A stretch of 41,535 bases of DNA from Bacteroidales bacterium (GTDB lineage: Bacteria > Bacteroidota > Bacteroidia > Bacteroidales > UBA1556): assembly GCA_015493685.1 (NCBI GenBank), contig WGCS01000012.1:1-41535 (forward strand), read 5' to 3'. Below are positions 1 to 41,535 of this stretch, piece by piece (position 1 is the first letter of the stretch; each line of letters begins with the position of its first letter). Both the position numbers and the translations under genes were made by a program. The notes under the pieces were generated by a model that did no database searches, had not been told where the DNA came from, and worked only from the letters and a program-made list of their open reading frames with translations.

Positions 1-1329
1 GCACAAAATGATACATTGTGTCAACAGATTGCAAGCCAGAGTGTAAAGTGGATGCAAAAGGGAGAAAGTAATAAGCTTTTTTATTATTTTACAGAGAAAG
101 TCGCTTCAAAATTATCATTAGAAACTACCAAAAAACTTTGGCCTCAAATAGTATCTCAGTATGGAAATTTCAAAAATATTGATACAATAATTGATGTTTA
201 TCATAAACCATTCTTATTGGTTGATTGTATCCTCGATTTTGAAAATGGGAAATTGAGATATCGTTTAACGTTTAATCAAGAAAATAAAATCTCAGGTATA
301 TTTTTTAGGCCCTATCAACAACAAAATCCCGGCGCTTATGAACCACAAAATACAGCCTTTTATTCGGAAAAGAAATTGGAGTTTGTAAATGATAAAATCC
401 ATTTTCCGGCTTTGTTATGTATGCCAATAAATCGTCCTGCCGTTGCTGTAGCTGTATTAGTGCATGGTTCCGGTCCTAATGATATGAACGAAAGTATTGG
501 TCCCAATAAGATATTTATGCAGTTGGCTCATCAGTTGGCAAAGCAGGGGATAGCTACTTTGCGCTATCAAAAGCGGAGCTACTTGATTGCTCACCATAAG
601 GCTGCAGATTCGTATCCGCACGATATTCAACATATTGTTGTTAATGATGCTCTTGCTGCCATTAATACGCTTGCAAAAACCCCTGCCTTAGAAAGCACAC
701 CTATTTTTATTGTGGGGCACAGTTTAGGGGCATTCTTAGCTCCATTGATTGCCTCAAAAACAGATAAGATAGCTGGAATAGTGCTTATGGCGGCCAATGC
801 GAGTCCCTTGGAGGATGTAATTGTAGATCAGTACAATTATCTATATGCGCGTAATGGTTATACTAAGGTGGAGAAGCAAGAAATCAAGAAGATTAAACGA
901 CAGGCAATGAATGTAAAAAGTCTGGAGAAAGACTTGAAAAAGGGGAAGAAAAAGACATTACTTCTCACTTCGGATACCAGCTTTTGGTTGAGTCTTAGCA
1001 AATACAATCCCATTAAAGTGGCAAATTCTTTGACGGTTCCTATGCTTATAATACGGGGTTCTCGAGATTATCAGATTTCTGAAAAAGAGTTTCGATTATG
1101 GGGAAAGGGATTGCGCAAACCTCATCATACCTATGATAGTATTCTGAATAAGGATACGCTCTTTTTTAAATCAGTACTGCCAATAACATTTGTGTCGTAT
1201 AATGGTTTAAATCACCTTTTTATAAAGGGGACAGCTAAGTCGTATCCTGAAGAATATAATCACAGGGGCAACGTAAGTGCAATAGTAGTCTCTGATATGG
1301 CGAATTGGATGAAGTCGGTTCTTAAATAA
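1..1329 (+). CDS. Alpha/beta hydrolase with DUF3887-like N-terminus (5'-truncated)
   Basis: A serine hydrolase of unknown substrate, probably exported. The frame is open to the window edge and begins Ala-Gln-Asn-Asp-Thr, which looks like the end of a Bacteroidota signal peptide. The true start is therefore probably upstream, and the TTG at 16 is unlikely to be it. About the first 100 residues resemble the DUF3887 helical/beta domain that often precedes such hydrolases. The rest is an alpha/beta-hydrolase fold: an HGSGPND oxyanion-type loop, the nucleophile elbow GHSLG (Ser codon 721-723), an Asp in RGSRDYQ, and a His in GLNHLF near the end. The catalytic triad is thus complete. The next gene starts 41 nt downstream on the same strand, so co-transcription is plausible. 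Family call is strong; substrate unknown. Confidence 0.85.
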   Translation, partial: AQNDTLCQQIASQSVKWMQKGESNKLFYYFTEKVASKLSLETTKKLWPQIVSQYGNFKNIDTIIDVYHKPFLLVDCILDFENGKLRYRLTFNQENKISGIFFRPYQQQNPGAYEPQNTAFYSEKKLEFVNDKIHFPALLCMPINRPAVAVAVLVHGSGPNDMNESIGPNKIFMQLAHQLAKQGIATLRYQKRSYLIAHHKAADSYPHDIQHIVVNDALAAINTLAKTPALESTPIFIVGHSLGAFLAPLIASKTDKIAGIVLMAANASPLEDVIVDQYNYLYARNGYTKVEKQEIKKIKRQAMNVKSLEKDLKKGKKKTLLLTSDTSFWLSLSKYNPIKVANSLTVPMLIIRGSRDYQISEKEFRLWGKGLRKPHHTYDSILNKDTLFFKSVLPITFVSYNGLNHLFIKGTAKSYPEEYNHRGNVSAIVVSDMANWMKSVLK

Positions 1330-1370
1330 TTTTTTATTAATATAAGATTAAATAGAGGAAATAGATTTGT

Positions 1371-2930
1371 ATGAGAAAACTCCTTTTATTACTATCGATG
1401 ATAGTAGTTATTTTTTTTATTTCATGTCAAAAGAAAGCTTCATGGGATAGGCATATTCTTGCCCCATTGCTAAATACTCATTTAGATGTTGGTGATATCT
1501 TTGGGGATACTAATGTGCAAGAAAATTCAGATCAAAGTTGGTCGTTGATAGTAAAACAAAATCTGAATTTGCTGGCAACGAATAAGGTAATTAATATGGA
1601 TGATACTATTTCGGTAGATCTTTTTAATATTCCTTTTACTTTTACCATTCCTCCGGGCCAAAAAGTTATCGAAAAGCAGAATGTTACTCCATTGAATTTT
1701 AAAGGAATGGAGTTGAAGATGGCCAGGGCTTCGGTTGCTCGAATGAAGTTTTATGTTACCAATACAATTAAGCAGCCTCTTTTGGTAAATTACAAACTCT
1801 ATAGTGCTACTCTTAATGGACTAGTCTACGAAATTACTACTGAAGTGCCGGCTGCCAGCGATACAGCAAAAGCTTTTGTGGTAAAAGATATTGATTTAGA
1901 TAATTATAATATAGATTTAACGGGTCCCAATGGAGATGCCTATAATACGATTTATGCCACTACTACTGTATGGATTCATCCTGATGGGGATACGGCTATT
2001 GTTGCCCCTACTGATTCGGTACTTATTGTTTCTACTTTTGATGAATTTAAACCTGCTTATGCGCGCGGATATCTTGGAGAACAGCAGTTCGATACCCGTG
2101 GTGCTGAGGCTATTGGGGCCTTTGGAAATTTCAAAAGTGGAAGCTTTGATATTAAAAAAGTAAAAGCAAGTATTGATATTTATAATTTTATAGGGGCAGA
2201 GCTGAGTATAGGTATTGATCAATTGGCAACGAAAAGAAATTCGCCGCCTTCAATAGTGAATCTTAATAACCCAATAGTGGGCTCAATTATTAATATGCAA
2301 AGAGCTGCCGAGAGCAACTTGGCTGAATATCCCATTTATCCAAGACATAAGCATTATAATCTGACGAACTCAAATATTGATAGAATGATTGAAATTATGC
2401 CGGATTCACTGTTATTTCATATTTCTGCAGTAATGAATCCTTTGGGAAATATTAGCGCCGGCAACGATTTTATCTATTTTAACAAAGGGCTGGAAGCTAA
2501 TATTAAACTAAATATTCCACTGGATTTTAGTGCTAATAATCTTTTGATAGAAGATAACTCTCCAATCCATATTGAAGATAAAAAGGTGAAATCAGGAGCA
2601 GTTACTATTTATATCGAAAATCTATTTCCCTTTTCTGTAAATATTCAATTTTATCTCCTTGATGCCAATAATCAGATTGTTGATTCTTTATTGCAAAGAA
2701 ATACCTTGATAGCAGCAGGACAAATGGATAATAGTAGTGGTGTTGTTATGAAAGCGAGTAATGCACGCTTACCAATTACATTAAGTAGTAGTCTATTGAC
2801 TAATCTAGGCTTGGCAGAAAAGATAAAAATCAAAGCGCGCATTAATACTATTCAAAATCAAAGCTATCAATTGTATATGCATTACGGAATGAATGTTAAA
2901 ATAGTGGGGGACATGCTTTATGGAGAATAA
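1371..2930 (+). CDS. Outer-membrane-type lipoprotein of unknown function
   Basis: 519 aa. The N-terminus MRKLLLLLSMIVVIFFISC is a lipoprotein signal with lipobox FISC and the lipidated Cys at residue 19, so the protein is membrane anchored, probably in the outer membrane. The rest is beta-rich, with recurring patterns such as 'IYIENLFPFSVNIQFYL' and 'FYVTNTIKQPLLVNYKLY' that suggest repeated immunoglobulin-like or LEA-like beta-sandwich modules. No catalytic motif is visible. A purine-rich stretch (AGAGGA) precedes the ATG. Its 3' end overlaps the next gene by 11 nt in another frame, which suggests translational coupling to the barrel protein. I do not recognise the family; a lipoprotein partner for the adjacent barrel is an inference from gene order. 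Confidence 0.8.
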   Translation: MRKLLLLLSMIVVIFFISCQKKASWDRHILAPLLNTHLDVGDIFGDTNVQENSDQSWSLIVKQNLNLLATNKVINMDDTISVDLFNIPFTFTIPPGQKVIEKQNVTPLNFKGMELKMARASVARMKFYVTNTIKQPLLVNYKLYSATLNGLVYEITTEVPAASDTAKAFVVKDIDLDNYNIDLTGPNGDAYNTIYATTTVWIHPDGDTAIVAPTDSVLIVSTFDEFKPAYARGYLGEQQFDTRGAEAIGAFGNFKSGSFDIKKVKASIDIYNFIGAELSIGIDQLATKRNSPPSIVNLNNPIVGSIINMQRAAESNLAEYPIYPRHKHYNLTNSNIDRMIEIMPDSLLFHISAVMNPLGNISAGNDFIYFNKGLEANIKLNIPLDFSANNLLIEDNSPIHIEDKKVKSGAVTIYIENLFPFSVNIQFYLLDANNQIVDSLLQRNTLIAAGQMDNSSGVVMKASNARLPITLSSSLLTNLGLAEKIKIKARINTIQNQSYQLYMHYGMNVKIVGDMLYGE

Positions 2931-4194
2931 AGGACAGCGAGTTTTTTTTACAATGGCTTTGCTTAAGACAGTTATGGTCTTTTTGTTAGGTCTTTTTGCC
3001 AGTGAATCCTTGCTTAGGGCCCAAAACGTAAAAGATACTACTCTGCTAAAGTCAGAAGTAATTTTAACTAATACTTTTGATTTGGGTTCCGCTTTAAATA
3101 ATGATTTATTATCTCGCTACTATTTTGGAAAATCAATTCCAGAAACAAGCCTTAGTACTAATTTGGGACGTTTAAAAACAGCGAATAATGTGCTTGGAAA
3201 CTTTTGGCGCACGGAATTGCAATATAAGCACGATTATTCTAAGAATATCTTAGGTCTGTCTAATTTGGCTTATACCATTGATATAGCCCTTAATTCATAT
3301 CAGGAAATAGCGTTTACCAAGGATGCTTTTGCGTTGTTTTTTTATGGCAATAAACGTTTTGAAGGAGAAAAGGCTAATCTGAATAATTTGCAATTCAATA
3401 GGCAAACATTCTATCAGTTTAAATGGGGGCTCTTTAAAAAAGACAGGCCACATAAGATGGAATATGGGTTTAAATTAGCCCTTAATTTGGGTGCTTTTTT
3501 GGAGAATTTTAATTCCAATTCTGCCTATTTATATACCGATACTGCCGGCTTGTATCTGCAACTTAATGGGCAATTTAACGAGCTTATGACAATGAATAAG
3601 GGCTTGGGAAACATACAAGGTGTTGGTGCAGGGGTGGATTTGTTTTTTCAAAAGAAAGAGAGTAATAAGTATTGCTTTCGTATTGAATTAAATAACTTCG
3701 GTTTTATTCGTTGGAATAAGTCGTCGAAATACTATTCAAGGCATGAGAATAGTAGATTTGATGGGCTGGAAGTAAGCAATATTTTTAGAATGCCAAATCC
3801 ACTAATCACTACCACCTTTAATGATAGCCTTAGGGATTATATTAATCAATGGAGCAAGAAAGAGAGCTTTAGCACGATGATTCCTATGGATGTTTTAATT
3901 AAATATCGCTATTTTTTTAAGTCTGATTGGAGTGCTTCATTTCTATTCAATTATCGTTTTTTCAGTGTTTATAAACCCTTCTATCAGTTGGGGCTTAATT
4001 ATCATCACCAAAGATATACCGTTGGGCTAAATGCAAATTATGGGGGCTATTCAAAATTTAATATGGGAATTGATTTGGGCATGAAAATATGTTCTAAATT
4101 TGTTCTGAAATTCAAAAGCCGCTATTTGGGTGCTTTTATGCCCAAGAGATTCTCTGGCATTGGAGGTTTTCTGCAATTAAACTATATACTATAA
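2920..4194 (+). CDS. Predicted outer-membrane beta-barrel protein (DUF5723-like)
   Basis: 424 aa. After a short charged N-terminus there is a hydrophobic stretch and a likely signal-peptidase site in SLLRAQNV (near residue 35). The mature part is made of alternating amphipathic strands rich in Tyr/Phe/Asn, ending in a beta-strand (GGFLQLNYIL), as expected of an outer-membrane barrel. The middle (residues about 125-210, including 'FFYGNKRFEGEKANLNN') resembles DUF5723 proteins, but this is weaker than for the OmpA protein at 15529. The ATG lies inside the last codons of the upstream lipoprotein gene, with GTGGGGGA as a possible ribosome site. Transport or surface display with that lipoprotein is an inference; no ligand is evident. 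Confidence 0.75.
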   Translation: MENKGQRVFFTMALLKTVMVFLLGLFASESLLRAQNVKDTTLLKSEVILTNTFDLGSALNNDLLSRYYFGKSIPETSLSTNLGRLKTANNVLGNFWRTELQYKHDYSKNILGLSNLAYTIDIALNSYQEIAFTKDAFALFFYGNKRFEGEKANLNNLQFNRQTFYQFKWGLFKKDRPHKMEYGFKLALNLGAFLENFNSNSAYLYTDTAGLYLQLNGQFNELMTMNKGLGNIQGVGAGVDLFFQKKESNKYCFRIELNNFGFIRWNKSSKYYSRHENSRFDGLEVSNIFRMPNPLITTTFNDSLRDYINQWSKKESFSTMIPMDVLIKYRYFFKSDWSASFLFNYRFFSVYKPFYQLGLNYHHQRYTVGLNANYGGYSKFNMGIDLGMKICSKFVLKFKSRYLGAFMPKRFSGIGGFLQLNYIL

Positions 4195-4198
4195 TATT

Positions 4199-5017
4199 AT
4201 GATACATAAATATTTACCTAAGTTAAAATATAAAGATAGTGGTAACTTTTTTTTGTTGGCCGGACCTTGTGTTTTAGAGAATGAAACGATGGGATTTGAA
4301 ATTGCAGAACGGATAAAAACAGTTTGTGACCGTTTGGAGATTCCTTTTGTCTTCAAGGCGTCGTATCGCAAGGCCAATAGGTCTAAAGTCTCCTCCTTCA
4401 CAGGAATAGGAAACGAAAAAGCACTGAAGATTTTAAAGCGTATAGGAAAAGAATTTTCTGTTCCCATAGTAACGGATATTCATACTCAGGCAGAGGCTTA
4501 TATGGCTGCTCAATATGTTGATATACTTCAGATTCCTGCTTTTCTATGCCGTCAAACCGATTTGCTTATTGCTGCGGCTAAAACCGGTAAAGTAGTAAAT
4601 GTAAAAAAAGGTCAATTTATGTCGCCTGAATCCATGAAGCATGCGGTACATAAAATACGAAATGCAGGTAATAATAATATTATTCTTACTGAGCGAGGAA
4701 GTATGTTTGGCTATCAAGATTTAGTTGTTGATTACAGAGGAATTCCAAGTATGCAAAAATTTGGAGCACCCGTATGTCTCGATTGTACTCATAGTTTGCA
4801 GCAACCAAATCAAGAAGAAGGCATTACGGGTGGACGCCCTGATCTTATTCCTACTATTGCCAAAGCAGGTATCGCCGTGGGTGTCGATGGTCTTTTTATA
4901 GAAACGCATCCCAAGCCGGAGATTGCAAAATCTGATGGGGCAAATATGCTGCCCCTTAATCAACTTGATACCCTTTTGGAGGATTTAGTGAGAATTCGAA
5001 AGGCCATTGCTCGATGA
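4199..5017 (+). CDS. kdsA: 3-deoxy-8-phosphooctulonate synthase (Kdo-8-P synthase)
   Basis: Condenses phosphoenolpyruvate with arabinose-5-phosphate to make Kdo-8-phosphate, the precursor of the Kdo that joins lipid A to the LPS core; cytoplasmic. The 272-aa length is normal. Diagnostic motifs are LLAGPCVLE, FKASYRKANRS, VTDIHT, GQFMSPE, LTERGSMFGY, DCTHSLQQP, FIETHP and SDGANMLP. Cys24 in AGPC together with the His of DCTHS, Glu of FIETHP and Asp of SDGAN are the four metal ligands of metal-dependent Kdo-8-P synthases; the metal-independent E. coli type has Asn instead of Cys. The gene starts 4 nt after the barrel gene and its stop overlaps the next start (ATGA). The rest of the Kdo pathway (kdsB, kdsC, kdsD) is not in the window. 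Confidence 0.97.
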   Translation: MIHKYLPKLKYKDSGNFFLLAGPCVLENETMGFEIAERIKTVCDRLEIPFVFKASYRKANRSKVSSFTGIGNEKALKILKRIGKEFSVPIVTDIHTQAEAYMAAQYVDILQIPAFLCRQTDLLIAAAKTGKVVNVKKGQFMSPESMKHAVHKIRNAGNNNIILTERGSMFGYQDLVVDYRGIPSMQKFGAPVCLDCTHSLQQPNQEEGITGGRPDLIPTIAKAGIAVGVDGLFIETHPKPEIAKSDGANMLPLNQLDTLLEDLVRIRKAIAR

Positions 5018-6489
5018 AAACCGGAATAATACTCTTTCTTATAAGTTTTACGTTGCTTTCTTTTGTTGGGAGAGCACAAGTGGGAACTTTCTCTAGAGTT
5101 TATAGTGGGTCCTCTTATGATGAAGGCATTAAATCCTTCCACCTTGCTGATCATACCTATCGTATTGTTGGTAATACAGGGAGCTATGGCTGGGGCCAAA
5201 CCAATATTTGGCTTATTGCGCTCGACTCGGCAGGGAATTTTCTTTGGCATAAGACCTATGGAAAGGGAGGTTTTGATAAAGCAGAAAATGCCACAATGGA
5301 CAGTCAAGGCAATATCTATGTGATTGGAACGTCTTCCTCTCAAGCACAGATGTCGTTTCAGATGATGTTTTTGGGTATCGATAAAGGAGGTAATGCCTTT
5401 ACTACAAGCTATATCGGTGGTAGTGATTGGGACTTTGGATATGGTATTAAGCTGATTTCTGATACTAGTTTTCTTATTGTGGGACAAACCTATAACTCAA
5501 CGCATGGCCAAGCTGATGCGAGGGTTCTTGAAGTGGATAAGCAAGGGAATATTAATTGGGCTAAGACGGTAGGCGGTAAATTAAAAGAGGTCTTCTATGG
5601 GGTAGATAGACTGGCAAATGGTGATATTGTTTGTTGTGGGATGACTCAAAGTTATGGCAACGGAAGTTTTGATCCCTGCCTTTGCCGTTTAACAGCCAAT
5701 GGAGATAGCCTTTGGTTTAAAAGTTTGCCCGACTCTACTGATGGTGGATTTTATGATTTGATAATTAATGCTGACACTGATATCGTAGCAGTGGGTTTTC
5801 AAGAAGATACCGCTTTTCAATTAATGGATTTATCTGTAATGGCATTTCATAATAATGGCGATTTGTTTTGGGATAGAATAAGCCTAAGACAAAGAAAATA
5901 TGCCTATTATAAATCCATAGTCGCTGAGGGTAATAAATATGTGGTTGCGGGGATGAGCACAAGATATGGCTCAGGAGGACAAAATATTTATGGTAGTAAA
6001 CTCCGTCATGACGGTTGGTGGCAATCAAGTTTTATTTTTGGTGGCAATAAAGACGATTATGCTTATTCCATTACCAAAGATACAGTGGGTGGATATCATT
6101 ATTTAGTTACCGGTACAACGCGTAGCTATGGTTTAAGTTTTTCAGGGGCCATTCTTATTCGTATGGATTCTGCTTTCCATGCCGATACTGTTGTGCAAAT
6201 TACCATTCCTTCTGATATCAATACCAATACCGAGAGTGCGGAGAATACTATTCTCATTGCTCCAAATCCGATCTTAGATAAATTGCTTATTTCGTACATT
6301 AAAAACAAACAAAATGTGCCAATGTATATTGATGTATATGATACCTACGGCCGCTTGTTTTATACTAATGAAATTCAGGATTTATCAAATAGAATAGAGA
6401 TAAATGCATCTACTTGGCCACTGGGACCCCTATTTATTGTGGTAAGATCAGGAAATACTGTCTTTAAAACTACCATACTTCATATTTAA
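5014..6489 (+). CDS. T9SS-sorted beta-propeller protein
   Basis: 491 aa. A signal peptide ends near SFVGRAQ (residue 22). Residues about 25-390 hold roughly six or seven blade-like repeats of about 50-55 aa with the signature 'D..GN.xWxKTYGG...D.a......GgyxvxGxT', typical of secreted Bacteroidota beta-propellers. Residues about 410-491 form a type A T9SS C-terminal sorting domain: an APNP opening, a VYDTYGRLFY strand, and the terminal hydrophobic-basic strand VFKTTILHI. The protein is thus predicted to cross the outer membrane through T9SS and to be released or attached to the surface. The start codon overlaps the kdsA stop by 4 nt (ATGA), so it is almost certainly in the same transcript. Ligand or enzymatic role cannot be inferred. 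Confidence 0.88.
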   Translation: MKTGIILFLISFTLLSFVGRAQVGTFSRVYSGSSYDEGIKSFHLADHTYRIVGNTGSYGWGQTNIWLIALDSAGNFLWHKTYGKGGFDKAENATMDSQGNIYVIGTSSSQAQMSFQMMFLGIDKGGNAFTTSYIGGSDWDFGYGIKLISDTSFLIVGQTYNSTHGQADARVLEVDKQGNINWAKTVGGKLKEVFYGVDRLANGDIVCCGMTQSYGNGSFDPCLCRLTANGDSLWFKSLPDSTDGGFYDLIINADTDIVAVGFQEDTAFQLMDLSVMAFHNNGDLFWDRISLRQRKYAYYKSIVAEGNKYVVAGMSTRYGSGGQNIYGSKLRHDGWWQSSFIFGGNKDDYAYSITKDTVGGYHYLVTGTTRSYGLSFSGAILIRMDSAFHADTVVQITIPSDINTNTESAENTILIAPNPILDKLLISYIKNKQNVPMYIDVYDTYGRLFYTNEIQDLSNRIEINASTWPLGPLFIVVRSGNTVFKTTILHI

Positions 6490-6622
6490 TTTTCTTGACA
6501 TCTGTTTTGTAAACACTTAGGTAATAGGCATATAATAAGATGATATATGTCATGATAATTTAGAATCAATATAAATTATCCGAATAGAAGTAAACTATTA
6601 CTGAAATAATAAAAATAATTTT

Positions 6623-6630
6623 TACATTTG
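6623..6630 (+). promoter_or_regulatory. Bacteroidota -7 box before the cco cluster
   Basis: TACATTTG matches the Bacteroidota consensus TAnnTTTG exactly and lies 37 nt before the ccoS start. No clear TTTG -33 element is present; TTACTG ends about 20 nt upstream. Just downstream, 6641-6652 reads ATCAC-AG-GTGAT, a short inverted repeat in the likely leader that could be an operator, but it is too short to call firmly. Confidence 0.5.
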
Positions 6631-6667
6631 CGAAATATATATCACAGGTGATTTAAAGTAAATCTTT

Positions 6668-6868
6668 ATGTACGCGTTATTCGTTTTGATTATTATCAGC
6701 TTACTCATTGCGGTGGGTTTCTTGATTGCATTTTTGTGGGCAGTAAAAGATAATCAATATGAAGACGATTATACTCCTTCTGTGCGTATGCTTTTTGATG
6801 ACACTAAGCAAGATGTTGAAATGACAAATGATGATAAAATAACAGATGATAATAAGATAAATAAATAA
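6668..6868 (+). CDS. ccoS: cbb3 oxidase maturation protein CcoS
   Basis: 66 aa, a small membrane protein needed for cofactor insertion into cbb3-type cytochrome oxidase. One N-terminal transmembrane helix (residues 2-24) is followed by the family signature FLWAVKDNQYEDDYTPSVRM, where an aspartate-rich turn leads to the conserved TPSVRxLFDD. The tail is acidic and poorly conserved. It is the first gene of the cco cluster and lies 40 nt before ccoNO. In many genomes ccoS follows the copper ATPase gene ccoI, but no such gene is present here. Confidence 0.92.
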   Translation: MYALFVLIIISLLIAVGFLIAFLWAVKDNQYEDDYTPSVRMLFDDTKQDVEMTNDDKITDDNKINK

Positions 6869-6908
6869 TTATATAAACTATTTTTTTCTAATTCAAAATT
6901 AAATTTTT

Positions 6909-9050
6909 ATGGAACAACAAACTTTTTACTATGACAATAAAATTGTAAGGATGTTTGGTGGCGCAACCATTTTATGGGGGCTGGTTGGAGTATTGGTTGG
7001 ATTAACGATTGCTACGCAATTGGCATTTCCGGCAGCAAACTTTAACCTACCATGGCTTACATTTGGCCGTTTGCGTCCTTTACATACAAATGCAATTATT
7101 TTTGCTTTTGTGGGCAATGGCATTTTTACAGCTGCTTATTATAGTATGCAGCGTTTGCTTAAAACGAGAATGTATAGCGATTTTCTTGGCCGCTTTCATT
7201 TCTGGGGATGGCAACTAATTATTGTAGCAGCTGCTATTACCCTTCCTTTGGGTTTTACTGAGGCGAAAGAATATGCTGAGTTAGAATGGCCTATTGATAT
7301 TGCCGTTGTAATTGTTTGGATAGCATTTGGATGGAATATGCTTGGCACTATTGCCATTAGACGTACCCGTCATATCTATGTAGCCATTTGGTTCTATATT
7401 GCTACGTTTATTACCATTGCAGTATTGTATTTGGTTAATAACCTTTCTTTACCTGTCTCATTATGGAAATCATATTCTGTTTATGCAGGTGTACAAGATG
7501 GACTGGTACAATGGTGGTATGGTCATAATGCTGTTGCATTTTTCCTTACTACTCCAATGCTTGGATTAATGTATTATTTCTTACCAAAAGCGGCTAATCG
7601 TCCTGTTTATTCCTATAAATTATCAATCATCCACTTTTGGGCTTTGATATTCTTATATATCTGGGCAGGGCCTCACCATTTGCTTTATCAAGCACTTCCG
7701 GGCTGGGCACAAAGTATGGGAGTAGTATTTTCGGTTATGTTATTAATGCCTTCATGGGGTGGAATGGTCAATGGCCTTCTGACACTTCGTGGCGCTTGGG
7801 ATAGAGTTAGAGATAGTGCAGTATTGAAATTCTTTGTTGTCGGTGTTACCGCTTATGGTATGTCAACATTCGAAGGCCCTCTTCTTTCTTTAAAATCAGT
7901 TAATGCTATTAGCCACTTTACCGATTGGACCATTGCTCACGTACATATTGGTGGTATGGGTTGGAATGGATTTATGATTTTTGGTATGATATATTGGCTA
8001 TGGCCTCGTATCTTCAATACTAAACTTAAGTCCGAAAAATTGGCCAATGCACACTTTTGGATTGGTACTTTGGGGATTATTTTCTATGCCGTGCCTTTGT
8101 ATTGGGCCGCAATAACTCAAGCGTTGATGTGGAAAGAATTTACTCCTGAAGGATTCTTGGCATATCCTAACTTTATGGAAACGGTAACTCAAATACTTCC
8201 AATGTATTACCTCCGAATTGTTGGCGGTTCTCTCTATGTAACCGGATTTATATTATTCGTATATAATGTTATGGCTACAGCACGTTCTGGTAAATTGATT
8301 GCTGATGAAGAAGCTTCAGCCCCTGCTTTAGAGAAGATGTCAAAAAAACGTCTTCCAGGCGAAACTCCTCACCGTTGGGTGGAAAGAAGATGGGTGCCTT
8401 TTACTATCTGGGCTTTTGTGGCTATTATTATTGGTTCTATTATCGAAATTGTTCCTATGCTAATGGTGAAATCTAATGTGCCTACCATTTCAAGTGTTAC
8501 TCCATATACTCCGTTAGAATTAGCCGGTAGGGATATATATGTTCGTGAAGGTTGCTATACTTGTCACTCTCAACAGATTCGTCCTTTCCGTTCCGAAACA
8601 GAACGTTATGGAGAGTATTCTAAAGCCGGAGAGTTTGTTTATGATCATCCTTACCAATGGGGCTCCCGTCGAATGGGACCGGATTTGGCGCGTGAAGGCG
8701 TTAAGGGAGGTAAAATTTATAAATCCAATGCGTGGCATTATAATCACATGTTGCGCCCTCAGGATGTAAATCCGGAATCCGTGATGCCGGCTTACCCTTG
8801 GTTGATATCGGACCAATTGGATATGGATATTATCCCTGCTAAAATTAGAGCAATGCAAGCTTTAGGTGTGCCTTATCCCAAAGGATACGACCAAAAAGCA
8901 ATTGCCGATGTTAAGGCGCAAGCCAATGGTATTGCCGCTGATCTTAAAAATAATAATATTGACGTTAAATCTGACCGTGAGATAATTGCTTTAATATCTT
9001 ATCTGCAACGTTTGGGTACTGATATCTTTAAAGAAACAGCAAAAAAATAA
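6909..9050 (+). CDS. ccoNO: Fused cbb3 cytochrome oxidase subunits I and II (CcoN-CcoO)
   Basis: 713 aa. Catalytic core of the high-affinity cbb3 oxidase, which reduces oxygen to water and helps build the proton gradient; inner membrane. Residues 1-460 are CcoN with about 12 helices and all metal ligands: His59 and His346 (low-spin heme b), His344 (heme b3), and His206, His256 and His257 (CuB). Tyr250 in YIWAGPHH stands where the His-Tyr cross-link forms in this family. A linker (461-495) leads into CcoO: one helix (about 497-518), the heme c motif C549-Y-T-C552-H553, and the axial Met626 in VMPAYPW. In Proteobacteria CcoN and CcoO are separate; here one open frame covers both without a stop, a fusion known from Bacteroidota. 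Confidence 0.97.
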   Translation: MEQQTFYYDNKIVRMFGGATILWGLVGVLVGLTIATQLAFPAANFNLPWLTFGRLRPLHTNAIIFAFVGNGIFTAAYYSMQRLLKTRMYSDFLGRFHFWGWQLIIVAAAITLPLGFTEAKEYAELEWPIDIAVVIVWIAFGWNMLGTIAIRRTRHIYVAIWFYIATFITIAVLYLVNNLSLPVSLWKSYSVYAGVQDGLVQWWYGHNAVAFFLTTPMLGLMYYFLPKAANRPVYSYKLSIIHFWALIFLYIWAGPHHLLYQALPGWAQSMGVVFSVMLLMPSWGGMVNGLLTLRGAWDRVRDSAVLKFFVVGVTAYGMSTFEGPLLSLKSVNAISHFTDWTIAHVHIGGMGWNGFMIFGMIYWLWPRIFNTKLKSEKLANAHFWIGTLGIIFYAVPLYWAAITQALMWKEFTPEGFLAYPNFMETVTQILPMYYLRIVGGSLYVTGFILFVYNVMATARSGKLIADEEASAPALEKMSKKRLPGETPHRWVERRWVPFTIWAFVAIIIGSIIEIVPMLMVKSNVPTISSVTPYTPLELAGRDIYVREGCYTCHSQQIRPFRSETERYGEYSKAGEFVYDHPYQWGSRRMGPDLAREGVKGGKIYKSNAWHYNHMLRPQDVNPESVMPAYPWLISDQLDMDIIPAKIRAMQALGVPYPKGYDQKAIADVKAQANGIAADLKNNNIDVKSDREIIALISYLQRLGTDIFKETAKK

Positions 9051-9056
9051 ATTATT

Positions 9057-9081
9057 TTGGGAGACCTTTTTGGTCTCCCAA
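9057..9081 (+). promoter_or_regulatory. Perfect hairpin between ccoNO and ccoQ
   Basis: TTGGGAGACC, five T, then GGTCTCCCAA form a 10-bp perfect stem 6 nt after the ccoNO stop. No T-run follows (AATTTAAG), so it does not look like a full terminator. An RNA-processing or 3'-end-protecting stem, or partial attenuation that sets oxidase subunit ratios, is an inference. Confidence 0.6.
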
Positions 9082-9099
9082 ATTTAAGATTTAATAATT

Positions 9100-9306
9100 A
9101 TGAAATTAGCAATACATTATCTTAATAAAGTTGGTTTTGCTGGCCATTCGCAATCGATGGTATCTTTGGTATTCTTTCTCCTTTTTGTCTTTATTTTATA
9201 TATGATATTTAAAGGAAATAAAAAGGAATATAAAGATTATGGCAACTTACCCTTGGAAGATAGTGACAGCACTGAAAAGTTTAATTCACAAGAAAAAACT
9301 AAATAA
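9100..9306 (+). CDS. ccoQ: cbb3 oxidase small subunit CcoQ-like
   Basis: 68 aa. One transmembrane helix (about residues 20-39, SMVSLVFFLLFVFILYMIF) is followed by a basic stretch (KGNKKEYKDYG) and a soluble acidic tail, the usual layout of CcoQ/FixQ subunits that stabilise the cbb3 complex. The family has little sequence conservation, so the call rests mainly on size, topology and position between ccoNO and ccoP. The N-terminal 19 residues are longer than in many CcoQ proteins. It ends 2 nt before ccoP. Confidence 0.8.
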   Translation: MKLAIHYLNKVGFAGHSQSMVSLVFFLLFVFILYMIFKGNKKEYKDYGNLPLEDSDSTEKFNSQEKTK

Positions 9307-9308
9307 TT

Positions 9309-9872
9309 ATGGCAACAGAAGAAAAATATGATCAAGCTACCCAAGATAGTAAATTGATGATCGACCATGACTATGATGGAATTAAGGAATTGGATAATCC
9401 ACCGCCACCGTGGCTGATGATTATTTTTTATGCATCAATAATATGGTCCGTATTCTATGTATTCTATTATGATGTGTTTGGGGGTCCAACCCAATACGAT
9501 GAGTATAATACCGAAATGGCTGAGGCTATTGATAATATGCCAAAGAGTACATTTGATGAAGCCCATGTTACTTTGCTTACTGATGCTTCTTCATTGGCTG
9601 AAGGCCAAAAAATATATGCTACCAAAGGTTGTGTGGCTTGTCATGGTGCTTCTAATATAGGTCCTGACCTTACGGATAAATATTGGATTCATGGAAATAC
9701 CATTAAAGATGTATTTAGAACCATTAAGTATGGTGTTCCTGCAAAGGGAATGACTCCTTTTAAAGACCAAATGACAGATAAACAAATTCAAGAAGTAGCT
9801 AGCTATGTGTTGGTTAAGCTTAAGGGAACTAATTCGGGCAATACCAAAGGCCCTCAAGGTGACGAATACTAA
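9309..9872 (+). CDS. ccoP: cbb3 oxidase subunit III, single-heme CcoP
   Basis: 187 aa. Membrane-anchored cytochrome c subunit that passes electrons to CcoO/CcoN. The N-terminus holds the CcoP signature: DHDYDGIKELDNPPPPW followed by one helix (residues 36-56). One cytochrome c domain follows with C108-V-A-C111-H112, the GPDLTDKYWIHG segment typical of CcoP, and axial Met148 in KGMTPF. Proteobacterial CcoP is about 300 aa with two CxxCH motifs; here only one is present, so one heme domain is missing. The frame is intact and the C-terminus is not cut by a frameshift, so this looks like a genuine short form. Confidence 0.93.
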   Translation: MATEEKYDQATQDSKLMIDHDYDGIKELDNPPPPWLMIIFYASIIWSVFYVFYYDVFGGPTQYDEYNTEMAEAIDNMPKSTFDEAHVTLLTDASSLAEGQKIYATKGCVACHGASNIGPDLTDKYWIHGNTIKDVFRTIKYGVPAKGMTPFKDQMTDKQIQEVASYVLVKLKGTNSGNTKGPQGDEY

Positions 9873-9892
9873 TATTATATCTTTATAATATT
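9871..9892 (+). other. AT-only hairpin at the ccoP stop
   Basis: AATATTATA-TCTT-TATAATATT is a perfect 9-bp inverted repeat beginning in the ccoP stop codon. It is composed only of A and T in the stem and is weak; a role in 3'-end stability is possible but unproven. Confidence 0.4.
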
Positions 9893-9916
9893 GAAGATAC
9901 TTTTATAAACCGATGT

Positions 9917-9946
9917 AAATCAGCTTCATTATCTTGAGGCTGATTT
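9917..9946 (+). promoter_or_regulatory. Hairpin between ccoP and ccoG
   Basis: AAATCAGCTTCA, loop TTATCT, TGAGGCTGATTT forms a 12-bp stem with one G-U pair, followed by TATTATTTATATTG. The T-run is interrupted, so it may be a weak terminator or a processing stem. TACTTTTA at 9898-9905, seven of eight bases of the -7 box, lies just upstream. Confidence 0.55.
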
Positions 9947-9965
9947 TATTATTTATATTGTTACT

Positions 9966-11414
9966 ATGGAAGAACAAAATGTTGAAAAACAAAAAAAACA
10001 AAGGGAACAAGAAGCGCATGATCCCAGAAATAAGGATATTTCATATCGGGATAAAATATCTACTATTTCTGTTGATGGAAAAAGGAACTATATCTATCCT
10101 AAAATCCCAAAGGGGCGATTTATTTTTTGGCGTAATGTGGTAGGTGTAGTTTTATTAATATTACTCTTTGCTTTACCCTTGATTAAAATTGATGGCGATC
10201 CAATTGTAATGCTTAACTTCTTAGAACGTAAGTTTGTAATATTTGGAGTCGTTTTCTGGCCTCAGGATACCTTTATTCTGCTCCTAATGATGTTGTCATT
10301 TATACTGTTTATTTTACTCTTTACTGTTACCTATGGACGTGTTTTTTGTGGTTGGCTGTGCCCCCAAACAATTTTTCTGGAAATTGTTTTTCGTAGAATA
10401 GAATATTGGATTGAAGGAAACCCTGCCAAAATTAGAAAGCTTAATGCGATGCCGTGGAATGGGGAGAAAATTATTAAAAGAGGTTCTAAATGGCTTATAT
10501 ATTACTCGCTTTCATTCGTTTTTGTAAATGTAATCTTGTGGTATTTTATGTCATTTGATAAATGGCTTCGCTATGCCGAACATCCGAATCAGCATATAGC
10601 AGGAATTATTTTAATATTTATTTTTACTACTGTTTTCTTTGGTATTTATACTTGGTTTAGAGAGCAAATATGTCTTATTGTTTGTCCCTATGGGCGTATG
10701 CAAGGGGTGCTTATCGACCCTTCTACCATTGTTGTTTCCTATGATTATATTCGTGGTGAACCTCGTGGACATCAAAAGAAAGGCGCTACCAGAGAAACTA
10801 CCGGCTTAGGCGATTGCATCGATTGCCATGCTTGTGTGGATGTTTGTCCTACCGGTATTGATATTAGAAATGGTACCCAGCTCGAATGTGTTAATTGTAC
10901 TGCCTGTATCGATGCTTGTGATAATATTATGGATAATGTGGGTAAACCCAAAGGCCTTATTAGATATGCCTCAGAAAAAGAAATCTCTACAGGTAAAAAA
11001 ACGGGACTCTCACCACGTATTATTGCTTATTCTTTGGTGTTATTAGGAATTATTACTTTCTTTTTGAGTATGCTATTTACCAGAGCTGATGTGGAGGCCG
11101 TTGTGCTTAGAACACCCGGTGTATTATATCAAGTTGCCGGCCATGATAGTATTTCTAATTTGTATAATATTAAGGCAGTAAATAAAACTCGTAAGGAAAA
11201 AGTAATTAGTATATCGCTTAGCAGACTTTCTGGTACAGTAACCATTGTCGGTGGTAAGTTAGTGGTGCCTCCTGAAGGGAAAGTTGAATCTGTATTGTTT
11301 ATTAAACTTGCCAAGAAAGATATTAAAAACAAACATTTTAAGTTTGGACTTAATATTTTGTCCAATGGACTTGTAATTGATAATACAAAAGTGACATTTA
11401 TTGCACCGAATTAA
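9966..11414 (+). CDS. ccoG: Cytochrome oxidase accessory protein CcoG (polyferredoxin)
   Basis: 482 aa. Inner-membrane iron-sulfur protein implicated in reducing copper for cbb3 oxidase assembly. The N-terminus has the conserved YRDKISTISVDGKRNYIYPK and RFIFWRN segments, then several transmembrane helices (about residues 58-80, 100-120, 175-195, 215-235 and 345-365). FCGWLCPQT and LIVCPYGRMQG are family motifs. Two ferredoxin-type cluster motifs, CIDCHACVDVCP and CVNCTACIDAC, lie near residues 284-320. The last 115 residues are the Ig-like FixG C-terminal domain. The gap from ccoP is 93 nt and holds hairpins, so expression may be partly uncoupled from ccoNOQP. Confidence 0.95.
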   Translation: MEEQNVEKQKKQREQEAHDPRNKDISYRDKISTISVDGKRNYIYPKIPKGRFIFWRNVVGVVLLILLFALPLIKIDGDPIVMLNFLERKFVIFGVVFWPQDTFILLLMMLSFILFILLFTVTYGRVFCGWLCPQTIFLEIVFRRIEYWIEGNPAKIRKLNAMPWNGEKIIKRGSKWLIYYSLSFVFVNVILWYFMSFDKWLRYAEHPNQHIAGIILIFIFTTVFFGIYTWFREQICLIVCPYGRMQGVLIDPSTIVVSYDYIRGEPRGHQKKGATRETTGLGDCIDCHACVDVCPTGIDIRNGTQLECVNCTACIDACDNIMDNVGKPKGLIRYASEKEISTGKKTGLSPRIIAYSLVLLGIITFFLSMLFTRADVEAVVLRTPGVLYQVAGHDSISNLYNIKAVNKTRKEKVISISLSRLSGTVTIVGGKLVVPPEGKVESVLFIKLAKKDIKNKHFKFGLNILSNGLVIDNTKVTFIAPN

Positions 11415-11415
11415 T

Positions 11416-11445
11416 TTTGGTGATGTTAAAATATTGTTAAATTTG
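11416..11445 (+). promoter_or_regulatory. Internal promoter candidate upstream of ccoH/fixH
   Basis: TTTG (11416-11419), an 18-nt spacer and TAAATTTG (11438-11445) match the Bacteroidota TTTG / TAnnTTTG promoter. It lies directly after the ccoG stop and would start transcription inside the following hairpin. Confidence 0.45.
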
Positions 11446-11446
11446 T

Positions 11447-11485
11447 GCCGAATTTAAGCTCGACATTAGGAGTCTTAAATTCGGC
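11447..11485 (+). promoter_or_regulatory. Long hairpin between ccoG and fixH
   Basis: GCCGAATTTAAG (11447-11458) pairs perfectly with CTTAAATTCGGC (11474-11485). The stem can extend inward by CTC/GAG past a single bulged T, leaving loop GACATTAG. It is followed by TTTACTTTAAAATC, not a clean T-run. It may act as a weak terminator or a 5'-leader stem for fixH. Confidence 0.6.
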
Positions 11486-11508
11486 TTTACTTTAAAATCT
11501 CTTTTATT

Positions 11509-11952
11509 ATGAAATTTAGTTGGGGACATGGAGCGATTCTTATCTTAGGACTCTTTTTAACAGGTATGATTACCCTTTTGGTAATCTGTCTTTCTCATGA
11601 TGTTAATTTAGTTACTCCTGATTATTATCCTAAGGGTATAGAGTATCAACAGCAAATTAATCGTATTAATAGAACCAATAATTTGGTTAAAGAGATTGTA
11701 TTTTCACAAGATAATAATAATATTTATCTGAAATTTCCTTCTCAAGACTCACTTAATATTGCCAAAGGAAAGATATTGTTGTTTTATCCTCGTAGTTTTC
11801 GCTTTGATAAAGAATATACCATCTCTTTAAATGATTCTTTAGGGCAACTTATTAGTAAGGATAGCATTATGAAAGGGCGCTGTATTATTAAAGTAAATTG
11901 GAAAATTGATACTATGGATTATTATCAAGAAGAAACCTTAATGTTACGTTAG
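11509..11952 (+). CDS. fixH: FixH/CcoH family oxidase assembly protein
   Basis: 147 aa. Inner-membrane assembly factor for cbb3 oxidase. The N-terminus MKFSWGHG precedes one transmembrane helix (about residues 9-29), followed by the family signature HDVNLVTPDYYPKGIEYQQQI, then a periplasmic beta-domain ending WKIDTMDYYQEETL. Length and domain order fit FixH/CcoH proteins of Bacteroidota. It lies 94 nt after ccoG, with the hairpin between, and 4 nt before the TauE/SafE-like gene. Confidence 0.88.
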   Translation: MKFSWGHGAILILGLFLTGMITLLVICLSHDVNLVTPDYYPKGIEYQQQINRINRTNNLVKEIVFSQDNNNIYLKFPSQDSLNIAKGKILLFYPRSFRFDKEYTISLNDSLGQLISKDSIMKGRCIIKVNWKIDTMDYYQEETLMLR

Positions 11953-11956
11953 TGCC

Positions 11957-12712
11957 ATGAGTATTGATATTGTTTATGCTGCACTCGGCCTTGGACTTTT
12001 AACCGGATTTCATTGTATTGGAATGTGTGGGCCCATAGCCATTGCATTGCCTCTTAATAAAAGAACCTGGGGAACAAGAATATTTTCTGCCCTTTGGTAT
12101 AATATAGGACGCACAATTACCTATGGCCTGTTGGGGGTGGTTTTTGGTTTGGTGGGCGAAGGTTTTTCTCTGGCTGGCTTTCAACGTTGGATATCAATAG
12201 TTATGGGAGTATTTATGATTTCTACTGTTGCCTTTCCGGGTATCAATCATGCTCTTTATCGAGGAACAGGAAATGCTAAATTTATAATCGGTATTAAAAG
12301 GCAGTTGGCTAAATATTTTCAGCAGGCAAGCTACAAATCTTTATTTATTACAGGATTACTCAATGGATTATTGCCCTGTGGAATGGTGTATATGGCATTG
12401 GCAGGGGCTGTTGGCGTGGGGAGTTTGCAAGGCGCTGTATTTTTTATGATCCTCTTTGGATTGGGAACTATTCCAATGATGTTTCTGCTTTCGATGTTAG
12501 GCAATTTTGCTACTATTAAACTGAAACATACCATCAATAAGATTATTCCTTATGTAGTTGTAACTGTGGGTCTTCTATTTATTCTCAGAGGGATGCAACT
12601 GGGCATAAAGTTTATTAGTCCTCCGGCTAAAAAACTTGAAATTCATAAAGGAATGATGCATAATAAGAAAATAATGAATGATACTATCCCCATGAAAAAG
12701 TGTATGGGATAA
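11957..12712 (+). CDS. TauE/SafE (UreH/DsbD-like) membrane protein of the cco cluster
   Basis: 251 aa with about six or seven transmembrane helices. Motifs LTGFHCIGMCGPIAIALP near the start and ITGLLNGLLPCGMVYMALAGA in the middle are the two repeat-like cysteine-containing segments of the family often annotated 'sulfite exporter TauE/SafE' or UreH-like (DsbD_2). Members next to cbb3 genes are thought to handle metal or thiol chemistry during oxidase assembly; sulfite export is probably not the function here. The extreme C-terminus (about residues 230-251) is rich in Met, His and Lys with one Cys (HKGMMHNKK...PMKKCMG), which could bind copper. Start: ATG 4 nt after the fixH stop. Confidence 0.85.
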   Translation: MSIDIVYAALGLGLLTGFHCIGMCGPIAIALPLNKRTWGTRIFSALWYNIGRTITYGLLGVVFGLVGEGFSLAGFQRWISIVMGVFMISTVAFPGINHALYRGTGNAKFIIGIKRQLAKYFQQASYKSLFITGLLNGLLPCGMVYMALAGAVGVGSLQGAVFFMILFGLGTIPMMFLLSMLGNFATIKLKHTINKIIPYVVVTVGLLFILRGMQLGIKFISPPAKKLEIHKGMMHNKKIMNDTIPMKKCMG

Positions 12713-12715
12713 GCC

Positions 12716-12749
12716 TTTGAAAAATGGATACCGTAATTATGTATATTTG
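12716..12749 (+). promoter_or_regulatory. Promoter candidate for the IMPase-family gene
   Basis: TTTG (12716-12719) and an exact -7 box TATATTTG (12742-12749) are separated by 22 nt, slightly long for this promoter class. The box is 37 nt before the gene start. Confidence 0.45.
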
Positions 12750-12786
12750 CTTCCGTATTTTTTGTTTTTTGAAAGCTAATTAATTA

Positions 12787-13584
12787 ATGATTATGGGAAA
12801 TTTAGATGAGATTTGTTTACGAGTTGTTGCTTTGAGTCGCCAAATAGGAGACTTTCTTATGGAAGAGAAGTACAAAGTTAGCGCAGCAGATGTAATTCAG
12901 AAAGGGCAACACGATTATGTTACTTATGTGGATAAAACAGCTGAAAAATATATTGTTGAAGGACTTACAAAGATATTTCCTCCGGCAGGTTTTATTACCG
13001 AAGAAGGAACAAGTACAAAAAAAGGCGATACGTTCAACTGGATAGTTGACCCCTTGGATGGTACTACTAATTTTATTCATGGATTAGCACCCTTTTCTGT
13101 TTCCATTGCGTTAAAGCGCGATGACGAAATAGTATTGGGAGTTATTTATGAGCCTAATCTTGATGAGGTTTTTTATGCATGGGAAGATAGCCCCGCCTTT
13201 CTTAATGATCAACCCATGGATGTTTCTACTACCAATAATTTGGATAATGCCCTTTTGGCTACAGGTTTTCCATACTATGATTATTCCAAACTATCTGAAT
13301 ATATGAGGGTTTTTGAATGGTGTCTGCAAAATACTAGAGGAGTACGTCGCCTTGGTTCTGCAGCAGTCGATTTGGCCTATGTGGCATGCGGTAGAATGGA
13401 TGGCTTTTTTGAGTATGGTCTTAAGCCATGGGACGTTGCAGCAGGAAGTTTTATTGTTCAACGTGCCGGAGGAATAATTTCTGATTTTTCCAACCACGAT
13501 AACTACCTCTTTGGTCAAGAGATAGTTGCTTTTAATCCTATTTTACATTCCGAATTTATTAAAGTGATTGAAGACACATTTTAA
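12787..13584 (+). CDS. Inositol monophosphatase family protein (SuhB-like)
   Basis: 265 aa. Mg-dependent, lithium-sensitive phosphatase fold acting on sugar or inositol phosphates; cytoplasmic. Metal-binding motifs are present: E72-E73 in ITEEGTS, D88-P-L-D91-G-T-T in IVDPLDGTTNFIHG, and D216 in KPWDVAAG, followed by AGG. Length is normal. Two in-frame ATGs (12787 and 12793) are both possible starts; the second would remove only Met-Ile. Exact substrate cannot be told from sequence: bacterial members hydrolyse myo-inositol-1-phosphate, fructose-1,6-bisphosphate, or 3'-phosphoadenosine-type substrates. The general length and motif spacing fit SuhB best. Confidence 0.92.
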   Translation: MIMGNLDEICLRVVALSRQIGDFLMEEKYKVSAADVIQKGQHDYVTYVDKTAEKYIVEGLTKIFPPAGFITEEGTSTKKGDTFNWIVDPLDGTTNFIHGLAPFSVSIALKRDDEIVLGVIYEPNLDEVFYAWEDSPAFLNDQPMDVSTTNNLDNALLATGFPYYDYSKLSEYMRVFEWCLQNTRGVRRLGSAAVDLAYVACGRMDGFFEYGLKPWDVAAGSFIVQRAGGIISDFSNHDNYLFGQEIVAFNPILHSEFIKVIEDTF

Positions 13585-13664
13585 TACTTCCTTTTTCTAT
13601 AAGCTCTTCTGTTGTTACTGTTGTTGCCTTGTTAATAAAATGTTAAGGGCCTTTGTTATTTCTT

Positions 13665-13672
13665 TATTTTTG
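13665..13672 (+). promoter_or_regulatory. -7 box candidate before the GNAT-like gene
   Basis: TATTTTTG matches TAnnTTTG exactly and lies 27 nt before the ATG at 13700. No properly spaced TTTG -33 element is seen. Confidence 0.35.
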
Positions 13673-13699
13673 CTCCTCGTGAAAACTGAAATCTAGATT

Positions 13700-14836
13700 A
13701 TGAGCATTATTATAAAAGAAGTGGTAGAAAACAATGATTACAAGAAGTTTGTAAATTTTCCCTTTAGCCTATATAAAAATGATAAAATGTGGGTGCCTCC
13801 CATCAAGGATGAAGAAATAAAAATGCTTAAAGCAGATTCTAATCCGGCCTTTGAATTTTGCGATACTGCCTTTTGGATTGCTATGGATGGGAATACTGTT
13901 GTGGGTAGAATTGGTGCTATAATCAATAGAGATTACAATGAGGAGCGAAATGAAAAAATGGGCCGATTTACACGCTTTGAATGCATTGATGATTTTGAAG
14001 TAGCCAAAGAATTACTTCACACTGCTGAAAATTGGGTCGCCCATAATAAGATGGATGGTATATTTGGCCCTCTGGGTTTTAATAATCTTGATCATCAGGG
14101 TGTTCTGGTGGAAGGCTTCGATTATTTGCCATCCATTGCCAGTGAATATCATAAACTATATTATAAAGCTTTCATCGAAAAGTTAGGTTATACCAAAGAA
14201 ATCGATTGGGTAGAATTTAGACTTACCCTTGGAGAAAGAGCCCAAAATAAAGCAATGCGAGGAAGTGAACTAATAAAAAAACGATATGGTATTAAAGTAA
14301 TTCATTTTCAGAGTGCTGACGACCTAAAACCATATATTAATAAGATTTTTGAGATACTTAATGGCTCCTTTGATGTTCTTCCTTTTGTCTCTAAATTCAA
14401 TGATAAATTAGCTCAATTTTATGCCAATAAATACCTAAGTATTCTTAATCCTAATTTTGTAAAGATGGTTGAAATAGAGGGTAAACCCATTGGTTTTATC
14501 GTCGGTTTGCCTTCCCTATCACGGGCCATGCAGAAAGCTAAGGGCAGCCTCTTTCCTTTGGGGATAGTGCATATTATGAAAGCCCTTAAAGGCAAAGGGG
14601 TAGATACTGTAGATCAGATGCTTACTGGAGTACTTAAAGAATACCATTCTACCGGTGCTGCTGTAATATTACAGGCTGAGTTACAAAATGAAATGGTGAA
14701 AAGGGGACTGAAATATATTGAGACTACTGGTATTTTTGAAACCAATGAGAGGGCTATTAAGAATTGGAAGAATTATGAGCATATCCAGCATAAACGAAAA
14801 CGTTGCTATCGTAAAAACTGGGATATCAATTCTTAA
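13700..14836 (+). CDS. GNAT-like N-acetyltransferase fold protein
   Basis: 378 aa, cytoplasmic, no signal or membrane segment. The N-terminal half has features of a conserved Bacteroidota GNAT-like family: FPFSLYKNDKMWVPP, DTAFWIAMDGNTVVGRIGAIIN (strand-strand motif of an acetyltransferase core), RFTRFECIDD, and GIFGPLGFNNLDHQGVLVEGFD. The second half repeats acetyltransferase-like elements (KMVEIEGKPIGFIVGLPS, and the C-terminal LQNEMVKRGLKYIETTGIFETNERAIKNWKN), so the protein may contain two GNAT-like halves. Substrate unknown. It follows the IMPase-family gene by 115 nt with its own candidate -7 box, and is followed by a long non-coding stretch. Confidence 0.78.
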   Translation: MSIIIKEVVENNDYKKFVNFPFSLYKNDKMWVPPIKDEEIKMLKADSNPAFEFCDTAFWIAMDGNTVVGRIGAIINRDYNEERNEKMGRFTRFECIDDFEVAKELLHTAENWVAHNKMDGIFGPLGFNNLDHQGVLVEGFDYLPSIASEYHKLYYKAFIEKLGYTKEIDWVEFRLTLGERAQNKAMRGSELIKKRYGIKVIHFQSADDLKPYINKIFEILNGSFDVLPFVSKFNDKLAQFYANKYLSILNPNFVKMVEIEGKPIGFIVGLPSLSRAMQKAKGSLFPLGIVHIMKALKGKGVDTVDQMLTGVLKEYHSTGAAVILQAELQNEMVKRGLKYIETTGIFETNERAIKNWKNYEHIQHKRKRCYRKNWDINS

Positions 14837-15528
14837 TTTGCCACCTAAATTAAATAGATTAGAAGTATTTTTTTTGATTTTGCAGGATTTAAATTTTTTT
14901 ATCAGTAATGTCCGATAAAATTTACATCGAATCATCGACAATCAATTATTAATAGTTAATTTATCTTAGCCAAATGTAAAGGTGTTGCATCATTGTATTT
15001 CTAAAGCCTTTATAGGTTTAATATATACTGATATCTCAAAAAGTTTTGTTGGACAACAGTGTTTTTTATAATAAAATATCATGCTCCAACTTACGTATTT
15101 GTTTGTCATTAATTATTGTTAATGTATTGTTTTTTGTTATGCGTTTTAGCATGCCCTATGCTGTTTCTATTCCCTCCTAAAGTTACTAAGCCAAAGAGTA
15201 ATGTACTTTTGTTAAACCAATAATAACTTTTATTTTTATTTGTGTTAATTAATTTTCGTTAGGAGCATAATTTTTTATAATTTTGTAACTATATGTATAG
15301 GGATTCTTATTGGTATGATAATAGTTTAATAAAATTAGACGATTTCACATCGGCGATTTAATAAGTATCATGTATTAAGGGTTGTACGGTTTAAAGTTTG
15401 TGCTCTTTTTACTAAAGTAGTTTTGTGATATATTAATTAATGATTTAGTGGTGTTTTTTTATCTCAAGATGGTAACTTTAAATTGGTTTAAGCTGATACC
15501 TTATACTTAACAGATAAATTATATTTTT
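14837..15528 (+). other. 692-nt non-coding region before the OmpA/TSP3 gene
   Basis: Strongly AT-rich with no credible reading frame, RNA gene or repeat. It contains three exact TAnnTTTG boxes: TACTTTTG at 15204-15211, TAATTTTG at 15278-15285 and TAGTTTTG at 15418-15425. Short inverted repeats such as TTTATC/GATAAA (near 14900-14925) and AGCAT/ATGCT (near 15148-15164) are too small to call. The length suggests regulated or multiple promoters, or an unrecognised leader or small RNA. Confidence 0.5.
15397..15425 (+). promoter_or_regulatory. Promoter candidate for the OmpA/TSP3 gene
   Basis: TTTG (15397-15400), 17-nt spacer, TAGTTTTG (15418-15425). This is the best-formed of three candidate boxes in the region and would give a leader of about 95 nt before the ATG at 15529. 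Confidence 0.45.
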
Positions 15529-17967
15529 ATGAAGATACTTTTTACTTTTCTTGCCGGCTTTTTATTCATCAATCTTATTAATCTAAATTCAGTTAAGGCT
15601 CAATCTTTTTTGCCTTATGCCAATGATAATTATTCCGGCGTTACCGGGATGTTTTATAATCCGGCTACCATAGCAGATAGCCGTTATAAGTTTGATATGG
15701 AACTTGCTGGTTTCTCCACAAGAATTGAAAATAACTGGTGGGCAATGGACCCTTCAGTATTGTATAAACCGGCTCAAATAAAAGACACCAACTTTCTCGA
15801 AAAGTATTTTAGCCCTATTCAAAATAGAGATTCAAAATATGTTATGCAGGCCTTTGAAGTGCGTCTGCTTAGTTTTATGGTGAATTTGAATAATAAGTCT
15901 GCACTGGGTTTTAGTATTAGAGCAAGGCAAATGATTAACTTCGATAATCTTGATCCTGATGCGGCTGATTTAATATTAAGTAAGAATAATGTGAGTGATT
16001 TATTCAGACATAATCTGGATTATAAAAATATGTCGCAAAGTGCTGTTGCGTGGGCAGAATACGGATTGTCCTATTCAAGGATACTTATTGATAACAAAAA
16101 GAACTTCCTTAAGGCAGGGATTACTGCTAAATTACTTCAAGGTATTGGAGCTATTTACCTTTACGAAAAAGAGATGAATTATTATCTTAATGATCAGGAT
16201 ACAGCCTTTAATGCTTATGCTGATGTTAAGTTTGGAGCAACCAGCAACTTCGAAGATATTCTTAAATATAAATTTGCTGCGATTCCTAGTATTGGTGGTG
16301 ATTTTGGATTTGTGTACGAATATCGTCCCAACTACAAAAAGTATCTTTATGATATGAATGGTAAAACTAATCTATGGAGAAAAGATCAAAATAAGTATCT
16401 TTTTAAAGTTGGGTTTTCCGTACTTGATTTAGGCTCTATGAAGTTTAAAAAAGAGTTTAATGGCAACGATTTTATTATTAATCAAGATACTATTGATTTT
16501 AATTCCATTGATGTTAATAATATTAAAGATCTGGCCGATAGTCTTAACAAAGATGGTGTGGTAGTAGGTACCGACCCTTATTTTAATTATCGTTTACCCA
16601 CAACTCTAAATCTAAATATTGATTATCGGGTAGCAAATCATTTTTATGTAAATTTATCCGGAAGATTGGCTTTAAATCAAGGGATAAAGCACTATTCAAA
16701 AGCCCATTATCTTAATTCGCTAAGTTTAACTCCACGTTATGAGAGTCGTTGGTTTGGGGCTGCTTTGCCTATGCGTTATAATCAGTTGAAAGAGTTTAAT
16801 GTGGGTTTGGGTTTGCGTCTGGGGCCACTGTGGGTAGGAAGTAATAATTTACTTGGGCTGACCGGTTTACAAAAACAAGTTACCGCAGTAGATTTTTATA
16901 TGGCCATTAAGATACCAATTTTATATCATGCGCCAAGAGATGCTGATAAAGATAAAGTCTCTGACGATTTGGATGAATGTCCTTATGATACTGGAAGCTG
17001 GAAGCTTAAAGGTTGCCCCGATTCTGATGGTGACGGAATAATTAACAAACTCGACGATTGTGCTTATACTGCTGGCTTGGCCAAGTTTCATGGTTGTCCC
17101 GATACCGATGGTGATGGAGTGCAAGATAAGTTGGATGAATGCCCTGATGTGGCTGGCTCTAAATTGTATGCCGGTTGTCCTGATACTGATGGCGACGGAA
17201 TAATAGATAAAAATGATACTTGTCCTCGTTTGGCAGGACCTAAAGTATTCTTTGGCTGCCCCGATACCGATGGCGATAGTATCCCCGATAATTTAGATGA
17301 TTGCCCCGAAGCTCCCGGCCTATTGGCTTATCATGGCTGCCCCGATACTGACGGTGATGGAATAATTGACGCTATTGATTTATGTCCTAAAGTAGCTGGA
17401 CTGGATAGCCTTCATGGCTGTCCCTATTTGGATACCGATGGGGATAGTATTCAAGATAAATACGACCAATGTCCTAAGGTTGCCGGACCGCGCGATAATG
17501 GGGGTTGCCCTTATGCAGATACCGATCATGATAGCATTCCTGATAAAGATGATCTCTGTCCAATGACTCCCGGACCTGTTTCCAATAATGGCTGTCCCGT
17601 TATTAAGAAAAAAGAACAAGAAATTATAAATACAGCCTTTAGTAATCTTGAATTTGCTACTGCTAAATCTACAATACTTAAATCTTCCTACGCTTCATTG
17701 GATCGTTTGGCCGAATTAATGAATAAAAAACCACAATTCAGACTCCTGATAGAGGGCCATACTGATAATGTGGGTAGAGAAGTAGCCAATATGAGTCTGA
17801 GTCAGAATAGAGCGCTGGCTGTTAAGAGTTTTCTGGTAGCCAAAGGGGTGAAAGCTTCGCGTATCGATACTAAGTGGTATGGCGAATCAAGGCCTATTGC
17901 TGATAATAAGACAGCTAAAGGAAGAGCAAAGAACCGTCGTGTAGAAATGACTGTTATTTTTGATTAA
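15529..17967 (+). CDS. Outer-membrane protein: DUF5723 barrel + TSP3 repeats + OmpA domain
   Basis: 812 aa. The signal peptide ends at VKAQ (residue 25). Residues about 26-465 form a DUF5723-type outer-membrane beta-barrel; the opening 'ANDNYSGVTGMFYNPATIADSRYKFD' region is its hallmark. Residues 471-690 are eight 27-residue thrombospondin type-3 calcium-binding repeats of the form DxDGDGxxDxxDxCP...GCP. Residues about 697-812 are an OmpA/MotB peptidoglycan-binding domain with the diaminopimelate-contacting Asp in EGHTDNVG and Arg in SQNRALAV. The protein probably links the outer membrane to the cell wall through a calcium-stiffened arm. It stands alone behind a 692-nt leader. Resembles major OmpA-like proteins of Bacteroidota; the barrel's ligand is unknown. 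Confidence 0.92.
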   Translation: MKILFTFLAGFLFINLINLNSVKAQSFLPYANDNYSGVTGMFYNPATIADSRYKFDMELAGFSTRIENNWWAMDPSVLYKPAQIKDTNFLEKYFSPIQNRDSKYVMQAFEVRLLSFMVNLNNKSALGFSIRARQMINFDNLDPDAADLILSKNNVSDLFRHNLDYKNMSQSAVAWAEYGLSYSRILIDNKKNFLKAGITAKLLQGIGAIYLYEKEMNYYLNDQDTAFNAYADVKFGATSNFEDILKYKFAAIPSIGGDFGFVYEYRPNYKKYLYDMNGKTNLWRKDQNKYLFKVGFSVLDLGSMKFKKEFNGNDFIINQDTIDFNSIDVNNIKDLADSLNKDGVVVGTDPYFNYRLPTTLNLNIDYRVANHFYVNLSGRLALNQGIKHYSKAHYLNSLSLTPRYESRWFGAALPMRYNQLKEFNVGLGLRLGPLWVGSNNLLGLTGLQKQVTAVDFYMAIKIPILYHAPRDADKDKVSDDLDECPYDTGSWKLKGCPDSDGDGIINKLDDCAYTAGLAKFHGCPDTDGDGVQDKLDECPDVAGSKLYAGCPDTDGDGIIDKNDTCPRLAGPKVFFGCPDTDGDSIPDNLDDCPEAPGLLAYHGCPDTDGDGIIDAIDLCPKVAGLDSLHGCPYLDTDGDSIQDKYDQCPKVAGPRDNGGCPYADTDHDSIPDKDDLCPMTPGPVSNNGCPVIKKKEQEIINTAFSNLEFATAKSTILKSSYASLDRLAELMNKKPQFRLLIEGHTDNVGREVANMSLSQNRALAVKSFLVAKGVKASRIDTKWYGESRPIADNKTAKGRAKNRRVEMTVIFD
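16939..17598 (+). repeat. Eight 81-nt tandem repeats encoding TSP3 modules
   Basis: Eight tandem coding units, each 27 codons (81 nt), with two extra codons inserted before the seventh (Tyr-Leu) and eighth (Tyr-Ala). Each unit carries an Asp-rich calcium loop (DTDGDG or a variant) and two Cys-Pro or Cys-x positions. The first unit (DADKDKVSD) and the eighth (DTDHDSIPD) are the most divergent in the loop. Unit number could vary by recombination between strains. Confidence 0.95.
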
Positions 17968-18327
17968 ATATAAGAACACTTATGTTGATAAATAGTTTGA
18001 CAATGGAAAATGCAACTTTAACGGCTATTCTCTTGTCTGTGAAATTATATTTTAAGTAAAGGAAAATACGCGTATATTAGCTGCATAAATAATTGTTGCT
18101 TTTTTTCGCAATATATAGCACAAACTAATGACACAAAACCAAATGTTAGATTTTCAATGTTTACAGGGATATTGTATGCTCAGGCGGTGGTGTTTTATAT
18201 GTTTAAAATATATTAATTCGGTAATATGGAGTTACATTACAATATTTTAATTATGCCCTTTGGGTCAATTTACGATTAAAAATTGTCATGCTTGTTTCAT
18301 ACTACCAAAACATAAATTGATAAGGAT
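17968..18327 (+). other. 360-nt non-coding region before the PorE-like gene
   Basis: AT-rich, no credible gene, and no exact TAnnTTTG box on the plus strand, unlike most other gene starts here. No terminator with a T-run follows the OmpA gene. What drives the downstream gene is not visible. Confidence 0.45.
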
Positions 18328-20826
18328 ATGAATGTGAGTAAAACCCTAATTGTATTATTAATCTTAATGGTTCCATTTGTTTCAATTGCACAAACAGCAA
18401 AGGATGCAGATAATGATTTTAAATACGAGCAGTACGCCAGCGCCTTGCCATTGTATAAAAAAGCTTATTCTAAAACTAAGAATAAAGTAGAGAAAAAGCG
18501 GATTATGTTTCAAATAGCTGAGTGTTATCGTCTTACTAAAAATACTAAAAAGGCAGAGACTCAATATCGTAGGTTGATACGAGCCAAATATCCTGATCCT
18601 ATAGTGCATTTATACATGGCCGAAGTGCTTAGAGACCAAGAAAAGTATCAATTGTCCATACAGGAATATAAAAAATATATTAAGGCTGTTCCGGAAGATC
18701 CCCGTGGTACTCTTGGATTGAAATCCTGTGAAAATGCCATCGATTGGAAAAAAGACCCTACCCGTTATCAAGTGTCTGCTATACCAAAAATAAATAGTAG
18801 AGAAGATGATTTTTCTCCTGCTTATGCGGATAAAAAATTTAGGTCTATTATGTTTTCTTCTTCGCGTAAAGATGTTGGTAATAAAATTGACCCGAATACC
18901 GGATTAGGATATACATCAATACTGATAACTCAAAAAGATGCTAAAGGCAATTGGTCCAGGCCCGTTTTGTTAGATAAGGACGGAAAGATTAATTCTGATA
19001 ATGCCAATAACGGTTCTGCTGTTTTTAATAGAAAGTTTAATACCCTGTATTTTACTCGTTGTATGGTAGCTAAAAAAGCCATATTAGGTTGTGGTATTTT
19101 TACTTCTTCCAAAAGAGGTAAAACATGGTCAGATCCTGTTTTGTTGCCCATAGCCGCTGATAGCATCAGAGTAGGGCATCCTGCTATTTCTAAAAATGAA
19201 AAGATAATGTATTTTGCTTCTGATTTACCCAATGGATATGGAGGAAGAGATATCTGGGTTGTAAAGAGAAGAAGAAAGAATAAAGCTTTTGGCAAGCCTA
19301 GAAATTTGGGCGAAGCAATTAATAGTAGTGGAGACGAAAGATATCCTACTTTGCGTCAAATGCGCGATGGTCATACTTATTTGTATTTTACCTCCAATGG
19401 TAGAGGTGGTATGGGGGGATGGGATATGTTCCGCTCAGAGTTGGTGGAAGGAAAATGGACTCCTGCTGTTAATTTAGGTTACCCTCTAAACTCTTCTTCC
19501 GACGACTTTGGTATCGTTTTTAGCGGTTCGCGTAAACTTAAAAAAGAACTTTCTACACGTCAGGTTATCAACTGCGAAGAAATGGGATTCTTTACCACTA
19601 ATCGCCCGGGAGGTAGAGGTAGATTTGATATCTGGGAGTTCTGGCTTCCTGAAATTGTTTTCACCCTTGCCGGAACAATCCGTGATGATCAAAGCTTGCA
19701 ATATTTACCCAAGGCTAAAGTTCAGCTCTCCGGTTCGGATGGTTCAAGCTTTATTACTACAACAGATCAAAGAGGTTACTATTTCTTTAATAAGGAACAG
19801 ATTTCTAAAAATACTACCTATACAATTAAAGTGTCTCATTCAGGGTATTTTGATAATTCCGGTACTGAAACCACCGTTGGAAGAAAACATAGTGAAGATA
19901 TTGTTCTTAATATTAAACTTGAACCTATTCCAAAAGAACCTATTCCTTTGCCTGAAATTCGCTACGACTTGGCCGATTGGCATCTTAAACCTCAGTATCA
20001 AGATTCATTGAATGGCTTGATTAGTATTATGAAAAATAATCCAACCTTTGTTATTGAACTGGCCTCTCATACTGACTATAGAGACTCCGAAGAGAATAAT
20101 AATAAGTTGAGTTATAAAAGAGCTAAGGAAGTGGTTGATTATCTTGGAACCAAAGGTATTGACTTGGAGAGAATGGTGCCCAAAGGTTATGGTGAAAATA
20201 GTCCTCGTAAGTTGTATAAAGGCTATAAATTTACTGCAGGACCTTACAAAGGTGTTAGCTTTGCCCCCGGAACAGTACTTACTGAACAATTTATTAAAAG
20301 TTTAGCTAGTAAAAAGCAGCAAGAGGCTGCAAATCAGTTAAATAGGAGAACAGAGTTCAGTATCTTACGCGATGATTATGTGCCTAAAAATTCCAATGAC
20401 AGTCTCAATCTCGATAGCATGAAGATAGAGATGAATCCCAATGAAAATAATGTACCTTTTGAAATGATTAATGATACTATTTTTGCGGAATGTATTATCG
20501 ATGGAAATACGTATAAATTTGCTTTCAATGGCCCTGATCCTGATCTTAAATTATCACTGGATGCTGTGATGGGATTGATACGCCAACATAAGCTTAGCAA
20601 AAATAGTTTTGATAATGGAGCCAAAGCCTTTACCGAGGATGGTACCATTAAAGATGGAGAGAAATTTATTATTCAGAGAATGCGAATAGGTGATAAAACA
20701 GTTTATGACCAAACCGCCATCTGCGTCCATGGACAGTCGGCAGCCGTTTCTCTTGGTGATGAAGTGCTTTCAGACTTCGCTGATTATTCCATTGATGAAG
20801 CTAAGAAAATAATTATCTTTGAATAG
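18328..20826 (+). CDS. PorE-like T9SS-associated protein (TPR-PD40-CRD-OmpA) with extra C-terminal domain
   Basis: 832 aa. Signal peptide to about residue 22 (VSIAQ). Residues about 25-140 are TPR helices; 155-440 a WD40-like PD40 propeller with FSPAYADKKFRSIMFSSSR, GHPAISKNEKIMYFASD and GDERYPTLR repeats; 444-540 a carboxypeptidase-regulatory-like beta domain (FTLAGTIRDD...LPKAKVQL); about 545-690 an OmpA domain (ELASHTDYRD, SYKRAKEVVDYL). This order is that of P. gingivalis PorE, a periplasmic/outer-membrane T9SS component that binds peptidoglycan, though Bacteroidota often carry several paralogues, so the exact role is uncertain. Residues about 710-832 are an added domain that resembles a retropepsin-like aspartic protease fold without its catalytic motif. 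A strong terminator follows. Confidence 0.85.
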   Translation: MNVSKTLIVLLILMVPFVSIAQTAKDADNDFKYEQYASALPLYKKAYSKTKNKVEKKRIMFQIAECYRLTKNTKKAETQYRRLIRAKYPDPIVHLYMAEVLRDQEKYQLSIQEYKKYIKAVPEDPRGTLGLKSCENAIDWKKDPTRYQVSAIPKINSREDDFSPAYADKKFRSIMFSSSRKDVGNKIDPNTGLGYTSILITQKDAKGNWSRPVLLDKDGKINSDNANNGSAVFNRKFNTLYFTRCMVAKKAILGCGIFTSSKRGKTWSDPVLLPIAADSIRVGHPAISKNEKIMYFASDLPNGYGGRDIWVVKRRRKNKAFGKPRNLGEAINSSGDERYPTLRQMRDGHTYLYFTSNGRGGMGGWDMFRSELVEGKWTPAVNLGYPLNSSSDDFGIVFSGSRKLKKELSTRQVINCEEMGFFTTNRPGGRGRFDIWEFWLPEIVFTLAGTIRDDQSLQYLPKAKVQLSGSDGSSFITTTDQRGYYFFNKEQISKNTTYTIKVSHSGYFDNSGTETTVGRKHSEDIVLNIKLEPIPKEPIPLPEIRYDLADWHLKPQYQDSLNGLISIMKNNPTFVIELASHTDYRDSEENNNKLSYKRAKEVVDYLGTKGIDLERMVPKGYGENSPRKLYKGYKFTAGPYKGVSFAPGTVLTEQFIKSLASKKQQEAANQLNRRTEFSILRDDYVPKNSNDSLNLDSMKIEMNPNENNVPFEMINDTIFAECIIDGNTYKFAFNGPDPDLKLSLDAVMGLIRQHKLSKNSFDNGAKAFTEDGTIKDGEKFIIQRMRIGDKTVYDQTAICVHGQSAAVSLGDEVLSDFADYSIDEAKKIIIFE

Positions 20827-20856
20827 ATTTTTATAGTATTCATTATGCTATTAGAA

Positions 20857-20889
20857 AAGCATTCTTCCTTTTGGAGGAATGCTTTTTTT
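20857..20889 (+). terminator. Rho-independent terminator after the PorE-like gene
   Basis: AAGCATTCTTCC, loop TTTT, GGAGGAATGCTT (12-bp stem with one G-U pair) followed by a T-run ending at 20889, 31 nt after the stop codon. A canonical intrinsic terminator. Confidence 0.9.
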
Positions 20890-20991
20890 GGTGGAAGAGC
20901 ATATTTTTGTTCTGCTTATTGTAAGTATAAAGGTTTATGTGCCAATCCTACATTTTAAATATAAAAAGATAAAAATATCAGTTTATTAACT

Positions 20992-20999
20992 TAAATTTG
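20992..20999 (+). promoter_or_regulatory. -7 box candidate before purM
   Basis: TAAATTTG matches TAnnTTTG exactly, 19 nt before the ATG at 21019, which would give a very short leader. A second exact box, TATTTTTG, lies at 20902-20909. No TTTG -33 element is seen at the right distance for the nearer box. Confidence 0.45.
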
Positions 21000-21018
21000 C
21001 AGCTCAATATTGATAACT

Positions 21019-22188
21019 ATGAGTGAACAGCTAAGATATAATCTACGTGGAGTTTCGGCATCTAAAGAAGATGTACATAATGCGATCAAGAATATTGATA
21101 AGGGGCTTTATGCCAGGGCTTTTTGTAAAATAATTCCGGATTTTATTACCAATAGCAATCAGCACTGTGTGGTGATGCATGCCGATGGTGCAGGTACAAA
21201 GTCTTCTTTAGCTTATATGTATTGGAAAGAAACAGGTGATTTATCAGTATGGAAAGGCATAGCCCAAGATGCCATAGTGATGAATCTTGATGACTTGCTT
21301 TGCGTTGGAGTAGTCGATAATATTTTAGTGTCTTCTACCATTGGAAGAAACAAAAATCTTATTCCCGGAGAAGTTATTAAAGCTATCATTGAAGGAAGTG
21401 AAGAGTTTATTGAAGAGATGCGCGCTCTTGGTATTGGAATATATTCTACCGGTGGCGAAACAGCTGATGTGGGTGATTTGGTAAGAAGCATTATTGTAGA
21501 TTCTACCGTTACTGCCAGATTGGAAAGAAAAAAGGTTATTGATAATGCAAGGATTAAAGAAGGAAATGTAATTGTTGGTTTGGCCTCCTTTGGAAAAGCT
21601 ACTTACGAAAAAGAGTATAATAGTGGAATGGGAAGCAATGGGCTTAGCTCGGCAAGGCATGATGTTTTTGAACATAGTCTGGCAGATAAATATCCCAATT
21701 CATACGATAAAGCGATTCCCGATGAGTTGGCTTATTCAGGAAAATTGAAGCTTACAGACAATACTGAAGTTGATGGTTTTGACGCTGCCAAACTTGTATT
21801 GTCTCCAACTCGTACTTACGCTCCTGTAATTAAAAAAATGCTGGAGCTATACCGTGACAAAATTGACGGAATGATTCATTGTAGTGGGGGTGCTCAAACT
21901 AAAGTGCTTCATTTTGTGGATAATTTGCATATTGTCAAAGACAATATGTTTGATATTCCACCTTTGTTTAAGATGATTCAGAACCAATCGAATACTCCAT
22001 GGCAAGAGATGTATAAAGTTTTTAATATGGGTCACCGGATGGAACTTTATACGGATGCTGATACTGCAAAAAAATTAATAGAGATTTCGGAGTCATTTAA
22101 TATTGAGGCTAAAATTATAGGTCGTTGCCTTGCAAATGACCATAAAAAACTGACTATTAAGTCTCACTATGGAGAGTTTGAATATTAA
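21019..22188 (+). CDS. purM: Phosphoribosylaminoimidazole synthetase (AIR synthase)
   Basis: 389 aa. Converts formylglycinamidine ribonucleotide to aminoimidazole ribonucleotide with ATP, the fifth step of purine synthesis; cytoplasmic. It belongs to the PurM/ThiL/SelD fold: HADGAGTKSSLA (ATP and substrate loop), the metal/phosphate segment MNLDDLLCVG, STGGETADVGDLVR and the C-terminal domain with CSGGAQTKVLHF and NMGHRMELY. Somewhat longer than the E. coli enzyme (345 aa), as usual in Bacteroidota. The ATG at 21019 (MSEQLRYNL) is preferred over an in-frame TTG 9 nt upstream. A -7 box lies just before. Followed by prfA after 96 nt with no terminator between. Confidence 0.92.
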   Translation: MSEQLRYNLRGVSASKEDVHNAIKNIDKGLYARAFCKIIPDFITNSNQHCVVMHADGAGTKSSLAYMYWKETGDLSVWKGIAQDAIVMNLDDLLCVGVVDNILVSSTIGRNKNLIPGEVIKAIIEGSEEFIEEMRALGIGIYSTGGETADVGDLVRSIIVDSTVTARLERKKVIDNARIKEGNVIVGLASFGKATYEKEYNSGMGSNGLSSARHDVFEHSLADKYPNSYDKAIPDELAYSGKLKLTDNTEVDGFDAAKLVLSPTRTYAPVIKKMLELYRDKIDGMIHCSGGAQTKVLHFVDNLHIVKDNMFDIPPLFKMIQNQSNTPWQEMYKVFNMGHRMELYTDADTAKKLIEISESFNIEAKIIGRCLANDHKKLTIKSHYGEFEY

Positions 22189-22284
22189 TAGTCAGTGATA
22201 GTATTGAATGGCAATTTTTTCTGTTTGAAAGAGTAATTTCTAATGAAATAATTGTATTATAATTGAATTTTAAAATATAGAGTT

Positions 22285-23355
22285 ATGTTGGATAAATTAG
22301 CGGCGATATATAATAGATGGCTGGAAATTGGGGAGCAGATGACAGATCCTGAAATTATTTCGGATATGAAGAAATTTGTTAAACTGAATAAAGATTATCG
22401 TGATTTGGAGCCGGTAGTAGAGGCTTATAAGGAATATAAAAATGTGGTGGAGAATGAAGCTTCTACACGTGAGATATTGACCAACGAAAAGGATGAGGAT
22501 TTTCGTGAGATGGCCAAAGAAGAGCTTAATGATTTGTTGAGTAGGAAAGCTATTCTTGAAGAGGAAATAAAACTCCTTATGATACCTAAGGATCCCGAAG
22601 ATGCAAAGAATGCAGTAATGGAAATTAGAGCAGGGACAGGAGGGGATGAAGCTAGTTTGTTTGCCGGAGATTTGTTTCGTATGTATTCCAAATATTGCGA
22701 ATCAAAAAAATGGAAAGTGGATATCGTAGATATTACTGAAGGGACTATGGGAGGCTATAAAGAAATTGTGTTTAATGTAAGCGGGAAAGACGTTTATGGT
22801 ACTTTAAAATATGAATCCGGTGTACACAGGGTTCAGCGTGTGCCAAAAACAGAAACCCAAGGAAGAGTGCATACTTCTGCTGCTACGGTTGCAGTGCTCC
22901 CGGAAGCTGAAGAATTTGATATCGACCTCAATCCAAGCGATATAAGAAAGGATACTTATTGTTCTTCCGGTCCCGGTGGACAATCGGTGAATACTACCTA
23001 TTCCGCCATCCGTCTTACTCACGAACCCACTGGAATTGTCGTTACTTGTCAGGATGAGAAGTCGCAGCTTAAAAATCTGGCCAAAGCAATGAGCGTTTTA
23101 AGAACACGTATTTATGAGCTTGAATATCAAAAGCACATGGATGAAATTTCTTCCAAACGTAAAACAATGGTATCAACAGGTGATCGATCGGCTAAGATTA
23201 GAACCTATAATTGGCCGCAAGGGCGTGTAACAGATCATAGAATAAATTTAACGATGTATAATTTGCCTTCTATTATTGATGGTAATATTCAGGAAATTAT
23301 TGATGCCTTGCAAATGGCAGAAAATGCAGAAAGATTAAAAGAAGAAATGGGTTAG
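22285..23355 (+). CDS. prfA: Peptide chain release factor 1
   Basis: 356 aa, normal for the family. Recognises UAA and UAG stop codons on the ribosome and triggers peptide release. The stop-codon reading motif is PKT (187-189, in [13 protein letters not shown]), of the PxT form specific to RF1; RF2 would have SPF. The catalytic GGQ is at 231-233 in [15 protein letters not shown]. The N-terminal helical domain (1-100) is complete. No programmed frameshift is seen, as expected for RF1. Located between purM and pyrF with no promoter box of the usual type, so it may be read through from purM. Confidence 0.97.
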
Positions 23356-23410
23356 AGCTAAGGTCTATAGATATAATATTTTTTTGGCTAACAGTTTAAG
23401 GTGTTTTATT

Positions 23411-24280
23411 ATGACTAAATTTGAATTATTTGAACAAATTAAGAAAAAGGAATCATTTTTATGTGTTGGCTTGGATTCTGATATTAGCAGAATACCAAAG
23501 CATTTGCTGAAATTTGATGATCCTGTTTTTGAATTTAATAGGCAAATTATTGATGCAACATTGCCCTATACAGTGGCCTATAAACCAAATGTTGCTTTTT
23601 ACGAAAGTAGGGGCTCTAAAGGATGGAAAAGTCTTGAAAGAACCATTGACTATATCAATAAGATTGCTCCCGATGTTTTTACTATCGCTGATGCTAAAAG
23701 GGGTGATATTGGAAATACCTCAAAGATGTATGCTAATGCATTTTTTGTAAATATGGATTTTGATGCCATTACGGTTGCACCTTATATGGGGGTAGATTCA
23801 GTAACGCCTTTTCTAGAGTATAAGGATAAATGGGTTATTCTATTGGCTCTTACCTCCAATATAGGAGCAGCAGACTTTCAATTGCCTCGCCGCGATTTTA
23901 GTGAGGCCCTATACCGCTTTGGAATTCGTTCCACCCGTTCTAAAGCATTGTACGAAAAAGTATTGATGACTTCACAGGCTTGGGCTAACGAGGATAAAAT
24001 TATGTATGTTATTGGAGCTACAAAGGCAGAATATTTGGCTAAAGTAAGAGTGCAGATTCCTAATCATTTTCTTTTGGTACCGGGAATAGGAGCTCAAGGG
24101 GGAAGTTTGAAAGAAGTAGCTCAATATGGGATAAATAGGCAGTGTGGTCTGTTGGTAAACTCTTCAAGGGGAATTATTTTTGCTTCTCAAAATGAGGATT
24201 ATGCCGCCAAAGCTGCTTCTAAAGCGCATAGTTTACAAAAAGAAATGGCAGATTTGCTTAGAATACACAAGCTAATCTAA
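23411..24280 (+). CDS. pyrF: Orotidine 5'-phosphate decarboxylase (type 2)
   Basis: 289 aa. Decarboxylates OMP to UMP, the last step of de novo pyrimidine synthesis; cytoplasmic. Key motifs are LCVGLDSD near the start, VAYKPNVAFYES, the catalytic DAKRGDIGNTSKMYA (D94, K96, D99), the VAPYMG strand, and LVPGIGAQGG / LVNSSRGIIFAS for phosphate binding. Length and insertions match the type 2 (about 280-aa) OMP decarboxylases of Bacteroidota and Actinobacteria. The ATG at 23411 (MTKFELFEQI) is chosen; an in-frame TTG at 23384 has no support. It ends before a bidirectional terminator. Confidence 0.95.
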   Translation: MTKFELFEQIKKKESFLCVGLDSDISRIPKHLLKFDDPVFEFNRQIIDATLPYTVAYKPNVAFYESRGSKGWKSLERTIDYINKIAPDVFTIADAKRGDIGNTSKMYANAFFVNMDFDAITVAPYMGVDSVTPFLEYKDKWVILLALTSNIGAADFQLPRRDFSEALYRFGIRSTRSKALYEKVLMTSQAWANEDKIMYVIGATKAEYLAKVRVQIPNHFLLVPGIGAQGGSLKEVAQYGINRQCGLLVNSSRGIIFASQNEDYAAKAASKAHSLQKEMADLLRIHKLI

Positions 24281-24354
24281 CAAAATTAATATTAAATATT
24301 CGATGTGTTTTTCAGTAGGCTCTATTTGGAATGTGCCATGTTAGACTTACTAAA

Positions 24355-24404
24355 AAGAAGCAATAAAAAAAGCGCTGAATTTAGCGCTTTTTTTATTGCT
24401 TCTT
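24355..24404. terminator. Bidirectional terminator between pyrF and ilvE
   Basis: A perfect 22-bp stem (24355-24376 with 24383-24404) around a six-base loop GAATTT. The core GCGCT/AGCGC is flanked by seven A on one side and seven T on the other, so it can terminate transcripts from both strands. It sits between convergent genes, exactly where expected. Confidence 0.95.
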
Positions 24405-24420
24405 ATTTTATGCTATTAAC

Positions 24421-25440
24421 TTATTTAATAATGGTATTCCAATGATGGATATCTTCAATTTCACCCATTTGAATTCCTTGCAGAGTCTTATAAAGTTTTG
24501 TTGATATTGGTCCTGCATGACCATCTTTACAGTACATATAATTAATGTTGGTGTTTCTGTCATGAATCTTTTTTATGGGCGAAATAACAGCTGCAGTACC
24601 ACAAGCTCCTACTTCGTCAAAGCTATCTAATTCATCCACGGTAATATGTCTTCTTTCTACTTTAAGTCCCATATCGTCTGCCAATGTGCGTAAACTCATA
24701 TTGGTGATAGAAGGTAGAATGGAAGGGGAGTCTGGAGTGATATATTTGCCTTCTTTGATGCCAAAGAAATTAGCCGGACCGGCCTCATCAATATATGTTT
24801 TTGTTTTAGAGTCTAGGAATAAACTAGCAGCATAGCCTTCTTCATGAGCACGTACTCCTGCGCGTAAACTTGCCGCATAATTACCGCCAACTTTCACATT
24901 ACCTGTACCTTGAGGGGCGGCACGATCGTAATCGCGTACTATTTCTACATCAACAGGTTTGAAACCTTCTTTAAAATAGGGGCCTACCGGTGTGGCAAAA
25001 ATTACAAATAAATATTCTGCAGCAGGCTTTACTCCTACTTGTGGCCCGGATCCAATAAGTAGCGGGCGTAAATATAATGAAGACCCTGTGCCATAAGGTG
25101 GAATATAGTCTTTGTTAAGTTTAATAACAGTCTCCATTGCCTCTTTAAAGAGCGCTGTAGGAACAGCTTCCATTAGGATAGCCTCTGCTGATCGTTGTAG
25201 CCTTTTTGCATTTTCTTCCCATCGGAATACCCGAGTTTGACCATCTTTTCCGGTAAAAGCCTTTAAGCCTTCAAAGGCTTCTTGCCCATAGTGTAAAGCA
25301 GTAGCAGCCATGTGAATATTAATGGTTTCCTCTGAACTGATTTCCAGATGTCCCCATTTTCCATCGCGGAAATAGCATCTTACATTATAATTGGTCTTGG
25401 TATATCCAAAGCTTAAATTCTTCCAATCTATATTTGCCAT
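24421..25440 (-). CDS. ilvE: Branched-chain amino acid aminotransferase
   Basis: 339 aa. PLP enzyme that interconverts Leu, Ile and Val with their 2-oxo acids; cytoplasmic. Fold-type IV motifs: HYGQEAFEGLKAF, VFRWEENAKRL, LYLRPLLIGSG, the PLP lysine K183 in GNVKVGGNYAASL, YIDEAGPANFFG, and the substrate loop DEVGACGTAAVISPI. The length of about 340 aa and the motif set place it with the larger BCAT group (like mitochondrial BCAT and Bacteroidota enzymes) rather than the 309-aa E. coli IlvE. Single gene on the minus strand, divergent from the TonB receptor gene. No exact promoter box was found upstream; GAAACCTA at 25514-25521 is a one-mismatch complement of TAnnTTTG. Confidence 0.95.
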   Translation of the reverse strand: MANIDWKNLSFGYTKTNYNVRCYFRDGKWGHLEISSEETINIHMAATALHYGQEAFEGLKAFTGKDGQTRVFRWEENAKRLQRSAEAILMEAVPTALFKEAMETVIKLNKDYIPPYGTGSSLYLRPLLIGSGPQVGVKPAAEYLFVIFATPVGPYFKEGFKPVDVEIVRDYDRAAPQGTGNVKVGGNYAASLRAGVRAHEEGYAASLFLDSKTKTYIDEAGPANFFGIKEGKYITPDSPSILPSITNMSLRTLADDMGLKVERRHITVDELDSFDEVGACGTAAVISPIKKIHDRNTNINYMYCKDGHAGPISTKLYKTLQGIQMGEIEDIHHWNTIIK

Positions 25441-25599
25441 AATTATAGTATTTAAAATGTTAAATTATTCTCCTCTTTATGGGCGCTAAGTTAATCATTT
25501 TTACTAGTTTTTTGAAACCTAATTTATCATTTCTCTGCTTGATATTTTTCGTATTTGAAAAGGATAAAATTGATTTATTTTACATTTAAAATAATTATA

Positions 25600-25621
25600 A
25601 ATACTAATGGTTATTAGTATT
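25600..25621. promoter_or_regulatory. Perfect inverted repeat, possible operator
   Basis: AATACTAAT-GGTT-ATTAGTATT, two 9-bp perfect half-sites with a 4-bp centre. It lies where the -33 region of the TonB receptor promoter should be (19 nt before TACTTTTG). A dimeric regulator site is an inference. Confidence 0.45.
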
Positions 25622-25640
25622 ATGATTAATAATATAATTG

Positions 25641-25648
25641 TACTTTTG
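25641..25648 (+). promoter_or_regulatory. -7 box candidate for the TonB receptor operon
   Basis: TACTTTTG matches TAnnTTTG exactly. Start would fall near 25655, giving a leader of about 150 nt. Confidence 0.45.
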
Positions 25649-25805
25649 GCTTTTATAATACTATGAACCGAATACTGATGATAAGGCACAAGCTATGACA
25701 ATTTTTAATCCTAAGTTGACCCACAAGGTCATGATTAAAAAATTCTCTTGTAACTCATATTATCGAAATACTAAATTTCAAAAATATAAATCTTAAGCTT
25801 TGACT

Positions 25806-28181
25806 ATGATTATTACTAAGAGGGTTTGTACATTACTGTTCATATTCTTTACGCTGTCTGTTAGTGGGCAGCAGATACCAAAATATACCATCAGTGGATA
25901 TATAAAAGATGCTGGTAGTGGCGAAGATTTGATAGGAGCAATGATGAGGGTTAAACAGTTGCCTTCTGTGGGCGCCATAAGCAATATGTATGGTTTTTTT
26001 TCATTGACACTGCCACAGGGAAAATATACTATTGACTTCTCATTTGTTGGCTATCAAACTAAAGAGATGATAATAAATCTGGAAAAAAGTATTACTCTGG
26101 ATGTTAGTTTGGCTAATGCCTCGAGAAATATTAAAGGAGTTGAAATTACTGCCGAGCGTTCCGATGCAAATATCAGTAGTCCTGAAATGAGTGTTGCTAA
26201 AGTTAGTATCAAAGAAGTGGATAAAATTCCTGTTATTTTCGGAGAACGCGATGTTATGAAGACCATCCAATTGCTGCCGGGTATTAAAAGCGAAGGCGAT
26301 GGTGGTGCCGGATTTTTTGTGAGAGGTGGCAGTGCTGATCAAAATTTAATTCTCCTTGACGAAGCTCCCGTTTATAATGCCTCGCACATGTTGGGCTTTT
26401 TCTCCGTCTTCAATTCAGATGCATTGAAAGATGTTAAGCTATATAAAGGTGGTATGCCGGCAAAATACGGAGGAAGACTTTCTTCGGTAATGGATATCAA
26501 AATGAAAGAAGGAAACAACAAGGTTTATCAAGTTAATGGTGGTATTGGAATTATTGCTTCTAAACTTAGTGTGCAAGGCCCAATTGTTAAAGATAAAGGT
26601 TCATTTATTGTTAGTGGTAGGAGAACTTATGCAGATATGTTTTTGGCATTGTCGCCCAATGCGAGCCAGAGAAATAGTGTGTTGTATTTTTATGATCTTA
26701 ATATGAAGGCAAATTATCAGATTTCAAATAGAGATAGGGTTTATCTCTCAGCCTATCTGGGACGTGATAGATTTGGCTTCGATAATAACTTTGGCTTTAA
26801 TTGGGGCAATAAAACAACCTCTTTGCGGTGGAATCATTTGTTTAGCGATAAATTATTTTCCAATACTACCTTGCTTTATAGTGATTATAATTATGTTTTT
26901 AAAGCTACTTTCAACAATAGAACCATTGAGGCGGGTTCCGATATTGAAGATTACAATCTGAAAGAAGATTTCCAGTATTTTATTAATAGTAAAAATAAAA
27001 TGACTTTTGGAGGCAATATTATTTACCATACTTTTACTCCCGGAGATATTAGCGTGGATGGGGTTATTCAGCCCGATAATACCCTGGAAAAGCGATATAG
27101 CATTGAGAGTGCATTATATATTTCTAATGAGCAGAAGCTAACAAAATATTTTCAAGTAACTTATGGACTTCGGTATTCTAACTTTACTCAAATTGGACCG
27201 GGAAATATTTATACTTTTAATAATAATGGCCAACTAATAGGGACAAAAGAATATGCTAAAGGACAGAAAGTTAAATCATATAATGGCTTGGCACCCCGCT
27301 TGTCAGCTTTGTATATCCTTAATCCTAAAAGCTCTATTAAAGCTTCGTATGCGCGTACCTATCAATATCTTCATTTGGTGTCGAATAGTACGAGTAGTAC
27401 TCCTACCGATGTTTGGTTGCCAAGTTCCAACAACATTAAACCCGAAATTGCAGATCAAGTGGCATTGGGTTATTTTCGTAATTTTAAAAATAACCGCTTT
27501 GAATTTTCTGCTGAAATATATTACAAAAAGATTCAACACTCAATTGATTATCGTGTAGGCGCAGAAGTGAATTTCAATCCATTTGTTGAAGGAGATTTGC
27601 TCTATGGTAATGGTAGAGCTTATGGGTTGGAATTATTGTTTAAAAAACGAATGGGAAAACTAAGTGGGTGGCTGAGTTATACACTTTCAAGGGTAGAAAA
27701 GCGCTTTGACGAAATTAATAATAATAGCTGGTATCCGGCCAGACAAGATAGAACACACGATATTGCCATTGTTTTGATGTATGATATTACAGAGAGACTT
27801 AATGTTGCTGCCACTTGGGTGTACTATACCGGTAGTGCGGTTACTTTCCCCTCAGGAAAATACATGATTAATGGAATGATAGTAAATTATTATACCGAAA
27901 GAAATGGCTATAGAATGCCTGCTTATCATCGGCTCGATATTGGTGTTAATTGGGAAGGTAAAAAATATAAATACAGAATCAATCCCCTTACTAAAATACG
28001 TGAGAAAGTTAAAAAGCGTTTCCTCTCCAGCTGGAATATCTCCCTATATAATGCCTATGGACATGAAAATGCGTATTCTATCTCATTCAGGGTAAATAAA
28101 GATGATCCCAATAAAACTGAAGCCGTACAGCTATCTTTATTCCGTTTTGTGCCTTCAATATCATATAACTTTAAATTTTAA
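25806..28181 (+). CDS. TonB-dependent receptor with carboxypeptidase-regulatory-like domain
   Basis: 791 aa outer-membrane receptor. The ATG at 25806 gives a good signal peptide (IITKRVCTLLFIFFTLSVSG) ending near residue 22; an in-frame TTG 6 nt upstream is less likely. Residues about 26-115 are a carboxypeptidase-regulatory-like/SusC-type N-terminal beta-sandwich (YTISGYIKDAGSGEDLIGAMM...GFFSLTLPQGKYTIDFSFVGYQ). The plug follows (GERDVMKTIQLLPGIKS, FFVRGGSADQNLILLDEAPVYN). The remaining residues form a 22-strand-type barrel ending in aromatic FKF, as outer-membrane proteins do. It lies 5 nt before the DUF4249 lipoprotein, its usual partner in Bacteroidota. Substrate unknown. Confidence 0.92.
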   Translation: MIITKRVCTLLFIFFTLSVSGQQIPKYTISGYIKDAGSGEDLIGAMMRVKQLPSVGAISNMYGFFSLTLPQGKYTIDFSFVGYQTKEMIINLEKSITLDVSLANASRNIKGVEITAERSDANISSPEMSVAKVSIKEVDKIPVIFGERDVMKTIQLLPGIKSEGDGGAGFFVRGGSADQNLILLDEAPVYNASHMLGFFSVFNSDALKDVKLYKGGMPAKYGGRLSSVMDIKMKEGNNKVYQVNGGIGIIASKLSVQGPIVKDKGSFIVSGRRTYADMFLALSPNASQRNSVLYFYDLNMKANYQISNRDRVYLSAYLGRDRFGFDNNFGFNWGNKTTSLRWNHLFSDKLFSNTTLLYSDYNYVFKATFNNRTIEAGSDIEDYNLKEDFQYFINSKNKMTFGGNIIYHTFTPGDISVDGVIQPDNTLEKRYSIESALYISNEQKLTKYFQVTYGLRYSNFTQIGPGNIYTFNNNGQLIGTKEYAKGQKVKSYNGLAPRLSALYILNPKSSIKASYARTYQYLHLVSNSTSSTPTDVWLPSSNNIKPEIADQVALGYFRNFKNNRFEFSAEIYYKKIQHSIDYRVGAEVNFNPFVEGDLLYGNGRAYGLELLFKKRMGKLSGWLSYTLSRVEKRFDEINNNSWYPARQDRTHDIAIVLMYDITERLNVAATWVYYTGSAVTFPSGKYMINGMIVNYYTERNGYRMPAYHRLDIGVNWEGKKYKYRINPLTKIREKVKKRFLSSWNISLYNAYGHENAYSISFRVNKDDPNKTEAVQLSLFRFVPSISYNFKF

Positions 28182-28186
28182 TTATT

Positions 28187-28996
28187 ATGAGTTTTGTTAA
28201 ACTAGCGTTTTTCTTTTCGTCCATATTGCTTGTTACTGCTTGTACTAAAGTTATTCAAGTGGATCTCAATAAAGCCAATCAGCGTATTGTTGTGGATGGA
28301 ACATTGTCCTTAGCCAAAAAGGATAGTACAGATTTACAAGCTGTAGTTCGCCTAAGTCGTACCGGCAGCTTTTACGAAAATAATAGCTTCGATACCATTT
28401 CTAAGGCTAATTTATATATTAAAACGCCCAATGGCAATTCATTTCCATTGCATTATGTAGGAAAAGGTGTTTTTGAGAATAATACAGTCCCCAATGGAAA
28501 AACGAAGGATGATTATACCTTATATGGGACCATTGAAGGAGTGAAGATATCGGCCAAGTCAAGCATGCCGGATTTTTGTCCAATAGATTCTATTGGAGCT
28601 TATTATTTGCCCTTTGGGCCCCCGCATAAACTTTCTCAGTTAACACCAATTTGTTTTTTTACCGATATTCCTAATGAAGCAAATTATTATCGACTAGAGA
28701 TAAAGATTAATGGTCATCAGCTCGAAGGCCTATACATTAGTCGTGATGATGGGCAAGATGGTAAAATGATTGCATATCCTTTTATTAAGGTGCATATATT
28801 AAAGGGTGACACACTCAATATTAGCTTATTATCGATGGACAAGGCTTCATTTGATTATTATAAGGTATTGAAACAAAATATAGGCTCGGGAGGCTTTGGG
28901 GCAGCACCAGGAAATCCTAACTCCAATATTGAAGGTAATGTAATTGGTATTTTTACCGCTCAAACAGTCTCCAGCAAGACGCTTATTATAAGGTAG
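28187..28996 (+). CDS. DUF4249 family lipoprotein
   Basis: 269 aa. Lipoprotein signal with lipobox VTAC (Cys19), preceded by a hydrophobic stretch. The mature start TKVIQVDLNKANQRIVVDGTLS is the hallmark of DUF4249, whose members sit beside TonB-dependent receptors and are thought to act as surface-associated partners, with no proven substrate. The rest is beta-rich. The gene starts 5 nt after the receptor and ends directly against the next gene. At about 270 aa it is within the short end of the family. Confidence 0.88.
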   Translation: MSFVKLAFFFSSILLVTACTKVIQVDLNKANQRIVVDGTLSLAKKDSTDLQAVVRLSRTGSFYENNSFDTISKANLYIKTPNGNSFPLHYVGKGVFENNTVPNGKTKDDYTLYGTIEGVKISAKSSMPDFCPIDSIGAYYLPFGPPHKLSQLTPICFFTDIPNEANYYRLEIKINGHQLEGLYISRDDGQDGKMIAYPFIKVHILKGDTLNISLLSMDKASFDYYKVLKQNIGSGGFGAAPGNPNSNIEGNVIGIFTAQTVSSKTLIIR

Positions 28997-29758
28997 ATGG
29001 ATTTTTCAGAAAATATTAAAGACCTATTAAATGCCAGAGTAGCTCTTTACGAGAATGTGGATTTTATTAAGACCGATCCAATTCAAATTCCTAAAAAATT
29101 TACCAAGAAGGAAGATATAGAGATAGCCGGTTTTATTGCGGCTACCCTTGCTTGGGGACAACGACCCCAAATAATAAAGAAGGCGACATTATGGATGGAA
29201 TTTATGGAGAATAAGCCCTACGACTTTATCCTGAATGAAGATATGGATACTGCTGCTTTTGCCAATTTTGTATATAGGACTTTTAATAGTGATGATGCCT
29301 TGTTTTTTTTAGAAGCTTTAAGGAACATATATATAAATCACGGTGGGCTGGAAAATGTATTCTCTGTTTATCCCAATGATATAAAAAAAAGTATCAGCTA
29401 CTTTAGAGAGGTCTTTCTTGAAGTGCCACATTTGAATCGGAGTGAAAAACATTTGGCTAATACGAATAAAGGTTCCGCAGCTAAACGTATCAATATGTTC
29501 TTAAGATGGATGGTACGTGAGCCTTCAAAAGGAGTTGACTTTGGAATATGGAATACTATTCTACCTGCAAATTTAAAAATACCACTGGATACGCATAGTG
29601 GAAATGTAGCTCGGAAATTGAAACTTCTTCATCGTAAACAAAACGATTGGAAAGCAGTAAATGAGCTGACAAATAGATTGTTACTATTTGATAGTGCTGA
29701 CCCTATAAAATATGATTTTGCCCTTTTTGGAATGGGAGTTTTTGAAAAAATACGTTAG
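28997..29758 (+). CDS. TIGR02757/DUF2400 family conserved protein
   Basis: 253 aa, no signal or membrane segment, so cytoplasmic. Family signatures: AGFIAATLAWGQRPQIIKKA, NKGSAAKRINMFLRWMVR, FGIWNTILPANLKIPLDTHSGNVARKL, and the C-terminal DPIKYDFALFGMG. The family is widespread and its function is not established. Its ATG follows the DUF4249 stop directly (TAGATG), so it is co-transcribed with the receptor pair, which is odd for a cytoplasmic protein and may be chance. Confidence 0.88.
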   Translation: MDFSENIKDLLNARVALYENVDFIKTDPIQIPKKFTKKEDIEIAGFIAATLAWGQRPQIIKKATLWMEFMENKPYDFILNEDMDTAAFANFVYRTFNSDDALFFLEALRNIYINHGGLENVFSVYPNDIKKSISYFREVFLEVPHLNRSEKHLANTNKGSAAKRINMFLRWMVREPSKGVDFGIWNTILPANLKIPLDTHSGNVARKLKLLHRKQNDWKAVNELTNRLLLFDSADPIKYDFALFGMGVFEKIR

Positions 29759-29873
29759 CAAATACCTATTTCGATAATTTTTAATGAAGGTATAAATAGG
29801 ATGAGTAAAATTCCGTTCTCTGCCTTTTTAATGCCGAAATCTTAATTTTATGGGCGCGATGATAAGAATGATG

Positions 29874-29881
29874 TATATTTG
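29874..29881 (+). promoter_or_regulatory. -7 box candidate before the small anchored protein
   Basis: TATATTTG matches TAnnTTTG exactly, 40 nt before the ATG at 29922. No TTTG -33 element is evident. Confidence 0.4.
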
Positions 29882-29921
29882 GAAATTCAAATTATAATAT
29901 AATAATTGAAAACATAATCGC

Positions 29922-30368
29922 ATGAAAAGTTTAATACTTATCTTATTTACCATATTGTATTTCGCTTATAAGCAATATAAAAAATCACTTAAATTGGCGA
30001 AACCCAACAGGGTAAGTAATTCTGATAATTCTATGCCGGAAAAAGTGGCTGTAAACCCTCCCAATGAAAGGCTTACATTGAATGATTTTATCAATGATTT
30101 TGTTGAAAAAAAAATAAACGTACCTCCGGTAATGTCGAATGATAATTTCAATGGTGAATATGAGGTGGATTTTCATGAAGATGAAAATAAAAATATTGAT
30201 AATGAGGTTATTATTGCTGAAGATAATAGCGAAGTGGATTTAGTACAACAGAATGAAATTCAATTTGGAATTGATACAAATAAGCCTCAAAATGGAATGG
30301 AAACTACTGATTTTGACTTGAAAAAAGCTGTTCTCTATGAGGCAATTCTTAATCCACCTTATATATAG
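29922..30368 (+). CDS. Small membrane-anchored protein, unknown function
   Basis: 148 aa. One N-terminal hydrophobic segment (residues 2-17) followed by a basic stretch (YKQYKKSLKLAKPNR), suggesting a signal anchor with the rest in the cytoplasm. The middle is Asn/Asp/Glu-rich and probably disordered. The last residues, DFDLKKAVLYEAILNPPY, form a short amphipathic motif that resembles the conserved C-terminal tail of small Bacteroidota proteins of unknown function; the rest would be variable. A single-gene unit with its own -7 box. Low complexity limits any prediction. Confidence 0.75.
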   Translation: MKSLILILFTILYFAYKQYKKSLKLAKPNRVSNSDNSMPEKVAVNPPNERLTLNDFINDFVEKKINVPPVMSNDNFNGEYEVDFHEDENKNIDNEVIIAEDNSEVDLVQQNEIQFGIDTNKPQNGMETTDFDLKKAVLYEAILNPPYI

Positions 30369-30413
30369 AATTTATTAGCTGTTAAATTACGTTAAACATA
30401 AGAGTATTTTTTT

Positions 30414-30421
30414 TATTTTTG
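30414..30421 (+). promoter_or_regulatory. -7 box candidate before the TonB/T9SS/PorV operon
   Basis: TATTTTTG matches TAnnTTTG exactly, 46 nt before the ATG at 30468. No clear -33 element. Confidence 0.4.
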
Positions 30422-30467
30422 AGGCCTTTAAATGCACAGGAATTATAAATAACATAAAATTAAGTCT

Positions 30468-33400
30468 ATGATTCGAAAGTTACTATTGTCAACCATGATT
30501 CTGTTTGCTTCAGTTTTTGCTTATGCTCAATCTGGAACACTACAAGGTAAAGTTACCGATAAGGATTCTAAAGAGCCAATCCCATTTGCAAATGTTGTTG
30601 TTGAACTTGGAGGTAAAGTAGTCAATGGAGGAACAACTGATATTGATGGAAAATATAAAATTAAACCAATTCAACCGGGGAAATATAACGTTAAAGTTAG
30701 TTATGTTGGTTATAAAAAGAAACTGTATGAAGGGGTTATCATTAACGCCAATAAGATTCGTTTCTTAAATATTGAATTGGAATCTTCGGCTACAAATCTT
30801 GACGTTTTTGAAGTGGTAGAATATAAAGTTCCTCTTATTGACAAGGATCAGACTTCTTCAGGAAGTACAATGACATCGGAAGAAATTTCTAAAATGCCTA
30901 GTCGCTCAGCAAATGCTGTTGCCGTTACTGTAGGTGGTGTGTTTTCTAATGAGAATGGTAAAATGGGTGGTATGCGTGGTGGACGTCCTGATGGTACTGC
31001 TACTTATATTGATGGAATAAGAGTAATTGGTTCTTCCACATTACCCAGCTCAGCAATTGATCAGGTAGCTGTTATCACCGGTGGAACTCCCGCTATGTAT
31101 GGTGACCTTACGGGTGGTATTGTTAATATTACTACCAAAGGGCCATCGCGTACTTTTGGTGCCAGTTTAGAGGGAGCTACTTCTGAACTATTAGATGGAT
31201 ATGGTTATAATATGGCTGGCTTTAGCGTTAACGGTCCGCTTATTAAAGGTAAAGATTCTACCAAATCAACTTCACTATTGGGATTCTTTATTTCAGGAGA
31301 AGGCAATTATATCGTTGATAATCGTCCGGCAGCAGGAGGTACTTATGAGGTTAATGCCCAAAAATTAGCCTATCTTCGGAAGAATCCTGTGCGTCCAACA
31401 GGTACCGGTTTTGGGTCGTTTCCTAATTCCGAATATATCCATAGTGATGACCTAGTTAATCACCATACTCGAATTAATGCTCAAAGTATGTCTGCCAGCT
31501 TTGCCGGTAAAATTGACGTGAGAACAACAGAAAATACTAATCTTAGTTTTGGGGGTTCTTTCAACTGGAGTAAACGAGCTCAATGGTCTGCCCTAAATAC
31601 CTTGTTTAATCCCGATAATAATGGGGAAAGAAAAGATCAAACTTGGCGCGTTTATGGTAAATTTACACAGCGATTTCCTACTGCCAAAGAGAGTAAATCA
31701 ATTGTTAAAAATGTGTATTATAGTTTGCAAGCTGATTATTCAAGAAATACCATTAATATATATAACCCTCACCATGGTGATAATTTGTTTGATTATGGAT
31801 ATGTTGGTAAATTTACAACGCATTCAGTAAAATCGTATGAATTGGGAAATGATACCGTGGCAGGTCTCACCAATGTATATATTCACAATGGATCCAGAGA
31901 TACTTTATACGAATTTCAACGATCTGAAATCAATCCTAATTTATCTAATTACACCGATCAATACTATTCATTATATCAAGGGAATGCTTTTTATAGAAAT
32001 ATTCTTGCCGTACAAAATGGGGGAGCACTTCTGAATGGTCAGTTGCCTAATTTTGTATATGGAGATAGTCGAAGTGGTTTGTTTAGGAATACCGGAACAC
32101 CTTATAATGGGTATGCTGTTTTTGATGATTCTCGTTTTGGCTTTAATGCCAGTGGTTCAGCAGACGTGGGAGACCATGAGTTGCAGTTTGGATTACAATA
32201 CGAACAACGAAAAGAAACCGGTGTAAATTATAATCCTGCAGGTTTATGGACTTTAATGCGTGGTATTACTAATAGGCATATTTTGCAATTGGATTATGCT
32301 CATCCCATATTAGTTAAAGATGCTAATGGAGTTTTTCAAGATACAATTAATTATAATCGTTTATATGATGCTAATACCCAAGCTTATTTTGATAAACAAT
32401 TAAGAAAAAAATTGGGTTTACCCGTAGATGGTACTCAGTGGATTGATATTGATAGTTACGACCCAAGTACCTTTAGTATGAATATGTTCAGCGCCGATGA
32501 ATTGTTAAATAGTGGTAAACCTTATGTTGATTACTATGGCTATGATCCTTATGGCAATAAGTTAAAAGGACGTCCCGCTTTTGATGACTTTTTTAATGAA
32601 ATAAATAGTGAAGGAAATCATACTCGCGTTATTGGTGCTTATGAACCAATTTATGTGGCCGGATATTTACAAGATAGATTTGCTATTAATGATTTGATTT
32701 TTACTGTTGGCTTACGTTTCGATCGCTTCGATGCTAACCAGAAAGTACTTAAAGATCCTTACCTATTTGCTCAAGCGAAGACAGTTAAAGAAATTAAGCC
32801 CGGTGAGTTTGGTACCATCCCAAGTAATATGGGTCAAGATTATGTTGTTTATGTTAATGATGTTAATAATCCTTCTTCTATTGTTGGGTATCGCAGTGGG
32901 AGTACTTGGTATAATTCAAAAGGAACCGAAGTTGGAGATCCAACAAGTCTTGAGACTGCCTCAGGAATTGCTCCTTACCTTGTGGATCCAAATAGTAAAA
33001 CGGTTAAGGCTACTGCCTTTAAAGATTATAATCCGCAAAATACATTCTCACCACGTATTTCATTTTCATTTCCTATTTCGGATGAGGCCTTGTTTTTTGC
33101 CCATTACGATGTGTTAACCTCACGTCCCACAGGAGATAGAAATAGAATTCCAATGCTTGATTATTATTTTATTAATCAGGTGGGAAATATAGCAATTAAT
33201 AATCCTAATCTTCGTCCTGAGCGAACTACTGATTATGAACTTGGTTTCCAACAGAAATTAACAAATTCTTCATCCATTAAATTTTCTGCCTATTACCGCG
33301 AAAATAGAGACCAGATTCAAGTATATCGCTATACTGATGCTTATCCTGTGTCCTATATTTCGTATAATAATGTGGACTTTGGCACAACAAAAGGTTTTAC

Positions 33401-34130
33401 CCTTACCTATGAATTGAGAAGAACTAAAAATCTGTGGATGCGTGCAAGTTATACCCTTCAATTTGCCAATGCCACAGGTTCTAGCGCTACCTCAGGGATT
33501 AATCTTGTAACTTCAGGTCAACCTAATCTTCGTACTCTTAATCCTATTAATGAGGATAGAAATCATACCATTAATATTATTACTGATTACCGATATGGTA
33601 GAGGAAAAAAATACAATGGACCTACCATTACGCGAAGAATAAAAGGAACGGATAAAGTTAAGGTAATTCGTATTCTTGAAAGTACCGGATTTAATGCGGT
33701 ATTCTCCGGTGGTAGTGGCGTTCCTTACAGCCGTCAGAGTAATGTAACAAGTGCTATACTTGGTGGTAATAGTCCGGTCCTAAAAGGTTCTATCAATGGA
33801 TCGCGTTTGCCTTGGCAATATAGGATGGATTTGAAAATTGACAGAGATTTTTATTTCAAAAGAAAAGAAGGTAGTAAGAAAAATCCACATTATTTAAATG
33901 TTTATCTACAAGTACTTAATGTTTTTGACGCTAGAAATATTATTAGTGTTTATCGTTATACCGGTAACCCCAATGATGATGGATATTTATCAGCAGCAGA
34001 ATATCAATCATCAATCTATGCCAAAAATGATCCACAAGCATTTAAAGATCTTTATTCAGTAAGAGTTAATAATCCATATAATTATAGTTATCCAAGAAGA
34101 ATACGTTTAGGTGTAATCTTTAACTTCTAA
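30468..34130 (+). CDS. Large TonB-dependent receptor (carboxypeptidase-regulatory-like N-terminus)
   Basis: 1220 aa outer-membrane receptor, much longer than the 791-aa one upstream. The signal peptide ends near FAYAQ (residue 21). Residues about 24-108 are a carboxypeptidase-regulatory-like domain (GTLQGKVTDKDSKEPIPFANVVV...YVGYKK). The plug is about 130-225 (SKMPSRSANAVAVTVGGV, MRGGRPDGTATYIDGIRV, AMYGDLTGGIVNITTK). The barrel covers the rest, with large Tyr/Asp/Asn-rich extracellular loops, and ends in RIRLGVIFNF. It is the first gene of a tight operon: 24 nt to the T9SS cargo and 28 nt from that to the PorV-like gene. Such a set suggests the receptor works with the secreted protein; substrate unknown. 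Confidence 0.92.
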   Translation: MIRKLLLSTMILFASVFAYAQSGTLQGKVTDKDSKEPIPFANVVVELGGKVVNGGTTDIDGKYKIKPIQPGKYNVKVSYVGYKKKLYEGVIINANKIRFLNIELESSATNLDVFEVVEYKVPLIDKDQTSSGSTMTSEEISKMPSRSANAVAVTVGGVFSNENGKMGGMRGGRPDGTATYIDGIRVIGSSTLPSSAIDQVAVITGGTPAMYGDLTGGIVNITTKGPSRTFGASLEGATSELLDGYGYNMAGFSVNGPLIKGKDSTKSTSLLGFFISGEGNYIVDNRPAAGGTYEVNAQKLAYLRKNPVRPTGTGFGSFPNSEYIHSDDLVNHHTRINAQSMSASFAGKIDVRTTENTNLSFGGSFNWSKRAQWSALNTLFNPDNNGERKDQTWRVYGKFTQRFPTAKESKSIVKNVYYSLQADYSRNTINIYNPHHGDNLFDYGYVGKFTTHSVKSYELGNDTVAGLTNVYIHNGSRDTLYEFQRSEINPNLSNYTDQYYSLYQGNAFYRNILAVQNGGALLNGQLPNFVYGDSRSGLFRNTGTPYNGYAVFDDSRFGFNASGSADVGDHELQFGLQYEQRKETGVNYNPAGLWTLMRGITNRHILQLDYAHPILVKDANGVFQDTINYNRLYDANTQAYFDKQLRKKLGLPVDGTQWIDIDSYDPSTFSMNMFSADELLNSGKPYVDYYGYDPYGNKLKGRPAFDDFFNEINSEGNHTRVIGAYEPIYVAGYLQDRFAINDLIFTVGLRFDRFDANQKVLKDPYLFAQAKTVKEIKPGEFGTIPSNMGQDYVVYVNDVNNPSSIVGYRSGSTWYNSKGTEVGDPTSLETASGIAPYLVDPNSKTVKATAFKDYNPQNTFSPRISFSFPISDEALFFAHYDVLTSRPTGDRNRIPMLDYYFINQVGNIAINNPNLRPERTTDYELGFQQKLTNSSSIKFSAYYRENRDQIQVYRYTDAYPVSYISYNNVDFGTTKGFTLTYELRRTKNLWMRASYTLQFANATGSSATSGINLVTSGQPNLRTLNPINEDRNHTINIITDYRYGRGKKYNGPTITRRIKGTDKVKVIRILESTGFNAVFSGGSGVPYSRQSNVTSAILGGNSPVLKGSINGSRLPWQYRMDLKIDRDFYFKRKEGSKKNPHYLNVYLQVLNVFDARNIISVYRYTGNPNDDGYLSAAEYQSSIYAKNDPQAFKDLYSVRVNNPYNYSYPRRIRLGVIFNF

Positions 34131-34154
34131 AACGAAACAAATAATATTTCAATT

Positions 34155-37100
34155 ATGAAGAAATTAATTAGCATATTTGCCCTTAGCCTCATCGCTTTGT
34201 TTATTAGCGGAAATATTTTTGCCCGCAATATTCATGATAATGAAAGAGGGGCGAGAAAAAGTTCTAAAGCTAGAACCGGAGCTGCAGCAGGTTGTTTGCC
34301 AGCAAAAGCTTCTTCCGAAGTTAATATTAATAATGTGCGTGCCCGAATTATGACTGGTGGTGATATGTGGTGGGATTTACAGGGAATATCGAAGTATGAG
34401 ATACCCAAAGGATCTACTAAAACATCCATGTTTTCCGGTTCCTTATGGCTAGGTGGTACCGATGTTAACGGTCAGCTAAAAGGTGCATTTCAACGATATA
34501 GAGGAAACGGTAATGATTATTGGCCTGGACCTTTAACTACAGATGGAACTGCTAGTATTACTGCTGATGTTTGTGCTGAGTATGATAAACTCTTTGTTAT
34601 TACTCGTCAGGAAGTGGATGATTTTCGTTTAAAATATAATAATCCTAATTATCCTGACTATACCGTACCCGATATTATTAAAAACTGGCCCACTACCGGT
34701 GATGTAGCTCGTGGTCAGAGTCAGTGGCTCGCGCCTTTCGTTGATCTTAATCACGATGGCCTTTACGAATGGCAACAAGGTGAATATCCTTATTATGATA
34801 TTACAAATCATCTTTGTAAGCCATCAAAAGATGCTAATGGTCATTATTACTATGAGAAAACTCCAGAAGGAGGTATTCTTGCGGACCAGGTGCTGAAAGG
34901 AGACCAAACTGTTTGGTGGATTTTTAACGATAATGGGAATATTCATACCGAATCAAAAGGTAATGCTATTGGTGTTGAAATTAGAGCTCAAGCGTTTGCA
35001 TTCTCTACCAATGACGAAATTAATAATATGACTTTTTATTCCTATGAGATTATCAATAGGTCAACATATCGTTTGACAAATACTTATTTTAGTCAATGGG
35101 TTGATACGGATTTAGGATATTCTGATGATGATTATGTAGGTTGTGATGTGAGTAGAGGTTTAGGATATTGCTATAATGGTAAAGCCGTTGATGGTAATGG
35201 TAAGAAAAATCAATATGGTATTCAACCACCTGCTGTTGGTGTCGATTTCTTTCAAGGACCTTATATGGATCCCGATGGAATTGACAATCCAAAATATGAT
35301 TCCAATCACGTTCAAATTTGTGATGAAAGTATCAATGGGGTTAACTTCGGTGACTCTATCATCGATAATGAACGTTTTGGAATGAGAAAATTTGTGTATC
35401 ACAACCGTCCTCCTTTTGGTACTAGTGCTACTCAAGATCCGACCTTGGCCCCGGAATACTATCAGTTTTTACGTGGTATCTGGAAAGATGGAACAAGAAT
35501 GACCTATGGTGGTGATGCACACAATACGGGTGGACCTATTTGTGATTTTATGTTTCCTGACCTAACCGATCCTTGTGATTGGGGTACAGGTGGCGTTACT
35601 CCAAGTCCTAAAAAATGGACAGAGGAGACTTCTAATAATGCTCCCGGTGATCGTCGTTTTATGCAGTCTGCAGGGGAGTTTACTTTAGAGTCAGGGGCTA
35701 TTAATTATATTACCGTTGGTATTCCTTGGGCTCGTGCTTCTGCCGGTGGTCCTTTTGCTTCAGTGCAATTGCTTCGTCAAGTAGATGATAAAGCCCAAGC
35801 TTTATTTAACAACTGTTTTAAAGTATTGGATGGTCCTGATGCGCCGGAAGTGGTTACTCAAGAACTTGATAGAACAATAATTCTGTATCTTAAAAATTTA
35901 CAATCGTCCAATAATAGTGATGAGAATTATAAAGAAGAAGATGTTACAATTTCAGCATTGAATAATGATACAACACATTATGATCCTTATTATCATTTCC
36001 AAGGATATCAAATTTATCAGTTGGCAAACTCAGAGGTTTCTGTCTCACAATTACGCGATCCTAATAAAGCGCGTTTGGTTGCTGAATGCGATTTGAAGGA
36101 TACTGTTAAGAATTTAGTGAATTATGTTTGGAATGATAAAATAGGAGGTAATGTTCCTGAGTTGATGGTTCAAGCTAACAATAAAGGTATTTCACATTCC
36201 TTTAAGATTACTGAAGACAAATTTGCTACAGGAGATGTAAGATTGGTTAATAATAAAAAATATTATTTCGTTGCCATCGCCTATTCTGCTAATAATTATG
36301 CTGTTTATTCTCAAGACCCCGGCTATCTTAATGGATTATTAGGGCAGAAGAAGACTTACCTTGCAGGAAGAAAATCAGCTACGGGAGCCATAAAAGTTCA
36401 TACGGTTATTCCTCATATTCCTGATCCTGAAGCCTCCGGTACAATTGCCGGCGCAGCGTATGGTGCCGGTCCAGTTATTACCCGCCTTGATGGACGTGGT
36501 AATGGAGGTAATGAACTTGAGTTTACTGATAAAACTAAAGCTAAAATACTTGCAGATAACGCAGTAGTTAAAGTGCAATACACAAATGGGCATGGACCTA
36601 TTGATGTTAAAGTTATTGATCCTCTTAATGTAGAAAACGCCGAATATATTCTTAAGTTTCTGCATCCGCAGAATTCAAGTATTGATACGGCCTCTTGGGA
36701 ATTGTATAAGAATGGGCAACTTATTGTTGATACTTCTGAAACAAATATTTCAATAAGTAATGAGCAATTATTATTGGATGAAGGTTTAAGTATTACCATT
36801 AAACAAAATAAAGGTGTTGGTGAGACTTCTCTTCCTTCAAATGGATTTATTTCAGCTAAAATTGTATATCAAGATAGCTCACATCGTTGGTTAGGCGGTT
36901 TTCCGGATATTGACGGAATGCCGGACTTAAATCCTTCAACCCCAAGTGAATTTAATTGGATTCGCTCTGGAACATTGGATGATAAAAACAAGTCATTTCA
37001 TAATGACTATGATCCTTCTCCAATGCCTTGGATTGATCCTGCAGAGGTTTTTGAAAAAGTTATTGGAGCAACTTGGGCACCATATCGATTAGCTTCAATA

Positions 37101-38204
37101 TATAAGAATGGACCTGCCGGTACTGCTACTCATAAAACGTATAAGATATCTATTACTGAGAGTGTTGATGTTGTATTTACTAGTGATAAGAGTAAATGGA
37201 CAAGGTGTGTTGTTGTTGAAACAGGTGATGATCCTACTGCCAGTGAAGGTGGAGTTAAAAAATTCCATTTGAGAGCACATAATTCCATTGATAAAGAGGG
37301 TAATTATGCTGTTAGCGGTTCAGGTTCACAAGACTCTAATCCTGATGCGGCAAACTATATTGCTGAAAAAGGTATGGGCTGGTTCCCGGGTTATGCTATC
37401 AGTCTTGAAAGTGGTGAACGTTTGAATATTATGTTCGGTGAATCTTCTTGGTTGGTTGGAGAAAATGGTCGCGATATGAAGTTTAATCCTACATCACATT
37501 TTACTACCCCTATAGGTGGAGTATTGATGGGTGGAAAACATTTCTTATATATCTTACGTCATTCCCCCGATGCTAACGGTTGCCCTGCTTATGATAAAGG
37601 CAAGTGGTTATATAATCATTTGAAAGGGAATCCCAATAGTATTAAACTGATGCAAGTACACAGAGAAATTATGTGGACAAGTATTCCAATGGCTATTCAA
37701 GGTGAACAATGGTTACAAAATGATGCTACTGTTCGATTAAGAGTCAATTATCCTTATAAACAAGGCGTTTGGAGTATGAAGAATCCTACTATGACAGATC
37801 CCGGCTATAACGATCATTACCCTGCATATTCATTTAATACGGGTAATATAGCTACCATTAAGAATAATCTTTCTCAAGCCAAGAGTGCTTTGGATTTGAT
37901 TAGAGCTGTGCCTAACCCTTATTATGCATTTTCTAAGTATGAAACCGATCAGCTTGATAATAGAGTTAGAATTACTAATCTGCCGGAGCTCTGTACTGTT
38001 AGTATTTATTCTACCAATGGTATTTTAGTGCGTCGATTTAAAAAAGACGAAACCAATACTTATCTTGATTGGGATTTGAAAAATAGTGCCAATATTCCAA
38101 TTGCTAGTGGTGTTTATTTTATTCATATTGATGCTCCAAATATTGGGGAGAAGGTGATTAAATGGTTTGGCGTTCTTCGTCCAGTTGATTTAAATGCATT
38201 TTAA
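34155..38204 (+). CDS. Very large T9SS-sorted secreted protein
   Basis: 1349 aa. Signal peptide to about residue 23 (GNIFARN). The body is beta-rich with no enzyme motif that I recognise; early segments INNVRARIMTGGDMWWD, SMFSGSLWLGGTDVNG and FVDLNHDGLYEWQQGEYPYY, and IEIRAQAFAF/NNMTFYSYEIINRS-like strands suggest several beta domains. From about residue 1247 a T9SS type A sorting domain begins (AVPNPYYAFSKYETDQLDNRVRI, VSIYSTNGILVRRF, IPIASGVYFIHI), ending KVIKWFGVLRPVDLNAF. So it is exported across the outer membrane by T9SS. Codon use looks like its neighbours. Its place between a TonB receptor and a PorV/PorQ-like protein hints at a dedicated surface assembly. Confidence 0.88.
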   Translation: MKKLISIFALSLIALFISGNIFARNIHDNERGARKSSKARTGAAAGCLPAKASSEVNINNVRARIMTGGDMWWDLQGISKYEIPKGSTKTSMFSGSLWLGGTDVNGQLKGAFQRYRGNGNDYWPGPLTTDGTASITADVCAEYDKLFVITRQEVDDFRLKYNNPNYPDYTVPDIIKNWPTTGDVARGQSQWLAPFVDLNHDGLYEWQQGEYPYYDITNHLCKPSKDANGHYYYEKTPEGGILADQVLKGDQTVWWIFNDNGNIHTESKGNAIGVEIRAQAFAFSTNDEINNMTFYSYEIINRSTYRLTNTYFSQWVDTDLGYSDDDYVGCDVSRGLGYCYNGKAVDGNGKKNQYGIQPPAVGVDFFQGPYMDPDGIDNPKYDSNHVQICDESINGVNFGDSIIDNERFGMRKFVYHNRPPFGTSATQDPTLAPEYYQFLRGIWKDGTRMTYGGDAHNTGGPICDFMFPDLTDPCDWGTGGVTPSPKKWTEETSNNAPGDRRFMQSAGEFTLESGAINYITVGIPWARASAGGPFASVQLLRQVDDKAQALFNNCFKVLDGPDAPEVVTQELDRTIILYLKNLQSSNNSDENYKEEDVTISALNNDTTHYDPYYHFQGYQIYQLANSEVSVSQLRDPNKARLVAECDLKDTVKNLVNYVWNDKIGGNVPELMVQANNKGISHSFKITEDKFATGDVRLVNNKKYYFVAIAYSANNYAVYSQDPGYLNGLLGQKKTYLAGRKSATGAIKVHTVIPHIPDPEASGTIAGAAYGAGPVITRLDGRGNGGNELEFTDKTKAKILADNAVVKVQYTNGHGPIDVKVIDPLNVENAEYILKFLHPQNSSIDTASWELYKNGQLIVDTSETNISISNEQLLLDEGLSITIKQNKGVGETSLPSNGFISAKIVYQDSSHRWLGGFPDIDGMPDLNPSTPSEFNWIRSGTLDDKNKSFHNDYDPSPMPWIDPAEVFEKVIGATWAPYRLASIYKNGPAGTATHKTYKISITESVDVVFTSDKSKWTRCVVVETGDDPTASEGGVKKFHLRAHNSIDKEGNYAVSGSGSQDSNPDAANYIAEKGMGWFPGYAISLESGERLNIMFGESSWLVGENGRDMKFNPTSHFTTPIGGVLMGGKHFLYILRHSPDANGCPAYDKGKWLYNHLKGNPNSIKLMQVHREIMWTSIPMAIQGEQWLQNDATVRLRVNYPYKQGVWSMKNPTMTDPGYNDHYPAYSFNTGNIATIKNNLSQAKSALDLIRAVPNPYYAFSKYETDQLDNRVRITNLPELCTVSIYSTNGILVRRFKKDETNTYLDWDLKNSANIPIASGVYFIHIDAPNIGEKVIKWFGVLRPVDLNAF

Positions 38205-38232
38205 TTTATAGAAACTCAAAACAATTCATATA

Positions 38233-39288
38233 ATGAGAAAAGTTTATAAAATTTTGATGATTAGTCTTGTGTTTGCACTCTTTGCCGGACAGACAGCTAC
38301 TGCCGGAAATAAAGATCGTGTAGGAGAAGCAGGTGCTGGTCAGTTATTGATTAATCCATGGGTTAGAAGTAGTGGACTTGGTGGATCTAATTCTGCTTAT
38401 ATTAGTGGCTTAGAGGCCCAGTTTCTAAATGTTGCAGGTATTGCCAGAACACGTTCTACAGAACTTATCTTTGCACATACATCATGGCTTGTGGGTACAG
38501 GTACTAGTATCTCAAGTTTTGGAATTACACAAAAATTAGGTAAAGAAGGGGGCGTTTTGGGGTTGTCGGTTATGTCGCTTTCTTTTGGTGATATTCCTAT
38601 TACTACAGTAAGTCAGCCGGAGGGTGGAATAGGTACATTCTCTCCTAAGCAGAGTAATGTTAATATTTCTTATGCTAAGGCTTTCTCCAATAGTATCTAC
38701 GCCGGTGTTACCGTTAAAATAGTTAGTGAATCTACGTCTTCTACAAAAGCTTCTACTGTTGCTATTGATGCAGGTATTCAGTATGTTACCGGTAAACACG
38801 ATCAATTTAAGTTCGGTGTTGCACTCAAAAATGTTGGTCCTAATATGAAATATACCGGTGATGGTCTTTCTTTTAGAGGTTTTGTTCCCGGTCAGGTTAA
38901 TGCCCTTACTGTTGAGCAACGTTCTGCCGGATTCGAATTGCCTACTTTAATTCGTATTGGTGTTTCCTATGATTTGATTTTATCAGATAATATTAAACTT
39001 ATTCCTTCTTATACTTTTACTTCTAATTCCTTTACTAACGATCAGCATTCTGTTGGCGTTGAATTAAGATGGAGCAAGTATTTAGTATTACGGGGTGGTT
39101 ATACTTACGAAAATGATCTCCTTAATACTTCTAAGAAGATTAATGCATTGACAGGTTTTGCCATGGGAATATCCATTGAAGCTCCATTTAACAAAGGTGA
39201 TGAAGCCGGTTTTTCCATAGATTATGCATACCAAACTACTAACCCTTTTGCAGGGGTGCATAGTATTGGAGTTAGACTACATTTGTAG
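38233..39288 (+). CDS. PorV/PorQ family outer-membrane protein
   Basis: 351 aa. Signal peptide to about residue 24 (TATAG). The opening GEAGAGQLLINPWVRSSGLGGSNSAYISGLEAQFLNVAGIA is the PorV/PorQ family hallmark (family FadL-like 14-strand barrel). PorV shuttles T9SS cargo from the translocon to the attachment complex; PorQ works with PorZ in that complex. Members beside a cargo gene are likely partners for that cargo. Which of the two roles applies cannot be read from sequence, and several paralogues are usual. The gene ends 60 nt before the stem-loop at 39349-39381 and is the last of the operon. Confidence 0.88.
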   Translation: MRKVYKILMISLVFALFAGQTATAGNKDRVGEAGAGQLLINPWVRSSGLGGSNSAYISGLEAQFLNVAGIARTRSTELIFAHTSWLVGTGTSISSFGITQKLGKEGGVLGLSVMSLSFGDIPITTVSQPEGGIGTFSPKQSNVNISYAKAFSNSIYAGVTVKIVSESTSSTKASTVAIDAGIQYVTGKHDQFKFGVALKNVGPNMKYTGDGLSFRGFVPGQVNALTVEQRSAGFELPTLIRIGVSYDLILSDNIKLIPSYTFTSNSFTNDQHSVGVELRWSKYLVLRGGYTYENDLLNTSKKINALTGFAMGISIEAPFNKGDEAGFSIDYAYQTTNPFAGVHSIGVRLHL

Positions 39289-39307
39289 AGATACTCTTAA
39301 AATATAC

Positions 39308-39340
39308 TTTGACAAAACATTGATATTTTTATTACTTTTG
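39308..39340 (+). promoter_or_regulatory. Promoter candidate for greA-HIT
   Basis: TTTG (39308-39311), 21-nt spacer, TACTTTTG (39333-39340). The predicted start, near 39347, falls right at the beginning of the strong hairpin that follows. Confidence 0.5.
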
Positions 39341-39348
39341 TCACCTTA

Positions 39349-39381
39349 AAATCAGAAGACTATTTTATAGTCTTCTGATTT
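39349..39381 (+). terminator. Strong hairpin after the PorV-like gene
   Basis: AAATCAGAAGACTA, loop TTTTA, TAGTCTTCTGATTT: a perfect 14-bp stem. It is followed by ATTATTTAG, not a clean T-run, apart from the T's inside the stem end. Probably ends the TonB/T9SS/PorV transcript, but see the promoter immediately upstream. Confidence 0.65.
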
Positions 39382-39541
39382 ATTATTTAGTTTACTATTG
39401 AAATCATTATTCTATTTTTTTGTATCTAACTTATCTTGGTAAATTTACTATATGCCGATGGTCTTTATGCAAAACTATAAGTAATTGAAATAGTTAAATG
39501 ATAATTGAAATAGAATTCCATTTTAAAAAAATAATTATATT

Positions 39542-40018
39542 ATGGCCGAAACACAGTATTTTTCAGCAGAAGGACTAGAGAGAATTAAGAATGAATTGAC
39601 TGAATTAATAAGCGTGCAACGCTCGGCTATTTCTCAGCAAATTGCCGAAGCTAGAGATAAAGGCGACTTATCTGAAAATGCAGAATACGATGCGGCTAAA
39701 GAGGCCCAAGGCTTATTGGAACTTAAAATTTCTAAATTGCAAACTATTGTTCAAAATGCTAGAATCATTGATGAGTCTAAAATTGATGATTCAAAAGCCT
39801 TGCTTTTATCTACAGTAACGCTTCGAAATGTTACCAATAAAAAGGAGATGAGTTATACCCTTGTCCCTGAAAAAGAAGCTGATATCCGAAATGGCAAAAT
39901 ATCAGTTAGTTCGCCCATAGCACAAGGAATTTTGGGTAAATCAGTAGGTGATATTGCCGAAATTAGTGTGCCTGCCGGGATTATGAAGTTTGAAATTGTC
40001 AAAATTGAACGTTTATAA
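39542..40018 (+). CDS. greA: Transcription elongation factor GreA
   Basis: 158 aa, standard length. Rescues backtracked RNA polymerase by stimulating transcript cleavage. The N-terminal coiled coil (residues 8-75) carries the acidic tip signature ARDKGDLSENAEYDAAKEAQ, with the Asp and Glu that position metal in the polymerase active site, so it is GreA rather than GreB or an anti-Gre factor. The C-terminal FKBP-like domain ends with SPIAQGILGKSVGDIAEISVPAG. Preceded by 253 nt that hold a promoter candidate and hairpin. The HIT gene follows after 2 nt. Confidence 0.96.
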   Translation: MAETQYFSAEGLERIKNELTELISVQRSAISQQIAEARDKGDLSENAEYDAAKEAQGLLELKISKLQTIVQNARIIDESKIDDSKALLLSTVTLRNVTNKKEMSYTLVPEKEADIRNGKISVSSPIAQGILGKSVGDIAEISVPAGIMKFEIVKIERL

Positions 40019-40020
40019 TT

Positions 40021-40422
40021 ATGAGTAGTATTTTTTCTAAGATTGTTAAGGGGGATATACCTTCCTATAAAGTTGCCGAGACAGAAGATTTTTTCGCGTT
40101 TCTAGATATCAATCCTTTGGCTCAAGGTCATACACTCGTTATTCCCAAAAATGAGGTTGATTATATTTTTGACTTGGATGGGGAAACTTATACAGGGCTT
40201 TGGACTTTCGCAAAAAAAGTAGGAAAAGCAGTAGAAAGTGTTGTGCCTTGTAAACGTATTGGTATTACTGTCATTGGTTTAGAAGTTCCTCATACTCATA
40301 TTCATATTATTCCTATCAATAGTATTTATGATATGGATTTTAAAAGAGATAAACTCAAATTTTCTACTGAAGAATTTCAGTCTGTTGCCAATAAAATTTC
40401 CAAGGCTTATAACAAGCTATAA
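40021..40422 (+). CDS. HIT family nucleotide hydrolase/transferase
   Basis: 133 aa. Histidine-triad protein acting on nucleotide phosphoramidates or dinucleoside polyphosphates; cytoplasmic. IFSKIVKGDIPSYKVAE and FLDINPLAQGHTLVIPK are the family's N-terminal nucleotide-binding motifs, and the catalytic triad is H91-T-H93-I-H95 in VPHTHIHIIPI, with the middle position His95 as the nucleophile by family rule (HxHxHxx). The substrate cannot be told. It starts 2 nt after greA, an arrangement common in Bacteroidota, and converges on the usp gene 70 nt downstream. Confidence 0.95.
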   Translation: MSSIFSKIVKGDIPSYKVAETEDFFAFLDINPLAQGHTLVIPKNEVDYIFDLDGETYTGLWTFAKKVGKAVESVVPCKRIGITVIGLEVPHTHIHIIPINSIYDMDFKRDKLKFSTEEFQSVANKISKAYNKL

Positions 40423-40492
40423 ACTTGTTCGTTAATATCATTTTAATTTTTCTGTCGGCTGAATATTATGTTGCTTAAATGTAAGCTTGTAT

Positions 40493-41347
40493 TTAGAATA
40501 TTGGTCTCCTCCGTAGTAAGTTTTTATTTGTAATACTTAATATAGGTATGGGCGATTGATTGACTAATTGTTGTGCTTGTGAACCTAACCATATATCAGA
40601 GGTGAGGTTTTCTGTGTCGAGCATTGTAGAAATTAATCCTGCATCCACTTTAATCGCATAATTAATAATTGTTCTAGCTCCGCTTTTTGATGTAGTTATA
40701 TGGGTGACAATCTTAGTTACTCCACTCTTTAATAAGTATTTTTCTGTTTGTTCAATATAGCTATTTACCCTTTGTCGCAGGCTGTCTATATTTGAGAAAT
40801 AGAGGCCTAGAAGGTGGACTTCTGCATTATATGCAAGTGCGATTTTTGTTGTTATTGGTAGCTTCTGCCGTGTGTCCAATGAACTGTCAATTGGTAAAAT
40901 GATTCGTTTGAGTTCTCGTTTTAAATCACGATGTAGGCGAATACTCAATACGGGACATTTAGCTCCTGTAATGATATCTCTGGCATTGTTGCCCATTAAT
41001 AATTTTCTAAACCCTTGAGAGCCATGCGTTCCGATTACTATAAAATCTACCATCTGCTCTGAGGAAATTTTTAAAATAGTTTTTGTAGTTAGTCCTTTTG
41101 ATGCTATTGTTGTGATTTGTTCCAAATCAATATCATTTTTAAAAGTATCCTTAAGGTCAGAAAATTTTCTCTCCACCGTTTTACTAATATCCTCTTTTTC
41201 TGAAATTGCTAAATGTCGGATTGAATTTTTATTCTCAACCCACACCCAAATCATTCTCGATTTAAATCGAGAGGCAAGGCCAATGGCGTGCGCTAAAGCA
41301 TTAACCGAAGATTTCGAGAAATCTACAGCAACAAGTATCTCGTTCAT
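40493..41347 (-). CDS. Tandem universal stress protein (UspA)
   Basis: 284 aa, two Usp domains. Domain 1 (residues 1-145) begins MNEILVAVDFSKSSVNALAHAI and has the ATP-binding loop GTHGSQGFRKLLMGNNARDII. Domain 2 (about 148-284) begins RIILPIDSSLDTRQ but lacks the GxxG loop: the equivalent is STMLDTENLTSDIWLGSQAQQLV, so only domain 1 should bind nucleotide. Stress and starvation related by family; partner unknown. Single minus-strand gene convergent with greA-HIT. The 70-nt gap to the HIT gene holds no strong terminator. Confidence 0.93.
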   Translation of the reverse strand: MNEILVAVDFSKSSVNALAHAIGLASRFKSRMIWVWVENKNSIRHLAISEKEDISKTVERKFSDLKDTFKNDIDLEQITTIASKGLTTKTILKISSEQMVDFIVIGTHGSQGFRKLLMGNNARDIITGAKCPVLSIRLHRDLKRELKRIILPIDSSLDTRQKLPITTKIALAYNAEVHLLGLYFSNIDSLRQRVNSYIEQTEKYLLKSGVTKIVTHITTSKSGARTIINYAIKVDAGLISTMLDTENLTSDIWLGSQAQQLVNQSPIPILSITNKNLLRRRPIF

Positions 41348-41382
41348 AGAAAAAAATTATCTTTAGTGATTAAATTATTGGT

Positions 41383-41414
41383 CAAAGATAATATAAAAAT
41401 TATATTCTAGCAAG
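41383..41414 (-). promoter_or_regulatory. Promoter candidate for the usp gene
   Basis: On the minus strand TATCTTTG (41383-41390) matches TAnnTTTG exactly, 36 nt before the start, with CTTG (complement at 41411-41414) 20 nt further up as an imperfect -33 element. The remaining bases to 41535 hold no recognisable gene. Confidence 0.5.
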
Positions 41415-41535
41415 TGGAATGATTGTAATTATCTTAAACTTACACCAAACTATCTTTCATAGTCATTATTAATGTTTTAGTAATCCTAAAAATGTTGAAG
41501 GGATTAATAAAAATAATAATCGAGTTATTATAAGG

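Follow-up and report, generated by a model that had tools for sequence, protein, structure and literature searches.

A recurrent operon encoding a TonB-dependent receptor, a type IX secretion cargo and a PorV-family barrel

Three adjacent genes, encoding a TonB-dependent receptor, a cargo protein of the type IX secretion system (T9SS) and a PorV-family barrel, recur together in the same order across several phyla. The members of this triad diverge together, its barrels form a separate group, its cargos carry a separate class of C-terminal sorting domain (CTD), and the triad occurs alongside T9SS genes. The best reading of the module is that the T9SS exports the cargo, which then stays attached to its own barrel without a covalent link and acts together with the receptor; this reading is about as likely to be right as wrong, and the complex, the retention of the CTD and the ligand are all inferred. 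The original prediction, made on a 41,535 nt stretch of Bacteroidales DNA (contig WGCS01000012.1; the window), had proposed a dedicated surface structure or uptake complex with one barrel, one cargo and one receptor; the genomic evidence supports it, and the complex has not been shown.

The operon lies on the forward strand and contains the receptor gene (1220 aa, 30468-34130), the cargo gene (1349 aa, 34155-38204), which is the sole full-length member of its family in the genome, and the barrel gene (351 aa, 38233-39288). The gaps are 24 nt between receptor and cargo and 28 nt between cargo and barrel. These positions, strand, lengths and gaps match the original prediction exactly, and its claim of a strong hairpin after the last gene also held. 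In particular, a terminator-like hairpin at 39349-39381 (+) closes the operon with a folding energy of -18.6 kcal/mol (z = -4.7), and none of the shuffled sequences was equally stable. The predicted -7 box is present upstream of the operon as the Bacteroidota-type sequence TATTTTTG (30414-30421, +), but it is weak promoter evidence on its own, because TAnnTTTG motifs are common in the window (82 seen, 58 expected). The downstream neighbour, greA (39542-40018, +), is context outside the module.

Two other pairs of genes in the window were also noted. A second TonB receptor (793 aa) is immediately followed by a DUF4249 protein (25800-28996), forming a conventional-looking pair of receptor and surface partner that contrasts with the triad. 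Further, positions 15529 to 20826 encode a protein with DUF5723, thrombospondin type 3 and OmpA regions, followed by a PorE-resembling protein with TPR, carboxypeptidase-like and OmpA regions; this pair may be a peptidoglycan-linked surface anchor.

Loci fetched around matches to cargo relatives and around PorV-family matches yielded 130 triads from Bacteroidota, Zixibacteria, KSB1 and Marinimicrobia. The order is receptor, cargo, barrel in 123 of the 130, with a median gap of 24 nt and 98% of gaps below 150 nt. Some triad records appear in two collections, and removing identical cargos leaves 123 triads, a number equal to the same-order count only by coincidence. Amino acid identities to the window's triad are mostly 20-35% (median 28-33% for the window's members versus the others). 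The original prediction would have been refuted if the three genes were not conserved together in other genomes, and it passed this check. Cargo-centred loci without a triad member are partly explained by contig ends.

The cargo itself is widespread. When it was used as a query against a phylum-wide sample of 371 good genomes, 159 had a relative; a profile of its domain 1 finds a homologue in 272 of 339 good Bacteroidia genomes and, across all 395 sampled genomes, in 151 of 197 genera. A scan of named-species genomes returned at least 556 cargo relatives, the best 80 of which include Flavobacteriales, Bacteroidales, Rhodothermales, Ignavibacteria, Kryptonium, Zixibacteria, KSB1 and Marinimicrobia. 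The greA gene lies downstream of nearly all examined Bacteroidia triads and not of those in other lineages, and the conserved core therefore consists of the three genes. The flanking genes are variable (greA, EngB, a putative multihaem cytochrome and others); no degradative pattern was seen among them, and they do not indicate a substrate. A link to polysaccharide loci was rejected for these reasons.

Several loci and genomes show other arrangements. Among other families of the window's order, the cargo is absent from 13 of 14 sampled genomes (G240, G248, G357, G361 and G404 among them), although most of the class has it, apparently through loss or patchy inheritance. In a Marinimicrobia locus (L175) and in an unclassified MAG (L194), further cargo-like genes lie downstream of the triad's barrel gene. 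Three loci (L235, L314 and L318) contain receptor-barrel pairs with no recognisable cargo, and their barrels form one clade (support 100); the cargo may have gone unrecognised, or the pair may work alone. In the window's genus, paralogues of 570-845 aa (L076-L080) match cargo domain 1 without adjoining triad genes.

The barrel belongs to the PorV family, scoring 150.2 bits against PorV_fam (NCBIfam NF033709; cut-off 90). It was also considered as canonical PorV or as PorQ, and both were rejected by their equivalog scores (64.8 bits against NF033710, cut-off 250; 68.8 bits against NF033711, cut-off 220) and by its placement in the tree. The maximum-likelihood tree places canonical PorV (support 97) and PorQ (100) outside the triad barrels, which group together with moderate support (84); subfamily A, which includes the window's barrel, has a support of 99. 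The window's genome has six PorV_fam members, including canonical PorV, PorQ and a PorV2-like protein. The possibility that the barrel is a general PorV present once per genome, which would also have counted against the original prediction, came out negative on the basis of these six members and the triad barrels' own group. Searched against the PDB, the barrel profile matches PorV (E 2e-23), and short stretches match TodX. PorV-family barrels are part of the FadL superfamily.

Three Ignavibacteria-like genomes carry many divergent copies of the module each. Across 27 non-canonical PorV-family loci fetched from them, 23 are in triads, three are in receptor-barrel pairs and one is PorQ-like; these loci are the top of a hit list and not an exhaustive census. 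Their cargos (subfamily B) score about 50-250 bits to the profile of the window's cargo family, compared to over 700 bits for subfamily A. Elsewhere in the window's genome, on contig C211 (locus L004), the PorV2-like barrel adjoins a 1692-aa PorU-related protein with no receptor, apparently a further case of a PorV-family barrel that has a T9SS-type partner of its own.

The cargo's CTD (37857-38201, +) forms a separate class whose nearest relative is the CTD of PorZ and which is remote from ordinary type A domains. This corrects the original prediction of a type A sorting domain, of which the CTD is not a typical example. Scanned alone, the CTD region exceeds the TIGR04183 family cut-off (25.5 bits; cut-off 23); the whole cargo falls below it (20.9 bits), ranking 99th of the 104 matches in its genome. 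A CTD tree had too few columns to be resolved, and profile scores were used instead; one half of each set went into the profile, and the other half was used for scoring. For the window's CTD, the triad profile gives 146.7 bits and the profile of ordinary type A CTDs 11.4 bits. Moreover, triad CTDs of subfamilies A and B score about 92 bits across subfamilies, against 14 bits for type A, 21 for PorU and 35 for PorZ. The gap does not stem from lineage: when ordinary type A CTDs were taken from non-Bacteroidia FCB genomes, they scored 51 bits to the type A profile and 13 bits to the triad profile.

A scan of 54 CTDs gave a match to the C-terminal part of the PorZ model in every case; none matches TIGR04131 (type B) at E <= 0.01, and 12 weakly match Pfam CHU_C. 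The sole PDB match of the cargo profile is likewise the PorZ CTD, although weak (E 0.04). The window's cargo is not PorZ by the family model (NF052228), which it matches in the CTD region only (33.8 bits; cut-off 260), and no propeller match to the cargo body was found in profile or fold searches.

The cargo's CTD neither resembles the ordinary type A CTDs of this genome nor ends at the last strand: its score is low, and an extension of fixed length, LRPVDLNAF (38175-38201, +), continues past the usual type A end and finishes in F. Subfamily A CTDs have 28 residues after the GxY strand versus 18 in the genome's ordinary type A. Within subfamily A (n = 128), the last residue is F, Y, L, I or W in 125, with Lys at -14 in 124 and Leu at -4 in 101. 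A Trp before the GxY strand is found in 124/128 and 29/35 triad CTDs and is common to PorZ and most PorU, as compared with ordinary type A CTDs (1/30 in this genome and 9/30 elsewhere). Subfamily B CTDs have no extension; the extension therefore cannot be required for barrel pairing, and it was rejected as a pairing signal for all triads.

PorZ and PorU retain their CTDs, the reason for PorZ's retention is an open question, and a review proposes that cognate PorV-like barrels may shield CTDs from cleavage (PMC10202324). However, when the CTD hairpin shared by PorU and PorZ was transplanted from PorZ into RgpB, cleavage by PorU was not stopped (PMC11285876), and so the likeness of the triad CTD to that of PorZ does not prove retention.

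The absence of a recognised enzyme motif from the cargo body, as originally predicted, held: no enzyme domain was found in Pfam or NCBIfam. An AF2 model of residues 45-1240 has a pLDDT of 82.9 and a pTM of 0.69, and one of domain 1 alone (residues 45-575) has a pLDDT of 91.1 and a pTM of 0.90. A fold search with the whole body returned nothing at E <= 0.001, and domain 1 (residues ~45-555; 34287-35819, +) has no whole-domain match in the PDB. It partly resembles sandwich domains from dextran dextrinase and from enzymes of the GH94/GH116 type (best E 3e-6, TM 0.33, rmsd 13.5 A), but too weakly for a function to be assigned; the cargo was thus rejected as an enzyme, and the fold of domain 1 indicates no ligand. 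Domain 1 contains an Asp-rich motif (residues ~316-346, VDTDLGYSDDDYVGCDVSRGLGYCYNGKAVD; 35100-35192, +) with eight positions that are invariant in 54 relatives (D317, D319, G321, D325, D326, D331, N341 and D346). It is a possible Ca2+ site, by inference only.

The receptor has CarboxypepD_reg, Plug and TonB barrel domains in Pfam and qualifies as a TonB-dependent receptor (PF07715, 35.2 bits, cut-off 23.9; PF00593, 48.6 bits, cut-off 27). It belongs to a separate subfamily: a triad-receptor profile scores 1293 bits on the window's receptor versus 134 bits on the next receptor in the genome. A Pfam scan found no SusD domain in the neighbouring cargo, and the pair is not of the SusC/SusD type. 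Within each of the three Ignavibacteria-like genomes, the distances between receptors, cargos and barrels are correlated (r 0.55-0.95, permutation p <= 0.008), which partly reflects the split into subfamilies. For subfamily B alone, pooled, the correlations are r 0.51 between cargo and barrel (p 0.001) and r 0.55 between receptor and cargo (p 0.0014), and that between receptor and barrel is weaker (r 0.24, p 0.06).

The triad generally co-occurs with T9SS genes. Of 78 genomes searched for SprA, 72 have it, among them the tested triad carriers in Zixibacteria, KSB1 and Marinimicrobia; another triad carrier, the L173 MAG (G411), had no SprA match. PorU is present in 37/37 and PorZ in 32/37 triad genomes tested, and the window's genome has SprA, PorV, PorU (1301 bits) and PorZ (628 bits). 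SprA also occurs in genomes without a triad, and thus the T9SS is apparently necessary, not sufficient, for the triad. Cleavage of the cargo's CTD remains possible, because its protease, PorU, occurs in every triad genome tested.

According to the proposed mechanism, the cargo would be exported by Sec and then by the T9SS, as inferred from its CTD and the T9SS genes in the genome. Its CTD would not serve as a general type A signal but would be dealt with by the PorV-family barrel from the adjacent gene, a candidate dedicated shuttle or anchor. Instead of cleavage by PorU and transfer to lipopolysaccharide, the CTD would be kept, leaving the cargo bound non-covalently to the barrel as PorZ is to PorQ. 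The barrel-held cargo would then partner the receptor; its likeliest role is in a TonB-driven transporter, as the surface subunit for ligand capture or gating. In outline, the cargo would be to the receptor what a SusD-type lipoprotein is to SusC, with a different route of export and anchoring. The module is near-ubiquitous in Bacteroidia and has no linked degradative enzymes, which suggests that the inferred substrate is widely needed and not a niche glycan.

Other explanations are compatible with parts of this evidence. It is possible that the module serves attachment or biogenesis rather than uptake, with barrel and cargo forming a PorQ:PorZ-like surface apparatus of general envelope function and the receptor supplying TonB energy or a structural platform. 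The presence of a domain-1 homologue in most good Bacteroidia genomes, the adjoining housekeeping gene (greA) in place of degradative enzymes, and the nearness of the CTD to that of PorZ favour it. However, the many divergent copies in each Ignavibacteria-like genome are better suited to substrate-specific uptake, and the receptor retains ordinary plug and carboxypeptidase-like domains. Alternatively, the three proteins could share one pathway without a three-way complex: canonical PorV would carry an ordinary cargo, which PorU would cleave; the barrel would let a hydrophobic molecule through as a FadL-like channel, and a related molecule would be imported by the receptor. This, too, is possible. 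The FadL superfamily membership of PorV-family barrels, the short TodX matches, the presence of canonical PorV and PorU, and literature in which PorV recognises all type A CTDs (PMC12618676) speak for it. Against it, the cargo's CTD differs widely from the type A CTDs served by PorV, and a separate barrel group is linked to this CTD across phyla and co-diverges with the cargos bearing it.

A neutral neighbourhood, in which history alone, with no functional coupling, accounts for the shared operon, is very unlikely. Its only support is the general fact that gene order persists in close relatives, whereas here the order survives across several phyla between triads of 20-35% identity, despite turnover of the other neighbours, and it is also retained in paralogous copies within genomes. 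Neutral linkage was rejected on these grounds.

A bolder version of the preferred reading, that of a barrel-held cargo working with the receptor, is that the triads are an undescribed general class of FCB surface machine: TonB-driven transporters whose T9SS-delivered extracellular subunit carries a never-cleaved CTD of a third class and is held by it on its own PorV-type barrel. We consider it a little more apt to fail than to hold. If true, the class would offer an alternative to the SusCD design, close to core in Bacteroidia and present in multiple copies in Ignavibacteria-like lineages. The module provides natural pairs of cargo and barrel by the hundreds, with their own CTD class, and it connects type IX secretion with TonB-dependent uptake, the uptake being inferred. 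Most sampled Bacteroidia genomes have a cargo relative, yet the open-access literature searched contains no experimental description of one. No account of the trio was found there either, in line with its original proposal as an undescribed system; subscription papers and preprints were outside the scope, and an earlier description is not excluded.

In the current literature, PorV serves all type A CTDs and cognate barrels are a feature of type B cargos (PMC12618676). By analogy, the triad appears to mix features of PorQ:PorZ, type B/PorP-SprF and SusCD systems, and by the tests run it is a member of none. The PorQ:PorZ and PorU:PorV complexes are precedents (PMC5562754): as in these parts of the Porphyromonas gingivalis T9SS attachment complex, a PorV-family barrel is combined with a surface protein that the T9SS exports. 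The CTDs of PorZ and PorU are retained, and retention in the triad is inferred, its CTD being nearest to that of PorZ. Unlike these complexes, triad barrels lie outside the PorV and PorQ groups and the unit includes a TonB receptor; the cargo body is also unrelated to the PorZ propellers in the searches run. The pairing of type B cargos with PorP/SprF barrels, as in SprB-SprF and PorE-PorP-PG1035, has been shown experimentally (PMC12618676, PMC9143113), and there as well the cargo adjoins its own FadL-family barrel, encoded downstream. In the triad, however, the CTD has no TIGR04131 match, the barrel is PorV_fam instead of PorP/SprF, and a TonB receptor takes the place of PorE.

SusC/SusD and other receptor-lipoprotein pairs resemble the triad in encoding a TonB receptor with a carboxypeptidase-like domain together with a surface partner, but the triad's partner is a T9SS cargo without a SusD domain and its third gene encodes a barrel. 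In the atypical cellulose locus of Cytophaga hutchinsonii (chu_1276-1280), a TonB-type receptor without SusD similarly acts with other outer-membrane proteins; the locus contains glycan-binding proteins and an endoglucanase, with no PorV-like barrel reported (PMC12016534). The locus was rejected as a described triad member on that paper's account and not by sequence alignment. PorV2 with its inactive M6-like peptidase (NF052325, NF052323), a pair apparently present on contig C211, also places a PorV-family barrel beside a T9SS-type protein, but no TonB receptor is seen and the barrel is of a different lineage in the tree. Finally, in the BamG-BamH pair of the Bacteroidota BAM complex, a FadL-like barrel anchors a surface protein (PMC12611786, PMC12578637). 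This likeness is without sequence evidence; unlike the triad cargo, BamH is a lipoprotein, and the BAM complex inserts outer-membrane proteins.
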